Part shown: piece after piece, positions 1-64,000 of the stretch
How positions within the stretch are numbered: position 1 is the stretch's first letter
How the letters are laid out: each line of letters opens with the position of its first letter
Source of the DNA: Alphaproteobacteria bacterium
Lineage (GTDB): Bacteria; Pseudomonadota; Alphaproteobacteria; JAVJVX01
Assembly (NCBI GenBank): GCA_040220875.1
Contig: JAVJVX010000006.1
Span: forward strand, 186,001 to 250,000
DNA: 64,000 nucleotides
Direction of reading: 5' to 3'
Made by a program: the position numbers and the translations under genes
The notes under the pieces: generated by a model
The model's database searches: none
Told to the model about the DNA's origin: nothing
Seen by the model: only the letters and a program-made list of their open reading frames with translations

Positions 1-204
1 GAGGCGTCCTGTGACGACCAGCAGAAGGGCCAGCGCCACGACAAGCAGATTCTCGAGGAACCAGTCGAACGGATAGACCGGGTCGATCGCGCCCACCGTC
101 CAGATTGCAAAATAGCCGAGCGCGAGGCCCTGAAGCAGACGGTTTTGCCCGAACGGCACGCGTTCGCGATCAGTGGTGCCCGTCAGGGAAAAAGGCGCGC
201 GCAT
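1..204 (-). CDS. DUF2238/YjdF-like inner-membrane protein, N-terminal fragment
   Basis: This is the first 68 codons of a protein that runs off the left edge. The ATG at 204 lies 5 bases beyond the stop of the SnoaL-like gene, so the two are probably co-transcribed. Two hydrophobic stretches are visible, at about residues 22-40 and 47-67, separated by a short loop with Asp-Pro-Val-Tyr-Pro and followed by a Trp-Phe-Leu-Glu-Asn pattern. That layout resembles the N-terminus of DUF2238 (YjdF-type) membrane proteins, whose function is not established. The family call rests on pattern recognition of a short fragment. Confidence 0.5.
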   Translation of the reverse strand, partial: MRAPFSLTGTTDRERVPFGQNRLLQGLALGYFAIWTVGAIDPVYPFDWFLENLLVVALALLLVVTGRL

Positions 205-209
205 CGCCG

Positions 210-761
210 TCAGCGGGTCTCTGGTTTCACATAGGGCGCCGCGTCGACCAGCGTCTCGGCCCAGCCCTTGTCATGCGGCGCCATGATATGGAAATGGGTC
301 CGCACGTGGGAAAAGAGCCAGGTCCCATCCACCTTGCGCAGTTCGTCATCGTAGCTCGCGACGCACCAGATCGCGTCTACCCGATCCTCGAAGTAATTCT
401 GCGATCGGAGCGGGGCGAACATGAACCATTTGCCGCGCGCTGTCTTGCCACCGGAGTCGATGCGTATCTCGATCGGCAAAAAGAAATGGACACGCCAGTC
501 GATCGGGTCGTTCTCGAACCAGGCGCGGATTTCGGAATGCCCCCGTTTGACGCCAAGGCCGCCGGTATATTCGAGCGTCGCATCCTCGGTGAACAGCGCC
601 ACCAGCGCCTCGACATCGAGCACGGGATCGGCCGCCAGCGCAAACCGGTTCTTGGCTTCCTTGACGGCCTCGATGTCCTCGAGCTCCGCGACCCGCCGGG
701 CCAGCGGTTCGAGCTCCGCCAACCGCGCCTCGAGCGCGGCCATCCTTTCTTCCGCCGTCAT
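210..761 (-). CDS. SnoaL-like (nuclear transport factor 2 fold) protein
   Basis: The 183-residue protein starts at ATG 761, preceded by a GGGGA ribosome site. Longer upstream extensions run into the neighbouring gene. Residues 1-35 are Glu/Ala/Leu-rich and probably form a helical coiled coil. The rest has the SnoaL/NTF2 pattern: an Asp-Val-Glu-Ala-Leu-Val-Ala-Leu-Phe-Thr-Glu-Asp-Ala segment, a conserved Gly-His-Ser-Glu-Ile segment and a C-terminal Trp-Leu-Phe-Ser-His strand. This fold serves as isomerase, dehydratase, ring-hydroxylating dioxygenase beta subunit or binding protein, and no catalytic residue can be assigned here. It resembles the N-terminal part of the CDGSH fusion at 58417-59154. 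It may be unrelated to the adjacent polysaccharide genes. Confidence 0.72.
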   Translation of the reverse strand: MTAEERMAALEARLAELEPLARRVAELEDIEAVKEAKNRFALAADPVLDVEALVALFTEDATLEYTGGLGVKRGHSEIRAWFENDPIDWRVHFFLPIEIRIDSGGKTARGKWFMFAPLRSQNYFEDRVDAIWCVASYDDELRKVDGTWLFSHVRTHFHIMAPHDKGWAETLVDAAPYVKPETR

Positions 762-790
762 GTCGTCCCCTTTCTCGCGCTTCCGCCGGA

Positions 791-1369
791 TCAGGCGCCG
801 GCGATTTCCTCGAGCCGCTCCGGCCCCGCGAGCCGGTAGCGCCGCCCCTCCCGGGGGCAAACCAGATCCGCGCCGAGCCGCTCGCCAGCATGGCTCATCC
901 AGCCGATCCGCTGTCCCGGCACGCCGATGACAAGGGCGAAATCCGGCACATCGCGGGTGACGACCGTGCCGGCTCCGACAAAAGCGTAGGCGCCGATCGT
1001 CACGCCACAGACGATAGTGCAATTGGCGCCAAGGGTCGCGCCGCGCCGCACCAGCGTGTCACGAAACTCGCTTTTGCGGTCCACCTCACTGCGCGGGTTG
1101 TGGACATTGGTAAAGACCATGCTGGGGCCGCAAAAAACGCCATCCTCCAGGGTCACGTTGTCATAGACCGAGACGTTGTTCTGGATCTTGACCCGATCGC
1201 CAATGACGACCTTGTTGCCGACAAAGACGTTCTGTCCCAGCGTGCAGTTGGCACCGATCCGGGCGCCCGGTGAGACATGGGACCAATGCCAGATGCGCGT
1301 GCCGGCACCGACCTCGGCCCCGGCATCGACGATTGATGTCTCGTGAATGAGTGAACTTCCGGCCGTCAT
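791..1369 (-). CDS. wbpD: UDP-2-acetamido-3-amino-2,3-dideoxyglucuronate N-acetyltransferase (WbpD/WlbB type)
   Basis: The 192-residue protein is made of hexapeptide repeats (left-handed beta-helix) across most of its length. It closely matches my recollection of Pseudomonas WbpD, including the runs [29 protein letters not shown] and [13 protein letters not shown]. This enzyme acetylates the 3-amino group of UDP-GlcNAc3NA to give UDP-GlcNAc(3NAc)A, using acetyl-CoA, in the cytoplasm. The ATG at 1369 directly abuts the TAG stop of the wbpB-like gene, so the pair is translationally linked and ordered as in the pathway. A Cys-Pro-Arg-Glu-Gly segment near the C-terminus follows the helix. Specificity follows from the neighbours WbpB, WbpE, WbpI and the dehydrogenase. 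Confidence 0.9.
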
Positions 1370-2320
1370 CTAAGCCACCGCCTGCCTGCAATAGGGATGA
1401 TAAGCGCCCTGAAGCCCCGCGGGCGCCGCCTCGCGGATGCGATAGACCGTCGCGATGGACGATCGCGCCTCGCCGAGGCCGAAACCGTGGCCGTTCAGGA
1501 TTGCATCATAGCTGGCCGTGTGCAGATCGCCGAACCCGTCCGAGAACTCGAGCTCCTCGTTCTCGATCACGATCGAGCGATAGGTGCGTTTGCCGGACGA
1601 GACGGCCTGCTCGGGCAGGTAATCCGCATTGATCGAGAGAAACCAGCGGACACGCGCGCGCCGATACTCGAGAAAGCCGGCGGCCGTGTCATCACGGTGG
1701 ATGTGGACCGTGCTGTCCTTGAGCTCGCCAAAGACCCAGGACAGCATGTCGAAGAAGTGAACACCGATATTCGTGGCGACGCCGCCCGATTTGTGCACAT
1801 CCCCTTTCCAGCTCACGCCATACCATTTACCCCGCGAGGTCAGATAAGTGAGATCCACGTCGAAGATCTTGTCCTTCGGGGCCGCCATGACCCGGTCCCG
1901 AAGTGCCCGGACAGACGGATGCAAACGGAGTTGAAGAATATTGTAGACCCGCTTGCCGGTCTCGCGTTCGATTTCCTCGAGTCCATCGATGTTCCAGGGG
2001 TTGAGGACAAGCGGCTTTTCGCAGATCACGTCGGCGGCAGAGCGCAGGCCAAACCGCACGTGGGCATCATGCAGATAATTGGGTGAGCAGATGCTGACAA
2101 AGTCGACTTTCTCGCCCCGTCGGCGGAGCTTGTCGATATGCCGGTCGAAACGCTCGAACTCGGTGAAGAAATCGGCCGCCGGGAAATGGCTGTCGATGAC
2201 GCCGACGCTGTCATTCGGGTCGAGCGCCGCCACCAGCTCGTGCCCCGTCTCCTTGATGGCCTTCATGTGCCGGGGCGCGATATAGCCGGCGGCGCCAATA
2301 AGAGCGAACTTCCTGGTCAT
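1370..2320 (-). CDS. wbpB: UDP-N-acetylglucosaminuronate 3-dehydrogenase (WbpB/WlbA, Gfo/Idh/MocA family)
   Basis: The protein of 316 residues equals the usual WbpB length when started at ATG 2320, behind a GAAAGAGA ribosome site. It has an N-terminal Rossmann motif (GAAGYIAPRH, residues 9-18), the family Cys-Ser-Pro-Asn-Tyr-Leu-His segment (78-84) and catalytic Glu-Lys-Pro at 101-103. The C-terminal domain keeps SRGKWY and ATNIGVHFFDML, as in WbpB. It oxidises the 3-hydroxyl of UDP-GlcNAcA with NAD to the 3-keto sugar that WbpE then aminates; in the known family 2-oxoglutarate recycles the cofactor. It is divergent from the nucleotide-sugar dehydrogenase that supplies its substrate. Confidence 0.92.
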   Translation of the reverse strand: MTRKFALIGAAGYIAPRHMKAIKETGHELVAALDPNDSVGVIDSHFPAADFFTEFERFDRHIDKLRRRGEKVDFVSICSPNYLHDAHVRFGLRSAADVICEKPLVLNPWNIDGLEEIERETGKRVYNILQLRLHPSVRALRDRVMAAPKDKIFDVDLTYLTSRGKWYGVSWKGDVHKSGGVATNIGVHFFDMLSWVFGELKDSTVHIHRDDTAAGFLEYRRARVRWFLSINADYLPEQAVSSGKRTYRSIVIENEELEFSDGFGDLHTASYDAILNGHGFGLGEARSSIATVYRIREAAPAGLQGAYHPYCRQAVA

Positions 2321-2577
2321 CGTCTCTTTCGGATTATCGTTTCTGATGCTGTGAGAATTCCGGCCTGGACGCCCTGCGCGGCCAAAAAGCCCGGATTTAC
2401 GCCGCTCCCCGCCCGACACCCGGTTTTCTCTACCAGTAATGGCAGGGGTCCGCAATTCGCCCGGCCCCCCGGGGCCGGCGCGGGCTTGCTTTTTTGCGGG
2501 CGCGCTGCAAAACATGCGCCCTGATCAATGCTGAGGACCCGGTGGCTCTTGCGGCCGGCCGGGAGAGGGGCGCGCAC
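2321..2577 (+). other. Divergent intergenic region between wbpB and the UDP-sugar dehydrogenase
   Basis: These 257 bases separate two divergently read genes and should hold promoters in both directions. I see a GGGAGAGGGG ribosome site for the plus-strand gene at 2561-2570 and a GC-rich palindrome around 2458-2475. I found no convincing -35/-10 pair and no further reading frame. Confidence 0.5.
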
Positions 2578-3888
2578 GTGGCGGACAGACACCAGGACGC
2601 GGCACCGCTGCCGTCGGACCCGAGTAAGGTGACGGTTGCCGTCATCGGGGTCGGCTATGTCGGCCTGCCCGTGGCGGTCACCTTCGGCCGGAACCAGCCC
2701 ACCATCGCCTTCGACAGCAATTCCGCCCGGATCGAGGCGCTGTCCGAGGGCCGGGACGAGACCCTAGAGGTCACGGCTGAAGAGCTCGGGGCCGCCCGCC
2801 GCCTCAGCTTTTCGGCGGACCCGGCGGCGCTCGCGGCGGCGCAAGTCTATGTCGTGACGGTCCCCACGCCGATCGATGCGTTCAAACGCCCGGACCTGAG
2901 CTTTCTCGAGCGCGCGAGCGAAACCGTGGGCCGCGCGCTCGGGCGCGGCGACGTCGTGATTTACGAATCGACGGTTTTTCCCGGCGCCACCGAGGAGCAC
3001 TGCGTGCCCGTCCTGGAGCGGGTCTCGGGACTGACATTCAACCAGGATTTTTACGTCGGCTACAGCCCCGAGCGTATCAATCCCGGCGACAAGCGTCATC
3101 GCCTCAGCGACATCATGAAGGTTACCTCGGGGTCGACGCCGGCGGCCGCTGATTTCGTCGACCGCCTGTATGGCAGCATCATCACTGCCGGCACCTTCAA
3201 GGCGAGTTCCATCCGGGTGGCCGAGGCCGCCAAGGTGATCGAGAATACGCAGCGCGACGTGAATATCGCCCTCGTCAACGAACTGGCCATGCTCTTCACC
3301 CGCCTCGGCCTCGATACCGAGGAAGTCCTCAAGGCCGCCGGCACGAAGTGGAACTTCCTCCCCTTCCGGCCCGGGCTCGTCGGGGGTCACTGCATCGGGG
3401 TCGACCCGTATTACCTGACCCACAAGGCGCAGGAAGCGAACCACCATCCCGAGATGATCCTGGCCGGCCGACGCATCAACGATTCGATGGGCGCCTACGC
3501 GGCCGGCCGCGTGCTCGATGCCATGATGCTCAAGGGCCTGGCCATCCGGGGTGCGCGAGTCCTGGTGATGGGCGTAGCCTTCAAGGAAAACTGCCCCGAC
3601 CTGCGCAACACGCGCGTCGTCGACGTCATCGATCACCTGCGCCAGCGTGGTGTCACGGTGGATGTGAGCGACCCCTGGGTCAAGGTCGAGGATGCGCGCC
3701 GGGAGCTGGGCCTGGATCTGATCGCGGCGCCTGAGGATCGTGCCTATGATGCGGTTGTGATCGCGGTGGCGCACCGCCAGTTCGCCGAGATGGGGGCCCC
3801 GCGCGTTCGCCGCCTGCTGAAGCCCGACGGAATTCTGGCCGATCTCAAGTGGCTGTTCACACCGGCGGAGGCGGAAGTCCGGCTCTGA
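2578..3888 (+). CDS. tviB: UDP-N-acetylglucosamine 6-dehydrogenase (TviB/WbpO type)
   Basis: The GTG start at 2578 sits 7 bases after GGGAGAGGGG and gives 436 residues, close to TviB. The protein has the Rossmann motif GVGYVG near residue 25, the UDP-Glc/GDP-Man dehydrogenase central helix with AEAAKVIENTQRD, and the catalytic Cys272 in GGHCIGVDPYYL. The C-terminal domain carries FKENCPDLRNTR. It oxidises C6 of UDP-GlcNAc (or UDP-GalNAc) to the uronic acid with two NAD. The details match the Vi-antigen enzyme TviB and WbpO rather than WbpA, although it stands in WbpA's place beside WbpB, D and I. It is the only plus-strand gene in the polysaccharide island. Confidence 0.9.
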   Translation: MADRHQDAAPLPSDPSKVTVAVIGVGYVGLPVAVTFGRNQPTIAFDSNSARIEALSEGRDETLEVTAEELGAARRLSFSADPAALAAAQVYVVTVPTPIDAFKRPDLSFLERASETVGRALGRGDVVIYESTVFPGATEEHCVPVLERVSGLTFNQDFYVGYSPERINPGDKRHRLSDIMKVTSGSTPAAADFVDRLYGSIITAGTFKASSIRVAEAAKVIENTQRDVNIALVNELAMLFTRLGLDTEEVLKAAGTKWNFLPFRPGLVGGHCIGVDPYYLTHKAQEANHHPEMILAGRRINDSMGAYAAGRVLDAMMLKGLAIRGARVLVMGVAFKENCPDLRNTRVVDVIDHLRQRGVTVDVSDPWVKVEDARRELGLDLIAAPEDRAYDAVVIAVAHRQFAEMGAPRVRRLLKPDGILADLKWLFTPAEAEVRL

Positions 3889-3910
3889 TCCCGGGGCCAG
3901 TCGGGATCAG
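3885..3910. terminator. Symmetric hairpin spanning both convergent stop codons
   Basis: CTGATCCCG and CGGGATCAG form a perfect 9-bp stem around an 8-base loop. The TGA stop of the plus-strand dehydrogenase (3886-3888) and the stop of the minus-strand epimerase (3907-3909) both lie inside the stem. No T-run follows on either strand, so action as a bidirectional intrinsic terminator is uncertain; it could also protect 3' ends. Confidence 0.55.
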
Positions 3911-4947
3911 CCGGCAAGCAGGCGGGCGATTTTGGCGGCCGCGCGCCCGTCGCCGTAATCCTCGATATCCCGCCGCGACACGTCCGTCTCGGGTTCCTTC
4001 CAGAGCCGGTTCCAGCCGGCCGCGAGGGTTTCCACCCATTCGGTCTCGTCCCTCAAGGTGACGCAGGGCTTGCGGTGAAAATAGGCCTCTTTCTGAAGCC
4101 CGCCCGAATCGGTATAGACCGCGACACAGCCGTCCAGCAGGGCCGCCATGTCGAGATAGCCGACGGGTTCGATGACCGTAAGACCGGCCAGGTCCAGCCC
4201 GTGACGCGCCACCGCGCCCGCGGTGCGCGGATGCAGGGGCAGGATCACGGGCCGCTCGGCCGCAACCTCGGTCAAATAGGCGAGGACGGCCGCGAGACGC
4301 TCGGGGTCGTCGGTATTTTCCGCCCGATGGACCGTCGCCAGCGCAAAGCCCGCCGGCGCGAGGCCGAGCCGGTCGAGGATCGTGGCGCGATCGCGCGATC
4401 GCGCGCGCGCATGAAGCGTGGCATCGAACATCACATCGCCCACCTGGTAGACGCCTCGGGTAATCCCCTCGGATTTAAGATTTCCGACCGCCGTGCCCGT
4501 GGGGCAGAAGAGATAGGCGCTCACGTGATCCGTCAGGACACGGTTGATCTCTTCCGGCATGGCCCGATTGAAGGACCGCAGGCCCGCCTCGACATGGGCC
4601 ACCGGAATATGAAGCTTGGCAGCCGTCAGGGCGCCCGCAAGCGTGGAGTTGGTATCCCCGTAGACCAGAACGATATCGGGCTTTTGCTCGAGGCAGATTT
4701 TTTCCAGGCCCGCCATCATGCGCCCCGTCATCTCGCCATGACCGCCACCCCTGATCCCGAGGTGATGATGCGGGGCGGGGATGCCGAGCTCGTCGAAGAA
4801 CACGTCCGACATGTTGGAGTCGTAATGCTGGCCGGTGTGGACGAGAATTTCTTCAAGCCCGTCCACTGCCGCGAGGGCGCGGCTGACCGGGGCCGCCTTG
4901 ATGAACTGCGGGCGCGCGCCCAGCACGGTGACGATTCTGCGTCCCAT
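3907..4947 (-). CDS. wbpI: Non-hydrolysing UDP-diacetamido-glucuronate 2-epimerase (WbpI/WlbD type)
   Basis: The protein of 346 residues starts at ATG 4947 (Met-Gly-Arg-Arg-Ile-Val-Thr-Val-Leu-Gly); longer frames only add low-complexity sequence. Family landmarks are GARPQFIKA near the N-terminus, HTGQHYD, YGDTNSTLAGAL, HVEAGLRSFN, MPEEINR, HRAENTDD and the C-terminal TDSGGLQKEA. It inverts C2 of UDP-GlcNAc(3NAc)A to UDP-ManNAc(3NAc)A through a glycal intermediate in the cytoplasm. The alternative, plain WecB acting on UDP-GlcNAc, is less likely because WbpB, WbpD, WbpE and a 6-dehydrogenase are present. The gene is the distal end of the long minus-strand run and follows its upstream neighbour by 8 bases. 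Confidence 0.88.
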   Translation of the reverse strand: MGRRIVTVLGARPQFIKAAPVSRALAAVDGLEEILVHTGQHYDSNMSDVFFDELGIPAPHHHLGIRGGGHGEMTGRMMAGLEKICLEQKPDIVLVYGDTNSTLAGALTAAKLHIPVAHVEAGLRSFNRAMPEEINRVLTDHVSAYLFCPTGTAVGNLKSEGITRGVYQVGDVMFDATLHARARSRDRATILDRLGLAPAGFALATVHRAENTDDPERLAAVLAYLTEVAAERPVILPLHPRTAGAVARHGLDLAGLTVIEPVGYLDMAALLDGCVAVYTDSGGLQKEAYFHRKPCVTLRDETEWVETLAAGWNRLWKEPETDVSRRDIEDYGDGRAAAKIARLLAG

Positions 4948-4955
4948 CGCCGGCC

Positions 4956-6032
4956 TCAGGTTGCGCCGTCGAGGCGGGTCATGAAGTAATCGTGCTGGCG
5001 GATGCACCGCTCGATCGTCTCGGCATTGTCCCGTGTCCAGGCGACGGTTTTCTCGAGCCCATCGTGCAGCGTCACCCCGGCCACAAAGCCCAGTTCGCGC
5101 CGGGATTTTTCCGTCGAGCCGAAGCGCCGGCCGGAACGGTCCCAGTCCCGCCCGGGACGCAGCTCAACCGGTGTGACATTGCCGGTAATCCGGTTGATGG
5201 TCTGGGCCAGATCGCGGATGGTGGTTTCCACACCCGAGGCCAGGTTATAGATCTCACCCGGCTTGCCCAGGACGGCACAGCACATGAGCCCGCGCGCCAT
5301 ATCCTCGACAAAGATGAAATCTCGGCTGACCTCGCCCCCCTTGTCGAGCGGCAGGGCCTCGCCTTGCAGAGAGCGCCAGATGAACCCCGGCGTCACGTTG
5401 CGCCAGACCGTGTGCGGCGTGCCCCGCCAGCGACCGGCGCCCAGCACCTCGCGAGGTCCGTAGACGTTCTGAAAGCGCGCCTTCACCACCGCCAGCCCGT
5501 GGCGGAGGAAATAATAGTTCCCGTAAAGCTCGCCAATCAGCTTCGAGATGGCGTACGGGCTGTCGTGGTACAGGGAAACGGGCGCATCCTCTGTCGTGGC
5601 TTCCGCCGCATCATAGGTTTTTTCCGCGACCGCGCACCCGGCGGCCGCATAAACGACCTTCCTGAGATTTTTGAACGACTTGAGCCGATCGAACAGTTTG
5701 AGCGTCGTGAGCGTGTTGTTTTCATGATCCGCCAGCGGATCGTGGATCGACGACTGGTTGCCGTGATAGCAGGCCAGGTGCCAGACGTAGTCCAGATCGT
5801 CGGGCAGGGCCGCGAGAATGGCGTCATCGGTGATCGAGCCGTAATGGAAAGTCACGCGCGGATCCGCCGGCACATTCGTAATGTCGGCGGACAGAAGATT
5901 GTCGACGATGAGGATCTCGCCCGCGTCCTCCTCAAGCAGCTTGAGCACCAGATTGCTGCCGACAAACCCGGCGCCGCCGACCACAAGCATCTTTCGCCCC
6001 CTGAGGGCGCGGAAGTCGGATTGCCCGCTCAT
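4956..6032 (-). CDS. NAD-dependent nucleotide-sugar epimerase/dehydratase with atypical active site
   Basis: This is a 358-residue extended SDR. GGAGFVG at residues 19-25 binds NAD, and YAISK at 160-164 gives the catalytic Tyr and Lys. Where family members normally have a Ser/Thr-rich strand end, this protein reads Ala-Ala-Ala-Gly-Cys-Ala (129-134), so the usual third catalytic hydroxyl is not evident. Sugar-nucleotide landmarks such as RFQNVYGP and SRDFIFVEDMARG are kept. A conserved Tyr-His-Gly-Asn-Gln-Ser-Ser segment (89-95) marks a distinct subfamily that I recall from other polysaccharide loci without an assigned reaction. It overlaps the SGNH-hydrolase gene by 4 bases. Epimerase, dehydratase and decarboxylase activities all remain possible. 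Confidence 0.82.
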   Translation of the reverse strand: MSGQSDFRALRGRKMLVVGGAGFVGSNLVLKLLEEDAGEILIVDNLLSADITNVPADPRVTFHYGSITDDAILAALPDDLDYVWHLACYHGNQSSIHDPLADHENNTLTTLKLFDRLKSFKNLRKVVYAAAGCAVAEKTYDAAEATTEDAPVSLYHDSPYAISKLIGELYGNYYFLRHGLAVVKARFQNVYGPREVLGAGRWRGTPHTVWRNVTPGFIWRSLQGEALPLDKGGEVSRDFIFVEDMARGLMCCAVLGKPGEIYNLASGVETTIRDLAQTINRITGNVTPVELRPGRDWDRSGRRFGSTEKSRRELGFVAGVTLHDGLEKTVAWTRDNAETIERCIRQHDYFMTRLDGAT

Positions 6033-6703
6033 GCCAGCACTTCCCGGATCCGGGGCAGAAGGATGGGTCCGACCGTCTCGAAGTAAATGTCGTGACCGCG
6101 CGGGCTGAGATGGAGGCCGTCGGGCAGTACCATATCGGCAACGCTGACCGTGCCCTCGCGGACGGGCTCGAGGATCGCTTTCTCGAGGTCGATCAGTACG
6201 ACCCTGTGCCCCAGGTCGGCGGCGGCGGCGCGAATGAGATCGTTATATTCCTCGTTGCTTTGCTGATAGGTCTTGTCGGTAAAGGCCATCACGTCATCCG
6301 TGCGGGTCGTCGGATGGTTCGTATGCAGAAACACGTGTTTCGCGCCAAAGGCGATGCCGCGATCGACGATCTCGGCAAGATTGGCCCGGAAGGCCGCCGG
6401 GCTGACACGGGGCAGCCCGCGATCCGTCTTCCAGCAATTGCAGTCATTCATGCCGAACTGAACGATCAGGATATCCACCCCGTGTGACTGCACGTCATAG
6501 GGCATGCGCTCGAGCGCCTGGCGCGTCGTGTTCCCGTTGATTGCCGTATTGATCACGAGGGCGTCGCGCCCCGTCTCGATGGCGATTTTTTCCACCTCGG
6601 CCGAGAGACGCGGCACCCAGCCTCGATGAATCGAAACCCCCTGCCCGAAGCAGATTGAATCACCGAAGAAAACCACATTCGTGCTGTCAGTACTCATGCT
6701 CAT
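6029..6703 (-). CDS. SGNH/GDSL-family hydrolase
   Basis: This protein of 224 residues has all four SGNH blocks: Gly-Asp-Ser at 14-16 (nucleophile Ser16), Gly57 in the Asn-Gly-Asn-Thr segment, Gly-Met-Asn-Asp at 84-87 and Asp195-x-x-His198 (catalytic pair). No signal peptide is visible, so it is probably cytoplasmic. In polysaccharide clusters such proteins act as carbohydrate esterases, deacetylating sugars or intermediates, but the substrate here is unknown. The ATGA overlap with the downstream SDR gene (6029-6032) indicates translational coupling. An alternative ATG two codons in (6697) is equally good. Confidence 0.85.
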   Translation of the reverse strand: MSMSTDSTNVVFFGDSICFGQGVSIHRGWVPRLSAEVEKIAIETGRDALVINTAINGNTTRQALERMPYDVQSHGVDILIVQFGMNDCNCWKTDRGLPRVSPAAFRANLAEIVDRGIAFGAKHVFLHTNHPTTRTDDVMAFTDKTYQQSNEEYNDLIRAAAADLGHRVVLIDLEKAILEPVREGTVSVADMVLPDGLHLSPRGHDIYFETVGPILLPRIREVLA

Positions 6704-6726
6704 TCAATCCGTTTCGAATTCCGCGG

Positions 6727-7425
6727 TCAGCCGGCCAGTCCGCCATTCAGGCGAACAAGGAAAAGCTGGCGCTTGTTTGGATAGGGCGACTCGCTGTTTG
6801 TCGCCAGCAATTCGCGGTCGCCATGGCCGAAATCCGGCAGGAATTTCGCCAGCGCCATCGCCGCCATTTCACCGTTCCAGGCGAGCAGGCAGAGGATTTC
6901 ATCCCCCTCGATCCGCCGGGTCAGGTAGTAGCGCGGCGTATTGTAGACGGTGATCGACAGGCGCATCTCGCGGCAGTTGGGCAGGTATTTTTCGAGAAAA
7001 AGTTCGAGACGCTGGTCGACATTGGGGAAGAGATCGTTGGCCACGATCACGTCATAGGACTCGTTGCTTTCCCGCGTAAACCAGTCTTCCCGGGTCAGTC
7101 GAACGGCCGGCGCCGCCGCCCGGAAGGCTCTGATCTCCTCCTCGCTGTCATGGGCAAGCAGATCGAGAAGCTCAAAATCATTCCGTTCACCGAGAAGGCG
7201 CGTGAAGGTGGTGAGCCCGCCACCCACATCGAGCACCCGGCGCCCGCCCGAGGCCAGCAAGTCGCCATATAGTTCCTGGAAGATCAGACGCTTGGGCGGT
7301 GTCTCCCGCAGCCAGCGCTGACAGACAAGGGACGCCTCGTGAGGCTTTTCCTGCTCGCGCATCATACGGGCGATGGCGTCTTCCGCGAGGTATGATTCCA
7401 CCCAGTCCTTACTGATCCGCTTCAT
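6727..7425 (-). CDS. Class I SAM-dependent methyltransferase (sugar-linked methyltransferase)
   Basis: The protein of 232 residues starts at ATG 7425 behind GGAAAAGAAG, inside the 3' end of the formyltransferase gene (17-base overlap). Motif I is RVLDVGGGLTTFT with the glycine loop at 67-70. A motif-IV-like VIVANDLFPNVD follows, where the Asp ends the strand. The N-terminal 50 residues are helical and lack known domains. It presumably transfers a methyl group from S-adenosylmethionine to a sugar or lipid-linked glycan of the surface polysaccharide; O-antigen capping by methylation is one known role of such neighbours. Acceptor and regiochemistry cannot be told from sequence. Confidence 0.8.
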   Translation of the reverse strand: MKRISKDWVESYLAEDAIARMMREQEKPHEASLVCQRWLRETPPKRLIFQELYGDLLASGGRRVLDVGGGLTTFTRLLGERNDFELLDLLAHDSEEEIRAFRAAAPAVRLTREDWFTRESNESYDVIVANDLFPNVDQRLELFLEKYLPNCREMRLSITVYNTPRYYLTRRIEGDEILCLLAWNGEMAAMALAKFLPDFGHGDRELLATNSESPYPNKRQLFLVRLNGGLAG

Positions 7426-8206
7426 CTTCTTTTCCGGCGTTTGGCGTCCATAAAACGGCCCCCTGTTCGGGAAGGAGAAACAGCTTGCGGCCATCGATCC
7501 GCATGAAGGCCGGCTCGAAAGGCGGAAAGAACAGCGCGCGGACGCGAGTCTCAATCTCGTCAGCCGGGAGATCGGGCGTGATCTCGCGAAAGGCGTCCAG
7601 ATCGCTCGGGGCAAAAAATTCGCCCGCCCCCTTGAGCGGCACCCGGGGGGGTTCCCGGTTTGCGCGAAGATCGCCGATGAGCCGCTCGAACCCCTCCATG
7701 GCCGCGTCCTCGGTCCGCCGGTACAGGCTGAGCGCCGTATCGTCGGGCCGCACCGGCACGCGCCCGGCATAGACCATGTCGCCACTATCCACCTCGGCAG
7801 CCAGCATATGCAGGCTGTAGCCGTAGACCGACTGACGGCGCAACAAGGTGTAATTGACGCCGTGCCAGCCCTTGTAATCGGGCAGCGGGGCGAGGTGCAG
7901 GTTGAACGCCCGTCCGCCGACGGCATCGATCACCTCTTCCGGCAGGATCCAGCCATGCTGAACCGAGAGCAGACAATCCACCCGGTAGTCCCGGATCGCC
8001 TTCAGGATCAGATCGTTATTGCGCCGGGCATTATCGATAAAAGGGATGCCGGCGGCCTGAGACTGGCGGTGGATGGCGTTATCCCGCCACCAGTTTTTGA
8101 GCGAGGTATTTGACACCGCGGCGACGGGCCGCAGGCTGTCTTCCGCCAGCAGACGGGCGAATGCCCGCTGACCGACGGGCTTCTGGCCAAGGAACAGGAT
8201 ATTCAT
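7409..8206 (-). CDS. Sugar N-formyltransferase (methionyl-tRNA formyltransferase-like fold)
   Basis: This is a protein of 265 residues from ATG 8206. It has the 10-formyl-THF-dependent formyltransferase core with the catalytic triad Asn102-x-His104 (FNLHLAPLPDYKG) and Asp140 (AAEVDSGDMV). It lacks the tRNA-recognition arm expected of Fmt and sits among glycosyltransferases. It therefore most likely formylates an amino sugar nucleotide, as WbkC, VioF or the ArnA N-terminal domain do. A 4-amino sugar formed from the WbpM-like product by the aminotransferase would be a suitable acceptor, but that is inference. The start codon overlaps the stop of the preceding glycosyltransferase by 4 bases. Confidence 0.85.
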   Translation of the reverse strand: MNILFLGQKPVGQRAFARLLAEDSLRPVAAVSNTSLKNWWRDNAIHRQSQAAGIPFIDNARRNNDLILKAIRDYRVDCLLSVQHGWILPEEVIDAVGGRAFNLHLAPLPDYKGWHGVNYTLLRRQSVYGYSLHMLAAEVDSGDMVYAGRVPVRPDDTALSLYRRTEDAAMEGFERLIGDLRANREPPRVPLKGAGEFFAPSDLDAFREITPDLPADEIETRVRALFFPPFEPAFMRIDGRKLFLLPEQGAVLWTPNAGKEDEADQ

Positions 8207-10368
8207 GAAACAGCGTGACGCGTGGCGCAGGTCTCGGCCGGTGCAGCGGCAGAATCCGGCGTCGGCAGGCCAAGCCCGCCGTAAACGCCCCATAATACTT
8301 TCTCGAAACTTTCCCAGTTATAGGTGCTGGCAGCGTAACGCCGGGCGTTTTCGGATTTTTTCCGAACGATCCCGGGGTCCGCAATGCACCGATTGACCGC
8401 CGCGGCGATCGTTTCTTCCCTGCGCGCGTCATAAAGTAGGCCGCAATCGGCCTCGTCGATAATGTGCCGCACGAAATTGAGATCGTTGGCGAGAATCATC
8501 TTGCCGGCATGCAGGTAGTGACTGAGCTTCCGGGGGCAAGCGTAAACGTTGTTCTTGACCGTCCGGAGATAGGTGATACAGCCGACATCGATATCGCGCA
8601 GCACCCCCATCGAAGTCTCGAGCGTCTCCTTGCGCTCGCGGATCGGCGGCAGGAAATAGATCGAGCGGCCTGTCAGGCCCAGCACATCGGCCATGTCCTG
8701 GCAGGACGAGAGGAACTGGTTTTCGGGCGCCCGGATGAAAAGCGCGGCGCCCTCGGCATCCACATGCCGCCAGGCGCGGATCAGCAACTCGACCCCGCGC
8801 GCGGGGGCGATGCCCCCCTGATAAATGAACCTGAGGCGATCGCCCGCCAGTCGGGAAATCTGCGAGTCCGGATTTCTGACCAGGAAATCGGCCGGCACGT
8901 CACGGGGCAACGGATCGACGTTGGGAATCCAGTGGACGCGGGCCAGATCATGCTGATCCCGGATGAACCCGGCCATGTAGGGGGTTACGGTGATGACTTC
9001 GTCGGCGTGACGAATGAAGGGCCGCTCGATCGCCCGCAGCAGCCAGGCACCGGTCCGGGTGATCCCCTCGATCTGGCTGGCGTAATTCTCGTAGCAATTA
9101 TAGACGAGCTTCGCACCGGTCAGCCATTTCAACGCCACGCCGAAGGGCAGAGCCTCGAAATCCTTCACATGAACGGCCGCGGGCGCCACCGGTGTTTCAC
9201 GCCAGGCCATGTACAGGGAAGAGGCACGCAGGAAATTCGTCTGGATAAAATTCCGCAATCGACAGAAGTTCAGCGTCTTCACCTTGTGTTCGAGGGCCGA
9301 TTCGAAGGAGAGGCTGGCCAGCGCCACCGCCTGCGCCGCGCCCGTCCTTTCCAGATCAGGCCTGGGCGCGACGCGTTCCCCATCGCTCCCGCGCGGCGCG
9401 GCTTGTGCGATCAGCTCCTCTTCCGGCGTCGGGGCAGGGTGGCTGTTCCGCGCCGCCGCCGGTTCCGGCGCCTGCTCGGGTGGCCGCGCCGGTCTGGCCG
9501 GATGTTGTTTCGGGATCTCGATCGTCCGCGCCGGGGCCTTCAACCGGGCGACGATTTTTTGCCTGAACGGCCGCGGCACGAGGGAGAACAGGAATGCCTT
9601 GAGCCGCGGACGGTGCAGGAGGAAACCCGATACCAGGAAATAACCGCGCAGGCGCCGCCTGTTTTTTCTGCGTTCACGGACATTTTCCCGGGTCAGGAAC
9701 CTGAGATGCTGCTTGTAATAGCGCCCGCTCGCCCTCGTCAGGCGCGACCGCAGATCCGCTTCCAGCTTCGATCGCACAATTTCCTCGAGTGACTTTTCGT
9801 CGCTCTGTATGCGCGCGTCCTGGTTCAGGAATCCTGCCTTCAGCCCGACAAACAGGAAAAGCCGCCGAACCCGGAAGAAAAACCTCAGATAGAGCGGCAC
9901 CACTCGTTGCGCCAGCACGAAAAGCCGCAGGCTCAGGTATTGCCCCAAAGCGTAGAGGCGGCGGAAGACAGCGTCCCACACCCGGCGTAGAACCTTCGCG
10001 AGGGTTCGAAAGGGCCAGGTCAGGAGCCAGCCCATACTCCACACCCCGAAGCCAAGCGCCAGGGGAATAAAGGGCACCAGGCGGCGAGCCGCGTGCGAGC
10101 CCTGAGCCTTGAAGAGATCGCGAACGAAGCGGGCGCTGGCCCGGATTATGAAGGACGGGCGCGTCGCCAACTGTATATGACGAATCCGGTAGCCGTCCCG
10201 CTCGAGGGTCTCGGGGGCATCCTCATCCCACCAGGCCCCAAAGGCGCGCACGTCATAAACCCGCGACAGCGCCCGCGCCTCAATGCCGATACGATAGGCG
10301 GCGTCCGGCGAGCACCCGACGCCAAAGACCAGTTTCGGCTGGACACTCTGGTAACGTGACTGGTCCAT
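8203..10368 (-). CDS. GT-B family glycosyltransferase with large hydrophobic/basic insertion
   Basis: This 721-residue protein is much longer than the ~380-450 typical of GT4 enzymes. Residues 1-90 look like the start of a GT-B N-domain and the conserved half resumes near residue 375. Recognisable pieces are VYNCYENYASQIEG, HADEVITVTPYMAGFI, IPNVDPLPRD, FIYQGGIAPARGVELLI and a C-terminal YACPRKLSHYLHAGK donor-binding region. Between them lie about 200 residues rich in Phe, Leu, Trp and Arg (95-275) and a Pro/Ala/Glu-rich linker (about 285-345). The insertion could bind the membrane or a partner. The protein resembles the 27097-28572 enzyme in its C-terminal half. ATG 10368 is preceded by GGAG. 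Confidence 0.82.
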   Translation of the reverse strand: MDQSRYQSVQPKLVFGVGCSPDAAYRIGIEARALSRVYDVRAFGAWWDEDAPETLERDGYRIRHIQLATRPSFIIRASARFVRDLFKAQGSHAARRLVPFIPLALGFGVWSMGWLLTWPFRTLAKVLRRVWDAVFRRLYALGQYLSLRLFVLAQRVVPLYLRFFFRVRRLFLFVGLKAGFLNQDARIQSDEKSLEEIVRSKLEADLRSRLTRASGRYYKQHLRFLTRENVRERRKNRRRLRGYFLVSGFLLHRPRLKAFLFSLVPRPFRQKIVARLKAPARTIEIPKQHPARPARPPEQAPEPAAARNSHPAPTPEEELIAQAAPRGSDGERVAPRPDLERTGAAQAVALASLSFESALEHKVKTLNFCRLRNFIQTNFLRASSLYMAWRETPVAPAAVHVKDFEALPFGVALKWLTGAKLVYNCYENYASQIEGITRTGAWLLRAIERPFIRHADEVITVTPYMAGFIRDQHDLARVHWIPNVDPLPRDVPADFLVRNPDSQISRLAGDRLRFIYQGGIAPARGVELLIRAWRHVDAEGAALFIRAPENQFLSSCQDMADVLGLTGRSIYFLPPIRERKETLETSMGVLRDIDVGCITYLRTVKNNVYACPRKLSHYLHAGKMILANDLNFVRHIIDEADCGLLYDARREETIAAAVNRCIADPGIVRKKSENARRYAASTYNWESFEKVLWGVYGGLGLPTPDSAAAPAETCATRHAVS

Positions 10369-10393
10369 GTGCAGGCGCTCCCCCCGGGCCCCC

Positions 10394-11680
10394 TTATACC
10401 TTATCCGGGCGCGAGCGCGGCACCCACGCAGCCCGTCCCGGTGACCGAAGGAATTTCACGAACCCGGCCAGGCGCGGCCGGCGACGGAGAAATTCCCGCA
10501 GACCGAGCAGGCGCCAGTTTAGCCAGTCTTCCACCCGGTTGCGCAACAGGGCAAGTCTGGCATCGCCCGCTGGCGGCCGATCCGGTATTTGCGAAACGAT
10601 GTCGGCCACGAAATGCCGATAGTGGTAGCGTTCCGAGGCAATGAGGTCCCGATAGGCGTTGTCGACGATCCGCTGCCGGCGTTCCTCGTCATTCAGAGAG
10701 GCAAGTATCTCGTGGATATTGGAAAAATCCTGCCTGAGCGGAATGTAGTGCACCCAGGGCTCCAGAATGCCGTTGTACCGGCCCTCCACCAGTATCTGGC
10801 ATGCCCCGGCCATCGCACATTCGAACACCCGTGGCGAGATGACGGCGCCATCCAGGCTTTCGCCCTGCCCCGGAAAGCAGGCGGCCTCGATCTCGTCATA
10901 CGCCGCTTCCGGATGGTCGCCCTCGTAGGCGATGCACCGCGTCATGATGTCCCCACTACGGTCCAGTACGCTGGAGCCGCCCTCGACACCGATCTGATAC
11001 CGGCTGCGGGCGAGGAAATTCAGCCAGTCCTGCCCGTTTAATGTGTCCTCCAGATCGACCGACAGGTCACAGTTGAGCCCGTAGCGGGGCGCTTTCTCCT
11101 TGAAGATATCGCAGATCTTCCATTTCAGGACGCCAAGCGGCCCGTTTCTCGCCCGCGCCTTGAAGGAGCGATAGCCGATATCTATATCCCTCGCGCGCAC
11201 CCGGCGGCGCGCATCGGCAACCTGTTTGACGAGCACATCGTCCACATACCCCGCGAGGGAGGGACGGATTTTCACCCGGGCGGGGATGTGCCCCTCATAA
11301 GCCGTTCGCCGCGCGTCCTCTGTCGCGAGGAGCGAATAAACGACGCCCACACCAAAATCCGCGATGAACCGGCACAGGGCGTCCGTGTTATTTGCCTCGT
11401 CCTGGGCGATAGCGATTTTCGTGCAATCCAGATTCTTGATGAACTCGAGAACGCCCTGCGCCCGGCGAAAAACTTCCCGCGAGGGCCGGCAGATGAGGAA
11501 CGTGTTATGGAAGACAACCGCGTCCCACCTGAGTTCCCGCAGGTAGGCCGGAACCTTCTCCCAGTACAAATTCAGATGAAAGACATTGTGCTCGGAGTAT
11601 TTCGCCAGCGAATAGAGATGCGTGAGGATTGCATCCCGGACGGGGAATCTGGGCGAACGGTATATGACCAGGATATTCAT
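10394..11680 (-). CDS. Glycosyltransferase (family-1-like, polysaccharide cluster)
   Basis: This 428-residue protein starts at ATG 11680 (Met-Asn-Ile-Leu-Val-Ile-Tyr-Arg-Ser-Pro), overlapping the upstream gene's stop by 4 bases. The N-terminal half has a GT-B-like Rossmann pattern; the C-terminal half has ISPRVFECAMAGACQILVEGRYNGILEP in two consecutive blocks, typical of nucleotide-sugar binding in DUF/GT1-like spore-coat and O-antigen transferases. Near the C-terminus, two short Arg-rich segments may contact the membrane. It probably adds one residue of the repeat unit on the cytoplasmic face. Donor and acceptor are unknown. Confidence 0.72.
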   Translation of the reverse strand: MNILVIYRSPRFPVRDAILTHLYSLAKYSEHNVFHLNLYWEKVPAYLRELRWDAVVFHNTFLICRPSREVFRRAQGVLEFIKNLDCTKIAIAQDEANNTDALCRFIADFGVGVVYSLLATEDARRTAYEGHIPARVKIRPSLAGYVDDVLVKQVADARRRVRARDIDIGYRSFKARARNGPLGVLKWKICDIFKEKAPRYGLNCDLSVDLEDTLNGQDWLNFLARSRYQIGVEGGSSVLDRSGDIMTRCIAYEGDHPEAAYDEIEAACFPGQGESLDGAVISPRVFECAMAGACQILVEGRYNGILEPWVHYIPLRQDFSNIHEILASLNDEERRQRIVDNAYRDLIASERYHYRHFVADIVSQIPDRPPAGDARLALLRNRVEDWLNWRLLGLREFLRRRPRLAGFVKFLRSPGRAAWVPRSRPDKV

Positions 11681-12930
11681 CGTCGATCGGCCCTGGAACT
11701 GAGATGTTCTTCCAAAATTCCGGAAAAAATCTCTCCCTCCCGGTCCCAGCAAAGTTCCCTGAATGCGATTTTGCAGTTCCTCTTATAACGAGGAAGATTG
11801 TCGGGATGCATAAGGAAATTGATTTTTTCGGCTATGTCCCGGGGATTCGTTTCGTCACAGATAACACCGACGCCGTATGTTTCAACAATGTTACGCATGT
11901 CGCGGATCGTTGTACTCACCACCGGCAATTCCGCCCCGATCATTTCGAAAACGCGATTGGGCAGACTGATCCTGTTGTTTAACGTCGTGCGCTGGCGCAC
12001 GTTCACCCCCGCGTCCGCTCCCGACAAATAATCCAGAAGATCCGGGCTCTTAACCAGAGGAAGAAAGGAAACCCGCTCGCTAACGCCCAGGCTTCGGGCT
12101 TTCTCGCGCAGAAACGTTTCGTAATCCGGCGGCGCGAATTTGCCGAGCGTCGCAAACCTGATATGGCGCGCCACAAAGGGCATGGCCTCGATCACTTCCT
12201 CGACGCCCTGGCCGGCGTAAACCGTGTTCAGATGGACGATCAGTTTTTGTCCTTCTCCCAGCCCCGCATCCTGCCTGATCGAAGACTGCCCGCTGACCGC
12301 CACGTGGTAGCGGACATTTCTGATGACATGGCTGGAGGCGGCGAACCCGCGTTCCTTCAGGAGGTCGGCCAGGCCGTGCGAGACGGTAAAACTGAGCCGG
12401 CCAAGCCTGAGAAGCTGCCGTTCCACGAATATTTCGATCCGACGGAAGAAACCGGGGCGGGGGCCGGCCTCCTTGTGGTCGTGATGATAGGGCGCCTCGA
12501 CATAGTCGACCGCGAGAGTGCCGGAGGCAAACAGCTTGATGGCGGTGGCGGCCAGGATCGAATGGTGATCGTGCGCGAGGATCAGGTCAAACCTGTCTCC
12601 CCGGAAGCGCCGCGCGGCTTCCCTGGCGAAAACATACCGCCGCGTAAAAAGCTGCATGACCGTTCGGCGCCAAAGACCGCGCCCGTATTTGCGCAGCCTT
12701 TGGGCAATTCCGGCTGGCTCGTCCCGGATTTTGAGAGTCTTCGGAAAATCGAAAGCCAGAACACCGGTCTCGACGAACCGGATATCCGGGCCTGATCGCA
12801 TCAGGTCCCTGTCCGGGTTTTGCAGAGCAAAGACGGTCACGTCGTGCCCCCGGCTGCTCAGGGCGGCGGCCTGGCGGAAAACCCTCGTGTTTCGCTCCAG
12901 GTCCTTGAATGCGACGATGATGACCTTCAA
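11677..12930 (-). CDS. GT4-family glycosyltransferase
   Basis: I place the start at TTG 12930, giving LKVIIVAFKDLERNTR, because the paralogue at 17690-19066 begins with the near-identical MRVCILACKDLRLNTR. A TTG at 12969 is the alternative. The protein has 417 residues. The N-domain carries the AHDHHSILAA acceptor loop and the C-domain the GT4 signature RISLPNRVFEMIGAELPVVS, with its Glu two-thirds along. LIVHLNTVYAGQGVEEVIEA marks the second Rossmann domain. It is a retaining transferase using a nucleotide-sugar donor on the cytoplasmic face. Coupling to the next gene is by ATGA. Confidence 0.85.
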   Translation of the reverse strand: MKVIIVAFKDLERNTRVFRQAAALSSRGHDVTVFALQNPDRDLMRSGPDIRFVETGVLAFDFPKTLKIRDEPAGIAQRLRKYGRGLWRRTVMQLFTRRYVFAREAARRFRGDRFDLILAHDHHSILAATAIKLFASGTLAVDYVEAPYHHDHKEAGPRPGFFRRIEIFVERQLLRLGRLSFTVSHGLADLLKERGFAASSHVIRNVRYHVAVSGQSSIRQDAGLGEGQKLIVHLNTVYAGQGVEEVIEAMPFVARHIRFATLGKFAPPDYETFLREKARSLGVSERVSFLPLVKSPDLLDYLSGADAGVNVRQRTTLNNRISLPNRVFEMIGAELPVVSTTIRDMRNIVETYGVGVICDETNPRDIAEKINFLMHPDNLPRYKRNCKIAFRELCWDREGEIFSGILEEHLSSRADRR

Positions 12931-13017
12931 ATTCTTCTCACTGCGAGCGGCCGGCGCAAGCCTGGGCAATCGAGATCCGGGGCGACGTCGACACGCAATA
13001 CTCGTCCGGCGCCCGGT

Positions 13018-14169
13018 CTAGGACGACCACCGCACGCGCGGCATGATCCGGTCGGGCACGATCCGCTCGCGGAAGCGGATCACCTTTTCCAGCATGGCGC
13101 CGACGACATCGTCGGTCATCAGATGGGGCTTGAGACCAAGCTCCTTGAGCCCTGTGTAGACCGGATTGTAATAGTGGTCCTCGGCCTCCTTGCGGGGGTT
13201 GTCTATGCGCTTGATGGTAACGCTGAGCCCCATGCCCTTGCCGACGCGCTCGATGATCTCGGCCAGTTCGTTGACCGTGAACGTCTGTGTCACCTGATTG
13301 AAGATGCGGAGCTCTCCGGGGCCCGCCGGATGCGCTGCCGCCAGGTCCACGCATTGCAGGGTGTCCTTCAGGTTGAGGTAGCCGCGCGTCTGTCCGCCCT
13401 TGCCGTAGACGGTGAGCGGAACGCCGGCAACCGCCTGAACCAGGAAGCGATTGACCACCGTTCCGAAGATATCGTCATAGTGAAAATTGGGCAGCAAGCC
13501 CTCGTCAGCCAGGGATTCGGCCGTGTCGAGCCCGTAAACCGGGCCCTGCATGAGGTCAGTGACACGAAGCCCGTAGGTGCGCACGTAAAACCACAACAGG
13601 TCGGTATCGAGCACCTTGGTCGTGTGATAGAGGCTGCCGGCCTGGCGCGGAAACAGGAAACGGTGCTCCCGACCCTTGTGCCTGATGTCGATCCACCCTT
13701 CCTCGATATCGATATCCGGCGTGCCGTATTCGCCCATAGTGCCCAGCTTGACGATATGACACTCGGGGCATTTCTCCTTGACGGCCCAGATTATGTTGAA
13801 CGTGACGCCGAGATTGTTCGTCAGCGTCAGATGGGCCGAGTCGAAATCCTTCATCGAATATGGGGCCGAGGGCTGTTCGGCGTAATGCACCACAACGTCA
13901 GGCGAAAATTTCTCGAACAGATCGAAAACCGCGGCGCTGTCCATGAGGTCGAGTTCGTCAAAGTCTATCTTGCGTCCGAAATGGCGCTCGAACAGGGCGG
14001 TGCGCGCGGGAAGCCGGTCGCCTTCGATCAGCGCGCCCGAATCGGTCTCCTGCGCGATAGCACGGCGCAGGTAATTATCGACGATGCGGACCTCGTGACC
14101 CTGCGCCGCGAAATGCATGGCGGTCGGCCAGCCGAGGTATCCGTCACCACCACAGATCAGTATCCGCAT
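13018..14169 (-). CDS. UDP-sulfoquinovose synthase-like SDR (SQD1/SqdB family)
   Basis: This protein of 383 residues begins at ATG 14169; an overlapping GTG one codon earlier is possible. GGDGYLG at 7-13 binds NAD. The catalytic Thr144 (LGTMGEYG), Tyr181 and Lys185 (YHTTK) fall at the spacing known for SQD1 (Thr145, Tyr182, Lys186). SQD1 landmarks are retained: a conserved IEEG segment, RQAGSLYHTTKVLDT, MQGPVYG and GGQTRGYLNL. SQD1 makes UDP-sulfoquinovose from UDP-glucose and sulfite. In a polysaccharide cluster the product could be a sulfonated sugar, or the enzyme could have drifted to a plain dehydratase/epimerase. The stop of the Gfo/Idh gene directly precedes the start. Confidence 0.82.
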   Translation of the reverse strand: MRILICGGDGYLGWPTAMHFAAQGHEVRIVDNYLRRAIAQETDSGALIEGDRLPARTALFERHFGRKIDFDELDLMDSAAVFDLFEKFSPDVVVHYAEQPSAPYSMKDFDSAHLTLTNNLGVTFNIIWAVKEKCPECHIVKLGTMGEYGTPDIDIEEGWIDIRHKGREHRFLFPRQAGSLYHTTKVLDTDLLWFYVRTYGLRVTDLMQGPVYGLDTAESLADEGLLPNFHYDDIFGTVVNRFLVQAVAGVPLTVYGKGGQTRGYLNLKDTLQCVDLAAAHPAGPGELRIFNQVTQTFTVNELAEIIERVGKGMGLSVTIKRIDNPRKEAEDHYYNPVYTGLKELGLKPHLMTDDVVGAMLEKVIRFRERIVPDRIMPRVRWSS

Positions 14170-14172
14170 CAC

Positions 14173-15234
14173 TCACGCACCCCCGATTGATTCCGTACCG
14201 GCCGCGGCCGTCTCGCTGTCCGTCCCGGCGGGAAGAGGCCCAATCGGTCCCAGTTTTGCAACCCCCTCCTTGAGACGGACGGAGTCCGCGAGGCTGCACC
14301 GTTCGGGCGTCCTGCCCGCGCGGACCGCGTCAAGAAACGCCGTCATCTGACGCAGGAACAGATTCGCCGGCCCGGCGGCGAGATTCGTCAGGCCGGCCGG
14401 ATAACCGCCGGCCGCCTCGATCAGCGTCAGGCCGGTCGGCAGCTCCGACTGGATCGAGCCCCGGAAACTGCCGTTTTCGCCCTGAATTTCAACCACCTGG
14501 CTGAAAGCCGGCGTGACCATGTCGGCCTGGATATAGACGGTAAGCCCGCCCGCCATCCGGAACCTGGCAAGAACGAAATCCTCCGCATTCACGTTTTCCA
14601 TCCGACCCTGAATCCGGCGCGCCGGGCGCATCAGATCGACGCTCAGCAATTCGGCCGCCTCGACAGGGCCGAACAGCCAGATGGCGAGATCGAGCATATG
14701 GACCAGCATTTCGTTGACCGCGCCGCCGCCGCTCTCGCGCCGATGCTTCCAGAGCTGATGCGAGCCCCGGCCGCCGATCCGCAACCAGGCGAGGACGGGG
14801 CGGCCCAGAGGTGAAGCCTCGCCGGCTGGCGGGTTCAGGATGGCGTGCGCCATCTCGAAGGCCGGCGCGAAGCGATAGATATAGCCAACCATGCCCACCA
14901 GGCCGGCCTCCCTGGTCAGCCTGTCCAGTTCGCGCGCCTCATCCAGGGTTTCGCAAAGCGGCTTCTCGCAGAAGAAATGCTTGCCCGCGGAAATGGCCCG
15001 CCGGATCAGCGGAGCATGCGACGGGGTGGGCGTGGCGATGTCGATGGCCCGGATCGCAGGGTCCGCGAAAAGCGCCTCTACCGAGTCCGCCGCCAGGACG
15101 CCCTTCTCCTCGGCAAGCCGGCGCGCCAGGGCCCGGTCCTGATCCGCCAGAACCATCTCGATCCCGCCGCCCGCCGTCAATCCAGATATATGCTTGGGCG
15201 CCTGCTTGCCGCACCCGATCAATCCAATCTTCAT
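14173..15234 (-). CDS. Gfo/Idh/MocA-family sugar oxidoreductase
   Basis: This protein of 353 residues has an N-terminal Rossmann domain (GLIGCGKQAPKH, residues 4-15), the cofactor/catalytic Glu-Lys-Pro at 90-92 in FFCEKPLCE and a C-terminal beta-sheet domain with GGGAVNEMLVHMLDLAIWLFG. The His of that helix is the usual second catalytic residue. It oxidises or reduces a sugar or nucleotide sugar with NAD(P). It is not a second WbpB, since the WbpB-specific segments are missing. Its position between the SQD1-like gene and the exporter ATPase, with ATGA coupling to the latter, suggests action on the same sugar as the SQD1-like enzyme. Confidence 0.85.
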   Translation of the reverse strand: MKIGLIGCGKQAPKHISGLTAGGGIEMVLADQDRALARRLAEEKGVLAADSVEALFADPAIRAIDIATPTPSHAPLIRRAISAGKHFFCEKPLCETLDEARELDRLTREAGLVGMVGYIYRFAPAFEMAHAILNPPAGEASPLGRPVLAWLRIGGRGSHQLWKHRRESGGGAVNEMLVHMLDLAIWLFGPVEAAELLSVDLMRPARRIQGRMENVNAEDFVLARFRMAGGLTVYIQADMVTPAFSQVVEIQGENGSFRGSIQSELPTGLTLIEAAGGYPAGLTNLAAGPANLFLRQMTAFLDAVRAGRTPERCSLADSVRLKEGVAKLGPIGPLPAGTDSETAAAGTESIGGA

Positions 15235-16874
15235 GACTCGGTCCGCTCCTGATCCCCTTCCGGCCTTTCCTGGCCGCTGTTCTTGCTGCTCCTGCCCACG
15301 AGCCGGCTGGCCGACCAGCGACTGGGATGAAGGATCAGCGAATGTTCTTTGGAATCGCGCGCCAGAATCTTGAACTCGAAACTGCGCGACAGGGTTTCCA
15401 GATTTTCATCGACGTCAATATCGCCCAGGGTCCTGAAAAGTGCCACGGTGAAGATGATCGATCCGGGTCCGAAATAGTTCGGTTCAAACGTTACCGTGCG
15501 GCGGTACACCTCGCCCGTTTCGACGTCGAGTGTTTCGCCATCACTGATGTGCCGGCTGAGCCACCGGCCATCCGGGGTGAAGAAAAGCGTCACAAACTTG
15601 CAATCCGTCCTGCCCGTGATCAGGGCCTCGAACTCGATATCAATCCGGAAGGGTTCGCCCAGCTCGAGCACGCCGACGGGGGTGTCGTCGAGGCGGCGCA
15701 TCATGACCGAGGTGACCGCGATGCCGAATTGCGCCGGCGGCCAGCGCGAAATGCCGCTGGATGCGCTGATATTGCTTTCAATCAGGCGGCGCGCGGCGCG
15801 CGGCCCTTCCTTGTCCGGCCCTTCCTTGTCCGGCCCATCCTTGTCCGGCCCATCATCTTCCCGGGCGGACGGCAGCGTTTGCTGCCGCGGCCGGTCTACC
15901 TCATCCCCTTTCGCCGCCGATCCGTCGACCCCGGGAGAGTCCGGTTGCGCCGGCCCGGCCGTCTTCGCCGCCATGCTGTCCAGCGCTGCCTGCAGTATCT
16001 CGCGGCGAAAATCACTGTCCGCTACCGTCTGCGCGGCCACCTGATCGATATGTCGTTCAGACGCCTCCTTTCGGAGCCGCTCGGTAAACTCTTCATAAGC
16101 CTTGACCACCGAGAGCGCCGCGCCATCCATGACGATCTCGCCCCGTTCCAGCCAGACGACCCGCTCGCAGAACTGCATCACCTGGGCCGTTGAATGGGAG
16201 ACGAGCAGCAACGTGCATTGGCCGCTCAGAAGAGATTTCATGCGTCGCGCAGACTTGGCGGAGAAATAAGCGTCACCTGCGCCAAGCACCTCGTCGATAA
16301 CAACCAGATCAGGGCGGATCGAGGTGGCGACGGCGAAGGTCAGTCGGGCCCGCATGCCTTTCGAATATTTTTTGAGCGGCTGGTCCAGAAAATCGCCCAG
16401 TTCGGTAAATTCCACCACATTCCGGACCAGATCCTCGAGGGTCTGCTTATCCAGGTTCCGCCGAAGGGCGAGTGCGCCGCGAATGTTCTCGATGCCACTA
16501 AGGTCCGGATGAAACCCGACGCCCGCATCGAACAGCGCCTCGATATCGCCGTAGACATCGCGGGTGCCACTGTCGGGTTCGAGCGTGCCAGTGATGATTT
16601 TCAACAGGGTCGTCTTGCCGGCGCCGTTGCGGCCGATAATTCCGACACGTTCGCCACGACGGACATCCAGGTGAATATTCTTGAGCGCGTGGTACGAGGG
16701 GATCTCGCGGCGCAGGCCCGGAACCAGCCGCCACTTGTTCAGCCCAAGCGTCACGGCCATGATCTCCCACGGGCTCCTGAAAAGCGGGAAGCGCTTCTCG
16801 ACCCCGGCGAGGGTGATCGCCGCCAGGCTGTCGCCCGCCGGCAGTTCCGAAGGAATGGAGGGGGTTGCTGTCAT
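15231..16874 (-). CDS. wzt: Polysaccharide ABC exporter ATPase with C-terminal Wzt-type glycan-binding domain
   Basis: This protein of 547 residues has an ABC domain at about 1-275: Walker A GRNGAGKT (81-88), signature YSKGMRARL, Walker B LVVIDEVLGAGD and the switch His in LLVSHS. After a linker (about 275-375) comes a Wzt-type beta-sandwich (about 380-520) that in the family reads the terminal modification of the glycan before export. The linker contains a tandem repeat, Asp/Glu-Gly-Pro-Asp-Lys. With the permease it moves undecaprenyl-linked polysaccharide across the inner membrane. The domain implies that the chain end is capped, which fits the methyltransferase and formyltransferase in the cluster. 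Confidence 0.93.
   Translation of the reverse strand: MTATPSIPSELPAGDSLAAITLAGVEKRFPLFRSPWEIMAVTLGLNKWRLVPGLRREIPSYHALKNIHLDVRRGERVGIIGRNGAGKTTLLKIITGTLEPDSGTRDVYGDIEALFDAGVGFHPDLSGIENIRGALALRRNLDKQTLEDLVRNVVEFTELGDFLDQPLKKYSKGMRARLTFAVATSIRPDLVVIDEVLGAGDAYFSAKSARRMKSLLSGQCTLLLVSHSTAQVMQFCERVVWLERGEIVMDGAALSVVKAYEEFTERLRKEASERHIDQVAAQTVADSDFRREILQAALDSMAAKTAGPAQPDSPGVDGSAAKGDEVDRPRQQTLPSAREDDGPDKDGPDKEGPDKEGPRAARRLIESNISASSGISRWPPAQFGIAVTSVMMRRLDDTPVGVLELGEPFRIDIEFEALITGRTDCKFVTLFFTPDGRWLSRHISDGETLDVETGEVYRRTVTFEPNYFGPGSIIFTVALFRTLGDIDVDENLETLSRSFEFKILARDSKEHSLILHPSRWSASRLVGRSSKNSGQERPEGDQERTES
15802..15861. repeat. 15-bp tandem repeat in the exporter-ATPase linker
   Basis: Three near-perfect copies of GGCCCTTCCTTGTCC (15802-15846; the third copy has one change) and a degenerate fourth (15847-15861) encode Gly-Pro-Asp-Lys-Asp/Glu units on the minus strand. 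The repeat is in frame and can change copy number without frameshift. Confidence 0.88.
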
Positions 16875-16883
16875 GATGTCCTG

Positions 16884-17693
16884 CTAGGCCAGCTGAATGA
16901 GCGCCATCTTGAGACGGGCATAGAGGAAGTAACCGAGGAAGAATGTTCCGAGGCTCATCGCCACCATGATCACGGTCATGTCCAGCGGCGGCCATTCGCC
17001 GAACACGATAAGGCTCTGATAATTAACAAGAAAATAGCTCATTGGATTGGCATACACGATGGCTTTCAGATGCGGGGGGACGGAGGCGACGGTGTAGCCG
17101 ATCGGACTGCAGATAATGAGCCCGAGGGTGAGGAAACGAAGAATGAACTGAATATCCCGGATCAGGACCGCAACCAGCGAGACGATCCAGCAGAAGCCGA
17201 CAACGAAGAGATATTGCATGAAGAGAACGAGAGGCGCGAACAGCAGCGTCGGCTTGTTGAAATCGAGGATCAGGGACAGGACGATCGAGAGGCCGATGCC
17301 AATCAGACATGTCACGAAGCCCACGGTGGCGGACTGCGCGACCAGAACCTCGGATGGCAACATCGTGTTCTGCATGATTGTCTTGTCTCGCGTAAGGGAC
17401 CCGCTGCTGCCATTTGCCGCTTCGGTCAGGCCGAATATGGCCATGATCCCCGAAAACATCATGAGCACCAGCTCGGGTGTCGTCACATCGGGCCGATGAG
17501 CTCGATAGATCAGGATCTGAACGGTCGCGTAGAGGGCAAGGAACATCGTCGGCATGATGACGACCCAGGCCATTCCCAGAAGCGAGTTGGCATAGCGGAA
17601 GCGCAGGTCCTGCCGGGTCTTGCGCAGGATGAACTTCCGTCCCTCCCAGAGAACGCGGAACGGGTCGAGAATCGAAACGGATTTGCCGCTCAT
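16884..17693 (-). CDS. wzm: Polysaccharide ABC exporter permease
   Basis: This protein of 269 residues from ATG 17693 has six hydrophobic segments, typical of the ABC-2/Wzm fold. They lie roughly at 36-58, 72-92, 112-140, 148-172, 178-200 and 235-257. The N-terminal amphipathic region ends in the family pattern DLRFRYANSLLGMAWVVIMP. It forms the channel for lipid-linked polysaccharide and pairs with the ATPase encoded next to it. The start overlaps the stop of the preceding glycosyltransferase by 4 bases. Its presence, and the absence of Wzx/Wzy in the window, points to the ABC-dependent assembly route. Confidence 0.92.
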   Translation of the reverse strand: MSGKSVSILDPFRVLWEGRKFILRKTRQDLRFRYANSLLGMAWVVIMPTMFLALYATVQILIYRAHRPDVTTPELVLMMFSGIMAIFGLTEAANGSSGSLTRDKTIMQNTMLPSEVLVAQSATVGFVTCLIGIGLSIVLSLILDFNKPTLLFAPLVLFMQYLFVVGFCWIVSLVAVLIRDIQFILRFLTLGLIICSPIGYTVASVPPHLKAIVYANPMSYFLVNYQSLIVFGEWPPLDMTVIMVAMSLGTFFLGYFLYARLKMALIQLA

Positions 17694-19066
17694 CGGTGTT
17701 TTTCCCCTATCGCCGAGACAGGCCGGCCAGTCGCCGCGCCGGCGCGGCCGCAAGTTTCGTCAAGTAATGCGAGGTACTTCGTGACTTCGTTCTCCCAAAC
17801 GAGGTCACGGGCCGCCAGATCGACCGCCGCCTTGTATCGCGGGTAGCGCTCGGCCCCGATCATCACCCGGATGGCTCTGGCGATATCCTCGGGCGAAGTC
17901 TCGTCGAAGATTTCGCCAATTCCGTATTCGCGCACGAGCCCGGCAATATCCGGCAGGCGGCTGGCGGCGACTGGCAGGCGGGCCGTGATCATCTCGAACA
18001 GACGGTTGGGCAGGCTCAGATAATGGTTGGGGTGATCATTCTGCCGGGGCAGGACGCCAATATCGGCGCCGGCAATATACGCCAACAATTCTTCCGGATG
18101 CCTGAGAGCAAGCATGTGGACGCGCTTACCGGCCCCCCGGGCATCGACCTGATCCAGAAATTTTCGTTCGACCGCCCGATCTATGACCGGCCCCAGGACC
18201 GCGAGGTGTACCTTGTCCGGCAATTTCGCGAGCGCCGCCGCCAGCTCTTCCAGCCCCTGCCCCGGCCGAATGGAGTTCAGGTACAGCAGAAGCCGGTCAT
18301 CGGGGCCGAGCGCGCAATCCTCGCGGATGGCGGAACTCGCGACGATTTCCGTCCGGCGCCGGCAATTGCGCAGCACGAGTGGCGGGGCCACCTGCCAATC
18401 CTCGGCGATCCGCTGAGCGAGACCCTGGCCCACGGTGATCAGAGCCGCTGCCCGCCGGATGATCGCCACCTCGCGGCGCTGTTCGAGCTGACGGATCGCG
18501 CACAGCAGTGGATGGTCCGGCAGGTAGGCAGGCTCGTGCGGACGTTCCACCGCATCATAGATGATCCGCCCGCCCAAGCGATCGCACACCGCTTGCGCCG
18601 CCATCAGTGCCAGTTCGTCATGGGCCTGGACGATGTCAAATCCTTCCCGCCCCCGGTCGCGCCGGATCGCGCCGAGCGCCCGACGAGCGAAACGCCGCGC
18701 GCCATTGAGCCGCAGTAAGACCAGCAGCGTGGCCAGCCCCCGATGAACCCGGCCGGGTGACGGCGAAGATGGTTTGACCGCCGTGACATGGTTGTCCGCC
18801 GGCGGGGTGACCGGCGGCGGGGCGTCCGCCGGCCGGTCCTTGCGCAGCAGCCACGCGCGCAGGGAAGCGGCCGCCCTCGGCGGCTTCCCGGGCGTGAGAT
18901 CGAGAAACCGGTAGCGACCGCCGGGCCAGGCCGCATCGGGCGCCAGCACCGGCGGGCCGAGCGCGGCCACGGTCACCTCATGGCCGTTTTGGAGCAGGGC
19001 CCAGACCTGGCGGGCAATCCGCGTATTCAGGCGAAGGTCCTTGCAGGCAAGGATGCACACACGCAT
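17690..19066 (-). CDS. GT4-family glycosyltransferase
   Basis: This 458-residue protein starts at ATG 19066 with MRVCILACKDLRLNTR; upstream codons encode only unrelated low-complexity sequence. It is a paralogue of the 11677-12930 protein. The C-domain has LYLNSIRPGQGLEEL and YLSLPNRLFEMITARLPVAAS, the GT4 donor-binding signature. The N-domain has IVQAHDELALMAAQ and a Pro/Ala-rich loop (about residues 78-105) absent from the paralogue. It probably adds a sugar of the repeat unit at the membrane-bound lipid carrier. ATGA coupling to the permease gene suggests balanced expression with export. Confidence 0.85.
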   Translation of the reverse strand: MRVCILACKDLRLNTRIARQVWALLQNGHEVTVAALGPPVLAPDAAWPGGRYRFLDLTPGKPPRAAASLRAWLLRKDRPADAPPPVTPPADNHVTAVKPSSPSPGRVHRGLATLLVLLRLNGARRFARRALGAIRRDRGREGFDIVQAHDELALMAAQAVCDRLGGRIIYDAVERPHEPAYLPDHPLLCAIRQLEQRREVAIIRRAAALITVGQGLAQRIAEDWQVAPPLVLRNCRRRTEIVASSAIREDCALGPDDRLLLYLNSIRPGQGLEELAAALAKLPDKVHLAVLGPVIDRAVERKFLDQVDARGAGKRVHMLALRHPEELLAYIAGADIGVLPRQNDHPNHYLSLPNRLFEMITARLPVAASRLPDIAGLVREYGIGEIFDETSPEDIARAIRVMIGAERYPRYKAAVDLAARDLVWENEVTKYLALLDETCGRAGAATGRPVSAIGEKHR

Positions 19067-19094
19067 TTCTGATTTAAAGTCCTGCGAGGCCGGA

Positions 19095-19709
19095 TCAGAC
19101 GTCCAGAAACTTGCGCCAGGACAGCGCCATATTGGGCTCGTCCAGTTTTTCCGGCAGCGGCGAGACACGGCCCGGCACGCCCCTGACGAGACTCCCGGCC
19201 GGGACATCGCCCGTCACCACCGCACCGGCGGCGACGAAGCTGCCCATGCCGATACGCACGCCCGGACAGACCACGACGCCGCCACCCAGCGTGACATTAT
19301 CCTCGATAATGGGGCCTTCGGCCTTGTACGTGTCGCGCAGCCGCAGCGGATAGCGGTCATTCGTCAGCACGACACCCGGACCCAGAAACACGCGCGATCC
19401 GATCTCGACATGGGTCGGGATGTAGCAGTTCGATTCGATCTTGACGAAATCCCCGATCCTGACGTTGCCGTCGATAACCGTATTGGTGCCGATCACCACG
19501 TGATCCCCGATCACGGTCTTCTCGCGGATCATCACATTGTGCCCGGTCTGGAAATTCAGGCCGGCTGTGACATCCCCGTAAATGATGGCCCCGGCGCGCA
19601 GCACCGCGCCGTCCCCGGTCTTGAAAGGCCCGCAGCCTTCCACATAGGCCAGCCCCAGGATGACGTTGTCCTGAACGGTGCAATTCCGGCCGGGCTCGAA
19701 CCTGTCCAC
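19095..19709 (-). CDS. Hexapeptide-repeat acyltransferase
   Basis: This is a 204-residue left-handed beta-helix protein starting at GTG 19709, three bases after the stop of the 2-epimerase-like gene. Consecutive hexapeptide repeats such as VIGDHVVIGTNTVIDGNV and a terminal GVRIGMGSFVAAGAVVTGDVPAGSL in two blocks match sugar O- or N-acetyltransferases. The likely donor is acetyl-CoA. It differs from WbpD in lacking the [12 protein letters not shown] region, so it probably acetylates a different amino sugar, perhaps the one made from the WbpM-like product. The acceptor is not determined. Confidence 0.82.
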   Translation of the reverse strand: MDRFEPGRNCTVQDNVILGLAYVEGCGPFKTGDGAVLRAGAIIYGDVTAGLNFQTGHNVMIREKTVIGDHVVIGTNTVIDGNVRIGDFVKIESNCYIPTHVEIGSRVFLGPGVVLTNDRYPLRLRDTYKAEGPIIEDNVTLGGGVVVCPGVRIGMGSFVAAGAVVTGDVPAGSLVRGVPGRVSPLPEKLDEPNMALSWRKFLDV

Positions 19710-19712
19710 GGG

Positions 19713-20882
19713 CTAGTCCAGCATCTCGACACCCACGGAATCGCCCCGGAGGTGTTTCTCGACCCAATCGGCGATGTGAGCGGCGGCGCGCCCGTCCCCG
19801 AACGGGACTTCCCAGCCGCGCGGGCCCGTCAGGGCCGCCTCGACGCCGGCCGCGATCCTTTCCGGATCGCAGCCGACAAGCCGGTTGGCACCGACATCTA
19901 TCGTTTCCGTCCATTCCGTGTTTTCCCGCAGGGTGACGCACGGAACGCCGTGAATGCATGCTTCCTGCTGGACGCCGCCGGAATCCGTGAACGCCATTCG
20001 CGCATGGCCAAGAATATTGAGAAAATCCAGATATCCGACGGCTTCATGCAGGGAAAGGCCCGGCAGGCCCCTGGCCCATTCCAGGAGGTCGAATTCCCCG
20101 AGACGCTTGAGGGTGCGGGGGTGGGCCAGGAAAAGGGTCTGCATTCCGTTTTCGGCCGAAGCCCGCGAGACGCCCTCGAGACCGCCCTTGAGGTTTTCCG
20201 GGGAATCCACATTCTCTTCCCGGTGCATCGTCAGTATGCCGTAAGCGCCCGGCGTCACCCCAAGCCGATCCAGCATGGTCGATTTTTCGCGCGCCACTTT
20301 CAGATGTTGATGCGACGCATCGACAATGGGATTGCCGACGACGCAGATATGACCGCGCACTCCTTCCCGCCCCAGATTCTTCTGTCCCTGAGCACCGGTC
20401 ACGAACAGGTAATCCGAGACGTGATCGATCAGCACGCGGTTGTGTTCCTCCGGCATACGCCAGTCATAGCTGCGCTCTCCGGCCTCCACGTGGCCGACCG
20501 CAATTCTCAGCTTGCGTGCCGCCAGGGCCCCCGCCAGGTTGGTGTTGGCATCGCCCCCCACAAGCAAGATCATCGGCCGGCGTTCGAGCAGAACCTGCTC
20601 GATCCCGTCCAGCATCACCGCCGTCTGCCCGCCATGGGTCCGGCGATCCGCCACACCCTCGAGCCGGTGATCGGGCTCGGGCAGGTTGAGATCCTCGAAG
20701 AATTGCCGATCCATGTTGGGCGAATAGTGTTGTCCGGTGTGAATGATGAAATGGCGCAATCCGCGCCGGCGCAGCTCATGAATGATCGGTGCGAACATCA
20801 CGATGCCGGGCCGCGTGCCGACGACAACCCCCACTTCGGGCCGCAGGTCGCTGTTTCGTAAAATTTTGATTTCTTTGGTCAT
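19713..20882 (-). CDS. Second UDP-N-acetylglucosamine 2-epimerase-family enzyme
   Basis: This protein of 389 residues has the family landmarks VVVGTRPGIVMFAP, HTGQHYSPNM, GGDANTNLAGALAARKL, GHVEAGERSYDWRMPEEHNR, MHREENVDS and TDSGGVQQEA. It diverges clearly from the WbpI-like copy at 3907-4947: the substrate loop reads VGGDANTN instead of VYGDTNST, and VEAGERSYDWRMPEE instead of VEAGLRSFNRAMPEE. It therefore likely acts on another UDP-sugar, such as plain UDP-GlcNAc or a 2,6-dideoxy derivative. Its neighbours are a WbpM-like dehydratase upstream and an acyltransferase downstream. Confidence 0.86.
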   Translation of the reverse strand: MTKEIKILRNSDLRPEVGVVVGTRPGIVMFAPIIHELRRRGLRHFIIHTGQHYSPNMDRQFFEDLNLPEPDHRLEGVADRRTHGGQTAVMLDGIEQVLLERRPMILLVGGDANTNLAGALAARKLRIAVGHVEAGERSYDWRMPEEHNRVLIDHVSDYLFVTGAQGQKNLGREGVRGHICVVGNPIVDASHQHLKVAREKSTMLDRLGVTPGAYGILTMHREENVDSPENLKGGLEGVSRASAENGMQTLFLAHPRTLKRLGEFDLLEWARGLPGLSLHEAVGYLDFLNILGHARMAFTDSGGVQQEACIHGVPCVTLRENTEWTETIDVGANRLVGCDPERIAAGVEAALTGPRGWEVPFGDGRAAAHIADWVEKHLRGDSVGVEMLD

Positions 20883-20914
20883 TCAGATGACAGGCCGGAG
20901 TGAGGGAGAAATTT

Positions 20915-22015
20915 TCAACGCAATGCCCCCTGGATATCGGGCGGCAGCACACCCGGCTGCCTGAGGAACGCTTCGATTTCGCTCTTGGTCATGAACGGCT
21001 CCGAGGAGGAGTTGTAGACCTGCGCCACGTTCTGGGGCTGGAACCCCCGATACTCGTATTCGACTTTGCCGTAAATGTTACGAAATGCGGGCGTGACGAC
21101 GAACATTTCCTCAAGCTCCTGCGTCCGGCGTATCTCCTCGTGCGTCGTCAGCTCCTCGTAGATCTTCTCGCCCGGGCGCGAGCCAATCACATCGATCGTG
21201 ATGTCACTTGCCTTGTGACCGCCCAGCGGGGCGATCAGATCAATGAGCACTTCCGCCAGATCGATAATCCGAAGGACGGGCATTTTCGTGACAAAGACCT
21301 CGCCACCACAGGCCAGCACCATGCTCTTGAGTACCAGCCGGGTCGCCTCGGTCAGGCTCATGACAAAGCGCGTCATCTCGGAATCCGTCAGGGTCACCGG
21401 ACCGCCGCGGCGGATCTGCTCGCAAAAGAGCGGGATGACGGACCCCTTCGATCCGGCCACGTTGCCGAAACGGGTGGAGACGAAAATAATGTCGTCGGCA
21501 TTGTCGTTGAGGGCATTCGCCGCCGTCATGAGCCGTTCGCCCATCAGCTTGGACGTGCCCATGACATTCGTGGGATTTACGGCCTTGTCGGAACTGGTGA
21601 ACAGGACCTTTTTCACCTTCTGCGCGATAGCGCAGCGGATGACGTTCTGCACACCGTTGATATTTGTCTGCACGGTCTCAAACGGGCTTTTCTCGCAAAA
21701 CGGCACGTGTTTGAGGGCCGCCGCGTGGAACACGTAATCCATGCCGGTGAAAAGGCTGTTCAGGCGTTCTTCGCTTCGTATGTCGCACATGAAAACCTGG
21801 ACACGCTTGTCGGACATGAATTCCGTGTCCAGCGTGAACATATCGCCTTCATGATTGTCCAGCGCACGGATCTCTGCCGCATCCAGTTCGTGGAGCCGGC
21901 GAACGATATCGGCGCCGACCGTCCCGGCAGCGCCTGTAACGACGATGCGCTTGCCCGAAAAGAAGGATTTCAGATCCAGGGTATTGTTCATGTCGGGGTC
22001 ACCTGCTCCGGGCAT
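20915..22015 (-). CDS. UDP-N-acetylglucosamine 4,6-dehydratase, short soluble WbpM/FlaA1-like form
   Basis: This protein of 366 residues corresponds to the catalytic domain of WbpM without its membrane part. GAAGTVG at 28-34 binds the nicotinamide cofactor, and the family segments HAAALKHVPFCE and SSDKAVNPTNVMGTSK are present. Met152 sits in the place of the usual SDR tyrosine, with Lys156; WbpM is known for the same altered Ser-Met-Lys arrangement. It converts UDP-GlcNAc to the 4-keto-6-deoxy sugar, precursor of QuiNAc, FucNAc or bacillosamine-type residues. ATG 22015 has AGGAG at 9 bases; ATG 21991 is an alternative. Confidence 0.88.
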   Translation of the reverse strand: MPGAGDPDMNNTLDLKSFFSGKRIVVTGAAGTVGADIVRRLHELDAAEIRALDNHEGDMFTLDTEFMSDKRVQVFMCDIRSEERLNSLFTGMDYVFHAAALKHVPFCEKSPFETVQTNINGVQNVIRCAIAQKVKKVLFTSSDKAVNPTNVMGTSKLMGERLMTAANALNDNADDIIFVSTRFGNVAGSKGSVIPLFCEQIRRGGPVTLTDSEMTRFVMSLTEATRLVLKSMVLACGGEVFVTKMPVLRIIDLAEVLIDLIAPLGGHKASDITIDVIGSRPGEKIYEELTTHEEIRRTQELEEMFVVTPAFRNIYGKVEYEYRGFQPQNVAQVYNSSSEPFMTKSEIEAFLRQPGVLPPDIQGALR

Positions 22016-22036
22016 GTTCTGTAGGCTCCTGTGGCT

Positions 22037-23176
22037 CTATCCGAGGACATCGATAACCGCCTGGATGATCCTGTCCTGCACATCGGAGGTCAGGTACGGA
22101 TGCATGGGCAGGCTGATCAGGGTTTTAGACAGCGCTTCAGTGACCGGCAGGCCGCCCGCCGGAATCGGGGCGTCCTTGTAGGGGGCCTGCACATGCAAGG
22201 GTTTCGGATAGTAGATCTGGGTCGGCACGCCCTTTTCCTTGAGACCCTCGGCCAGCGCCTCCCGCCGATCGGTCTTGATCGTGTATTGCGCCCAGGCGCT
22301 GGTCACGCCTGCCGGGACGGCAGGCGGAGTGACCACATCCCCGAGCCCGGCGGCATAGGCTTCGGCGATCCTCTGGCGCGCCGCCAGTTCGCTATCAAAA
22401 ATCGAGAGCTTTTCGAGCAATACGGCAGCCTGCATCGTATCCAGCCGGGCATTGGTGCCGACCCGCACGTTGTCATACTTGCCCTGTCCGCCCCGGCCAT
22501 GGATACGGATCGATCGAATGATCTCCGCGAACTCCGGATCGGCGGTGAAAATCGCCCCGCCGTCGCCGTAGCAGCCGAGCGGCTTGGCGGGGAAGAAACT
22601 GGTCGCCGTGATCCCTGCCAGCGTCCCGACCCGCTGGCCGCCGATTGCGCCGCCGAAACTTTGGGCCGCGTCGGCGATGACGCTGAGGCCATGGGCGCGT
22701 GCGACAGGCGCCAGAGCATCGTAAGGCGCCGGAATGCCGAATAGATCGACCGGGATCACGGCCCTGGGAGTCAGCTTGCCGGCGGTGACAACGGTCGCGA
22801 TCGCATCCTTCAGACTGGCGGCGTCCATGTTGAACTGATCGGGATCGACGTCGACGAAAACCGGTGTTGCGCCACACAGCGCGACCGCCTCGGCCGTGGC
22901 TGTGAAAGTATAAGAGGGCACGAACACCGCATCCCCGGCCCCGATCTCCAGCGCCAGCAGCGGCAGCCACAGGGCATCGGTTCCGCTCGAGCAGGTAATG
23001 ACCTCGCGCGCGCCCGTATAGGCGGCGAGACTTTCTTCAAGTTCCGCCACTTCGGGACCCATGATGTATTTGCCGTGGTCCAGAACCGCTCGCAGGCGGG
23101 CCTCGATCCGCTGGCGGATGGGGGCTTGCTGGGCTTTCAGATCGATAAAGGCGATGGGCGTGGCGGTCATGGGCAT
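22037..23176 (-). CDS. wbpE: PLP-dependent 3-keto-sugar aminotransferase (WbpE/WlbC, DegT family)
   Basis: This protein of 379 residues aligns by memory with WbpE nearly end to end: IDLKAQQAPIR at the start, HGKYIMGPEV, SSGTDALWLPLLAL, ADAAQSFGGAI, TSFFPAKPLGCYGDGGAIF with PLP lysine 198, and RVGTNARLDTMQAAVLL. It transfers the amino group of glutamate to UDP-3-keto-GlcNAcA from WbpB, giving the substrate of WbpD. It is the only sugar aminotransferase in the window, so it might also serve the 4-keto sugar made by the WbpM-like enzyme, though WbpE is normally specific. ATG 23170 is an alternative start. Confidence 0.9.
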   Translation of the reverse strand: MPMTATPIAFIDLKAQQAPIRQRIEARLRAVLDHGKYIMGPEVAELEESLAAYTGAREVITCSSGTDALWLPLLALEIGAGDAVFVPSYTFTATAEAVALCGATPVFVDVDPDQFNMDAASLKDAIATVVTAGKLTPRAVIPVDLFGIPAPYDALAPVARAHGLSVIADAAQSFGGAIGGQRVGTLAGITATSFFPAKPLGCYGDGGAIFTADPEFAEIIRSIRIHGRGGQGKYDNVRVGTNARLDTMQAAVLLEKLSIFDSELAARQRIAEAYAAGLGDVVTPPAVPAGVTSAWAQYTIKTDRREALAEGLKEKGVPTQIYYPKPLHVQAPYKDAPIPAGGLPVTEALSKTLISLPMHPYLTSDVQDRIIQAVIDVLG

Positions 23177-23211
23177 GGGATCCGGACTGGATTGAGAAAG
23201 ACGGCGCGGTT

Positions 23212-24156
23212 TCAGCGGCCAGGGGCGCTCAGGTGTGAATAGATATCACTCACACCGTGGCGGTCGTACCAGGCCAGCATGTCGCGAATAGTGTCACGAA
23301 AGGATATTTGGGCTTTCCAGCCGAAATCGCGTTCGGTCAGGGACGGATCGAGAACCACCTCTGACACATCGTCATCACCTGCCGGGATGATCTTGACGGG
23401 CTCGGACAGTTCAATTCCCAGATAATCCACAACGGTATCGAAAATGTCCTTGATCGTGTTTCCGTGCCCGGTCGAAACATTATAGATGCCGGTGGGCGCC
23501 CCATCGGCCAGCACCTTGTGCATCAGGGCGAGGAAATCGCGCATGTCGAGGAAGTCGCGCACGGTTTCGGAACAAAAGCACGGCTTCCCTTCCTTGAGGC
23601 GCTTGTAAAAAGTGGGAATGGGGCCGATGGCGAGGCGCGGACCGGTTACATTGGCCAGCCTGAGCGAAACCACGGGCAGTTCCGCCAGGGCGAGGTAGTG
23701 TTCGCCCGCCGCCTTGGAAATTCCGTAACTGGTAAAAGGCGCCACGGGCGCGTCCACCGGAATAGGAACCGCAGCCGGCCGGCCATAACAGAGCGCTGTC
23801 TGAAAATTGACGAGCCGCCGGACGCCGGCCTTCCTGGCCGCGCGCGCCACATTGATCGTTCCCGCCACGTTGCTCGCAACATCCTCCAGCCAGTCATCGG
23901 GGTCCTTGTAGGCGGCCGCGCTGTGGATCACGTGTGTCGGGCGGAATGTCTCGAAAACGTGATCCACCAGATCGCCGTCCGCGACCGAACCCTCGTGCAC
24001 GATCAGCCCCTCGATCCCGGCCACAGCCGCCCGCTTGCCGGTGGCGAAATTGTCGAGGATGCAGACGTCGTGGCCGGCGGGCAGGAACTCCTCGATCAGG
24101 TTAGTGCCGAGGCAGCCAGCCCCGCCCGTGATCAAAAGTCGCATGGAGAGAGACAT
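23212..24156 (-). CDS. NAD-dependent UDP-uronate epimerase (WbmG/WbmH-like)
   Basis: This 314-residue extended SDR has GGAGCLG at 11-17 and a triad of Thr120 (FQTALCYG), Tyr144 and Lys148 (YGISK). It shares with its upstream neighbour (24165-25094) the segments YKDPDDW, FQTALCYG and RLANV.GPR, so the two are tandem paralogues. Pairs of such genes followed by an asparagine-synthase-like gene occur in the Bordetella wbm O-antigen locus, where they act on UDP-diacetamido-uronic acids. A C4 (or C5) epimerase role, for example gluco to galacto, is therefore the best guess. ATG 24144 is an alternative start. Confidence 0.83.
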   Translation of the reverse strand: MSLSMRLLITGGAGCLGTNLIEEFLPAGHDVCILDNFATGKRAAVAGIEGLIVHEGSVADGDLVDHVFETFRPTHVIHSAAAYKDPDDWLEDVASNVAGTINVARAARKAGVRRLVNFQTALCYGRPAAVPIPVDAPVAPFTSYGISKAAGEHYLALAELPVVSLRLANVTGPRLAIGPIPTFYKRLKEGKPCFCSETVRDFLDMRDFLALMHKVLADGAPTGIYNVSTGHGNTIKDIFDTVVDYLGIELSEPVKIIPAGDDDVSEVVLDPSLTERDFGWKAQISFRDTIRDMLAWYDRHGVSDIYSHLSAPGR

Positions 24157-24164
24157 GATGGCGG

Positions 24165-25094
24165 TTACTTATGCTTGAGGTGGGTATAGCCGCCATGGAC
24201 GCCGAACTCGGCGTAATACTCGACCCCGCGGCGCACGGTCTCCTCCAGCGACGTGAAGGAGATGTCTCCGAAATCGCGAAACGTGCGCGACGGATCGAGC
24301 AGGATGGACGCCGCGTCGTCGGGACCCAGTTCGCGGATTTCAGGTTCGGGGTAATCGTTCAGCTTGAGCGCCTTGACCACGGCGTCATACAGCTCGATGA
24401 TCGCGACATCCCCGCCCGACGAAAAATGATAGGCCCCGCTTCCCGTCCCATCGGCCGCTTTCACGGCGTACTTGGCGAGATCCCCCACATAGACGAAGTC
24501 TCGCCGTGATTCGGTGACGAAGCACTGTTTCCCTTCGGTGAGGCGCTGGTAGAAGATCGGCAGCGGGCCACTCACATTCCGCGGCCCGATCACGTTGGCA
24601 AGCCGGAAGGTAACGTAATCCAGCCCGGAAAGCCGAAGGAACTCTTCCGCCGCCGTCTTGGTGATGGCGTAGCTGGAATTGTCCGGGTTGATGGGATGAT
24701 CCAGCGTGACGGGCTGCTCCACCGGCTTCGTGCCGTAACAGAGCGCCGTCTGGAAATAGATGAAGCGGCCGACCTTGCTGTCACGCGCGGCGCGCACCAG
24801 GTTGGCGCCGCCCACCGTGTTTGTCAGCGCGTCGTTGTACCAGTCATCGGGGTCCTTGTAGGAGGCCGCGGTGTGGACCACCACGTCGGGCCTGAAGTCC
24901 CCCACAAGCTGATCGACCAGCGCCTTGTCGGCGATCGACCCCTCCACCAGGGTCAGGCGTTCCTGCGCCGGCAGGTGCTCGGGCCTGCCGGTCGCCAGAT
25001 TGTCGATGCTGAGGACTTCATCCCCCCGGGCCAGATGGCGCTCGGCAATGTGAGAGCCCACCTGTCCGAAGCCGCCGCTAATAAATACTTTCAT
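24165..25094 (-). CDS. NAD-dependent UDP-uronate epimerase (WbmG/WbmH-like), paralogue
   Basis: This protein of 309 residues starts at ATG 25094 behind AGGTTGGAC. GGFGQVG at 7-13, Thr116 (FQTALCYG) and Tyr142/Lys146 (YAITK) give the complete SDR triad. It differs from the 23212 copy in the C-terminal substrate domain (LPIFYQRLTEGKQCFV versus IPTFYKRLKEGKPCFC), so the two probably handle different stereocentres or different uronates. It lies between the amidotransferase gene and its paralogue, as in the Bordetella wbm cluster. Assignment of which copy does which epimerisation is not possible here. Confidence 0.83.
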   Translation of the reverse strand: MKVFISGGFGQVGSHIAERHLARGDEVLSIDNLATGRPEHLPAQERLTLVEGSIADKALVDQLVGDFRPDVVVHTAASYKDPDDWYNDALTNTVGGANLVRAARDSKVGRFIYFQTALCYGTKPVEQPVTLDHPINPDNSSYAITKTAAEEFLRLSGLDYVTFRLANVIGPRNVSGPLPIFYQRLTEGKQCFVTESRRDFVYVGDLAKYAVKAADGTGSGAYHFSSGGDVAIIELYDAVVKALKLNDYPEPEIRELGPDDAASILLDPSRTFRDFGDISFTSLEETVRRGVEYYAEFGVHGGYTHLKHK

Positions 25095-25149
25095 ACTTGT
25101 CCAACCTGCCGTGTCTCGTCCGCGAAAATCCCGTCGGGGCGCGCCCCGA

Positions 25150-27075
25150 TCAGCCCGCCGGCGCGTCGAGCATCTTCCGGTACTCGGCCGCCTTGTCATG
25201 GAATTGCTGATGCCACAGTTCGAGGCTCAGCAAGCCCCAGGTTTTGCGGGAAAAACGGGTTGCCTTGTCGAAGTTCCCCAATACCACGTCCGCGTTTATA
25301 AAGTCACGGCCCCGCGCCTTGGTGGAGCGGAAGATATCCTGTGTCATGTCGTGGAGCTCGCCCGAAAACCATTCCCTGAGGGGCACGGGGAAGCCCATCT
25401 TGTCGCGCCGCTCCAGAAGCGCCGCCGGCAAGACGTCGCTGTAGGCGTCCTTGATCATGTGTTTCATATGCCCCCCCTTGAACTTGACATCGGCCGGCAC
25501 CGTAGCGGCGAACTCGATGAGCGGATGGTCGAGGAAGGGCACCCGGCTTTCCAGGCCGTGCGCCATGCTCATGCGGTCCTCCACATGCAGCAGGGCCGGC
25601 AACAGACATTTGAAATCAAAATGGGTCATGCTGTCGAAATAGGCTTCCTTGCGCACGTTACGCTGGTTATTGAAAATGCTCTGGAAATTGCCGAAAACCG
25701 CGTCCTTGTCGAGCACACCCCAATCGACCTCATCCGTCATGTCGGCGGAACGATCGATCAGACGGAAATAGCGCTGGTCCAGATCCTCGAACAGGCCCTC
25801 GCGCCAGAAGCTCTTGATCAGCGGCTTGTACTCGCGCAGCACCCCGAGGTTGTTGATGATCGATTCGGGCGTCACAACGAAATTGCCGTTCTTGTGCGTC
25901 CCGTCGATCGCGGCCTTGATCGCCTGCTCGAAATAGGCCAGCAGATAGCGGGCGTACCCGCCGAATATCTCATCGCCTCCCTGGCCGCCAAGGACCACCT
26001 TCACGTGCTCGCTCGACAATCCTGACACCATGTATTGGGGGAAAGAGCCGGGACCGGCGACGGGCGTATCGAGGTGATAGATGACCTTTTCAATATTGTT
26101 ACGGAAATCCTCGGCCGTGATATCGACCTGATGAAGGGTCGAACCACATTGCCGGGCGACTTCCTCGGCGTAGGGGCTTTCGTCATACCCGGGAAAGCAG
26201 GTGAACTTGCCGTGATAGGCAGTGTTGTTATTTTCGTCATGACGCTTGGCGAGCAGCGCGATCAGGCTGGAATCGATCCCGCCACTCAGATAGGCACCCA
26301 CCGGCACGTCGCTTCTGAGATGCGTGGCAACGGAATCGTCGAGCAGCTCGTTGAGCCGGCGATGGAAGTATGAAGGCGTGTGATCGTAGTCGATCTCGTA
26401 ATGCACGTCCCAATAGCGCCAGGTCCTGATCTCGCCATCCTCGACGGAAAGCGCGTGGCCCGGCAGCAACTGCCGGACCCCTTCGAACAGCGTGTTTTCG
26501 CCGATGGTGTACTGGAAAGTCAGATATTCCGCGAAGGCGGCGGGCTCGGTCCGCACCTCTGGCATGACCGGCATCAGCGCCTTGATCTCGGACGCGAAAT
26601 ACAATGTGCCGCCGATCACCGTGTAATAGAACGGCTTGATCCCGAACCGGTCCCGCGCGGCCAGGAGCCGGCCGCGGCGATCGTCCCAAAGGGCAAAGGC
26701 GAACATGCCCCGCAAATGGGCGAGGCAGTCTGGGCCGTATTTTTCATAGGTGGCGAGAATCGTCTCGGTATCGGACGTGCTCCTGAATTGCCAATCCGGT
26801 GCCAGCGCCGCGCGTAGCTCCCGGTAATTGTAGATCTCGCCGTTATGCACGAGGACGGTGCCATTGGGGGCCCGCATCGGTTGCGCGCCCGACTCGCTCA
26901 GATCGATCACGCTGAGCCTGCGATGGGCGAAGCCGACACTCTCATTGCCGGCGCGCCATTCGCCCCTGCCGTCGGGGCCGCGATGGGCAATCAGTCCCCC
27001 CATCACTTCGAGCTTGCGCTGCAGCCCGGCTTGCGGGCGGCCTCCCAGATCAACGATTCCAGCTATGCCACACAT
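25150..27075 (-). CDS. Asparagine synthase-like glutamine amidotransferase (probable uronate amidation)
   Basis: This protein of 641 residues has an intact N-terminal class II glutaminase domain, with Cys2 as nucleophile (MCGIAGIVDLGG), HRGPDG and HNGEIYNYREL. A synthetase domain follows with the ATP-binding SGGIDSS (264-270) and GGQGGDEIFGGY. Free asparagine synthetase AsnB is a possible alternative. Placement inside the polysaccharide run, next to two WbmG/H-like epimerases, favours conversion of a uronic acid carboxylate to the uronamide with glutamine and ATP, as proposed for the Bordetella wbm gene of this family. Translation starts behind AAGAAG. Confidence 0.87.
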   Translation of the reverse strand: MCGIAGIVDLGGRPQAGLQRKLEVMGGLIAHRGPDGRGEWRAGNESVGFAHRRLSVIDLSESGAQPMRAPNGTVLVHNGEIYNYRELRAALAPDWQFRSTSDTETILATYEKYGPDCLAHLRGMFAFALWDDRRGRLLAARDRFGIKPFYYTVIGGTLYFASEIKALMPVMPEVRTEPAAFAEYLTFQYTIGENTLFEGVRQLLPGHALSVEDGEIRTWRYWDVHYEIDYDHTPSYFHRRLNELLDDSVATHLRSDVPVGAYLSGGIDSSLIALLAKRHDENNNTAYHGKFTCFPGYDESPYAEEVARQCGSTLHQVDITAEDFRNNIEKVIYHLDTPVAGPGSFPQYMVSGLSSEHVKVVLGGQGGDEIFGGYARYLLAYFEQAIKAAIDGTHKNGNFVVTPESIINNLGVLREYKPLIKSFWREGLFEDLDQRYFRLIDRSADMTDEVDWGVLDKDAVFGNFQSIFNNQRNVRKEAYFDSMTHFDFKCLLPALLHVEDRMSMAHGLESRVPFLDHPLIEFAATVPADVKFKGGHMKHMIKDAYSDVLPAALLERRDKMGFPVPLREWFSGELHDMTQDIFRSTKARGRDFINADVVLGNFDKATRFSRKTWGLLSLELWHQQFHDKAAEYRKMLDAPAG

Positions 27076-27096
27076 GTTTTTTTCTTCTTTGCTGCG

Positions 27097-28572
27097 TCAG
27101 ACTTGGATCGCGTAGGCGGCCAGCAGGTCTGGCGCCACGCGCTGCCAGTTGAAATGTTCGCGTGCGGCGCGCGCCGCATTGGCCCGGCAGCGGGCGCGGA
27201 GTGCCGGATCGGCCGCGATTTTCTTGAGCAGGGCGGAGAGCGCCGGCCCGTCGTCGAAATCCGTCACCATGCCCGTGCCGTCCGCCTCCAGAACCTGGCG
27301 CACATAGGCCAGATCGTTGCTCAGCACCATCAGCCCCGCATGCAGGTACTGCGACAGCTTATTCGGGCAGGCGTAGCGGTTGTTCATCGAGGACGGTGCG
27401 TAAGGGATGATTCCCACATCGGCCGGGGCGGCGGCCGCGATCAGCTCGTCCTCGGCAACACCGGGCAGAAAAAAGAGCGAGCGGTCATAGCAGGCGAGGC
27501 CCCGGGACTCGTGCCGCAACCGGTCCTTGTAGGAACTGTCCGGCCCGCGCAGGAACAGCACCGCGTTTTCGGGAGGATCGCGGTCCCAGGCCCGCACCAA
27601 TTCGTCGAGGCCTCGCTCCGCCGCGAGGCGGCCCTGGAACAGAAACCGCACCCGGCCGGCGGCGAGACTGTCCATTTCCTCGTCCGCCCGGGCGGCGCGC
27701 GTGGCGATGTAGGGTTCCGCGTTGGGCACGCTCCGGACATGATCCAGGCCATAGACCCGGGCCAGATGACCAGCCATCAGCGGGTTGACCGAGATCACCT
27801 CGTCCGCATCACCGATCAGCATTGCTTCATACACCGTAAAGAACCATCTGAAACTCGCGCCCACCTCGGGAAAGCTGTGCGGCCAGAATTCATGCGCGTC
27901 ATAGACGAGGCGCGCGCCGCTCCCGTCTTTCACGCTCGCCCCGGCGAGCAATGTGTCCAGATCGTTGCAATGGACGAACGCGAGCGAGCGCGGCAGCCGA
28001 TCTACGGCCTCGCGCAAGACCAGTGCGGCGCCGGCCACGTGCCGGATCTGCCAAAGGAGAAGACCCCAGTGAAACAGGCCGATCGCCCGCAACCATCGGC
28101 CCAGCCGGCGGCGGAGCCGATGGGGCCGGAGGCCGGCGCCGGCGGCGTCGCCTCCACGCCCTGTCGCTGGAGCCCCTGCCGATCTTATGAGTCCGAGGAC
28201 CAGATGGGCCGCGACTCCGCCCGTCATCACGAGCGCGACCAGGAAGCGACCCGGGGCCCGGGCCTGACCCGCACCGCGCCGCAGGGGCGCATATGCGCGG
28301 CGCCAGAGAAGCCGGATCAGGGACCGGGCCGTCGCGACGGTGGTCTGCATCTCCGGGGCGCAGCGCCGGACGGGGATACCGGGTGTCAGACTCTCGCCCC
28401 CTGGCCTAGTCCCGCCGTCATCGAGCCCGAGGACATACACATCGAAATACGGCCGGGCACTCTCGGCCTCCCAGCGGATCCGCGGATCGGCAGCGGGATC
28501 GTGGGCCGCCAGCATGGCCAGAACCGGCCGGATGGGCGACGCCGGCCTGAGATCGACAGACGACTGGGACAT
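27097..28572 (-). CDS. GT-B glycosyltransferase with internal hydrophobic insertion
   Basis: This protein of 491 residues starts at ATG 28572; GGAGGT lies immediately upstream with unusually short spacing, and a TTG at 28605 is the alternative. The N-domain begins RPVLAMLAAHDPAADPR. A Gly/Ala/Arg- and Leu-rich insertion (about 85-180) may associate with the membrane. The C-half has VYDAHEFWPHSFPEVG, FLFQGRLAAERGLDELV and YACPNKLSQYLHAGL, shared with the 8203-10368 enzyme. It is the first structural gene after the antiterminator, so it may add an early sugar. The start lies 36 bases after an ops-like motif. Confidence 0.82.
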   Translation of the reverse strand: MSQSSVDLRPASPIRPVLAMLAAHDPAADPRIRWEAESARPYFDVYVLGLDDGGTRPGGESLTPGIPVRRCAPEMQTTVATARSLIRLLWRRAYAPLRRGAGQARAPGRFLVALVMTGGVAAHLVLGLIRSAGAPATGRGGDAAGAGLRPHRLRRRLGRWLRAIGLFHWGLLLWQIRHVAGAALVLREAVDRLPRSLAFVHCNDLDTLLAGASVKDGSGARLVYDAHEFWPHSFPEVGASFRWFFTVYEAMLIGDADEVISVNPLMAGHLARVYGLDHVRSVPNAEPYIATRAARADEEMDSLAAGRVRFLFQGRLAAERGLDELVRAWDRDPPENAVLFLRGPDSSYKDRLRHESRGLACYDRSLFFLPGVAEDELIAAAAPADVGIIPYAPSSMNNRYACPNKLSQYLHAGLMVLSNDLAYVRQVLEADGTGMVTDFDDGPALSALLKKIAADPALRARCRANAARAAREHFNWQRVAPDLLAAYAIQV

Positions 28573-28688
28573 GACCTCCGTGCACCCCGGGGTTCGAGCG
28601 CGCAATGGCTACCGCAGACCGGGTGACGCGCCCCAGCCGGCTTTGGTCTTCAATTTCATCCCGCCTGTTCCGGCGGGATATCGGGCGG
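28573..28688 (-). promoter_or_regulatory. Leader between the rfaH-like gene and the polysaccharide genes, with ops-like motif
   Basis: On the minus strand this 116-base leader contains TGCGGTAGC (28616-28608), matching the E. coli ops core GGCGGTAG at 7 of 8 positions. It also holds an 8-bp inverted repeat, ATCCCGCC/GGCGGGAT (28658-28679), just after the rfaH-like stop, without a T-run. Such elements recruit RfaH to the elongating polymerase. Function here is a hypothesis based on motif and position. Confidence 0.45.
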
Positions 28689-29186
28689 TCATACCGTTTG
28701 TATGGCCACTTCCGGCACGCGCACCTTGACCGCGCGCCCCATAAGATCCAGAAGCACGACCACCCGTTCGTGATCGGCCAGTTGCTGCAGCCGGCCGATC
28801 CATTCGCGAAACGGGCCGGCCGTCACGCGCACCCGGTCTCCCGGCCGCGCCAGGGGCGCGGCGGCACGGCGCTGCAATTCGCCGGTTTCTGCCATTTCCA
28901 TCAGATCCTCGACAAGCCCCGGGGGGACCGCCGCGGGCTGCTCGCCGAAACGCACCAGGTCACGCACGCCCCGGGTCGAGAGAATCTTGCGCCACCCGTC
29001 GCGCGCCGGATCGAGACTGATGAAAAGATAGCCCGGAAAAAGCGGACGAAAGACCTGGCTTTGGCGGCGAGCATGCCGGCGAAGCTTACGGTAGCCCGGC
29101 AGGAAAACCGCGAACCCCTGCCGCCGGAGATGGGCTTCGGCCCGGTTTTCGCCATTGGGCCGGGTTTGAACGACGAACCAGCGCAT
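28689..29186 (-). CDS. NusG-family antiterminator, RfaH-like
   Basis: This protein of 165 residues has an NGN domain starting MRWFVVQTRPNGENRAEAHL, with RPLFPGYLFISLD as its characteristic strand. A C-terminal KOW domain (about 108-160) follows, with PGDRVRVTAGPF and VVVLLDLMGRAVKVRVP. It binds RNA polymerase and reduces pausing and polarity in long operons. A specialised NusG paralogue at the head of a ~25-kb polysaccharide run is the classic RfaH/UpxY arrangement. The ATG at 29186 overlaps the MarR-type gene's stop, so regulator and antiterminator are co-produced. The housekeeping nusG is expected elsewhere, beside secE. Confidence 0.9.
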   Translation of the reverse strand: MRWFVVQTRPNGENRAEAHLRRQGFAVFLPGYRKLRRHARRQSQVFRPLFPGYLFISLDPARDGWRKILSTRGVRDLVRFGEQPAAVPPGLVEDLMEMAETGELQRRAAAPLARPGDRVRVTAGPFREWIGRLQQLADHERVVVLLDLMGRAVKVRVPEVAIQTV

Positions 29187-29929
29187 CACGTCCCGGCCCC
29201 TTGGTCAGAACCCGGACGCCGACTGATGCCGAGGAGCGGTAACGTGAAAACATCCTCAGGCGCCATGGCCGTCCCCGGCAGCGCGTCGAGCACATCGTCA
29301 AAAACAGCCTGGGGGCGGGCCATGTCGGTCACCAGCACACCGACGCGCCGGCCGGGGGCGGCCAGCGCCAGGGCAGCCTCCAGGGTTGATACCACGGGCG
29401 TGCCGCCGCAGTTCTCGCGCCTTGGCGCGGCCTCGACGACGGCCAGAATCCTGACGCCGGTTTCCCGCGCGCTCAGGATCGCGGCCTCGGCAAGTTCGCT
29501 GTCGCCAACCAGAATAAGCTGCGTCCGGCCGTGCCGGGTGGCCGCCTCGAACAGGGCCGTGCACTGCTGGCGCGCATTGCGAAAGAATTCCAGGGAGGAC
29601 TGCAGATATTCCACCGTCAGCCGGCCCTTTTCGGCGAAGCCTGCCGGTGTCAGATAATAGGCGTAACGATTGAGAGGGACTTGGCTGACCTTGATCAGCC
29701 CCTTGCGGACACAGCGCTTGAGATAGGCGTTGACCAGGCCGAGCGCGATCCCCACCTCGCTTGAGATCCGCCGCTGGGACACCTTGTGGTCCCGGTCCAC
29801 GGCGTTGAGCACGCCGAGCATGATTTCCCGCTCGCGCGCGCTCCCCAACCCCTTGTCGAGGGATGTGCGTGCCAAGAACCGCCCCCTTTGCGCCACCCGG
29901 CTCGACGCACACGCCGGGCCCGGCTCCAT
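29186..29929 (-). CDS. MarR family EPS-associated winged-helix regulator with extra C-terminal domain
   Basis: The protein of up to 247 residues has an N-terminal winged helix (about 35-110) matching the EPS-associated MarR family: a SQRRISSEVGIALGLVNAYL recognition region, then KGLIKVSQVPLNRYAYYLTP and EKGRLTVEYL. The remaining ~115 residues include LILVGDSELAEAAI and VRILAVVEA and look like an added Rossmann-type ligand domain, not usual for the family. Start choice is open: ATG 29929 has no clear ribosome site, while TTG 29875 follows AGGGGG by 6 bases. Two inverted repeats overlap its promoter, suggesting autoregulation. Confidence 0.85.
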   Translation of the reverse strand: MEPGPACASSRVAQRGRFLARTSLDKGLGSAREREIMLGVLNAVDRDHKVSQRRISSEVGIALGLVNAYLKRCVRKGLIKVSQVPLNRYAYYLTPAGFAEKGRLTVEYLQSSLEFFRNARQQCTALFEAATRHGRTQLILVGDSELAEAAILSARETGVRILAVVEAAPRRENCGGTPVVSTLEAALALAAPGRRVGVLVTDMARPQAVFDDVLDALPGTAMAPEDVFTLPLLGISRRPGSDQGAGT

Positions 29930-29930
29930 T

Positions 29931-29945
29931 GTTCATGAAATGAAC
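29931..29945. promoter_or_regulatory. Inverted repeat O2, candidate operator
   Basis: GTTCATGAAATGAAC consists of 6-bp arms GTTCAT/ATGAAC around a 3-base spacer. It lies just upstream of ATG 29929 and downstream of the predicted -10, where a bound repressor would block the polymerase. It shares GTTCA and AAATGAAC with the second copy at 29964-29978. Confidence 0.6.
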
Positions 29946-29958
29946 GCCACCGTCCGCC

Positions 29959-29988
29959 ATTATGTTCAGAAAATGAACGGAAAGGCAA
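29959..29988 (-). promoter_or_regulatory. Predicted sigma-70 promoter of the MarR-EPS/rfaH-like polysaccharide transcript
   Basis: On the minus strand, TTGCCT (29988-29983) and CATAAT (29964-29959) are separated by 18 bases. Transcription would start near 29952. The repeat at 29964-29978 fills most of the spacer. Confidence 0.5.
29964..29978. promoter_or_regulatory. Inverted repeat O1, candidate operator within the promoter spacer
   Basis: GTTCAGAAAATGAAC has 5-bp arms GTTCA/TGAAC. Its centre is 33 bp from that of the other copy, about three helical turns, so two dimers could bind the same DNA face. Confidence 0.6.
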
Positions 29989-29998
29989 CCGCCGGATT

Positions 29999-30607
29999 TC
30001 AGCGATTCCGGGGGGCTCCCCGGGGGTGCGCTCGATCGGGTGGGGCGCCGGTGGCCGGTTCGAGAGCGCCCGCGACCAGCCGTTTCAGGCTGCCCCCCTC
30101 GTAGCGGCAGGCGCGAATGCCCGCCCGTGCGGCCGCCTCCTGATCGCGATCCGCGTCGCCGACGAGGACGCTGCGCACCGGATCCACAGGCCAGTCGCGA
30201 CAGGCGGCGAGGATCAGTCCCGGCGCCGGCTTGCGGCAGTCGCAAGGACCCGTGAAGGGACCGCTGCCGGCCTCCGGATGATGCGGGCAATAGTAGAAGG
30301 CGTCCACATGGGCCCCTTGCCTGGCGAGTTCGCGCGTCATCCAGTGGTGCAGCGCTTCAACATCGGCGGTCGAGAAGAAACCCCGCGCCACGCCCGACTG
30401 GTTGGTGACGACGAAGACCAGCCAGCCCCGATCGTTGGCGTATCGGATGGCGGCCGGCGCATCGGGCATCCAGACGACATCGGCCGGACGAAAGACATAG
30501 CCGTGATCCCGAATCAGCGTGCCGTCACGATCGAAGAAGATCGCCGGACGGGTCGCCGAGGCAGGTTTGGCGGCATCAGGGGCCGAAGGCTCATGTCGGA
30601 CGGGCAA
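29999..30607 (-). CDS. GmhB-like HAD phosphatase (heptose bisphosphate or sugar phosphatase)
   Basis: This protein of 202 residues has HAD motif I FFDRDGTL with nucleophile Asp26 and acid Asp28, motif II VVTNQSG and motif IV VGDADRDQEAA. It also carries the GmhB zinc site Cys107-x-His109 and Cys122-x-Cys124. In LPS core synthesis GmhB removes the C7 phosphate of D,D-heptose 1,7-bisphosphate; histidinol-phosphate phosphatases share the fold. Other heptose genes are not visible here, so the substrate is unsure. The only plausible start is TTG 30607. The C-terminal tail is Pro/Arg-rich and ends just upstream of the predicted MarR-EPS promoter. Confidence 0.82.
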   Translation of the reverse strand: MPVRHEPSAPDAAKPASATRPAIFFDRDGTLIRDHGYVFRPADVVWMPDAPAAIRYANDRGWLVFVVTNQSGVARGFFSTADVEALHHWMTRELARQGAHVDAFYYCPHHPEAGSGPFTGPCDCRKPAPGLILAACRDWPVDPVRSVLVGDADRDQEAAARAGIRACRYEGGSLKRLVAGALEPATGAPPDRAHPRGAPRNR

Positions 30608-30744
30608 TGGGGGCTACTCCCTTGGCGTGGGTTGACAACACCCTACCACGTCTGCCGCAATTCGGGCCCGCGGGTCGGATGTTCCCACGAGGCGGAACTT
30701 CTGTCGCCCGCGAGATTTCTCAACCGATTCTTGGCGATGCTGGC

Positions 30745-31287
30745 ATGGCCGACCCCTCCCTGTCTTCGTATGACCGAGTTGTTCTCGTCCTTGGCGGGGC
30801 GCGGGCGGGCAAGAGCCGGTATGCCGAGGCGCTCGTAACCAGTCGGCGGACCCCCTGGATTTATCTCGCCACCGCCCGGCCGGGGGACGAGGAGATGGCC
30901 GCCCGCATCCGCCAGCACGAAGCGCTTCGCGGCGAGGGCTGGCGCACCTACGAGGCGCCGATCGAGGTCGCGGACATGATCGTGCGCCATGGCGAGGCGC
31001 ATCAGACGCTTCTCGTGGACAGCCTGACGCTCTGGCTCAGCAATCTCATCCGCGACGGGCGGAACATCGAGGAGGAGACGACGCGGCTTAGCCATGCGCT
31101 GTCGGAGAAGGCAGCGACGATCGTCCTTGTCTCGAACGAGGCGGGGCTCGGCATGATCCCGCCCGATGCGGGCGCGCGCCGCTTCCGGGACGAGCTGGGC
31201 CGCCTCAACCAGCGTATTGCCGCCGATGCCGACCGGGTCGTGTTCATGGCCGCGGGGCTGCCGTTGACGCTGAAGCCGGCGGGGTAA
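30745..31287 (+). CDS. cobU: Adenosylcobinamide kinase / adenosylcobinamide-phosphate guanylyltransferase
   Basis: This protein of 180 residues starts at ATG 30745, the position expected from homologues. Upstream codons (30608-30744) are open but look non-coding. The P-loop GGARAGKS (17-24) is followed by IYLATARPGDEEMAARIRQH, the family guanylyl-acceptor region, then VDSLTLWLSNLI and SNEAGLGMIPPDAGARRFRD. It phosphorylates AdoCbi and transfers GMP to give AdoCbi-GDP for lower-loop assembly of B12. The last 44 bases overlap the end of cobQ on the opposite strand. No B12 riboswitch is seen before this gene. Confidence 0.94.
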   Translation: MADPSLSSYDRVVLVLGGARAGKSRYAEALVTSRRTPWIYLATARPGDEEMAARIRQHEALRGEGWRTYEAPIEVADMIVRHGEAHQTLLVDSLTLWLSNLIRDGRNIEEETTRLSHALSEKAATIVLVSNEAGLGMIPPDAGARRFRDELGRLNQRIAADADRVVFMAAGLPLTLKPAG

Positions 31288-32770
31288 GCGAAGGTCCCCC
31301 AGGCGCCGTTTCCGAAATCCCCGCCACGCGAAAAAACGCCGCCACGTCGAGGGCATCCTCGAGCGCCAGGCTGATCTCGTCGAGCGCGGTATCGAGCCCG
31401 GCGTGATACCCGGTCTCGCCGGCCGCGATCCCGAAGCCCGCCAGGTAATGACGACGATACGAATCGGCCGCAAAAAGCCCGTGAAGATAACAGCCCGCCA
31501 CGTGCCCATCGGCCGACACCGCGCCGTGCGGGCGCCCGGCGACAAGATAGGCCGGTCGCGCCGTATCGGCGCCCGAGGTCTCGCCCATATGCATTTCGAA
31601 GCCGGCCAGCTCCGGTCCGCCCGTGGCCGGCCGGGCCGGAACCTCGCGCACCGTCTTGACCCGGCCGATCACCGTATCCACCTCGAGATATCCGAGGCCC
31701 GCGCTTTCGCCCGGCGGTCCCTCATGGCCGTCGGGATCGCGAACGCTCCGGCCCAGCATCTGATACCCGCCACAAAGCCCGAGGATGCGCCCGCCCCGCC
31801 GCGCATGGGCCCGGAGATCCACGTCCCAGCCCTGAGCGCGAAAGAAATCGAGATCCGCCCGCGTCGCCTTCGTTCCCGGCAGCACCACCAGATCGGCATT
31901 GCCCGGCAAGGGCGCGCCCGGAGGGACCATCCGTACCGTGACGCCGGCCTCGGCGGCGAGCGGGTCGAGATCGTCGAAATTGGCGATGCGCGACAGCATC
32001 GGCACCGCGATGAGGAGGCCGTCGCGCGCGCGCGACGCCGCGCGATCCAGCACGACGGCATCCTCGGCCGGGAGGCGCCGGGCGGGGGCCAGCCACGGCA
32101 CCACGCCAAGGCCGGGCCAGCCGGTCCGGTTTTCTATCTCGCGGAGCCCGGGGGCAAACAGGGCCAGGTCGCCACGGAACTTGTTGATGACAAAACCCCG
32201 CACCTGCGCGCGATCGCCCTGCTCCATGACCGCATGGGTCCCGACCAGGCTGGCGATGACGCCGCCGCGGTCGATATCCCCCACCAGAATGACCGGAATA
32301 TCGAAGGGCCGCGCGAAACCCATATTGGCCATGTCTCGAGCACGCAGATTTGTCTCCGCCGGGCTGCCGGCCCCCTCGACGATCACAAGCGTGGCCCCGG
32401 CGCGCAGCCGCTCGAAACTGTCACAGATTGCGCCGAACCGCCGATGATGCTCCGCCTGAAACGCACCGGCGTGCAGGCGGCCGGCAACCTGCCCCTGAAC
32501 GACGAGTTGCGCCGACTGATCGCTCTCGGGCTTGAGAAGAACAGGGTTCATATGGACGCTCGGCGGCTGGCGGCAAGCCAGCGCCTGAAGCCACTGCGCG
32601 CGGCCGATTTCGCCTCCTTCGACGGCGACGGCCGCATTGTTCGACATGTTCTGGGGTTTGAAGGGCATCACCGCGATGCCGCGATTGGCGGCGAGCCGGC
32701 ACAGCCCCGCCACAAGCAAGGATTTGCCCACATCGGAACCGGTGCCCTGGAGCATGATCGCGCCACTCAT
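31244..32770 (-). CDS. cobQ: Cobyric acid synthase (glutamine-hydrolysing)
   Basis: This protein of 508 residues has an N-terminal dethiobiotin-synthetase-like ATP domain (MLQGTGSDVGKSLLVAGL, PQNMSNNA, VEGAGSPAE). A C-terminal class I glutaminase-like domain follows, with the nucleophile Cys in LGLCGGYQMLG and His in GCYLHGLF. It amidates four side chains of adenosyl-cobyrinic diamide using glutamine and ATP. The ATGA junction with btuD makes it part of the uptake operon, an unusual mix of import and synthesis under one riboswitch. The final residues are Pro/Ala/Thr-rich, and this tail is the part overlapping cobU. Confidence 0.94.
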   Translation of the reverse strand: MSGAIMLQGTGSDVGKSLLVAGLCRLAANRGIAVMPFKPQNMSNNAAVAVEGGEIGRAQWLQALACRQPPSVHMNPVLLKPESDQSAQLVVQGQVAGRLHAGAFQAEHHRRFGAICDSFERLRAGATLVIVEGAGSPAETNLRARDMANMGFARPFDIPVILVGDIDRGGVIASLVGTHAVMEQGDRAQVRGFVINKFRGDLALFAPGLREIENRTGWPGLGVVPWLAPARRLPAEDAVVLDRAASRARDGLLIAVPMLSRIANFDDLDPLAAEAGVTVRMVPPGAPLPGNADLVVLPGTKATRADLDFFRAQGWDVDLRAHARRGGRILGLCGGYQMLGRSVRDPDGHEGPPGESAGLGYLEVDTVIGRVKTVREVPARPATGGPELAGFEMHMGETSGADTARPAYLVAGRPHGAVSADGHVAGCYLHGLFAADSYRRHYLAGFGIAAGETGYHAGLDTALDEISLALEDALDVAAFFRVAGISETAPGGPSLTPPASASTAAPRP

Positions 32771-33585
32771 CGCGCCGCTCCGGTTCCTGGCCCGTCATCG
32801 ATGCGTGAGGCGATGTGGAGGTGTCCGCCATGGCGCCCGCCCCGAACCCTGTAGACGCGGGCGAGATTGTCGTCGCTCAGCACGTCGTCCGATGCGCCTT
32901 CCGCGACCGTGCGTCCATCGTGCATCAGGACGAGCCGGTCACAATACCGCGCCGCCAGCGCCAGATCATGCATGACGACAACGACCGCCTTGCCGTCCGC
33001 CGCCGCTGCACGAAACAGGTCCATCACCGCGAGCTGATGATAGGGATCGAGCGCGGCGACCGGCTCGTCAGCCAGCAGGACCGGCGCATCCGTCGCGAGC
33101 GCACGGGCCAGGAGGACGCGGGCACGCTCTCCGCCCGAGAGGCTGAGCACCGGACGATCGCGCAGATGAAAAACGTCCGTCGCCTGCAGCGCCGCCGCCA
33201 CAAGCTCCCGGTCGCGCGCGCCGGATCGCCCCCAGGGCGAGGCGTGGGGCACCCGGCCAAGCGCAACCAGGCGGGCGACGTCGAGCGGCCAGTGGACCAC
33301 CTGGCCCTGGGGCAGGTAGGCGATGTCGCGCGCGTGCCTGTGCGGTCCCTCACTGGTGATGTCCCGTCCGGCCAGCCGAACCCGGCCCCGATCGAGCGGC
33401 TGGAGGCGGAGTGCGGCGCGCAGCAGGGTTGTCTTGCCGGCCCCGTTGGGGCCGATCAGGCCAACAACCCGCCCGCTTTCGGCCACCAGCCGCGCCCCGT
33501 CCAGCAGGCGCCGCCCGACCTCGCCCTTCGGGCCAAGGGTGGCGTCCAGCACCTCAAGCGCGGGCGTCTTTCGGGCCTCCGTCAC
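32767..33585 (-). CDS. btuD: Cobalamin-type ABC transporter ATPase
   Basis: This protein of 272 residues starts at GTG 33585 behind a strong AGGAGG. Walker A GPNGAGKT is at 45-52, the Q-loop at YLPQGQ, the signature LSGGERARV, Walker B VLLADEPVAALDP and the switch His in VVMHDLALAARYC. It belongs to the FecE/BtuD/HmuV group that energises import of metal chelates and corrinoids. The substrate is inferred from the operon, which lies behind a cobalamin riboswitch with btuB, btuF, btuC and cobQ. The permease gene ends 10 bases upstream. Confidence 0.9.
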   Translation of the reverse strand: MTEARKTPALEVLDATLGPKGEVGRRLLDGARLVAESGRVVGLIGPNGAGKTTLLRAALRLQPLDRGRVRLAGRDITSEGPHRHARDIAYLPQGQVVHWPLDVARLVALGRVPHASPWGRSGARDRELVAAALQATDVFHLRDRPVLSLSGGERARVLLARALATDAPVLLADEPVAALDPYHQLAVMDLFRAAAADGKAVVVVMHDLALAARYCDRLVLMHDGRTVAEGASDDVLSDDNLARVYRVRGGRHGGHLHIASRIDDGPGTGAAR

Positions 33586-33595
33586 GGCTTCCTCC

Positions 33596-34594
33596 TCATC
33601 GCATCTGCCGCCGTGTCCGGATCACCAGGTACAGGAAGAACGGCCCGCCGATCAGCGCCGTGACGACGCCCAGCTTCAGTTCCTCCTGACCCGGCAGCAC
33701 GCGCAGCACGCAGTCGGCCAGAAGCACCAGCACGGCGCCGCCGAGCGCACTCGGCAACAGCAGCCGGCTTGGGTCATAGCCGACAAAGGGCCGCAGCATG
33801 TGAGGCACGATCAGCCCGACGAAACCGACCACGCCCGTGACCGCCACACCGGCGCCAACCGCGAGCGATGTTCCGAAAACCACGAGAAGCCGGGCGCGGC
33901 GAAGATCGAGGCCGAGCGTCGCCGCCGCCTCTTCACCGAGTGTGAGTGACCGGAGACCGGGCGCGGCCAGCATCAGCAGCAGCCAGCCCGCCGCCATGAA
34001 GGGAAGTGCGAGATAGAAATCCGTCATGCTCCGGTTGGAGAGCGAACCCAGGAGCCAGAGCACCATATCACTCAGGGAATAGGGACTGGGCGCCAGGTTC
34101 ATCGCCAGCGAGATAAGCGCGCCGGCGAGGCTGTTGATGCCGATACCCACCAGAATCAGCGTCAGGACGCTCGTATCCCTGCGCGCCAGAATGTAAAGCG
34201 CGCCCGTCGCCAAGAGCGCGCCCGCCATGGCGAAAACCGGAATGGCATAGATCGAGAGCGCGGCCATGCCGAAATGGATCGCCACCACGGCGCCAAAACC
34301 CGCACTCGCGCTAACGCCGATGACGCCCGGGTCCGCCAGCGGATTGCGCAGCAGACCCTGGAGCGCGGCGCCGGAAAGGCCGAGCGAGCCGCCCACCACA
34401 AGTCCGACCAGCAATCGGGGCAGGCGGAGCTCCTGCACGATGAGCGCGACCTTGTCTGTCTCCGGATCGCCGAACAGACCGGCAAGGACTTCGGGAAACG
34501 AGATGGGCGCGAAGCCGATCTGCAGCCCCGCGACAAGAAGCAGCGCGAGCAGCAGAGCAAGTCCTCCCGTCAAACCCGCAAACCGTCCGATCAT
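33596..34594 (-). CDS. btuC: Cobalamin-type ABC transporter permease (FecCD family)
   Basis: This protein of 332 residues has the FecCD pattern of about ten membrane helices. It keeps the landmarks RLPRLLVGLVVGGSLGLSGAALQ, split here as RLPRLLVGLV and GGSLGLSGAALQGLLRNPLA, then DPGVIGVSASAGFGAV and the ATPase-coupling VGFVGLIVPHMLRPFVG. It forms the inner-membrane channel for vitamin B12. The start overlaps the stop of the binding-protein gene (ATGA), fixing gene order btuB-btuF-btuC-btuD. Confidence 0.92.
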   Translation of the reverse strand: MIGRFAGLTGGLALLLALLLVAGLQIGFAPISFPEVLAGLFGDPETDKVALIVQELRLPRLLVGLVVGGSLGLSGAALQGLLRNPLADPGVIGVSASAGFGAVVAIHFGMAALSIYAIPVFAMAGALLATGALYILARRDTSVLTLILVGIGINSLAGALISLAMNLAPSPYSLSDMVLWLLGSLSNRSMTDFYLALPFMAAGWLLLMLAAPGLRSLTLGEEAAATLGLDLRRARLLVVFGTSLAVGAGVAVTGVVGFVGLIVPHMLRPFVGYDPSRLLLPSALGGAVLVLLADCVLRVLPGQEELKLGVVTALIGGPFFLYLVIRTRRQMR

Positions 34595-35544
34595 GGCGCG
34601 TCTCCCGCCCCGGCGCGCCGGCGGGCGATCCTGAGAGCGGCGTCATGGATCATTTCGACCGCGTCGATCACGAACCAGGTGGAACAGGCCACGACCCGCC
34701 CCGGAATCGGGACAAATTCCGCCTTCGCCACCAAGTCGCGCAGAAAGCTGTGACGCCCGATCGACCAGTGATCAACCGTCTGGCGGCCGAGGTCGAAGAA
34801 TGCGCCGATGATCAGATCGGGCGGGTTTAAAGCGACGCGCTCGAGATCGATGAGCTGCCAACCTGCGCGCGCGCCCCCGGCCATCACGTTTTCGAGCCCG
34901 GCCGCCTCCATCGCCTCGTGAATGAACGTGCCGCGTCCCGACGTGGCGCCCGAGACCGTGACATAGAGCGCGCGGATCGGATGGTCGGTTTCCGGCCGCG
35001 TAGCCCGAATGCGCGCGAGCCGGCGATCCAGATCGGCGAGCAGACGGGCCGCTTCTTCCTCGCGCCCCATCCGGCGCGCAACGGCGCGAAGATTGTCACG
35101 CGCATCCGCCAGTGTCTGACCGAATTTGACCTGCGCCACCGGAATTCCGAAGCGGCCCAGGGTCTCGCCCGCCGCGAGCCCGCCGCCCCACTGGCGCACC
35201 ACGAGGTCGGGCGCGGCCATCAGCAACCGTTCGGTCGTCGGGCGCATCTTCGCAATCCCGCTGGCGCGCGACGCAAAATACGAATAGCGATCATCCGCTG
35301 CGGGCGAGAGAGCGAGGATGTCGTCCCGCGCCGCCAGGGCCAGCACGTACTGATCAGCGCAATAATCGAGCGACGCGATGGCGCGCGGGCGGGCTTCCGG
35401 CACCGCCGCGCCGGCACCGGGCGCGGGTCCGAGGAGGACGCCAAGGCCCAGGGCGATGAAGCAGAGGGAGCGTCGGGGGACGGACCACATCCGGCCACAT
35501 CGCCCTGACCATCCCCCGCCTCTGCCTGGTCCCGATCGACTCAT
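34591..35544 (-). CDS. btuF: Periplasmic cobalamin-binding protein (BtuF-like)
   Basis: This protein has up to 317 residues. A signal peptide is visible as Arg-Arg followed by a hydrophobic stretch LCFIALGLGVLLGPAPG and an Ala-Gly-Ala-Ala cleavage region. ATG 35490 would give a standard-length signal, while ATG 35544 adds 18 Gly/Arg-rich residues and has AGGGA nearby. The mature protein has the class III binding-protein pattern: ASLDYCADQYVLAL, DDRYSYFASR, APDLVVRQWGG and AVARRMGREEEA. It captures B12 in the periplasm for the btuCD importer. A haem or siderophore ligand is excluded only by context. Confidence 0.88.
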   Translation of the reverse strand: MSRSGPGRGGGWSGRCGRMWSVPRRSLCFIALGLGVLLGPAPGAGAAVPEARPRAIASLDYCADQYVLALAARDDILALSPAADDRYSYFASRASGIAKMRPTTERLLMAAPDLVVRQWGGGLAAGETLGRFGIPVAQVKFGQTLADARDNLRAVARRMGREEEAARLLADLDRRLARIRATRPETDHPIRALYVTVSGATSGRGTFIHEAMEAAGLENVMAGGARAGWQLIDLERVALNPPDLIIGAFFDLGRQTVDHWSIGRHSFLRDLVAKAEFVPIPGRVVACSTWFVIDAVEMIHDAALRIARRRAGAGDAP

Positions 35545-35579
35545 GCGTCCCTGTCCCTGACGGTCTGCCCGATGGCCGG

Positions 35580-37484
35580 CTAGAGCCGCGCCCGGAGCCC
35601 GGCATAGGCCGAGATCCCGGGCGTGCCGAAGCCGAACGTGTCCTGGTAATCCTTGTCCAGCAGATTTTCGATCCGCCCGGTCACCGTCAGCCGGTCACTG
35701 AGCTGGTAGGCGGCCCGCAGATCGACCCGGCCGTAGCCGCCCAGCCGCCCCCGGCTGTCGGCTTCGGCCCCGTTCAGCACCAAGCTGCCGCCCAGGGTCA
35801 GGCGCGTCATCGGCCGGCTCGTCACATCGAGGCTGCCCGAATGTTTGGGCCGGCGGATCAGCCGGGTATCGGCGCCCGCGTCTTCGGCCTCGAGATAGAA
35901 GTAGCTCAAAGCGAGGTCGAGCCAGTCGAGCGGGCTTGCCTGGATTTCCGCCTCGACGCCCTCGGTCTCGACCTTCGAAAGATTTTCAAAACCCAAAGTC
36001 ACGAAAGAGAAATCGATCTGGTCGTCGATTGTGTTGGCGAAATACGTCAGCCGCGTATTGAGCTTGCCAGCAAGAAAATCCTGTTCGAGGCCAATGTCGA
36101 ACCCTCTTGATTCCTCGGGCTTGAGATCGGTGTTGGCGGTCATGGATACGAGGCCAATAAAGGAAAGCTGGAAGGGTGTCGGCGCCTTGAAGCCTTCGCC
36201 CCAACTGCCGCGAAGGATGGTTCCGGTCCAGGGCAGCGCATAGGCGCCCGTAAAGCGAAAGGTCGTCACCCCGCCGAACGTATCGTGCTCGTCCCGCCGG
36301 ACACCGAGCGACAGGGACAGATCGGCATACGGCTCCACCTGCAACAGTCCGAAGCCGCTGATGATCCGGTTGCCGGCGTCTTCCGTGGCCGTCTTGATAC
36401 GGATTTCTTCCACCTCGGTCCCGATCGTCGCAATGGCCCAGTCGGTTAGGATAATATCGCCCTGATATTCGAAATTGAGCCGCTCGCCATCAGCGCGGAA
36501 CGTGGTCGCCCCATTCTGAACGTTGCGCCGCTCCACGTCAGTCCACTCAACGGCGATCTCGTTGCGCAGGGCACCATCGAAAAGCGAAAGCTCGCCGAGG
36601 CTCTTGAGATAAAGTTCGTCCACGAAGGAGATTTCATCGCCATCGGTTACGCCACTTACGAAGTCGAAACTGTCGAACCGATTTCGCGAATCTATGTAGC
36701 GGCCAACAAGATCGAGTTTGAAATTCTCGGTCGCCTGAAAGCCCACCTTTCCCGACAACGTACTGTTGTCGTGCCCGTCGCGCTCGCTGTTGCCGCGATC
36801 CTCATCGGCGGCCGAAATTCCGCTCGAAATGAGCCCGCTGGCGGTGAGCCGGTAATCGACCCGGTCCTGGCGACCCGAGACCGTGCCGGCGCCCCGGACC
36901 GTCTCGAATGAGCCCGCTTCGAGGAAGCCGGACGCATTGAAGCCCGCTTCGCCGGACTTGGTGATGATGCTGATGACGCCACCGATGGCGTCCGAGCCGT
37001 AAAGCGTGCTTTGCGGTCCGCGCAGCACCTCGATCCGCTCGATATCGGCGACATCGAGGCTGGAGAAATTGAACGAGCCGCCCGGCGTACTGGGATCGTT
37101 GACCTCGATCCCGTCCACCATGACGAGAGTCTGTTCCGACTTGGCCCCACGCAGCGCGACCGAGGCCACACCGCCGAAGGGACTGTTCTGATTGACAACG
37201 ACCCCCGGCAGGCTGCGCAGCGCCTCGAGGGCGAAGGTGTATTGCCTTGCCTCGATCTCCTCGGCCGTGATGACGGAGATCGTGCTGCCGACATCGCTTC
37301 GGGATCGCGGCGTACGGGTCGCGGTCACCACGACATCGTCCATGACGGAAGGATCGGACGTGAGCCGCGCGAGGGTCGCGGGTTCGTCGGCCCGAACCGC
37401 GGGCAGGGTCGAAAAAAATGCGAACGCAAGGCAGGTGACTCCGTGGCCGAAACGCACGGATCCGGAAATTGGGTCGAACGACAT
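35580..37484 (-). CDS. btuB: TonB-dependent vitamin B12 outer-membrane receptor
   Basis: This protein of 634 residues, close to BtuB length, begins with a signal peptide (FAFFSTLPAVRA). A TonB-box-like segment DDVVVTATRTPR follows near residue 50, then the plug domain with LRSLPGVVVNQNS, SLDVADIERIEVLRGPQS and TLYGSDAIGGVI, and a 22-strand barrel ending in the aromatic/Leu C-terminus FGTPGISAYAGLRARL. It imports corrinoids across the outer membrane with TonB energy. Regulation is strongly indicated by the cobalamin riboswitch and hairpin upstream. ATG 37484 follows GGGGAG by 4 bases. Confidence 0.94.
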   Translation of the reverse strand: MSFDPISGSVRFGHGVTCLAFAFFSTLPAVRADEPATLARLTSDPSVMDDVVVTATRTPRSRSDVGSTISVITAEEIEARQYTFALEALRSLPGVVVNQNSPFGGVASVALRGAKSEQTLVMVDGIEVNDPSTPGGSFNFSSLDVADIERIEVLRGPQSTLYGSDAIGGVISIITKSGEAGFNASGFLEAGSFETVRGAGTVSGRQDRVDYRLTASGLISSGISAADEDRGNSERDGHDNSTLSGKVGFQATENFKLDLVGRYIDSRNRFDSFDFVSGVTDGDEISFVDELYLKSLGELSLFDGALRNEIAVEWTDVERRNVQNGATTFRADGERLNFEYQGDIILTDWAIATIGTEVEEIRIKTATEDAGNRIISGFGLLQVEPYADLSLSLGVRRDEHDTFGGVTTFRFTGAYALPWTGTILRGSWGEGFKAPTPFQLSFIGLVSMTANTDLKPEESRGFDIGLEQDFLAGKLNTRLTYFANTIDDQIDFSFVTLGFENLSKVETEGVEAEIQASPLDWLDLALSYFYLEAEDAGADTRLIRRPKHSGSLDVTSRPMTRLTLGGSLVLNGAEADSRGRLGGYGRVDLRAAYQLSDRLTVTGRIENLLDKDYQDTFGFGTPGISAYAGLRARL

Positions 37485-37543
37485 CTGACTCCCCCATTTT
37501 TCAGGGGTATCGCCGCTCCAAAGCCCGCACCGGCTTGATCATG

Positions 37544-37580
37544 GAAAAGGCGACACCCGGGTTTGCTCCAGTTGTCGCCT
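37544..37580 (-). terminator. Candidate riboswitch-controlled intrinsic terminator
   Basis: On the minus strand AGGCGACA (37580-37573) and TGTCGCCT (37555-37548) pair in an 8-bp stem with a 17-base loop, followed by TTTTCC, the T-run beginning at the last stem base. It lies between the riboswitch and btuB, where ligand-bound RNA would favour it. Confidence 0.6.
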
Positions 37581-37630
37581 CTGCGAAGAGCCGCTCCCCT
37601 TGGTTGATCCCGACCAGGAGAATGGACGAC

Positions 37631-37815
37631 GGGATGGCAGGTCTCCTGACTCGCGGGTCCAGGCGCGGCTTCCAGCCTTCCCAAGGCGTCCCGATCGGAC
37701 AGCCTCAGTGGCGAATGGAAGGGCGCTCGCCGCTTACAGTTGCGGGCACAGTTCCGGATTGGGGCACGTGGCCGGCACCGGATTCCCTATTATCCCCGAA
37801 GGGACCATCTGCCTT
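37631..37815 (-). ncRNA. Cobalamin (AdoCbl) riboswitch
   Basis: The minus strand carries the conserved blocks in order: GGCAG for P1 (37813-37809), AGGGAATCCGGTG (about 37788-37776), GCCCGCAACTGTAAGCGG (about 37746-37729), GCCACTGAGGCTG (about 37712-37700), GGGAAGGCTGGAAGCCG and the B12 box GAGTCAGGAGACCTGCC (37652-37636). It senses adenosylcobalamin and should repress btuB-btuFCD-cobQ. I am confident of the class; the exact ends are approximate. Confidence 0.95.
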
Positions 37816-37969
37816 CCCGAATACTGCCGAATGGCCAGAGAGGGCAAGCGGATTTTCCGGAGCCCTCGAGGTCACGCCCCCTGTCGACGCCGCGCCGCCT
37901 GGCCTAGACTGGGCCGCGGGCGGCGCCTTTCGGCGATCTTCGGGTTCAACAAAACGAGTGGTTTTTACA

Positions 37970-38713
37970 ATGTCATTTAAAAACAAGGTGGCGCTTGTCA
38001 CCGGTGGCGGCAGCGGGATCGGGGCGGCGGTCGCGACCCGACTGGCCGAGCAGGGCGCGCGCGTCGTCGTCACGGGGCGGTCCGACAAGGGGGCGGAGAT
38101 GGCCGAGGCGCTGAGCGCGAGAGGTTTCGAGGCCGCGTTCGTCCCGGCTGATATGCGGCGCGCGTCAGACTGCGCCAGGGCGGTGGAGAAAACGATCGAC
38201 CGGTTCGGCGGGCTCGATCTTGCCTTCAACAACGCGGGCGGTCACTTCGACTTCAAGTCGATCGAGGAAACGGAGATCGAGGAGGCCGACTGGGTCCTGG
38301 ATACCAATCTGAAGGGCACCTATTACTGTCTGAAATACCAGGTGGCCGCCATGATCCAGGGGGGCGGCGGCGCCATCGTCAACAACAGTTCGATCTTCGG
38401 GCTGAAGGCCATGCCCGGGCTTGCCCATTACGTCGCGGCCAAGCACGGTGTCATCGGCCTCACCCGCGCGGTGGCCCTCGACACCGCCGAAAAGAACATT
38501 CGTGTTAACGCCGTCTCTCCCGGTGCCATCAAGACGCCCTCTTATGACCGCATCACGGGCGGGGACGACCACGCCTATGACGCGGCCATCCCCGTGCGCC
38601 GTGTCGGCCGGGCCGACGAGGTGGCCCGGCTCGTGCTTTGGCTGCTTTCGGACGAGGCGACGTTCGTGACCGGCGCGGCCTATTCCGTCGATGGCGGCAT
38701 GTCGGCCGGCTGA
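37970..38713 (+). CDS. Short-chain dehydrogenase/reductase (FabG-like)
   Basis: This protein of 247 residues has classical SDR motifs: TGGGSGIG at 11-18, NNAG at 87-90, catalytic Ser141 (VNNSSIFG), Tyr154 and Lys158 (YVAAK), and an RVNAVSPGAIKTP segment after the active site. It oxidises or reduces an alcohol/ketone with NAD(P); the acidic/basic pattern after strand 2 (TGRS) slightly favours NADP. The neighbours EthD, quinone reductase and LLM flavoenzymes suggest use in xenobiotic or aromatic breakdown, but no substrate can be named. The ATG at 37970 lacks a strong ribosome site. Confidence 0.88.
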   Translation: MSFKNKVALVTGGGSGIGAAVATRLAEQGARVVVTGRSDKGAEMAEALSARGFEAAFVPADMRRASDCARAVEKTIDRFGGLDLAFNNAGGHFDFKSIEETEIEEADWVLDTNLKGTYYCLKYQVAAMIQGGGGAIVNNSSIFGLKAMPGLAHYVAAKHGVIGLTRAVALDTAEKNIRVNAVSPGAIKTPSYDRITGGDDHAYDAAIPVRRVGRADEVARLVLWLLSDEATFVTGAAYSVDGGMSAG

Positions 38714-38753
38714 CCCCGGAGCTGGCCAGGGCCGCCCAGCCTCTTGCCCGGGG

Positions 38754-39170
38754 TTATTCCGCCGCGCGCAGTTCGGCCTCCGCGGTCTCGATGACCTTGG
38801 GGCCGCGCGAAACGACATCGTCGGGATCGAGGACGGTCACCTTGGCGACGACCGCGATCGGATCTTTCGGTGTGTATTTCGGCCAGTCCGCCTTCAGGAG
38901 CGCCGTGGGCTCTTTCATCTCAAAGAGCTCAATGAAGCGATCCACATCCTCTTTCTTCTCGAAATAGACGTTGCCGAAGCAATGATAGGCGGCTGAGGCA
39001 TTGGTGCGGTCGGGCCCGTAAGTGTCGTGGAAAACCTCGATCCGGGCGGGCTTGATCCCGAAATGCTTGTGCAGGAGCCCGACACCCATCGGCATATGCA
39101 CATCCAGATAATGCTGCAACTTGAAGGTCGATCCCGTTTCGTTGGGATACATGACGCTGACACAATACAT
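38754..39170 (-). CDS. EthD-family protein
   Basis: This protein of 138 residues begins MYCVSVMYPNETGSTF, a ferredoxin-like alpha/beta-barrel start, with HYLDVHMPMG as the EthD core. It is clearly paralogous to the 63003-63404 protein: both share MYCV, YGPDRT.AS, DKF/DRFIELFE and LL.ADWPKYT. EthD proteins support ether or aromatic monooxygenation, and some are standalone isomerases or decarboxylases; the mechanism for this subgroup is unknown. It is convergent with the SDR and divergent from wrbA. Confidence 0.85.
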   Translation of the reverse strand: MYCVSVMYPNETGSTFKLQHYLDVHMPMGVGLLHKHFGIKPARIEVFHDTYGPDRTNASAAYHCFGNVYFEKKEDVDRFIELFEMKEPTALLKADWPKYTPKDPIAVVAKVTVLDPDDVVSRGPKVIETAEAELRAAE

Positions 39171-39473
39171 CTCGAGTCCTCTCTGTCTGGGCGGATTGTT
39201 TTCGTTGGCCGGTCAGGCCTGCTGTTCGAGCGGGCATTCTGCGCCGGTTCGCGAGAACGAATCCACCCATGGAATGCTCTTTTTCACCCAAATGAGATAC
39301 CGGACGGCTATTTCGAAAGTGGAATCACCCCCTGGCGGGCGGTGGCCGGCGCACGGCGATTGTGATAGGGACGGGGTCCGGCTCGCCGCCCCGATCCCCC
39401 CGGGACACGCCGCCCGTCCGCGAACACGCCGGCCGCCCGAACCTGCCCCATCACGCGAACCAGGGAAGAGGAC
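39171..39473 (+). other. Intergenic region between ethD-like gene and wrbA
   Basis: These 303 bases lie between divergent genes. Near the right end CAGGGAAGAGGAC is the ribosome site of wrbA. I see no clear promoter hexamers, stable hairpin with T-run, RNA gene or convincing short coding frame. Confidence 0.5.
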
Positions 39474-40097
39474 ATGACGAAGATACTGGTGCTCTATCAC
39501 TCAAGCTATGGCCATGTGGAGATCATGGCCAGGGCCGTTGCCGAGGGGGCCGCCTCCACCGGCGCGGGCGTGGATGTCAAACGCGTGCCCGAGACCATGG
39601 CCGATTCGGACATGCGCGCAGCCGGCATGAAGGTGGATCAGGACGCGCCCGTTGCCGCGCCCGACGACCTTGCGGATTACGATGCGATCATCTTCGGCAC
39701 ACCCACACGTTTCGGCAACATGACGGGACAGATGCGCACGTTTCTCGACCGGACCGGGGGGCTTTGGGCGAAGGGGTCGCTCGTCGGCAAGGTCGGCAGT
39801 GTGTTCACCTCGACCGCCACCCAGCATGGCGGCCAGGAAACCACCCTCACCTCGTTTCACACGACTCTTCTCCATCAGGGCATGATCGTGGTCGGCGTGC
39901 CGTATGCCTGCGAGGCGCTCAACAACATGGACGAGATTTCCGGCGGCACGCCCTATGGCGCCTCGACGCTCGCGGCGGCCGACGGCAGCAGGTGGCCGAG
40001 CGACAACGAGCTGGTGATCGCCCGCTTCCAGGGCAGGCACGTGGCGGGTATCGCGGCCCGGCTTGCCGGCGGCGAGGCCGCGGGACAGGACGCCTAG
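39474..40097 (+). CDS. wrbA: NAD(P)H:quinone oxidoreductase, WrbA type
   Basis: This protein of 207 residues has the flavodoxin-like fold with the FMN phosphate loop [12 protein letters not shown] near the N-terminus. WrbA landmarks are [25 protein letters not shown] (in two consecutive blocks), [13 protein letters not shown], the 'H-G-x-I-VGVPY' equivalent [12 protein letters not shown], and [11 protein letters not shown]. It performs two-electron reduction of quinones, preventing semiquinone formation, and forms FMN tetramers. In this setting it may detoxify quinones from aromatic oxidation. The start follows AGGGAAGAGG. Confidence 0.93.
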
Positions 40098-40124
40098 CCG
40101 GCGGGAAGCGGCGCGCCCCGTCCC

Positions 40125-41468
40125 CTATTTCGCCGGTTTCGGCTTCTTTGCCCTGGCGGCGGCGATTTCCGGCACGTGGGCGAGACGGGGATCGATGGGC
40201 GCCGCCCCCGCTTCCATGCGAATGGAAGGCTGGTAGGCGGGACTGTTCTCACGGGCCGCGAATTCCGAGACCGTATGCGGCGCCGGTCGCGGCGCATTCT
40301 GCCAAACCGGCTTTCCATTCTCGCGGAAATGGGGAAACACCTCCTCCGAGAGAATTTGCATGCATTTGAGGGTCATCCATTTCGGCATGGCGCCAAAGGG
40401 CGAGCCCATGCCGATGAAGCCGCCCGCCCCGACGTTCTCGGCATAATCGGCCAGCTTGTCGACCACCGTCTGGGGCGAGCCCACGATGATATAACCTTGC
40501 TCGAGCAGATCCTCGTAAGTCAGGTCGGTGAAATCCTTGAGGCCGTATTTCATCTTGGCCTCGACCATGTTTCGGAACGAGCGCTTCTCCATGAACCCGG
40601 GCGGAAAAAATATGTGCGGCGGCACGCGCAGATGCATGTGGAAGAGCCACAGCATATGCGCCTTGGCTTCCCGGTGAGCTTGCTCATCGGTTTCCGCGAC
40701 ATAGGTTGGCACCGTGGCCAATAGCTGGTTGGGCGCCGGCGTATAACCGTATTTTTCCTCCGCCAGATGGCGAAACAACTCGTATTGTTTTTGGACGAAG
40801 AACTTGGGTGCGAACACCGTCATGTAACGGTGGCGGTGCCTGGCCACGATCTCGATCGTGTCGAGCGAGCCCACGCCCGGAATCCAGATCTCGGGGTGAG
40901 GCTGCTGGAGCGGCCGTGGCCAGGGATTGACCGTGGGAATGTGAAAATGCTCGCCATTCCAGGCGAACGGCCCCGGCTCGCGCCAGGCCTTCAGGATCAG
41001 GTCGTGCGCCTCCCAGAAAATATCGCGCGCCCGGGACGGGTCCACCGGGTGGACGTAATATTCCATACCGGTGCCCCGGACGAGGCCGCAGATGACCCGA
41101 CCGCCCGAGACCACGTCCAGATAGGCGATCTCCTCGGCCACGCGCACGGGCGACAGATGGGCCGGCAGCATGTTGCCAATGACGGCGATCGGAATGCGCT
41201 CGGTCTTGGCGATAAGGAACGCGGCGTTCAGGTTGGGGGACGGCGTTGTGGCGCCCGGCGTCGCGTGATGCTCGTTGACGACGATCCCGTCAAAACCGAA
41301 TTCCTCCGACTGGGCGAAGACGTCGATATAGTCTCTCAGCCGCCGGTGACCCACCTGCGGATCATAGATCGAGTTGGGCAGGTTGACCCAGATCGACTCG
41401 AGCTCGTCCTCGGGCGGCAGGTAGGGGTAGTTCCATAGTGTGAAGGAATAGAACTCGAGCCTGTTCAT
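40125..41468 (-). CDS. LLM class flavin-dependent oxidoreductase
   Basis: This protein of 447 residues belongs to the luciferase-like TIM-barrel family. It has EEFGFDGIVVNEHH and AVIGNMLPAHLSPVRVAEEIAYLDVVSGGR (two adjacent blocks), the family's flavin-binding strand and the conserved 'SGGR' turn, then PHPEIWIPGVGS and VGSPQTVVDKL. It presumably uses reduced FMN from a partner reductase to oxygenate a small organic substrate. The start ATG is adjacent to the stop of the alpha/beta-hydrolase gene (no gap), so the two form one unit. The C-terminal ~60 residues are Pro/Ala/Lys-rich and unlike the barrel. Confidence 0.9.
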   Translation of the reverse strand: MNRLEFYSFTLWNYPYLPPEDELESIWVNLPNSIYDPQVGHRRLRDYIDVFAQSEEFGFDGIVVNEHHATPGATTPSPNLNAAFLIAKTERIPIAVIGNMLPAHLSPVRVAEEIAYLDVVSGGRVICGLVRGTGMEYYVHPVDPSRARDIFWEAHDLILKAWREPGPFAWNGEHFHIPTVNPWPRPLQQPHPEIWIPGVGSLDTIEIVARHRHRYMTVFAPKFFVQKQYELFRHLAEEKYGYTPAPNQLLATVPTYVAETDEQAHREAKAHMLWLFHMHLRVPPHIFFPPGFMEKRSFRNMVEAKMKYGLKDFTDLTYEDLLEQGYIIVGSPQTVVDKLADYAENVGAGGFIGMGSPFGAMPKWMTLKCMQILSEEVFPHFRENGKPVWQNAPRPAPHTVSEFAARENSPAYQPSIRMEAGAAPIDPRLAHVPEIAAARAKKPKPAK

Positions 41469-42293
41469 TTACGCCCCCTCGATATGCGCCGCGACCGCCC
41501 CGGCGATGGTCTCGGGCTGTTCGGCGATCAATGCGTGACCTGCCTCCTTGATCCGGGCCGTTCTGGCGTTGGGCAGAAGATCGGCATAGAGGAGCCCGAT
41601 GCTCTCGGGCACCAGATCGTCACGTTCGGGCAGGACGACGAGCGCCGGACATGTCACCCGGCCGAGCCTGCGGTTCAGTTGCAGGTTGTAGCGTGGCGAC
41701 CAGGCAAGCCGTGCAAACGTGCCGCCCTCGCCATAGCCATGCACGATCTCGTCGAGATCGCCAGGGTCGCCCGCGAAATCACCGATCAGGGACTTGTTCA
41801 TGAACAGCTTGTCCCAAAGCCGCACGGGGCCCACCTGAAAGATATCCTCGAGCGGCGCCCAATCGACACGCAGGCCGATCGGCGCCATCAGGGTGAGCGA
41901 CTTGAAACGCTCGGGATATGTCGTCGCCAGCTCGGCCGCGATCCAGCCGCCAAGCGAGAAGCCGATAAGGTGCACGCGATCGAGATCGAGCCGGGCCATA
42001 AATTCATGATAGTGAATCACCACATCGCCCATGCCTGACAGCCAGTCTGGGCGCGGTGTTTCACCGAAACCCGGATGCTCTGGCGCGATGAAATCGAATT
42101 TTGCCGCCATGGCCTCGTAATAGGGGAGCCACATGCGCGTCATCCCGGCACCGTGCAGGAACAATACCGCCTCGCCCGAACCCTTGCGCCGGTAAGCGGT
42201 GGGCAGGCCCATGACGGACAGGGAAAGTGGCGGTGTGTAATATTTGGCGGGCTTGGGTGCCGGCTCGAGCTCGGTCAGTGCGTCGTCGCTCAT
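41469..42293 (-). CDS. Alpha/beta hydrolase
   Basis: This protein of 274 residues starts at ATG 42293 behind AGGGAG. It has LFLHGAGMTRMWLPYYEAM (oxyanion-hole His-Gly), the nucleophile Ser113 in GFSLGGW, an acidic residue in LPERDDLVPE and the catalytic His in KEAGHALI. The pattern fits meta-cleavage-product hydrolases and other C-C or ester hydrolases, as in the MhpC/CarC group. The tight pairing with the LLM oxidoreductase suggests it cleaves that enzyme's product. Substrate is unknown. Confidence 0.88.
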   Translation of the reverse strand: MSDDALTELEPAPKPAKYYTPPLSLSVMGLPTAYRRKGSGEAVLFLHGAGMTRMWLPYYEAMAAKFDFIAPEHPGFGETPRPDWLSGMGDVVIHYHEFMARLDLDRVHLIGFSLGGWIAAELATTYPERFKSLTLMAPIGLRVDWAPLEDIFQVGPVRLWDKLFMNKSLIGDFAGDPGDLDEIVHGYGEGGTFARLAWSPRYNLQLNRRLGRVTCPALVVLPERDDLVPESIGLLYADLLPNARTARIKEAGHALIAEQPETIAGAVAAHIEGA

Positions 42294-42499
42294 ATGGTGC
42301 TCCCTGGTACTGCTTCGGTATTTCTTGCACGCTCGGCCGGGCTTCGCCAGTGCTTCGGTCCGCGCGCCCGATCCGGGCGGCCGGAACCGGCGACTTGCAC
42401 GCCCGGCCCCATCGCTTAGGGTTTGATGCTCAGCCAAGGAACCGGCCCGCCGTCAACCCGATACTCTCGGCCTCCCGGCCGGTGGAAAGGAACAGCCCC

Positions 42500-43258
42500 A
42501 TGCCCCAGCCCCAGTCCCAGTCCCAGTCCCAATCCCGGCCCCAAACCCGGATCGATGACAATGACACCGATGGCCGCGTTCTGCTGATTACCGGCGCCTC
42601 CAGCGGGATCGGCGCGGCCACTGCCCGGCGCGCGGCCGAGGCCGGCTATCGGGTCGCGCTGGCCGCGCGTTCATCCGACAAGCTCGCCAAGCTCGCTGAC
42701 GACATCGGCCGCGACGGGGCGTTCGCGATTCCGACCGATGTGACCGAATACGAAAGTCAGGAAAATATGGTGCGAGAGACCCTCGCGCATTTCGGACGGC
42801 TCGACGCCGTCATGGCGAACGCCGGGGTCGGGGGCAAGCCGGGCGGGTTCTCGGGCGCGCCGATCGAGGCATGGCAGCGGATCGTGAACGTCAACATCCT
42901 GGGCGTCGCCTATACGCTGCGCGCCAGTCTCGAGGCCATCCGCAACAGCCGCGGCCATGTCCTGCTGACAGGCTCGGTCGCGGGCCGGCGGATCATTGCG
43001 GGATCCATGTACGGGGCCTCGAAATGGGCTGTCTCGGCCATCGGCTATGCGCTGCGCGAGGAGTTGCGGGGCTCGGGCGTGCGGGTCACGCTACTCGAGC
43101 CCGGCATGGTGGACACACCCTTTTTCGATGAAGCGAAACCGGATGCGCTGGCGGCCGACGACATCGCGCGGGCGGCCCTTTATGCCCTGTCGCAGCCCAG
43201 GAGCGTCGATGTGCATGAGATGCTGGTCCTGCCGACGCCGCCCGTTGAAGGTGGCTGA
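42500..43258 (+). CDS. Short-chain dehydrogenase/reductase
   Basis: This protein of 252 residues has TGASSGIG at 31-38, NAG at 107-109, Ser159 in LLTGSVAG, and Tyr171/Lys175 in YGASK. Basic residues after strand 2 (AARSSDK) favour NADP. The first ~20 residues are a Gln/Ser-rich low-complexity tail from a hexanucleotide repeat (42503-42538), so an internal start cannot be excluded, although ATG 42500 has GGAAAGGAAC upstream. It resembles the YdfG/CsgA-type SDRs and is not close to the 37970 protein. Function is unassigned. Confidence 0.86.
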   Translation: MPQPQSQSQSQSRPQTRIDDNDTDGRVLLITGASSGIGAATARRAAEAGYRVALAARSSDKLAKLADDIGRDGAFAIPTDVTEYESQENMVRETLAHFGRLDAVMANAGVGGKPGGFSGAPIEAWQRIVNVNILGVAYTLRASLEAIRNSRGHVLLTGSVAGRRIIAGSMYGASKWAVSAIGYALREELRGSGVRVTLLEPGMVDTPFFDEAKPDALAADDIARAALYALSQPRSVDVHEMLVLPTPPVEGG

Positions 43259-43377
43259 CCGCAAATCCCCCGGACATGTCGGGCAAATGAATCCTTGAGG
43301 CCCGGCCCCGGCCGCCTATGATTTCCGCCCGCGCGGTCCCAGCCGGACCGGACAGCCAGACAGGAAGACAGGCCCGC

Positions 43378-44706
43378 ATGCCCGAGAAACGCCAGTTGCA
43401 CATGGGCGCCTTCATGCGCCCCATCAGCATCCACACGGCCGCCTGGCGTTACCCCGGCGCCTATCCCGACGCCAATTTCAATTTCGCGCACATCAAGCGT
43501 TTTGCCCAAAGGCTCGAGGAAGGATGTTTCGACGCCTTCTTCATGGCCGACCATCTGGCCGTGCTCAACATGCCGATGAGCGCCCTCAAACGCAGCGCCA
43601 CGGTCACCTCTTTCGATCCGCTGACGCTGCTCCCCGCGCTTGCCGCCGTGACAGAGCATCTCGGCCTTATCGCCACCGCCTCCACCACCTATAACGACCC
43701 CTATCACGTCGCGCGCAAGTTTGCGTCCCTCGACCATATCAGCGCCGGCCGGGCGGGCTGGAACGTCGTGACTTCGGCCAACCCGCACGAGGCGATGAAT
43801 TTCGGCCTCGACGAGCATCTGGAGCACGACCTGCGGTACGAGCGAGGCCGCGAATTCTACGACGTGGTGACGGGGCTCTGGGACAGTTGGGCGGATGATG
43901 CCTTTATCCGCGATGTCGAAAGCGGCACGTATTTCGATCCCGAGCGCCTGCATGTCCTGAATCACAAGGGCAAGTATCTCTCGGTGCGCGGGCCGCTCAA
44001 CGTCGCGCGGCCGGTTCAGGGCTGGCCCGTCATCGTCCAAGCCGGCGCTTCGGACGCGGGCCGCCAGCTCGCAGCCGAAACGGCCGAGGTGGTGTTCTCC
44101 AGCCCGGCCGACCTGGCCGCGGCACAGGCTTATTATGCGGATGTGAAGGGGCGCGCCGAAAAAGCCGGGCGCAATCCCGACCATCTCAAGATGCTGCCGG
44201 GCATGTTCGTCGTGATTGGCGACAGCCTGGATGAGGCACGGGAAAAGAAGGCACGACTGGACGGGCTCGTGCATATGGATAGCGGCCTCGCGACCTTGTC
44301 GGTGCTGTTGGGTCACGATGCGACCGCGTTTGAGCTGGATTCGCCACTGCCCGAGATTCCGGAAAGCAATGCCAGTCAGAGCGCACGCGCCAAGCTGGTC
44401 GACAAGGCGGCACGGGAAAATCTCACAGTGCGCCAACTCGCCCAGTATGTCGGCGGCAGCTATACGGCGCCCGAAATGCTCGGCACGCCCAGGATGATCG
44501 CTGACCAGATGGAGGAATGGCTGGAAACGCGCGGATCGGACGGGTTCAACGTCATGTTCCCCGACCTGCCGGGCGGGCTTGATGATTTCGTCGATCGGGT
44601 GGTGCCGGAGCTGCAGCACCGCGGCATTTTCCGCACCACATATCGCGGCAAGACGCTGCGGGAAAATCTGGGCCTGCCCCGGCCTGCCAACCGCTTCTTC
44701 GCCTAG
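43378..44706 (+). CDS. LLM class FMN-dependent monooxygenase (NtaA/SnaA/DszA family)
   Basis: This protein of 442 residues starts at ATG 43378, after AGGAAGACAGG. It has the subgroup's features: HTAAWRYPGA, the FDAFFMADH loop, SFDPLTLLPALAAVTEHLGLIATASTTYNDPYHVAR (in successive blocks), the SAGRAGWNVVTS flavin site and PVIVQAGASDAGRQ. Known members oxygenate nitrilotriacetate, dibenzothiophene sulfone, pristinamycin or long alkanes with FMNH2 from a separate reductase. No reductase is visible here. The stop codon shares the bases CTAG with the convergent CoA-transferase stop. Confidence 0.91.
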   Translation: MPEKRQLHMGAFMRPISIHTAAWRYPGAYPDANFNFAHIKRFAQRLEEGCFDAFFMADHLAVLNMPMSALKRSATVTSFDPLTLLPALAAVTEHLGLIATASTTYNDPYHVARKFASLDHISAGRAGWNVVTSANPHEAMNFGLDEHLEHDLRYERGREFYDVVTGLWDSWADDAFIRDVESGTYFDPERLHVLNHKGKYLSVRGPLNVARPVQGWPVIVQAGASDAGRQLAAETAEVVFSSPADLAAAQAYYADVKGRAEKAGRNPDHLKMLPGMFVVIGDSLDEAREKKARLDGLVHMDSGLATLSVLLGHDATAFELDSPLPEIPESNASQSARAKLVDKAARENLTVRQLAQYVGGSYTAPEMLGTPRMIADQMEEWLETRGSDGFNVMFPDLPGGLDDFVDRVVPELQHRGIFRTTYRGKTLRENLGLPRPANRFFA

Positions 44707-46001
44707 GGGCGTCCGGCCCGCCCGCGACCGTATCCCGCCAGCCAGCCGCCCAACTTGCCGCCCAACTTGCCACCCACCTGGCCGCACAGGCGACGCCAGC
44801 GCGAGCGCCGGCCGGCCCGGCCGAGGCCCGCCAGGATGCGCGAACGGTCGCCGTCCAGGACCGGCACGCCGGCCCGCCGGGTTCCGCCCATCCGTCCCCC
44901 CAGTTTGATCGGATTACCGGCCACAGTCAGCGCCTCTCCGTTGGCGAGGTAGGCCGTCGCGACCATGTCGCGGGCATTCACGTGCGGGTCGGCAAGAACC
45001 TTGTCGACGGTATTGATCCGGGCCGCTGGAATGCCGCGTGCGACGCAGGCCTCGATCCATTCGGCCGCAGGCCGCGTCGCCAGCACCTTTTCGATCTCCC
45101 GCTTGAGGTCCTGCTGATGATCCGTGCGCGCGTCATTGCTGGCAAAGCGCGGATCCCCGGCGAGATCGCGCCGGCCCAGAAGATCGCACAAGGTTTGGAA
45201 CATCTGGTCGTTGCCGGCGGCCACGACCAGAAAATCGTCGGCCGCGCGGAACATCTCGAATGGCGTGATGGAGGGGTGGCGGGCGCCGAGCGGGCCCGGG
45301 ACCTGGCCGGTCGCGGCGAACCGCGCGATGGCGTTTTCGAGAATAGCGACCTGACAGTCCAGCATGGCGACATCGACCGTCTCGCCCCGCCCCGTCCGCG
45401 CACGGTCAAAAAGGGCCGAGACGATCCCGATGGCCGTGAAAAGCCCGGCCGTGATATCGCCGACCGAAGTCCCCACGCGGACCGGCGTCTCACCGGCCTG
45501 GCCCGTGACACTCATAATTCCGCCCATCGCCTGTACGATCATGTCGTAGGCGGGACGCGCGGCATACGGGCCCGTCTGGCCAAAACCGGATACTGCCGCG
45601 TAGACGAGGCGGGGGAAACGCTGGCGCAGCTTTGCGGCCCCGTAGCCGAGGCGCTCCATGGTGCCGGGCCGGTAATTTTCCACCAGCACGTCGGCCTCGG
45701 CCAGGAGGCGCTCGAAGAGGGCGCGGTCGGCCTCGTCCTTGAGATCCAGGGCGATGCTTTCCTTGCCACGGTTGAGAGAGCCGAAATAGGCCGATTCGCC
45801 CGCGAGAAAAGGCCCGTACCCACGCGAATCGTCGCCATCGCCGGGGCGCTCCACCTTGATGACGCGCGCCCCCAGATCGGCCAGCACCATGGTGCAGTAG
45901 GGTCCGGCCAGAACACGCGTCAGATCCAGAACCGTCACACCGGCGAGCGGGCCGCGGGTTAGGGCCGGTTCGCTGGCGGAAGCGGAGCTGGGATCGGTCA
46001 C
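44703..46001 (-). CDS. Family III CoA-transferase (CaiB/BaiF type)
   Basis: This protein of 432 residues starts at GTG 46001 and has the catalytic Asp153 in ARPAYDMIVQAMGG. It keeps the family's N-terminal VLDLTRVLAGPYCTMVLADLG (two blocks) and the RPGTMERLGYG and GRGETVDVAMLDC segments. It moves CoA between carboxylic acids, often activating a catabolic substrate. The C-terminal ~35 residues after GDRSRILAGLGRAG are Gly/Arg/Lys-rich and come from a 12-bp tandem repeat (44746-44781), beyond the usual end of the domain. It is convergent with the monooxygenase and the EctR-like gene lies 34 bases upstream. Confidence 0.91.
   Translation of the reverse strand: MTDPSSASASEPALTRGPLAGVTVLDLTRVLAGPYCTMVLADLGARVIKVERPGDGDDSRGYGPFLAGESAYFGSLNRGKESIALDLKDEADRALFERLLAEADVLVENYRPGTMERLGYGAAKLRQRFPRLVYAAVSGFGQTGPYAARPAYDMIVQAMGGIMSVTGQAGETPVRVGTSVGDITAGLFTAIGIVSALFDRARTGRGETVDVAMLDCQVAILENAIARFAATGQVPGPLGARHPSITPFEMFRAADDFLVVAAGNDQMFQTLCDLLGRRDLAGDPRFASNDARTDHQQDLKREIEKVLATRPAAEWIEACVARGIPAARINTVDKVLADPHVNARDMVATAYLANGEALTVAGNPIKLGGRMGGTRRAGVPVLDGDRSRILAGLGRAGRRSRWRRLCGQVGGKLGGKLGGWLAGYGRGRAGRP
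44746..44781. repeat. 12-bp tandem repeat at the CoA-transferase C-terminus
   Basis: Two perfect copies of CCGCCCAACTTG (44746-44769) and a degenerate third (44770-44781) encode Gly-Gly-Lys-Leu units on the minus strand. Confidence 0.85.
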
Positions 46002-46035
46002 GGCGTGAGGTCCGGCAAGATCTGGTTGGGGATGC

Positions 46036-46527
46036 TTATTGCCCGTCTTTCACCGGCTCGTCCAGCGTGCCCACGTCAAGGATCGGCGGCACCTCGATGT
46101 TTTCCACATCCAGAAGGGCGGCGACGCGCTCGAAGGCGGAGATAATCATCGATTGCTCCCACGGCGCCAGCGCGGCGAACCGGGCCTGAAACCGCTCCTG
46201 CAGCACGTTCGGCGCTCCGGCGAGCGCCACGCGGCCTTTTTCCGTGACGGCAACAAGCACGCGGCGGCGATCGGTATCGTCCTTGCGGCGAAGGATGAAG
46301 CCCTGGCTCTCGAGCTTGTCCATCAGCGCTGTCACCGTTGCCTGGGTAATCGAGGCCTCGCGCGCCACGGCGCCCGGCGTCGCTTCGCCCATGCGGTCGA
46401 GGAGCTGCAGGATGACGAGCTGCGACGGAGTAAGCCCCGCTTCGCGGGCTAGCTTACGGGCGTTGATTTCCGTCGCCCGCAGAATGCGGCGGAGCGCAAC
46501 AAGGGCGGTTTCCGATCGGTTCTCCAT
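46036..46527 (-). CDS. ectR: MarR family repressor of ectoine genes (EctR-like)
   Basis: This protein of 163 residues has the MarR fold: dimer helices at both ends and a winged helix (about 50-105) with TPGAVAREASITQATVTALMDKLES (two blocks), then the wing RRKDDTDRRRVLVAVTEKG. It is divergent from ectA, the position of EctR1 in Methylomicrobium and other halotolerant bacteria, where it represses ectABC. That role is therefore inferred from position and family. The long AT-rich space between the genes is the likely binding region. Confidence 0.87.
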   Translation of the reverse strand: MENRSETALVALRRILRATEINARKLAREAGLTPSQLVILQLLDRMGEATPGAVAREASITQATVTALMDKLESQGFILRRKDDTDRRRVLVAVTEKGRVALAGAPNVLQERFQARFAALAPWEQSMIISAFERVAALLDVENIEVPPILDVGTLDEPVKDGQ

Positions 46528-46820
46528 AACCCCGCTATCTATTCTCTTTTGCCGGCGAAAACGAGCGGCAAGACCCGACCCGGAACTGAAATTTAATTTG
46601 ACACCTCAAAATATTATAAACCCTTGAAAAGCGACGCGTTTACACGCCCTTACCGCGATTTTTCCGGGAGATCACTTTTTTATTATTATTTTTCAATGAT
46701 TTAATTCTCCTATTTCCGTTCGGCCCCCTTGAAGATATCCACAGACCCACTAGATATACCTTGACTTTTTGTTTCGTAAAGCTAAATAAACCTCGCCCGT
46801 TGGGAGCGGGTCCGGAACCC
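46528..46820 (+). promoter_or_regulatory. AT-rich ectR-ectA control region with predicted ectA promoter
   Basis: These 293 bases are far richer in A and T than their surroundings. For ectA, TTGACT (46761-46766) and AATAAA (46785-46790) form a plausible -35/-10 pair with an 18-base spacer. Similar elements ACTAGATATA (46749-46758) and GCTAAATAAA (46781-46790) recur in the same orientation 32 bp apart and could be half-sites of an EctR operator. No other gene is seen. Confidence 0.5.
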
Positions 46821-47357
46821 ATGAGAGAACAGACGACCAGAGTGGAAGAGCGGCCTGAAGCGGCCGAGATCTCGTTCCGTCGGCCAACGGCCGAGGATGG
46901 CGAGGAAATCTGGAGTCTGGTCGGGGCCTGCCCCCCGCTCGATCAGAACACGCTCTATTGCTACCTCCTCCAATGCAGTCATTTCCGCGACACCTGCATC
47001 GTGGGCGAGCGCGACGGCCGGGCCGTGGGCTGGATATCCGGCTACCGGCCGCCGGAAGAGCCGGACACGCTTTTCGTCTGGCAGGTAGCGGTCCATTCGG
47101 ACGCTCGCGGCGAGGCACTGGCCCGCCGCCTGATCCAGGCATTGCTGCACCGTGACAGCCTGGCCGACGTCAACTGGATCAAGACCACCGTCACGCCGGA
47201 CAATGCGGCGTCCTGGGCCATGTTCCGTTCACTCGCGCAGGCCCTCGATGCGCCAATGGCGAGTGAGGAATGGTTTGAACAGGAAAGGCATTTCGGTGGC
47301 CGGCACCCGTCGGAGCACCTCGTGACAATCGGACCGTTCGGAGCCTCGCGGCCCTGA
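46821..47357 (+). CDS. ectA: L-2,4-diaminobutyrate acetyltransferase
   Basis: This protein of 178 residues starts at ATG 46821. A GNAT fold is indicated by ISFRRPTAEDGEEIWSLV, LFVWQVAVHSDARGEALARRLI (acetyl-CoA loop) and TTVTPDNAASWAMFRSLA. EctA-specific segments CPPLDQNTLYCYLLQCSHF and EEPDTLFVWQVAV are present. It makes N-gamma-acetyl-2,4-diaminobutyrate, the second step to ectoine. The start of a five-gene operon in pathway-related order ectA-B-C-D-ask. Confidence 0.96.
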   Translation: MREQTTRVEERPEAAEISFRRPTAEDGEEIWSLVGACPPLDQNTLYCYLLQCSHFRDTCIVGERDGRAVGWISGYRPPEEPDTLFVWQVAVHSDARGEALARRLIQALLHRDSLADVNWIKTTVTPDNAASWAMFRSLAQALDAPMASEEWFEQERHFGGRHPSEHLVTIGPFGASRP

Positions 47358-47436
47358 TAGGAGACAAGAGTCCGAGCGAACGATTTTTGAAACAGCGAAA
47401 TCGCAACCAACTACTGCCGAGAGCAAGGGGCCCCAG

Positions 47437-48753
47437 ATGACACTGAATACTGTGACCAAAAAGGAAGACAAGCCGAGCGTTTTTGAACGACGTGAATCGG
47501 ATGTGCGCAGCTATGCGCTGAATTTTCCGGCGAAATTCGTGCGGGCGCAGGGTGCTACTCTGGTCGACGACAAGGGCCGGGAATACATCGATTTCCTCGC
47601 GGGCTGCTCCTCGCTGAACTACGGCCACAACCCGTCCGAAATCAAGAAGGCGCTCCTTGAGTATATCGAGCGCGACGGGGTGACCCATGGTCTGGATATG
47701 GAAACCGATGCCAAGGAAGAGTTCCTCGAGGAATTCGAGCGGACCATTCTGAAGCCGAGAAACCTTGACTATGTTGTCCAGTTCCCGGGGCCGACGGGCG
47801 CAAACGCGGTCGAGGCGGCCATCAAGCTGGCGCGCAAGGTAACCGACCGGACGAACATCATCGCCTTCACGAACGGCTTTCACGGCTGCACCCTGGGCGC
47901 GCTGGCGCTGACCGGCAACGAGCATCATCGCGGCGGCGCAGGCGTCCCACTGACGGGCGTGTCGCGCATGCCCTTCGCCGATTATTACGGCGAAGAAGTG
48001 GACACAGTCTCGCAGATCGACCAGATGCTGGACGACCCGTCGAGCGGGATCGACGCTCCCGCCGCTATCGTCGTCGAGACGGTTCAGGGCGAGGGCGGGT
48101 TGAACGCTGCCTCCTTCGATTGGCTGAAAAAAATCGAAAAGCTGGCCCGCAAGCACGGCGCGCTTTTCATCGTCGACGATATCCAGGCCGGCATCGGCCG
48201 GACGGGGACGTTTTTCAGCTTTGAGCCTGCGGGTCTCCGTCCCGACATCGTCACCCTGGCGAAATCCGTTTCAGGCTACGGGCTGCCCATGGCACTTACC
48301 CTGATCCGCCGGGACCTCGATATCTGGAAGCCGGGCGAGCATAACGGCACGTTCCGCGGCAACTGCCATGCCTTTGTCACGGCAAAGGCCGCCATCGAGC
48401 ATTTCTGGCGCGACGATGCCTTCGAGGCGGAAATCCGGCACAAGTCGGAGATCCTCGACGCCCGTTTCAAGGATATGGCGAAGGAATTTCCGCGCCACAT
48501 CATCGGGCTCCGGGGCCGGGGCATGATGCGCGGGCTGGAGATGAAGTCGGGCGAGCTTGCCGGGAAAATCATCTCGGAGTGTTTCGCCAATGGACTCATC
48601 ATCGAAACCAGCGGCGCCGACGACGAGGTGGTGAAGTGCCTCGCGCCCCTGACAATCGACGAGGCCCAGTTCCGCAAGGGGCTCGATATTCTCGCCAGCG
48701 CTATCAAGAAAGTTGTCGCTGAAGAGCTTAAATCCGCGAAATCGGCCGCGTAA
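47437..48753 (+). CDS. ectB: Diaminobutyrate-2-oxoglutarate transaminase
   Basis: This protein of 438 residues is a class III PLP aminotransferase. PLP lysine 276 lies in VTLAKSVSGYGLP, and the aspartate pair of IVDDIQAG (247-248) contacts the pyridine. The EctB-type start SVFERRESDVRSYALNFP and GPTGANAVEAAIKLAR are intact. It aminates aspartate semialdehyde to 2,4-diaminobutyrate using glutamate, the first committed step to ectoine. About 80 bases separate it from ectA, with no promoter evident. Confidence 0.96.
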   Translation: MTLNTVTKKEDKPSVFERRESDVRSYALNFPAKFVRAQGATLVDDKGREYIDFLAGCSSLNYGHNPSEIKKALLEYIERDGVTHGLDMETDAKEEFLEEFERTILKPRNLDYVVQFPGPTGANAVEAAIKLARKVTDRTNIIAFTNGFHGCTLGALALTGNEHHRGGAGVPLTGVSRMPFADYYGEEVDTVSQIDQMLDDPSSGIDAPAAIVVETVQGEGGLNAASFDWLKKIEKLARKHGALFIVDDIQAGIGRTGTFFSFEPAGLRPDIVTLAKSVSGYGLPMALTLIRRDLDIWKPGEHNGTFRGNCHAFVTAKAAIEHFWRDDAFEAEIRHKSEILDARFKDMAKEFPRHIIGLRGRGMMRGLEMKSGELAGKIISECFANGLIIETSGADDEVVKCLAPLTIDEAQFRKGLDILASAIKKVVAEELKSAKSAA

Positions 48754-48813
48754 GGGCGAACAGACGAACGAGAAGAAAAAGAAGAACCAGAAAAAATCCC
48801 CTGAAGGTGAGTG

Positions 48814-49221
48814 ATGATTGTTCGCGACTACAACGAGGCGAAGAAAACCGAACGCAGAGTCGATTCAGACGGATGGCATAGCGTGCGGCTCTTGCTGAAA
48901 GACGACGGCATGGGATTTTCGTTCCACATCACGACAATCTACGAAGGTGCGGAACTGAAGATGCATTACAAGAACCATCTGGAATCGGTCTATTGCATCT
49001 CCGGCGAGGGCAGCATCGAGGACCTGGCGACGGGCGAGTCCCATGAAATCCGGCCTGGCGTGGTCTACGGGCTGGACCAGAACGATCGGCATGTTCTGCG
49101 GGCACGGAAGGAACTGACCCTGGCCTGCGTTTTCAATCCGCCCGTGACAGGCAAGGAAGTGCATGACGCCACTGGCGCGTACCCGCTGGAAATGGAGATC
49201 AAGCAGCAGGGACCGAAGTAA
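48814..49221 (+). CDS. ectC: Ectoine synthase
   Basis: This protein of 135 residues is a single cupin. It begins [20 protein letters not shown] and keeps [20 protein letters not shown], with the metal-binding Glu/His pattern, and [14 protein letters not shown]. It closes the ring of N-gamma-acetyl-diaminobutyrate to ectoine with loss of water. ATG 48814 follows AAGGTGAGTG; the in-frame GTG just before it is less likely. ectD starts 2 bases after its stop. Confidence 0.96.
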
Positions 49222-49223
49222 AA

Positions 49224-50147
49224 ATGACGGAAGACCTTTATCCCTCCCGGGTCGATGTCTACTCCCGCCTCATCGACCGCCAGGAGCCGGTCGTCTACAG
49301 CGACTGGACGCGGGACGCGCCGCTGAGCGCCGAACAGGTCGTCGCTTACGAGCGCGACGGCTACCTGGTGCTGAAGGACATCTTCACCCCTGCGGAAATC
49401 AAGACCCTGCAAGGTGAGGCCTTCCGATTACGCACCAGCCCGGAAATGCTGGAAGCGGAGACCGCGATCGCGGAGCCGGGCGAAAATAACAGGGCGGTTC
49501 GATCGGTGTTCCGAATTCACAGGCAGAGCGAGATTTTCTCGCGCCTGGCAGCCGATGCCCGCCTGGTGCGGGTCGCCCAGTTTCTGCTGAACGATGAGGT
49601 GTATATCCACCAGTCGCGCCTTAATTATAAGCCGGGCTTCGAGGGCCGGGAGTTCTATTGGCATTCGGATTTCGAGACCTGGCATGTGGAGGACGGCATG
49701 CCCCGCATGCGCGCGCTTTCGGCCTCGGTGCTTTTAACCGAGAACGTGCCGGCCAATGGCCCCACCATGTTCATGCCGGGCTCGCACTGGCAATACGCAA
49801 CCTGCATCGGTGAAACACCGGACGACCACTACAAGGAGTCTCTCAGAAAGCAGGAATTTGGTGTGCCCGATTACGAGACGCTGACCCGGCTCGCCCAAAA
49901 CGGGATCGACGTGCCGACGGGGCCAGCCGGGACCGTTGTCCTGTTCGACTGCAACACGATGCACGGTTCCAACTCGAACATTACACCGCTACCGCGATCA
50001 AATGCGTTCTTCTGTTTCAACGCCCTGTCGAACCGACTGGAAGCGCCCTTCGGCCCGGACCGTCCGCGGCCGGAATTTATTGCGACGCGCGAAACAGTGA
50101 ACGTGATCAAGCCGGCATACAGGCGGCTTGAGAAGACCGCGGCCTAA
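49224..50147 (+). CDS. ectD: Ectoine 5-hydroxylase
   Basis: This protein of 307 residues belongs to the Fe(II)/2-oxoglutarate dioxygenase (PhyH) family. Iron ligands His147, Asp149 (FYWHSDFETWH) and His247 (CNTMHGSN) are all present, with the EctD signature FYWHSDFETWHVEDGMPRM. It converts ectoine to 5-hydroxyectoine with oxygen and 2-oxoglutarate. Its presence shows that the cell makes both protectants, useful against salt, desiccation and heat. Confidence 0.96.
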   Translation: MTEDLYPSRVDVYSRLIDRQEPVVYSDWTRDAPLSAEQVVAYERDGYLVLKDIFTPAEIKTLQGEAFRLRTSPEMLEAETAIAEPGENNRAVRSVFRIHRQSEIFSRLAADARLVRVAQFLLNDEVYIHQSRLNYKPGFEGREFYWHSDFETWHVEDGMPRMRALSASVLLTENVPANGPTMFMPGSHWQYATCIGETPDDHYKESLRKQEFGVPDYETLTRLAQNGIDVPTGPAGTVVLFDCNTMHGSNSNITPLPRSNAFFCFNALSNRLEAPFGPDRPRPEFIATRETVNVIKPAYRRLEKTAA

Positions 50148-50159
50148 GGAGTGGATTTG

Positions 50160-51614
50160 ATGAATACCCCCAGAAAACCTGTGAGCGTCGAGAAGATCGG
50201 TGGCACGTCCATGCGAGACACGGACGCGGTTCTGAACAACGTGCTGCTCCGAAAGAACGGAAAGGACAGCTATTACAACCGCGCCTTCGTCGTCTCCGCC
50301 TATGCGGGTCTCACCAACCTGCTGCTGGAACACAAAAAGACCGGCGAGCCGGGCGTCTACGCGCTCTTCGTGAGCTCGGAATCCGACGGGTCCTGGGGCG
50401 ATGCCCTCAGCCGTGTCAGTGAGGAGATGCGCATGATCAACGCTGACATCTTCGGCGATCATGCGGACCGGACGACGGCGGACCACTTCGTGCGCGAGCG
50501 GATTGAAGGCGCGCGGTCCTGCCTTCTGGATCTCCAGCGCCTTTGCTCCTATGGGCATTTCAGGCTCGACGAGCATTTGATGACCATTCGCGAGATGCTT
50601 TCCGCCCTGGGTGAGGCCCATAGCGCCCATAACACGACGCTCTTGCTGCGCCAGAAGGGTGTCAATGCGACCTTTGTGGACCTGACCGGGTGGCGGGACG
50701 AATGCCATCCCACACTCGACGAGCGGATCGAGAAGGGCCTTGAAAACATCGACTTCGAGAAAGAGCTTCCCATCGTCACCGGATACGCTCACTGCCAGGA
50801 CGGTCTCGTGAAGCGCTTCGACCGCGGCTACACGGAGGTGACGTTTTCATGGATCGCCCAGCATCTGAACGCGGAACAGGCGGTGATCCATAAGGAATTC
50901 CACCTGTCCAGCGCCGATCCCAATATCGTCGGAATCGACAACGTGCGCACGATCGGGCGGACCAATTACGATGTCGCCGACCAGCTCTCGAACATGGGCA
51001 TGGAGGCGGTCCATCCCCGCGCCGCGAAGGGCCTTCGGCAGGCGGAAATTCCGCTTCTGGTCAAGAACACCTTCGATCCCGACGACGCGGGAACGGCGAT
51101 TACCGGCAATTACGTATCCGACAAACCCCAGCCGGAGATCATCACCGGCCTGCGCTCGGTCATCGCGCTTGAGTTCTTCGAGCAGGACATGGTCGGGGTG
51201 AAGGGCTACGATTCGACGATCCTGGAAGTCCTGAAGCGGCACAACGTTCGCATCGTGACGAAATCCTCGAATGCCAACACGATCACGCATTACCTGGCGG
51301 GGTCGCTGAAGGCGGTCAAGCGGGTCGTCAGCAGCCTCGAGGAACGTTATCCCTCGGCGGATATCAATATGCGCAAAATCGCGATCGTCTCGGCCATCGG
51401 CAGTGATATGCGGGTCGACGGGATGACGCGTACGGCAGTCTCGGCACTGGCGGACGCCGGCGTACAGCTTCTTGGCATGCACCAGTTGATGCGCAATGTC
51501 GATATCCAGTTCATTGTTTCGGAAGATGATTACGACAAGGCGGTCAAGGCGCTGCATGAGGCGCTGATCGAGACTCGGACGCCGGCGGCGGCGTCGATCT
51601 CGGCCGCCGCCTGA
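50160..51614 (+). CDS. ask: Ectoine-dedicated aspartate kinase
   Basis: This protein of 484 residues from ATG 50160 follows AAGGAG by 8 bases. The kinase domain starts SVEKIGGTSMRDTDAV, the Ask_Ect version of the usual KFGGTS, and C-terminal ACT-type sequence includes SNANTITHYLAGS and RKIAIVSAIGSDM. Ask_Ect enzymes phosphorylate aspartate for ectoine supply and escape feedback by amino acids of the aspartate family. It ends the operon, and the next genes (51744 on) may still be co-transcribed. Confidence 0.94.
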   Translation: MNTPRKPVSVEKIGGTSMRDTDAVLNNVLLRKNGKDSYYNRAFVVSAYAGLTNLLLEHKKTGEPGVYALFVSSESDGSWGDALSRVSEEMRMINADIFGDHADRTTADHFVRERIEGARSCLLDLQRLCSYGHFRLDEHLMTIREMLSALGEAHSAHNTTLLLRQKGVNATFVDLTGWRDECHPTLDERIEKGLENIDFEKELPIVTGYAHCQDGLVKRFDRGYTEVTFSWIAQHLNAEQAVIHKEFHLSSADPNIVGIDNVRTIGRTNYDVADQLSNMGMEAVHPRAAKGLRQAEIPLLVKNTFDPDDAGTAITGNYVSDKPQPEIITGLRSVIALEFFEQDMVGVKGYDSTILEVLKRHNVRIVTKSSNANTITHYLAGSLKAVKRVVSSLEERYPSADINMRKIAIVSAIGSDMRVDGMTRTAVSALADAGVQLLGMHQLMRNVDIQFIVSEDDYDKAVKALHEALIETRTPAAASISAAA

Positions 51615-51743
51615 TCGGCAGGCCTTTTTCCGACAGGTGGCCACGGCACCTGGTGCCGCCGGGCGGCACGCGAGTTTGGGGGACAGCCGATGACACAACT
51701 GAGCGGTGCGTGACGCGGCATGCGAGCCAGGCGACGTCAGTTC

Positions 51744-51920
51744 ATGTTTTCAAAAAAGCTGGAACGCAAGCGCAAGTGGCGGCGCCTGGCGCTTGCAGCC
51801 TCCGTGGTCGTGGGCCTGGTCGCGTTCGCCCTGCTACTGCTGTCGACCGACACGCTCGCAGGCGAGGCGACGCCGGGTGGCGTATCACCCCCTCTCGCCC
51901 GTGAAGACAACCGGGCATGA
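51744..51920 (+). CDS. Small single-pass membrane protein coupled to the SSS symporter
   Basis: This protein of 58 residues starts at ATG 51744 (an ATG at 51720 would add eight residues). A strongly basic N-terminus (KKLERKRKWRR) precedes one hydrophobic helix of about 20 residues (LALAASVVVGLVAFALLLLS) and a short polar tail, giving an N-in orientation by the positive-inside rule. Its TGA overlaps the ATG of the symporter by 4 bases. Small proteins encoded before sodium:solute symporters can be accessory subunits, so that role is the likeliest. I know no named family for this sequence. Confidence 0.65.
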   Translation: MFSKKLERKRKWRRLALAASVVVGLVAFALLLLSTDTLAGEATPGGVSPPLAREDNRA

Positions 51921-53380
51921 TCGTCGCCAGTTTTCTTTTTTTTCTGATTTTGTTTCTCGGTATCGGCCTCGCCTCCGCCCTGCGGGCGCGCGGGTCACGG
52001 ACCGATTACTACCTGGCCAGCCGGGAGGTCAGCCCGTGGCTGGCGGCCCTGTCGGCGGTCGCGACCAACAATTCCGGCTATATGTTCATCGGTGTTATCG
52101 GCTTCACCTACGCCACCGGACTGCCCGCCATCTGGCTCATGGTGGGATGGATACTGGGCGATTTCTGCGCTTCGCTGTTCATTCACGGGCATCTGCGCGA
52201 GGCAGCCGGACGCACCAACCAGGGCTCCTTCGCCGCCGTGCTCGCCACCTGGACGGGTGATAATTTCGCGACCTGGCGGCGCATCGCGGCGGTCATCATG
52301 GTTCTTTTTCTCGGTGCCTATTCGGCCGCCCAGATCAGCGCCGGCGGCAAGGCTCTGCAAGGCGTGCTCGGCTGGAACCCGGAGACCGGCGCCGTGGTCG
52401 TCGCCGCGATGATCCTCGCCTACAGCTCCGCCGGCGGGCTTCGGGCGTCGATCTGGACCGATGCCGCCCAGTCCCTCGTCATGCTGGCCGCCATGTCGGT
52501 GCTCTTCGCCGTGGGTGTGATGGAACTGGGAGGCCCCGCGGCCACGGTGGAACAGTTGCGCACTGTGCCCGGCTTTCTTGACTGGTTCCCGGATGATTTG
52601 CTGTTTCCGGGCGCGCTCGGCATGGGGCTGTTCGTGCTTGGCTGGATGTTCGCGGGATTCTCCGTCGTCGGCCAGCCCCATGTGATGGTGCGTTTCATGG
52701 CGCTCGACAACCCTCACCACATGTGGCGGGCGCGCGTCTGGTATTACGGATATTTTACCCTGTTCTACGCGCTCGCCACGGGGGTGGGGCTCCTCTCACG
52801 GCTGTACCTGCCCGAGCTTGGCAGTTACGACCCGGAACTGGCGCTGCCCAATATGGCGCTTCAGCTTCTGCCGGAAATTTTCGTGGGAATGATTCTGGCC
52901 GGCATATTCGCCGCCACCATGTCGACCGCCGATTCCCTGGTCCTGAGCTGCTCGGCCGCCCTGACCCATGATCTCCTGCCGCGACGACTGGAAAACCCGT
53001 GGCAGATGAAGGGGGCGACGGCGCTGGTGACAGCGCTGGCACTCGCCATCGCGCTCGGCGAACCGCGGAGCGTGTTCAGCCTCGTGATCCTCGCCTGGTC
53101 GACCCTCGCCTCCGCCTTCGCACCCCTTCTGACGATGTACGCGCTGGGCCGGCGGATCAGCGAAGGGGGCGCGATCCTTGCCATGGTGCTGGGCGCCGCA
53201 ACGGCACTCATCTGGCGCTATCTCGACTGGCACGGCGATGTCTATGAGGGGCTGCCTGGCATCCTCGCGGGGCTTCTCGTCATCGCCCTGCTGTCTCGCC
53301 CGCGGGCCGCCGTTCCGGGACGGTCAGCCGGGCCCGAAACAGCGGCGGAAACACAACCCGGCCCTCCCTCCGCCCGCTGA
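51917..53380 (+). CDS. Sodium:solute symporter (SSS/PutP-like family)
   Basis: This protein of 487 residues has about 13 membrane helices. SSS landmarks are DYYLASREVSPWLAALSAVATNNSGYMFIG (two blocks; helix 1-2 with the sodium-site Ser/Asn region), GGLRASIWTDAAQS and GIFAATMSTADSLVLSCSAALTHDL (two blocks), the helix-8 region with Ser-Thr-Ala-Asp-Ser. It imports a solute with sodium across the inner membrane. Position behind the ectoine operon and a coupled small protein suggests an osmolyte or its precursor, such as proline, ectoine or glutamate; none is proven. Confidence 0.9.
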   Translation: MIVASFLFFLILFLGIGLASALRARGSRTDYYLASREVSPWLAALSAVATNNSGYMFIGVIGFTYATGLPAIWLMVGWILGDFCASLFIHGHLREAAGRTNQGSFAAVLATWTGDNFATWRRIAAVIMVLFLGAYSAAQISAGGKALQGVLGWNPETGAVVVAAMILAYSSAGGLRASIWTDAAQSLVMLAAMSVLFAVGVMELGGPAATVEQLRTVPGFLDWFPDDLLFPGALGMGLFVLGWMFAGFSVVGQPHVMVRFMALDNPHHMWRARVWYYGYFTLFYALATGVGLLSRLYLPELGSYDPELALPNMALQLLPEIFVGMILAGIFAATMSTADSLVLSCSAALTHDLLPRRLENPWQMKGATALVTALALAIALGEPRSVFSLVILAWSTLASAFAPLLTMYALGRRISEGGAILAMVLGAATALIWRYLDWHGDVYEGLPGILAGLLVIALLSRPRAAVPGRSAGPETAAETQPGPPSAR

Positions 53381-53500
53381 CCGGCTGGTTGAGTTTCGCC
53401 TCCCCCGGAGGCTGTGCCAAAGTCAGGGGCCGGAACACGACGATGCCAGGCCGCCCGGGGCGCGCCCGACAAACGGCAAACGTTTCATGGAGGATGTTTC

Positions 53501-54721
53501 ATGGCGACGGAAAAAATACGTTTCGGCGGGCACGCGGAAAGCGAACTTGACGCGCGGCTCGACCGACCGGATGGGCCGGTCCGGGCGACAGCACTTTTCG
53601 CCCATTGCTTTACCTGCTCGAAAAGCATTCCGGCGGCGCGGCGGATTGCCTCGCGCCTGGCGGCCGAAGGCATCGCAGTGCTGCGTTTCGATTTTACCGG
53701 CCTCGGCCATTCCGAGGGCGAATTCGCCAACACCGATTTCACTTCCAATGTCGATGATCTGATCTGCGCGGCCCGACACCTCGAGAAGATGGGCCTCGCG
53801 CCCGACCTTCTGATCGGTCATTCACTGGGGGGCGCCGCCGTGCTGAAGGCCGCGGCCGAAATTCCATCCGCGAGGGCCGTTGTGACGATCGGCGCCCCGG
53901 CCGACCCGGCCCATGTGGCGGCGAATTTTCAGGACCGGATCGCCGAGATCGAGGAGAAGGGAGAAGCCGAAGTCAGCCTGGGCGGCCGGCCGTTCCGGGT
54001 GCGGCGGGAATTTCTTGACGATATCCGGTCGGCCGAGTTGCGCCCGGCGCTTGAAAATCTCAGGAAGGCGCTGCTCATCCTGCATGCACCCCGCGACGCG
54101 GTGGTGGGCATCGACAATGCCAGCGAAATTTTCACCGCCGCCAAACATCCCAAGAGTTTCATTACACTCGACGGGGCCGACCACCTCATCAGCAACAAGC
54201 GGGATGCCGAATATGCAGCCGAGGTCATCGCCGCCTGGGCTTCGCGCTATCTGGATCTCCCGCCGGCCTCCGAACCGGCCAAAGACGCTCCCGAAGCGGG
54301 CGTGCGTGTCATTGAAGCCGATCGGGACGGCTTCAAGCAGGATGTCCTGGCCGGCCGGCATCACATTCTCGCGGACGAGCCCGAGGATTACGGCGGCACC
54401 GATCTGGGACTCAGCCCCTACCAATTCCTCGCCGCCGGGCTCGGCGCCTGCACGTCAATGACGATCCGGCTCTATGCCCGACGGAAGGACTGGCCGCTCG
54501 ACCATGTCCGTGTGGACGTTACGCACGACAAGGTCCACGCGAGCGATTGTGAGGGGGCCGACGCATCAGACAGCAAGGTGGATTGTTTTCGCCGGCGCAT
54601 TGCGCTGACCGGCGAGTTGTCCGACGAGCAGCGCGCGCGGCTGATGGAGATCGCCGATAAATGCCCGGTTCACCGGACCCTCATGAACGACATCCGGATC
54701 GAGACAACCGGCGCCGACTAG
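53501..54721 (+). CDS. Alpha/beta hydrolase-OsmC fusion protein
   Basis: This protein of 406 residues starts at ATG 53501 with GGAGGA at optimal spacing. Residues 1-255 form an alpha/beta hydrolase with FAHCFTCSK, Ser108 in GHSLGGA and Asp/His in LHAPRDAVVG and LDGADHLI. Residues 265-406 form an OsmC domain with peroxidatic/resolving cysteines Cys317 (GLGACTSMTIRLYARRK) and Cys388 (KCPVHRTL). OsmC proteins reduce organic hydroperoxides. Fusions of this kind are widespread, and their combined function is not settled. It might protect against peroxides from the oxygenases nearby. Confidence 0.92.
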   Translation: MATEKIRFGGHAESELDARLDRPDGPVRATALFAHCFTCSKSIPAARRIASRLAAEGIAVLRFDFTGLGHSEGEFANTDFTSNVDDLICAARHLEKMGLAPDLLIGHSLGGAAVLKAAAEIPSARAVVTIGAPADPAHVAANFQDRIAEIEEKGEAEVSLGGRPFRVRREFLDDIRSAELRPALENLRKALLILHAPRDAVVGIDNASEIFTAAKHPKSFITLDGADHLISNKRDAEYAAEVIAAWASRYLDLPPASEPAKDAPEAGVRVIEADRDGFKQDVLAGRHHILADEPEDYGGTDLGLSPYQFLAAGLGACTSMTIRLYARRKDWPLDHVRVDVTHDKVHASDCEGADASDSKVDCFRRRIALTGELSDEQRARLMEIADKCPVHRTLMNDIRIETTGAD

Positions 54722-54943
54722 GGCGGCGGGGCGGCCCGATCCCGACTTCCCCTACCCGCCCCGGTCTTGACATGCTAGTGTTGCAGAATTGGCTGTGACG
54801 GACGCGGTCACCGGCTGCCGACGACCTGGCCGGCTAGCTTGCGCCAATCCGCTTTGCTAGATTGCGCGCACCTGGCCAGTGCCGGGCAGAGCCACCCCGT
54901 CGGCTCTCCACCGTTGAATCCCGCGCCCGATAAGGAGAATGGC

Positions 54944-55705
54944 ATGGATGCTCAACCCGTCACGTCGGGGAATTTCGAACGCCGCCTGCGTCATATTCTG
55001 GAAAGCCTCGAATCAGAGGACAGCCGACTGACGGGAAAGGCCGGGCGCATTTACGAGGCTCTCGAAAAGGACCTGCTGACGGGCCGCTACAAGTTCGGCG
55101 CCGATATCTCGGCGCCGGAGCTGGCCAAGCGCCTCGGGGTCAGCCGCCAGCCCGTGATGGCCGCGCTGAGCCAGTTGCGGGCGGCCGGATACGTGACGAT
55201 TACGCCGCAGGTGGGCTGCCGGGTGGTGACGCCCACGACCGAGGAAATCAGCGACTTCTTCCGGCTTTTCGGCGCCATGGAGGGGGTCATGGCGCGGCTC
55301 GCGGCCGAGCGGGGCGAGCCGGGCGAAGGCGAGGTCCTGCGTCAACTGGCCCAGCAGATCCGGGAGGTCCCCACCGTCCCCGGCAACATCCCCCTCGAAT
55401 ATGCGGAACTTGTCGGCACCTACCATGATGTCATCCGGGCCATGGCACGCGCGCCGAATCTGGCGAGACGGGTTGGCCAGTTCTGGCGCATGTCCGATTT
55501 CCTGCTCTGGAACGGCGCGCCCAATGTGCACCCGGCCGGACTCAGGACGGCGAGCGAGCAACGCCTGGCGATCGCCGAAGCGATCGGGGCGCGCGATTCG
55601 GACAGGGCGGCGGCGCTGATGGAAGACCATGTGTGGGGCAAGCCGGAAAGGGCCGGCTTCCGCCCTCCCGAACAGCAAGGCAGGGCGCCGGGCGCCGAAG
55701 CCTGA
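54944..55705 (+). CDS. GntR family transcriptional regulator (FadR-like, FCD domain)
   Basis: This protein of 253 residues starts at ATG 54944, behind TAAGGAGA. The N-terminal winged helix (about 20-95) includes ELAKRLGVSRQPVMAALSQLRAAGYV (two blocks), the GntR recognition helix. The C-domain is an all-helical FCD effector domain with AELVGTYHDVIRAMA and an SEQRLAIAEAIGARD motif. Members respond to catabolic acids. It precedes the LigAB genes on the same strand, so it probably controls them. A perfect TTGACA sits at 54767-54772 upstream, but I see no good -10. Confidence 0.9.
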   Translation: MDAQPVTSGNFERRLRHILESLESEDSRLTGKAGRIYEALEKDLLTGRYKFGADISAPELAKRLGVSRQPVMAALSQLRAAGYVTITPQVGCRVVTPTTEEISDFFRLFGAMEGVMARLAAERGEPGEGEVLRQLAQQIREVPTVPGNIPLEYAELVGTYHDVIRAMARAPNLARRVGQFWRMSDFLLWNGAPNVHPAGLRTASEQRLAIAEAIGARDSDRAAALMEDHVWGKPERAGFRPPEQQGRAPGAEA

Positions 55706-55874
55706 TCCCGTCGACCGAGGCGCATGGGCCGGCCCGGGGAACCCCCGCGCAAGCGCCGCTTGCGCGATCCCCGGGCTGTGCTAGCGTTTGCCGAGCGGTG
55801 GCCGGATCGCGATCGCAACGCCGTGGAAACCGGTTCAAGCGACGCAAGCAGGAGGGGGCAAGAGGCGCGTGAGC

Positions 55875-56132
55875 ATGTACATGATGGAGAAGGTGCTTTG
55901 GGAGGTCGGGTCAGACCGTGAGAAGGCAAGCGCCTTCAACGAGGCGCCGGATGACTATCTTGCAGGTTTCCGGCTCGAGCCCGACGAGAAGCAGATGCTC
56001 AAGTCGCTCGATGTCCGGCGCATCGCCGACCGGGAGGTCAGCACGCTGCTCCTGTTCGGCGCCTGGCTGGCACTGCGCGGGCCGAAAGAGATTGGTGAAT
56101 ATCTCGGGCGCATGAATACACCGGCTGCATAA
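55875..56132 (+). CDS. LigA-type small subunit of class III extradiol dioxygenase
   Basis: This protein of 85 residues starts at ATG 55875 (GTG 55869 is possible). It is helical, with FNEAPDDYLAGFRLEPDEKQMLKSLDVRRIADREVSTLLLF spread over successive segments, the pattern of the alpha subunit of protocatechuate 4,5-dioxygenase. It has no catalytic metal residues; in LigAB it caps the active site of the large subunit. The large-subunit gene follows 61 bases later with its own ribosome site. Confidence 0.85.
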   Translation: MYMMEKVLWEVGSDREKASAFNEAPDDYLAGFRLEPDEKQMLKSLDVRRIADREVSTLLLFGAWLALRGPKEIGEYLGRMNTPAA

Positions 56133-56193
56133 GGCAGCACTCCCTGTCTGCATAAGTCAAAGAAACAAAAGAAAATTCCCGGAGGAAACAGAG

Positions 56194-57021
56194 ATGGCTG
56201 AGATCGTAGGCGGGTTTCTCATGGCGCATGATCCGCTGGCCGCCGCGGATCCGGGTCTGGCCGACCCGGAGCAGTGCAAGAATGTCATGGCCGCCTATGA
56301 CGAGATCGCCCGCCGCCTCAAGGCGCTCGAGGTGGATACCGTGGTCACCGTAGGCGACGATCACTACCACATGTTTGGCCCCAACTGCGTGCCTCGCTGC
56401 CTGATCGGGGTGGGCGACGTGGAAGGGCCGCTGGAAGACTGGCTCGGCATCGAGCGCCGGCCGGTCCCCAACAATCAGCCTCTCGCCGAACACATCGTGC
56501 GCATGGGCTTCGCCGACGGGATCGACTGGTCCGTCGCCAAGACACTCATCGTCGACCATGCGGCCATGATCCCAATTCACTTCGTTATCGATCCGGATTC
56601 GGGCGTGCGCACCATTCCGGTCTACCTGAACGCATGCGTTGAACCCTTTATTTCATCGCAACGGGCCGCGGAAATCGGCGCCAGCATCCGCCGGGCGGTG
56701 CAAAGCTGGCCAGGCGACGAGCGGGTCGCCGTATTTGGCACGGGCGGCATCAGCCACTGGGTCGGCAGCGCGGAAATGGGCCGGGTCAACGAGGAATTCG
56801 ATCAGAAGATCCTTTCCTTCGCCGCGGCCGGCGATATCGATTCCCTGCTGGCGCTCAGTGACGAGACCATCCTCGAGGAAGGCGGAAACGGCGCGCTTGA
56901 GATCAAGAACTGGATCTGCGCCATGGCCGCACTGCCCGGCTATAGGGCCGATGTCATCGCCTACGAGCCTATCCCGCAATGGATCTGCGGTTGTGGCTTC
57001 GCCGAACTCCGGGCCGCCTGA
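56194..57021 (+). CDS. LigB-type catalytic subunit of class III extradiol dioxygenase
   Basis: This protein of 275 residues has Fe ligands consistent with LigB: His12 (FLMAHDPLA), His57 or His59 (VGDDHYHMFG) and Glu258 (IAYEPIPQW), with the catalytic His of GTGGISHWVG. It cleaves a catechol-type ring next to the hydroxyls with oxygen. Substrate could be a protocatechuate- or gallate-like acid or a bicyclic diol, since the carbazole enzyme CarB also has a LigB subunit. The start has GGAGGAAAC, a very good ribosome site. Confidence 0.9.
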   Translation: MAEIVGGFLMAHDPLAAADPGLADPEQCKNVMAAYDEIARRLKALEVDTVVTVGDDHYHMFGPNCVPRCLIGVGDVEGPLEDWLGIERRPVPNNQPLAEHIVRMGFADGIDWSVAKTLIVDHAAMIPIHFVIDPDSGVRTIPVYLNACVEPFISSQRAAEIGASIRRAVQSWPGDERVAVFGTGGISHWVGSAEMGRVNEEFDQKILSFAAAGDIDSLLALSDETILEEGGNGALEIKNWICAMAALPGYRADVIAYEPIPQWICGCGFAELRAA

Positions 57022-57029
57022 GAAACGGC

Positions 57030-57644
57030 GTGGCGGACAACCGGCACCTCGATTTCTTTTTCGATTTCCTGAGCCCGTTTGCCTATCTTGCCCATGGCGA
57101 GGTGATGGAGCTTTGCGAAAGGCATGATCTCGAGCTGCGCTATCTTCCCATCGATCTGGCGGCGGCGAAGGCGGCCGCGGGCAATACGGGCCCATCCAAC
57201 CGCGACATCCCGGTCAAGCTGCGCTACCTCCTCAGGGATATCGAGCGATGGGCCGAGCATTATGGCGGCCTGCCTGTTAAATTTCCCAAAAGCCTCGAGT
57301 CGCGACGCATGAATATCGGGACCTTCTACGCCATCGCGCGGGGACAGGCCCCGGCCTACGTCACCGCCGGCTTCCACGCCGGCTGGGGCCTGGGCGGCGA
57401 TCTGAACGATGACAGTGTGTTGCGCGCCCTTGCGCGCGAAATGGGTTGGGACGACGATGACTTCCTGGCGTTTCTCGCCGCGCCATCCGGCCAGGCGGCG
57501 TACGAGGCAAGCAACGCCGAGGCGCAGTCGCGCGGCGTTTTCGGCGTGCCCACGATGATGATCGCCGACGAAATGTGGTGGGGCAACGACCGGCTCTTTT
57601 TTATCGAGGCATTTCTCGGGCGCCACTCGGCCACGGGCGCCTGA
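57030..57644 (+). CDS. DsbA-family / 2-hydroxychromene-2-carboxylate isomerase-like protein
   Basis: This protein of 204 residues starts at GTG 57030, 8 bases after the LigB stop. The N-terminus HLDFFFDFLSPFAYLAHGEV has Ser in place of the thioredoxin-fold cysteine, as in HCCA isomerases that use glutathione. The C-part has a long helical insert and ends SRGVFGVPTMMIADEMWWGNDRL (in two blocks), the cis-Pro loop. HCCA isomerase acts in naphthalene and related pathways on the ring-fission product. Coupling to LigB suggests it isomerises that enzyme's product; DsbA-like roles are less likely. Confidence 0.87.
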   Translation: MADNRHLDFFFDFLSPFAYLAHGEVMELCERHDLELRYLPIDLAAAKAAAGNTGPSNRDIPVKLRYLLRDIERWAEHYGGLPVKFPKSLESRRMNIGTFYAIARGQAPAYVTAGFHAGWGLGGDLNDDSVLRALAREMGWDDDDFLAFLAAPSGQAAYEASNAEAQSRGVFGVPTMMIADEMWWGNDRLFFIEAFLGRHSATGA

Positions 57645-57699
57645 TCGCCGCCCTGGGCCGCCCTGAGGGGGCCTGGGGCGCCCCGGGCCGGTGCCGGTC

Positions 57700-58320
57700 C
57701 TAGCTCTCCGCCGGCGCTTCGGCCTCGATCGGCGCGCCGTCACCCGGGACCCGGTCAAGACCGGCATCCGTTGGCCGGTACATCCCCGTCCGCCGGGCGG
57801 CGTGGTCGTAAAGGCCGGTCAGCGTAATCAACAGCTTGGTTGCTTTTTCGAGGGTTTCCTCGAAGCCGGGCTCCTCCGGCAGGAGGGACAGGAGAAGCTC
57901 GCGGCGCAGCACCGCGTAGTAGTCGGTCGCCCGGCGCCCCTCCTCGGTCACCGCGTAGACCGTCTGGCTTTGCGGCGTCCCGGCAGCACGCTCGACCAGG
58001 CCCAGGCGTTCAAGTTTTTTCAACGTGTAGGCGACGTTTGCCGTGTCATCGCGATTGAGCGCCTGAGCGATTTCCGACCCGCTCTTCGGCCGGTCGCGCA
58101 TCCGCAGCACCTGCAGGACAGACACATCCTGAAGCGGCAGGCTCTCGCCCGTGATGGAGGCATTCAACTCCACGCTCCAGCGCCGGAAGGCCTCGTGGAT
58201 ATGGTGCAGGGCGAATTCGAAATCGCTGAAATTCGCCTCGAACCGCGTCCGGGAGAGATGAGATGTCTTATGCAGGTAGTTGAAGGGCGACAGCGTCTCG
58301 TCGTCGGTTTTTTTTGCCAT
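57700..58320 (-). CDS. MarR family transcriptional regulator
   Basis: This protein of 206 residues has a winged helix (about 65-135): LQDVSVLQVLRMRDRPKSG, EIAQALNRDDTANVAYTLKKLERLGLVE (two blocks) and a wing ending VYAVTEEGRR. Long helical ends would dimerise. It is convergent with the DsbA-like gene and lies downstream of the CDGSH-fusion gene on the same strand. It may regulate the Rieske genes through the AT-rich region at 60527-60569. The C-terminal 25 residues are low-complexity. Confidence 0.85.
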   Translation of the reverse strand: MAKKTDDETLSPFNYLHKTSHLSRTRFEANFSDFEFALHHIHEAFRRWSVELNASITGESLPLQDVSVLQVLRMRDRPKSGSEIAQALNRDDTANVAYTLKKLERLGLVERAAGTPQSQTVYAVTEEGRRATDYYAVLRRELLLSLLPEEPGFEETLEKATKLLITLTGLYDHAARRTGMYRPTDAGLDRVPGDGAPIEAEAPAES

Positions 58321-58323
58321 GTA

Positions 58324-58361
58324 CCTAGTGCCCGGCCTTCTGCCTGGTGCCCGGCCTTCCG
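58324..58361. repeat. 19-bp tandem repeat upstream of the MarR gene
   Basis: CCTAGTGCCCGGCCTTCTG (58324-58342) is followed directly by CCTGGTGCCCGGCCTTCCG (58343-58361), two differences. It ends just before the MarR start codon and could be an operator or a slippage product. Confidence 0.8.
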
Positions 58362-58416
58362 GCAGACGCCGGACACCCCGGCCCGAAATAGCCCGCTCGG
58401 GTTACTGTCTTTCGCG

Positions 58417-59154
58417 TCAAAGCTTAATGTTGAGATGAGCCCCGTCGCAAAGCGGCTTGGTCTTGGTCATCTTGCACCCGCACAGGACCACATCCTCGGT
58501 CTCCGCCAGTGTGAAAGGCACCGGCTCGAACTTGGTGCCTTCGTGCGATCCGTCGCAGAATGGCTGGTTCTTGGACTTGCCGCAGGCGCACCAGTAGTAG
58601 GTGCCCGGCTCCAGCTTCAGGAAGTAAGGCTGGGTCTTGGTGCCGTCGGGGAACCGTTTCTTGACCCAGTTTTCCGACGCCGGGCTCGCCATGTTCAGGA
58701 TGAGCTCCATCTTGGTGAACAGCCACTTGCCGTCGATCTTCGCGACCTCCGTCTCGTAGGTCGCGCCGATCCAGTGTGGCGACGGCTCACCCGTGTGCTC
58801 GTCGGGAATCGTGGCGGATTCCCAAAGATACCAGAATGCGGTACCGGTCCGGCCATCGGGCGCGATATCGATCTGCGGCGAGATCATGTAGTGGAGAGAC
58901 CACCAGATCTTCTCACCGGCAATGCCCTTGAGCCCGGCCGCGACGTTCTTGCGCCCTTCATAGCGGCCGAAGCCCTTGCATTCCCAAACACCATGCTCGG
59001 CGAAAAGCGGCGCGATCAGGGTCGGCTCATTCCCCTGGTCGCAGCCCCGCGCATAGGCGACGATCAGCCGGCGGATCTCCTCGAGATCGGACAGGCGCTG
59101 AACGTCGCCCTTGAGATCGGTGAGAAGTTGTTTGATTTCAGCGAGTTCACTCAT
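58417..59154 (-). CDS. SnoaL-like protein fused to two CDGSH [2Fe-2S] motifs
   Basis: This protein of 245 residues starts at ATG 59154 behind AAAGGA. Residues 1-165 have an N-terminal helix and an NTF2/SnoaL-like fold similar to 210-761. Then come two complete CDGSH motifs: Cys179, Cys181, Cys190, His194 ([16 protein letters not shown]) and Cys215, Cys217, Cys226, His230 ([16 protein letters not shown]). Each pattern should bind a redox-active [2Fe-2S] cluster with 3-Cys-1-His ligation. The gene lies 10 bases downstream of a Rieske oxygenase gene and has no obvious ferredoxin partner, so electron transfer is the favoured role. Confidence 0.93.
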
Positions 59155-59164
59155 TTTCGGTCCT

Positions 59165-60403
59165 TTATTCAGCGGCCTGTCGCCGAGGGGTGCCGCCAAG
59201 GTAGTCGGCCGCCGCACGATAGCGCTTGATCAGCCAGTTGTTGAATTGTGGCAGGGTTTTTTCTTTCGGCGCGTAACGGCTGCGATTGGCAAATCGCGAC
59301 TTGAGTCCTTCGTGGGTCTTCGCATTGGCGACCGTATCCTGATCGTTGAACAGCATCAAGCCGTCAGCAACGGTTTTAAAGACGTGCTCGAAATTCGGCA
59401 GGGCCAGTGTCTTCTTCGGATACAGGAAGCCCACCTTCAGCGTCATGCTGTTGGCCCCGTGGGGCAGGATCACATAGTAGAAAACGCCGTCGGGCACCGC
59501 GCCAAAAAACAGATTGGGCGGCACCGTGGTGAACATTACCCGCTGGCGCTCTTCTTCCGTCAATGTCTCGATCACCGGAAACAGGCACTTGAACGCCATG
59601 TTGAAATTGCCATCAAGCTCGACAAAGCCTGTCGGGTGATAGACAGCTCCATCGTCGGCATCATCCCACTCGACGAAAGTCGCCAGCCGTGACGGGGCGA
59701 AATCGTGCGGGCCCTTGTGCAGATACCAGGTGTGATGCGGCTCGATCGCGTTCTCCTGCATGAACTTCCAGTTCCACGGATTGGGACCCCAGTATTCGTT
59801 GGGGGTCGCCCCCAGATCCGCCATGTGGTGATTGGCGATCTCGGCCGAGAGGCGCTTGAGCCGCGCCGCCAGTGGCGGAGCCTTGCCGTCGATATTCATA
59901 AAGATGAAGCCGTTCCAGATCTCGGACCTGATCTGGGGCAGGCAGGATTTTTTCCGGAGATCCTCGAAGGAGATCGTGCCCTCCATCTCGGGGGCACTCG
60001 TCAGATTGCCGCGGTCGTCATAGCTCCAGGCGTGAAAGGGGCAGGTCAGTTGCCGGGCGTTGCCCTGCTGGTCGCCCAGCACATGGCCGCGATGCTGGCA
60101 GACTGCCGAGATGATCCGGATTTCGTTGTCCTGGCCGCGCCAGACGAGCAAGGGATCATCGTTCATGTTGATATAGAAATAGTCGCCAGGATTTGGAATC
60201 GACCCCTGGTGACCGAGGCACACCCAGTCGCGGTCGTACACGGCCGCGCGCTCGAAATCGAACCATTCCTCGGATGTGTAGCATTCGGGCGGCAGGGTGA
60301 CGGCGCTTTCCACCTCGCCCTCCGACGGATCGAGACGATCCAGGATTTCTCTCACCCGCTCGGTCAGCACGTCGCGGGAAACGGGATGTTCGTGCGTGGA
60401 CAT
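59165..60403 (-). CDS. Rieske non-heme iron ring-hydroxylating oxygenase, alpha subunit
   Basis: This protein of 412 residues starts at ATG 60403 after GGAGGAAC. The Rieske site is Cys102-x-His104 (VCQHRGH) and Cys121-x-x-His124 (CPFHAW). The catalytic iron site is His224/His229 in [13 protein letters not shown], with Asp or Glu ligands in FNDQDT further on. The bridging acid that is usually Asp is Glu221 here. It hydroxylates an aromatic or heteroaromatic ring using oxygen and electrons from a ferredoxin. No beta subunit or reductase is encoded adjacent; the SnoaL-CDGSH gene is downstream. A TTGACA promoter lies upstream. Confidence 0.94.
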
Positions 60404-60526
60404 TTGTTCCTCCCTCTTGAGCCCCCGATCTTGCCCGCCGGTATTCCGGGGCCTGGGTCGGAGCTTGGACGCAGGCGACCGAGCCGGACGCTGATTTTTG
60501 TGGAGACATCTGCTTGTGCAGGAGAA

Positions 60527-60555
60527 AATCTATAAATATTTTGAAAAACTGTCAA
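60527..60555 (-). promoter_or_regulatory. Predicted strong promoter for the 59165-60403 oxygenase
   Basis: On the minus strand, TTGACA (60555-60550) and TAGATT (60532-60527) are spaced by 17 bases. Transcription would begin near 60520. An inverted repeat TTTGA/TCAAA with 7-base spacer (about 60540-60556) overlaps the -35. Confidence 0.6.
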
Positions 60556-60569
60556 ATTATCTATTAAAT
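60541..60569 (+). promoter_or_regulatory. Predicted divergent promoter for the Rieske pair
   Basis: TTGAAA (60541-60546) and TTAAAT (60564-60569) are spaced by 17 bases and read towards 60698. The element overlaps the opposite promoter, so only one polymerase could occupy the site at a time. Confidence 0.45.
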
Positions 60570-60697
60570 GATTTTACCATCTGGCGCGGGTCACGACGGT
60601 CCCGTCGAAAGTAGGGCTTGCCGGCCTCGCGTTATTGCGGATGATCGGCTGGCCGCGCGGGCGCGGACCGCGCAGGGAGAACAGGGAGAGCACCAAG

Positions 60698-61756
60698 ATG
60701 ATCGTGAAAAACGCGTGGTATGTCGCCGCCCATACTGACGAGCTGAAGCCCGGCGGTGTGCTGGGACGGACCATCGCGGGTGAGGCCATGGTCCTGTGCC
60801 GCGACGATCAGGGGCAGATCTTTGTACTCGGAGATACCTGCCCGCACCGGCTGGCGCCCCTGTCACTCGGCGAGATGGTGGGCGCGCATCTGCGCTGCGG
60901 CTATCACGGCGCGATGTTCGATTCCACGGGTGCCTGCGTCAAGGCGCCCGGCGAGAAATCGGGCGCAGCCGAGGCCGGCGCGCGCCGGTTTCCGGCGCAG
61001 GACAAACATGGCTGCATCTGGGTCTGGCCCGGCGATCCGGCAAAAAGCCACGACGAAACCTCGATCCCCGAATTCATGGCCAAATACGGCGGGCCGCCCA
61101 ACGAGTTGCGCAACGGGATGTTACCTGTAAAGGCGGACCACACGCTGCTGATCGACAATCTTCTCGATCCCACCCACGCGGAGTTCGTCCACCGCAACAG
61201 CTTCGGCGCGGCCGACTGGGCCTTCGTCGACGCAGCCTGGGACGGAGACGAGGCGAAACGGCCAAGCGCCCATTTCAACTCGAACGTGAGAGAGAAATCC
61301 ATCGACTTCGTGTTCGATCTGCGCAACACGCCGGGCGGGCCCTATGCCCGCGCCTATGGCATGCGGATGGGACAGAACGACTTCGACGGGCTGATCGATT
61401 TGCGCATGGAGGTGGACTGGGCGCCGCCCGGGATTTTCTCCTATGCCCAGATCGTCAAGGGTGCTGGCGCCAACGAGGAACCGTTGCGGATGGTGAATCT
61501 CCATATCGTGACGCCGGAAACCGAGCGGACGACTCTTTATTTCTACCGCTGCTCGTTCCATGGGACAGGCGGTAATTCCGGCATCGCCGATTTCTGGTTC
61601 AAGGTGGCCGAAAAGGCTTTTGCCGAAGACAAATATATCATCGAGGCCCAGCAAACGCGCATCGGCACGCGCGAATTGATGGATTGTCCCATACAGAGCT
61701 TCGATTCCGATTATCTCAGCCTCAGGGGACGCGAGATCCTGGCGACAATGTCATAA
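60698..61756 (+). CDS. VanA-type Rieske oxygenase (copy A)
   Basis: This protein of 352 residues from ATG 60698 follows AGGGAGAGC. The Rieske site is Cys48-x-His50 (TCPHRLAPLSLGE) and Cys67-x-x-His70 (CGYHGAMFDSTGAC). The catalytic iron motif is Asp157, His160, His165 in NLLDPTHAEFVH. Length and motifs match vanillate O-demethylase, toluenesulfonate monooxygenase and related one-component oxygenases, which usually pair with a VanB reductase; none is seen here. It is a close tandem paralogue of 61899-62963. Substrate is likely a methoxy or substituted aromatic. Confidence 0.94.
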   Translation: MIVKNAWYVAAHTDELKPGGVLGRTIAGEAMVLCRDDQGQIFVLGDTCPHRLAPLSLGEMVGAHLRCGYHGAMFDSTGACVKAPGEKSGAAEAGARRFPAQDKHGCIWVWPGDPAKSHDETSIPEFMAKYGGPPNELRNGMLPVKADHTLLIDNLLDPTHAEFVHRNSFGAADWAFVDAAWDGDEAKRPSAHFNSNVREKSIDFVFDLRNTPGGPYARAYGMRMGQNDFDGLIDLRMEVDWAPPGIFSYAQIVKGAGANEEPLRMVNLHIVTPETERTTLYFYRCSFHGTGGNSGIADFWFKVAEKAFAEDKYIIEAQQTRIGTRELMDCPIQSFDSDYLSLRGREILATMS

Positions 61757-61898
61757 AAATGGACCGCCGGGCCGCCGGGCCAGGGCGCCGGCACCCGCCG
61801 GTTTCCAAGCCTGTTGCGGGGCCCGGACTTGTCCGACAGAATGACCCAAGGCGGAGCCAGCGCCGAATGACCGGCTCCAAGGCCTGAGGGGAAACGCC

Positions 61899-62963
61899 AT
61901 GATTGTCAAGAACGCCTGGTATATCGCCGCACATTCCGATGACCTGAAACACGGTGCTGTGCTGGGCCGCACCATCGCCGGCGAACCCATGGTTTTCTGC
62001 CGGGACGATCAGGGTCAGATCTTCGTGCTCGAGGACACCTGCCCGCACCGCCTGGCACCCCTGTCACTCGGCGAGATGGTGAATGGACACCTGCGTTGTG
62101 GCTATCACGGCGCCATGTTCGATTCCTCGGGCGCCTGCATCAAGGCGCCCGGTGAGAAATCCGGCGCGCCCGAGGCGGGCGTGCGCAGTTACCCCGTTCA
62201 GGAAAAATACGACTGCATCTGGGTCTGGCCAGGCGATCCGACGAAAAGCCATGACGAGAGCTCAATCCCCGAGTTCATGGAACGTTACGGGATGCCGCCC
62301 AACGAATGCCGGAGCGGCCTTCTCCCGGTTAAGGCCGACCACACGCTCCTGATAGACAATCTCCTCGATCCGTCCCACGCCGAATTCGTTCATCGCAACA
62401 GTTTTGGCGCGGCCGAATGGGAGTTCGGCGACGCGGATTGGGACGGAAAGCGCGAGGAAGACAAAGCCAGTTCGCATTTCTCCTCGAACGTGCACGAGAA
62501 AAGCATCGATTTCGCCTTCGACCTGCGCAACACACCGGGTGGCCCCGCTTTTTCGCGCGCTTACGGCATGAAGATCGGGAACGAGAGTTTCAACGCGCGG
62601 GTCGATCTCCGGATGGAGGTGGAATGGGCGCCGCCGGGGCTTTTCTCGTACGCGATTTTCCTCAAGAAGGCCGGGGCCAATGAAGAGCCGCTCCGAATCG
62701 TGAACCTGCACATCGTCACGCCCGAGACCGAGACAACCACCCACTACCTCTACCGCTGTTCGAGCTACTTCACAGGCGGCAATTCCGAAATCGCTGATTT
62801 CTGGTTCAATATCGGAGAGCGTGCCTTCGCCGAGGACAAGCGCGTGCTGGAAGCGCAACAGACGCGGATGGGCACCAGCGATCTCATGAACCTGCCGATC
62901 AAGAGCTTCCAGTCTGATTATCTCAGCCTCAAGGGACGGGAGATACTCGCAACTATGAGCTGA
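61899..62963 (+). CDS. VanA-type Rieske oxygenase (copy B)
   Basis: This protein of 354 residues matches copy A over its full length; about three quarters of residues agree by eye, more in the first 60. Rieske residues Cys48, His50, Cys67, His70 and the catalytic NLLDPSHAEFVH are conserved. Differences cluster around residues 165-200 and 250-290, where the substrate pocket of this family lies, so the copies may differ in specificity or combine as a hetero-oligomer. The 142-base spacer to copy A holds no gene; both probably share one transcript. Confidence 0.94.
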   Translation: MIVKNAWYIAAHSDDLKHGAVLGRTIAGEPMVFCRDDQGQIFVLEDTCPHRLAPLSLGEMVNGHLRCGYHGAMFDSSGACIKAPGEKSGAPEAGVRSYPVQEKYDCIWVWPGDPTKSHDESSIPEFMERYGMPPNECRSGLLPVKADHTLLIDNLLDPSHAEFVHRNSFGAAEWEFGDADWDGKREEDKASSHFSSNVHEKSIDFAFDLRNTPGGPAFSRAYGMKIGNESFNARVDLRMEVEWAPPGLFSYAIFLKKAGANEEPLRIVNLHIVTPETETTTHYLYRCSSYFTGGNSEIADFWFNIGERAFAEDKRVLEAQQTRMGTSDLMNLPIKSFQSDYLSLKGREILATMS

Positions 62964-63002
62964 TTACAGCCGGGGACACACCGGTGGAGGGGGGAGCCAC
63001 GA

Positions 63003-63404
63003 ATGTATTGCGTTCACATCATGTACCCGCGAAAGCCCGGGTCGGATTTCGACTACGACCATTATTTCCGCACTCATCTGACCATGGGGCTCGGCCTGTT
63101 CAGAAAGCATATGGGCTTCCTGCCCAAGCAGGTCTTCGTGCAAAAGGCCTGTTACGGCCCGGACCGCACGGAGGCGAGCGCCGATTACCACGCAATCTGC
63201 ACGCTCATGTTCGAGAGCAAGGCGGATGCCGACAAGTTCATCGAACTTTTCGAGATTGATGAGGCCGCCAACCTGTTACGGGCCGACTGGCCCAAATACA
63301 CCGAAATGGACCCCAGGGTCGTGGTCGGCGAAGTCATCGAAACCGATGTCGAGAGGTTTGCCGAGAAGGGCCAGAGCGTGATCGAGGAGGCCCTCGCGGG
63401 CTGA
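63003..63404 (+). CDS. EthD-family protein, second copy
   Basis: This protein of 133 residues shares its pattern with 38754-39170: MYCVHIMYPRKPGSDFDYDHYFRTHLTMG (over two blocks), then a YGPDRTEASADYHAICTLMF middle and an ADKFIELFEIDEAANLLRADWPKYT end. It lies 39 bases after the second VanA-like gene and 42 bases before a CarAa-like gene, so it belongs to the oxygenase operon. EthD proteins accompany monooxygenases in ether and aromatic breakdown, with unknown biochemical role. The ribosome site is GGAGGGGGGAG. Confidence 0.87.
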   Translation: MYCVHIMYPRKPGSDFDYDHYFRTHLTMGLGLFRKHMGFLPKQVFVQKACYGPDRTEASADYHAICTLMFESKADADKFIELFEIDEAANLLRADWPKYTEMDPRVVVGEVIETDVERFAEKGQSVIEEALAG

Positions 63405-63446
63405 GCCGGCGCCTCGCCCGCCCGTCCGGCCCGAAAGGATAATGCC

Positions 63447-64000
63447 ATGACGGACACGACCAGGGAGCTCATTCGGTCCACGGCCAGCCACGCCACGCGC
63501 GCCAGAGCACCCGCCAAGAAGCCGTGGCAGGGCTGGCTCGACGCGGAACTGGGTTTCCGAAATCACTGGTACCCGGCTGCCCTGTCCAGCCATATCGCGG
63601 AAGGAGCGGCCCGGGGCGTGACGCTCCTGGGCGAGGAAATCCTGCTCACTCGCCAGGACGGCCGGCTTTTCGCCGTCGAGGACCGCTGCTGCCATCGTGG
63701 CGTCCGCTTCTCCGCCCGGCCGCTTTTCTATACCAGGGATACGGTGACCTGCTGGTACCACACCTGGACCTATGATCTGGAAACGGGCCGGCTTTTCACG
63801 ATCCTGACGGAGCCCCAAGCGCCAATCATCGGAAAATGCGGCCTGAAACCCTATCCCGTCACGGAAGCCCAGGGTGCCGTTTTCATCTTCGTCGGCGATA
63901 TCGAGCCGCCGGAGCTGTCTAGCGACGTACCGCCCGGATTTCTCGACGACAATATCGCGGTCGCCGCCGTCGAGCCCTATGACATCAAGGCGAACTGGCG
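63447..64000 (+). CDS. Rieske oxygenase similar to carbazole dioxygenase CarAa (partial)
   Basis: The gene runs off the right edge after 184 codons. The start ATG 63447 follows AAAGGA. The Rieske site is Cys81-x-His83 (RCCHRGV) and Cys102-x-x-His105 (CWYHTWTY). The run matches CarAa of Pseudomonas resinovorans closely by memory: LGFRNHWYPAAL for LGFRNHWYPVMF, LLGEEILLTRQDGRLF for LLGENLLVNRIDGKLY, TCWYHTWTY for TCWYHAWTY, and NFLDD-like GFLDDNIA. CarAa adds oxygen at an angular carbon beside a bridge heteroatom. The catalytic iron motif lies beyond the edge. Confidence 0.9.
   Translation, partial: MTDTTRELIRSTASHATRARAPAKKPWQGWLDAELGFRNHWYPAALSSHIAEGAARGVTLLGEEILLTRQDGRLFAVEDRCCHRGVRFSARPLFYTRDTVTCWYHTWTYDLETGRLFTILTEPQAPIIGKCGLKPYPVTEAQGAVFIFVGDIEPPELSSDVPPGFLDDNIAVAAVEPYDIKANW

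Follow-up and report, generated by a model that had tools for sequence, protein, structure and literature searches.

Two 15-letter inverted repeats, GTTCATGAAATGAAC (29931–29945) and GTTCAGAAAATGAAC (29964–29978), lie 33 bp apart, centre to centre, at the promoter of a regulator gene in an exopolysaccharide (EPS) locus, and they are the only exact GTTCA-N5-TGAAC matches in the window, the whole 64-kb stretch of alphaproteobacterial DNA that was analysed. Since the same word precedes the matching gene in most relatives across the phylum and occurs almost nowhere else in their genomes, we predict that the palindromes are the docking sites of the regulator, and sequence comparison makes it very likely that the protein encoded downstream binds them and represses its own gene together with the EPS operon. 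Autoregulatory operators are already known as a kind, and what would be new here is an operator for TIGR04176-type (MarR_EPS) regulators. In a search of the open-access literature by family name and accession, we found no report of a TIGR04176 DNA target, which is not proof of novelty, and only incidental mentions of the family, for instance in a comment on RNA-seq data from Acidithiobacillus caldus (PMC10599003).

Twin palindromes at the regulator promoter

A promoter scan of positions 29800–30100 returned a single sigma-70-like site (0 in 50 shuffles), running on the minus strand from 29988 to 29959, with the −35 hexamer TTGCCT (29983–29988), the −10 hexamer CATAAT (29959–29964), a spacer of 18 bp and an inferred transcription start at about 29952; the regulator gene that it serves lies on the same strand. 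Given these hexamers, the putative core operator O1 (29964–29978; GTTCATTTTCTGAAC on the minus strand) occupies the spacer and extends onto the first base of the −10, and the putative accessory operator O2 (29931–29945; GTTCATTTCATGAAC on the minus strand) lies just past the inferred start, at about +8 to +22 of the transcript. Most orthologues have an equivalent of O1 within the spacer. The first-pass annotation had described two repeats with this centre spacing, one between −35 and −10 and the other just after the start of transcription, and both the sites and their placement agree with the scanned promoter. A conserved palindrome overlapping the promoter of a regulator gene is what is expected of an autoregulatory operator. 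The gene itself (29186–29929, minus strand) probably starts at the TTG at 29875 rather than at the ATG at 29929, because a Shine-Dalgarno-like GGGGG (AAAGGGGGCGG) stands ahead of the TTG and the resulting protein fits the N-termini of the orthologues.

The exact pattern occurs three times in the 2.54-Mb (2,538,109-bp) genome, namely the two promoter copies and one in secF, and the reversed control pattern has 0 matches there. With only one stray exact copy, the many random genomic copies that had been named as grounds for discarding the idea are not found. The secF copy was considered as a second target and rejected, as it lies inside the reading frame and without promoter context; copies with one mismatch (46 further places, vs 9 for the reversed control) are not claimed as sites. 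Because the window genome holds no second operator site, its predicted regulon is the regulator/EPS operon alone.

A genome scan yielded 49 orthologues in Hyphomicrobiales, Rhodospirillales-like and other alphaproteobacteria; of 58 genomes sampled as relatives of the window genome, none was closer than class. Each of the 49 has, in the 220 bp upstream, one or more sites that agree at 9 or more of the 10 positions, and 39 carry two or more (38 with two, one with three). Exact copies number 75 in the 10.6 kb upstream of the orthologues vs 4 in 716 kb of flanking sequence, being about 1,270-fold denser, and the consensus is GTTCAYGNCRTGAAC, with nearly all of the information in the arms. In the commonest layout, an operator is followed after 6 nt by cTTGAC, which abuts a second operator and then gngcTAt. 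Here the core operator occupies the spacer, with its accessory partner upstream, in most cases at 27 bp; this spacing is found in 27 of the orthologues with two or more sites. A second layout also has the core in the spacer, with the accessory site downstream at 22–24 bp (L053, L058, L059, L072–L075). The window follows this downstream-accessory layout with an atypical spacing of 33 bp, probably about one helical turn more. The two-dimer repressor geometry proposed in the first-pass annotation recurs, although the usual spacing is 27 bp with the accessory site upstream or 22–24 bp with it downstream, and single sites are common among distant members. One orthologue locus (L070, 7594–7642) carries three successive operators at 17 bp centre to centre, and two otherwise typical alphaproteobacterial regulator loci (L052, L069) lie on contigs assigned to Planctomycetota and Bacteroidetes MAGs, through either mis-binning or transfer.

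The comparison was widened to 82 distinct upstream regions from whole genomes, picked by homology alone, with 855 control windows from the same loci. The upstream regions comprise 48 with N5, 18 with N4, one with N0 and 15 without such a site within 250 bp, vs seven N5 and 0 N4 among the control windows. The repeat is thus present upstream of essentially all close and most distant orthologues, where its absence would have spoken against the original proposal. Short canonical TIGR04176 members of other classes have one N5 copy, typically around +1 or immediately ahead of the start codon, and in five genomes of other classes (G135, G143, G167, G193, G316) the copy at the regulator gene is the sole one in the genome. 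No palindrome was found at the regulator in two high-scoring alphaproteobacterial members (G291, G138). At a further locus (L080 in G020), GTTCATGAAC stands upstream with its arms directly abutting, possibly as a third spacing variant. An isolated GTTCAYNNNRTGAAC copy is a poor predictor of the regulator, as 53 of 142 genomes in a class-wide scan have one and most of the listed loci lack the gene; close palindrome pairs are far more telling.

The N4 form accompanies a distinct class of proteins, found in one alphaproteobacterial family, in which a TIGR04176-type winged helix is joined to PUA-like, ATP-sulfurylase and APS-kinase domains (Pfam on L098, L099). These PAPS-synthase fusions (L098–L105 and L186–L194, in genomes G022, G186, G233, G258, G276, G285, G288 and others) have the 14-bp GTTCA-N4-TGAAC in 16 of 16 cases (Fisher p = 1.8e-13, not phylogeny-corrected), and some of their genes carry it twice, about 48 bp apart. 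Two short members of the same bacterial family also have N4. As the sampled fusions all come from this one family, the covariation of N4/N5 with protein class may rest on few evolutionary events. The fusion is a candidate self-regulating enzyme on this sequence evidence, and since a few fusions exceed the TIGR04176 cut-off, they could be misnamed under the NCBI family name. A reading of this class of about 700 amino acids as a CapD fusion was rejected in view of the Pfam assignment to ATP sulfurylase and APS kinase.

A winged-helix regulator with a predicted Rossmann-like domain

The window regulator was predicted to consist of a winged helix, a long helix and a Rossmann-like C-terminal domain, and its AlphaFold model (mean pLDDT 87, 46-sequence alignment) has a winged helix, a 38-residue helix and an alpha/beta domain. 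The N-terminal winged helix is homologous to TIGR04176 (E = 9.4e-17, profile positions 3–99 of 105, 93 residues aligned), although the protein scores 61–63 bits, under the curated whole-protein cut-off of 88. The sole Pfam match at E ≤ 0.001 is HTH_24 (PF13412), a generic winged helix, and no MarR model matched at that threshold. The description of the protein as an EPS-associated MarR-type regulator is borne out by the EPS locus, with glycosyltransferase, amidotransferase and epimerase genes directly behind, and by the TIGR04176-homologous winged helix, with the cut-off and the Pfam result as caveats. Like the window protein, most of the true TIGR04176 members sampled are preceded by the same operator word, although the window protein has the extra Rossmann-like domain and twin rather than single operators.

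The C-terminal domain of the model aligns with the Rossmann-like domain of WbaP (PDB 8t53; Z = 9.9, 2.6 Å, 92 residues) and with chains of Rex (Z of about 8–8.7 over about 100 residues). Foldseek E-values are 0.003 at best and middling Z values are common, and so this resemblance is a fold lead rather than homology; a PDB sequence search returned no significant relative of the regulator among solved structures. Rex-type redox repressors share with the window protein, at the level of predicted fold, the two-domain plan of winged helix and Rossmann domain, but the window regulator has the long connecting helix, and its sequence gives no significant match among solved structures. WbaP, a phosphoglycosyl transferase, is likewise an EPS/O-antigen protein, although the window regulator lacks its membrane and catalytic parts and the relationship is by predicted fold only.

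Candidate binders and the mode of control

That the adjacent protein is the binder is argued by the way N4 and N5 track protein class and by the five genomes in which the palindrome is unique to the regulator. These observations also weigh against the idea that another transcription factor, such as a global or EPS regulator encoded elsewhere, binds the palindromes, for which the few additional pattern copies in some genomes could speak. Since the sites follow the regulator gene in several proteobacterial classes that differ greatly in gene content, are often genome-unique and shift their half-site spacing together with the type of protein encoded next to them, we regard another factor as improbable. 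LexA is a particular case, because alphaproteobacterial LexA boxes read GTTC-N7-GTTC and share with our palindromes the 4-bp half-word and the N7 distance. In our palindromes, however, the second half reads GAAC and is thus an inverted rather than a direct copy, conservation covers 5-bp arms (GTTCA/TGAAC), and non-alphaproteobacterial classes retain the motif, which leaves SOS operators a negligible prospect. It is equally far-fetched that the palindromes are functionless chance repeats: 10 fixed bases do arise singly, as in secF and as isolated copies in many genomes, but the upstream enrichment among orthologues and the conserved placement relative to TTGAC and the −10 refute this.

A different question is whether the encoded protein, once bound, mainly activates or has a dual role, for instance remodelling the spacer in the manner of MerR-type proteins. 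In alphaproteobacteria the spacer is occupied by the core site, and such a site could in principle serve an activator, yet the spacers have an ordinary length of 17–18 bp between recognisable −35 and −10 hexamers, and operators of other classes lie close to +1 or immediately ahead of the start codon, both of which are typical of repression. Mainly activating or dual control is therefore unlikely, if somewhat less so than binding by another factor. Under the preferred reading, in which the downstream-encoded regulator represses, one winged-helix dimer would bind each GTTCA-N5-TGAAC, and as the spacer and the start region would both be occupied, dimers at O1 and O2 would block RNA polymerase by occlusion and silence the regulator gene and the EPS operon. 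Repression would lift on a signal for which the C-terminal Rossmann-like domain is the probable sensor.

The RfaH-like gene and the ops element of the EPS operon

An RfaH/NusG-paralogue gene (28689–29189, minus strand) shares 4 bp with the end of the regulator gene, and by tblastn an RfaH-like gene stands at the same distance behind the regulator in most orthologue loci. The RfaH-like protein of the window scores 128.9 bits against RfaH (TIGR01955), under the curated cut-off of 144.5. Between this gene and the first glycosyltransferase gene lies an ops-type element, TCACCCGGTCTGCGGTAGC (28608–28626, minus strand), followed by genes for a glycosyltransferase, an asparagine-synthase-like amidotransferase and two sugar epimerases/dehydratases (23212–28605, minus strand). 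The element is the sole exact CACCCG-N4-GCGGYAGC in its genome, and its 11-mer end differs, with CAT instead of NTG (two mismatches). An ops/JUMPstart-type GCGGTAGCNTG between the RfaH-like and EPS genes is found with at most one mismatch in 38 of 48 orthologue loci, at +1050 to +1350 (about +1126 to +1259 from the regulator match in L023–L070), and exactly in 35 of the 48 vs three exact copies in 713 kb elsewhere. A conserved TCACCCGGACT stretch precedes the element. A conserved RNA hairpin before ops was considered; as RNAalifold gave three nearly invariant pairs and no covariation, we make no claim of RNA structure.

The window element shares its core with the ops of enterobacterial RfaH. 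The ops core GCGGTAGC stands in the leader of the window polysaccharide genes beside an RfaH paralogue, as the enterobacterial system has an RfaH-like protein and this core before long polysaccharide gene sets; here, in contrast, the RfaH-like gene is inside the operon, ops lies behind it and TCACCCGGACT stands ahead of ops. Informative operator sites distant from the regulator are few. Some occur in leaders that continue into ops (L037, L049, L162 (= L125), L179 (= L114)); downstream of the sites in L037, L049 and L179, and of a site pair in L163, the genes include nucleotide-sugar epimerases, a DegT aminotransferase and an asparagine-synthase-like amidotransferase. In six TIGR04176 members that lack the operator (L180, L181, L185, L195, L217, L222), it is the regulator gene that an ops-like element precedes.

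From the arrangement of these elements, the operon is probably under double control, by the operator at initiation and by the RfaH-like protein and ops: once transcription has started, the co-transcribed RfaH-like protein would be recruited at the ops element behind its own gene and carry polymerase through the EPS genes. The ligand and this recruitment step, which we infer, are less certain than binding and repression by the regulator. With even confidence for and against, we propose a phylum-wide two-step EPS module in which a winged-helix repressor would gate initiation at GTTCA-N5-TGAAC, its Rossmann-like domain would act as the sensor of a nucleotide sugar or a cofactor, and the RfaH paralogue from the same transcript would then join at its own downstream ops, with the PAPS-synthase fusion of one alphaproteobacterial family regulating itself via a one-base-shorter operator.

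A 2020 study of RfaH evolution described the recruitment modes of operon-encoded paralogues as unknown (PMC7593976), and the RfaH-ops arrangement supplies a candidate recruitment site for such operon-encoded NusG paralogues. TIGR04176 regulators, named for their association with exopolysaccharide loci, are found in many environmental proteobacteria, and the predicted family-wide operator would make their binding, regulon and ligand directly testable.
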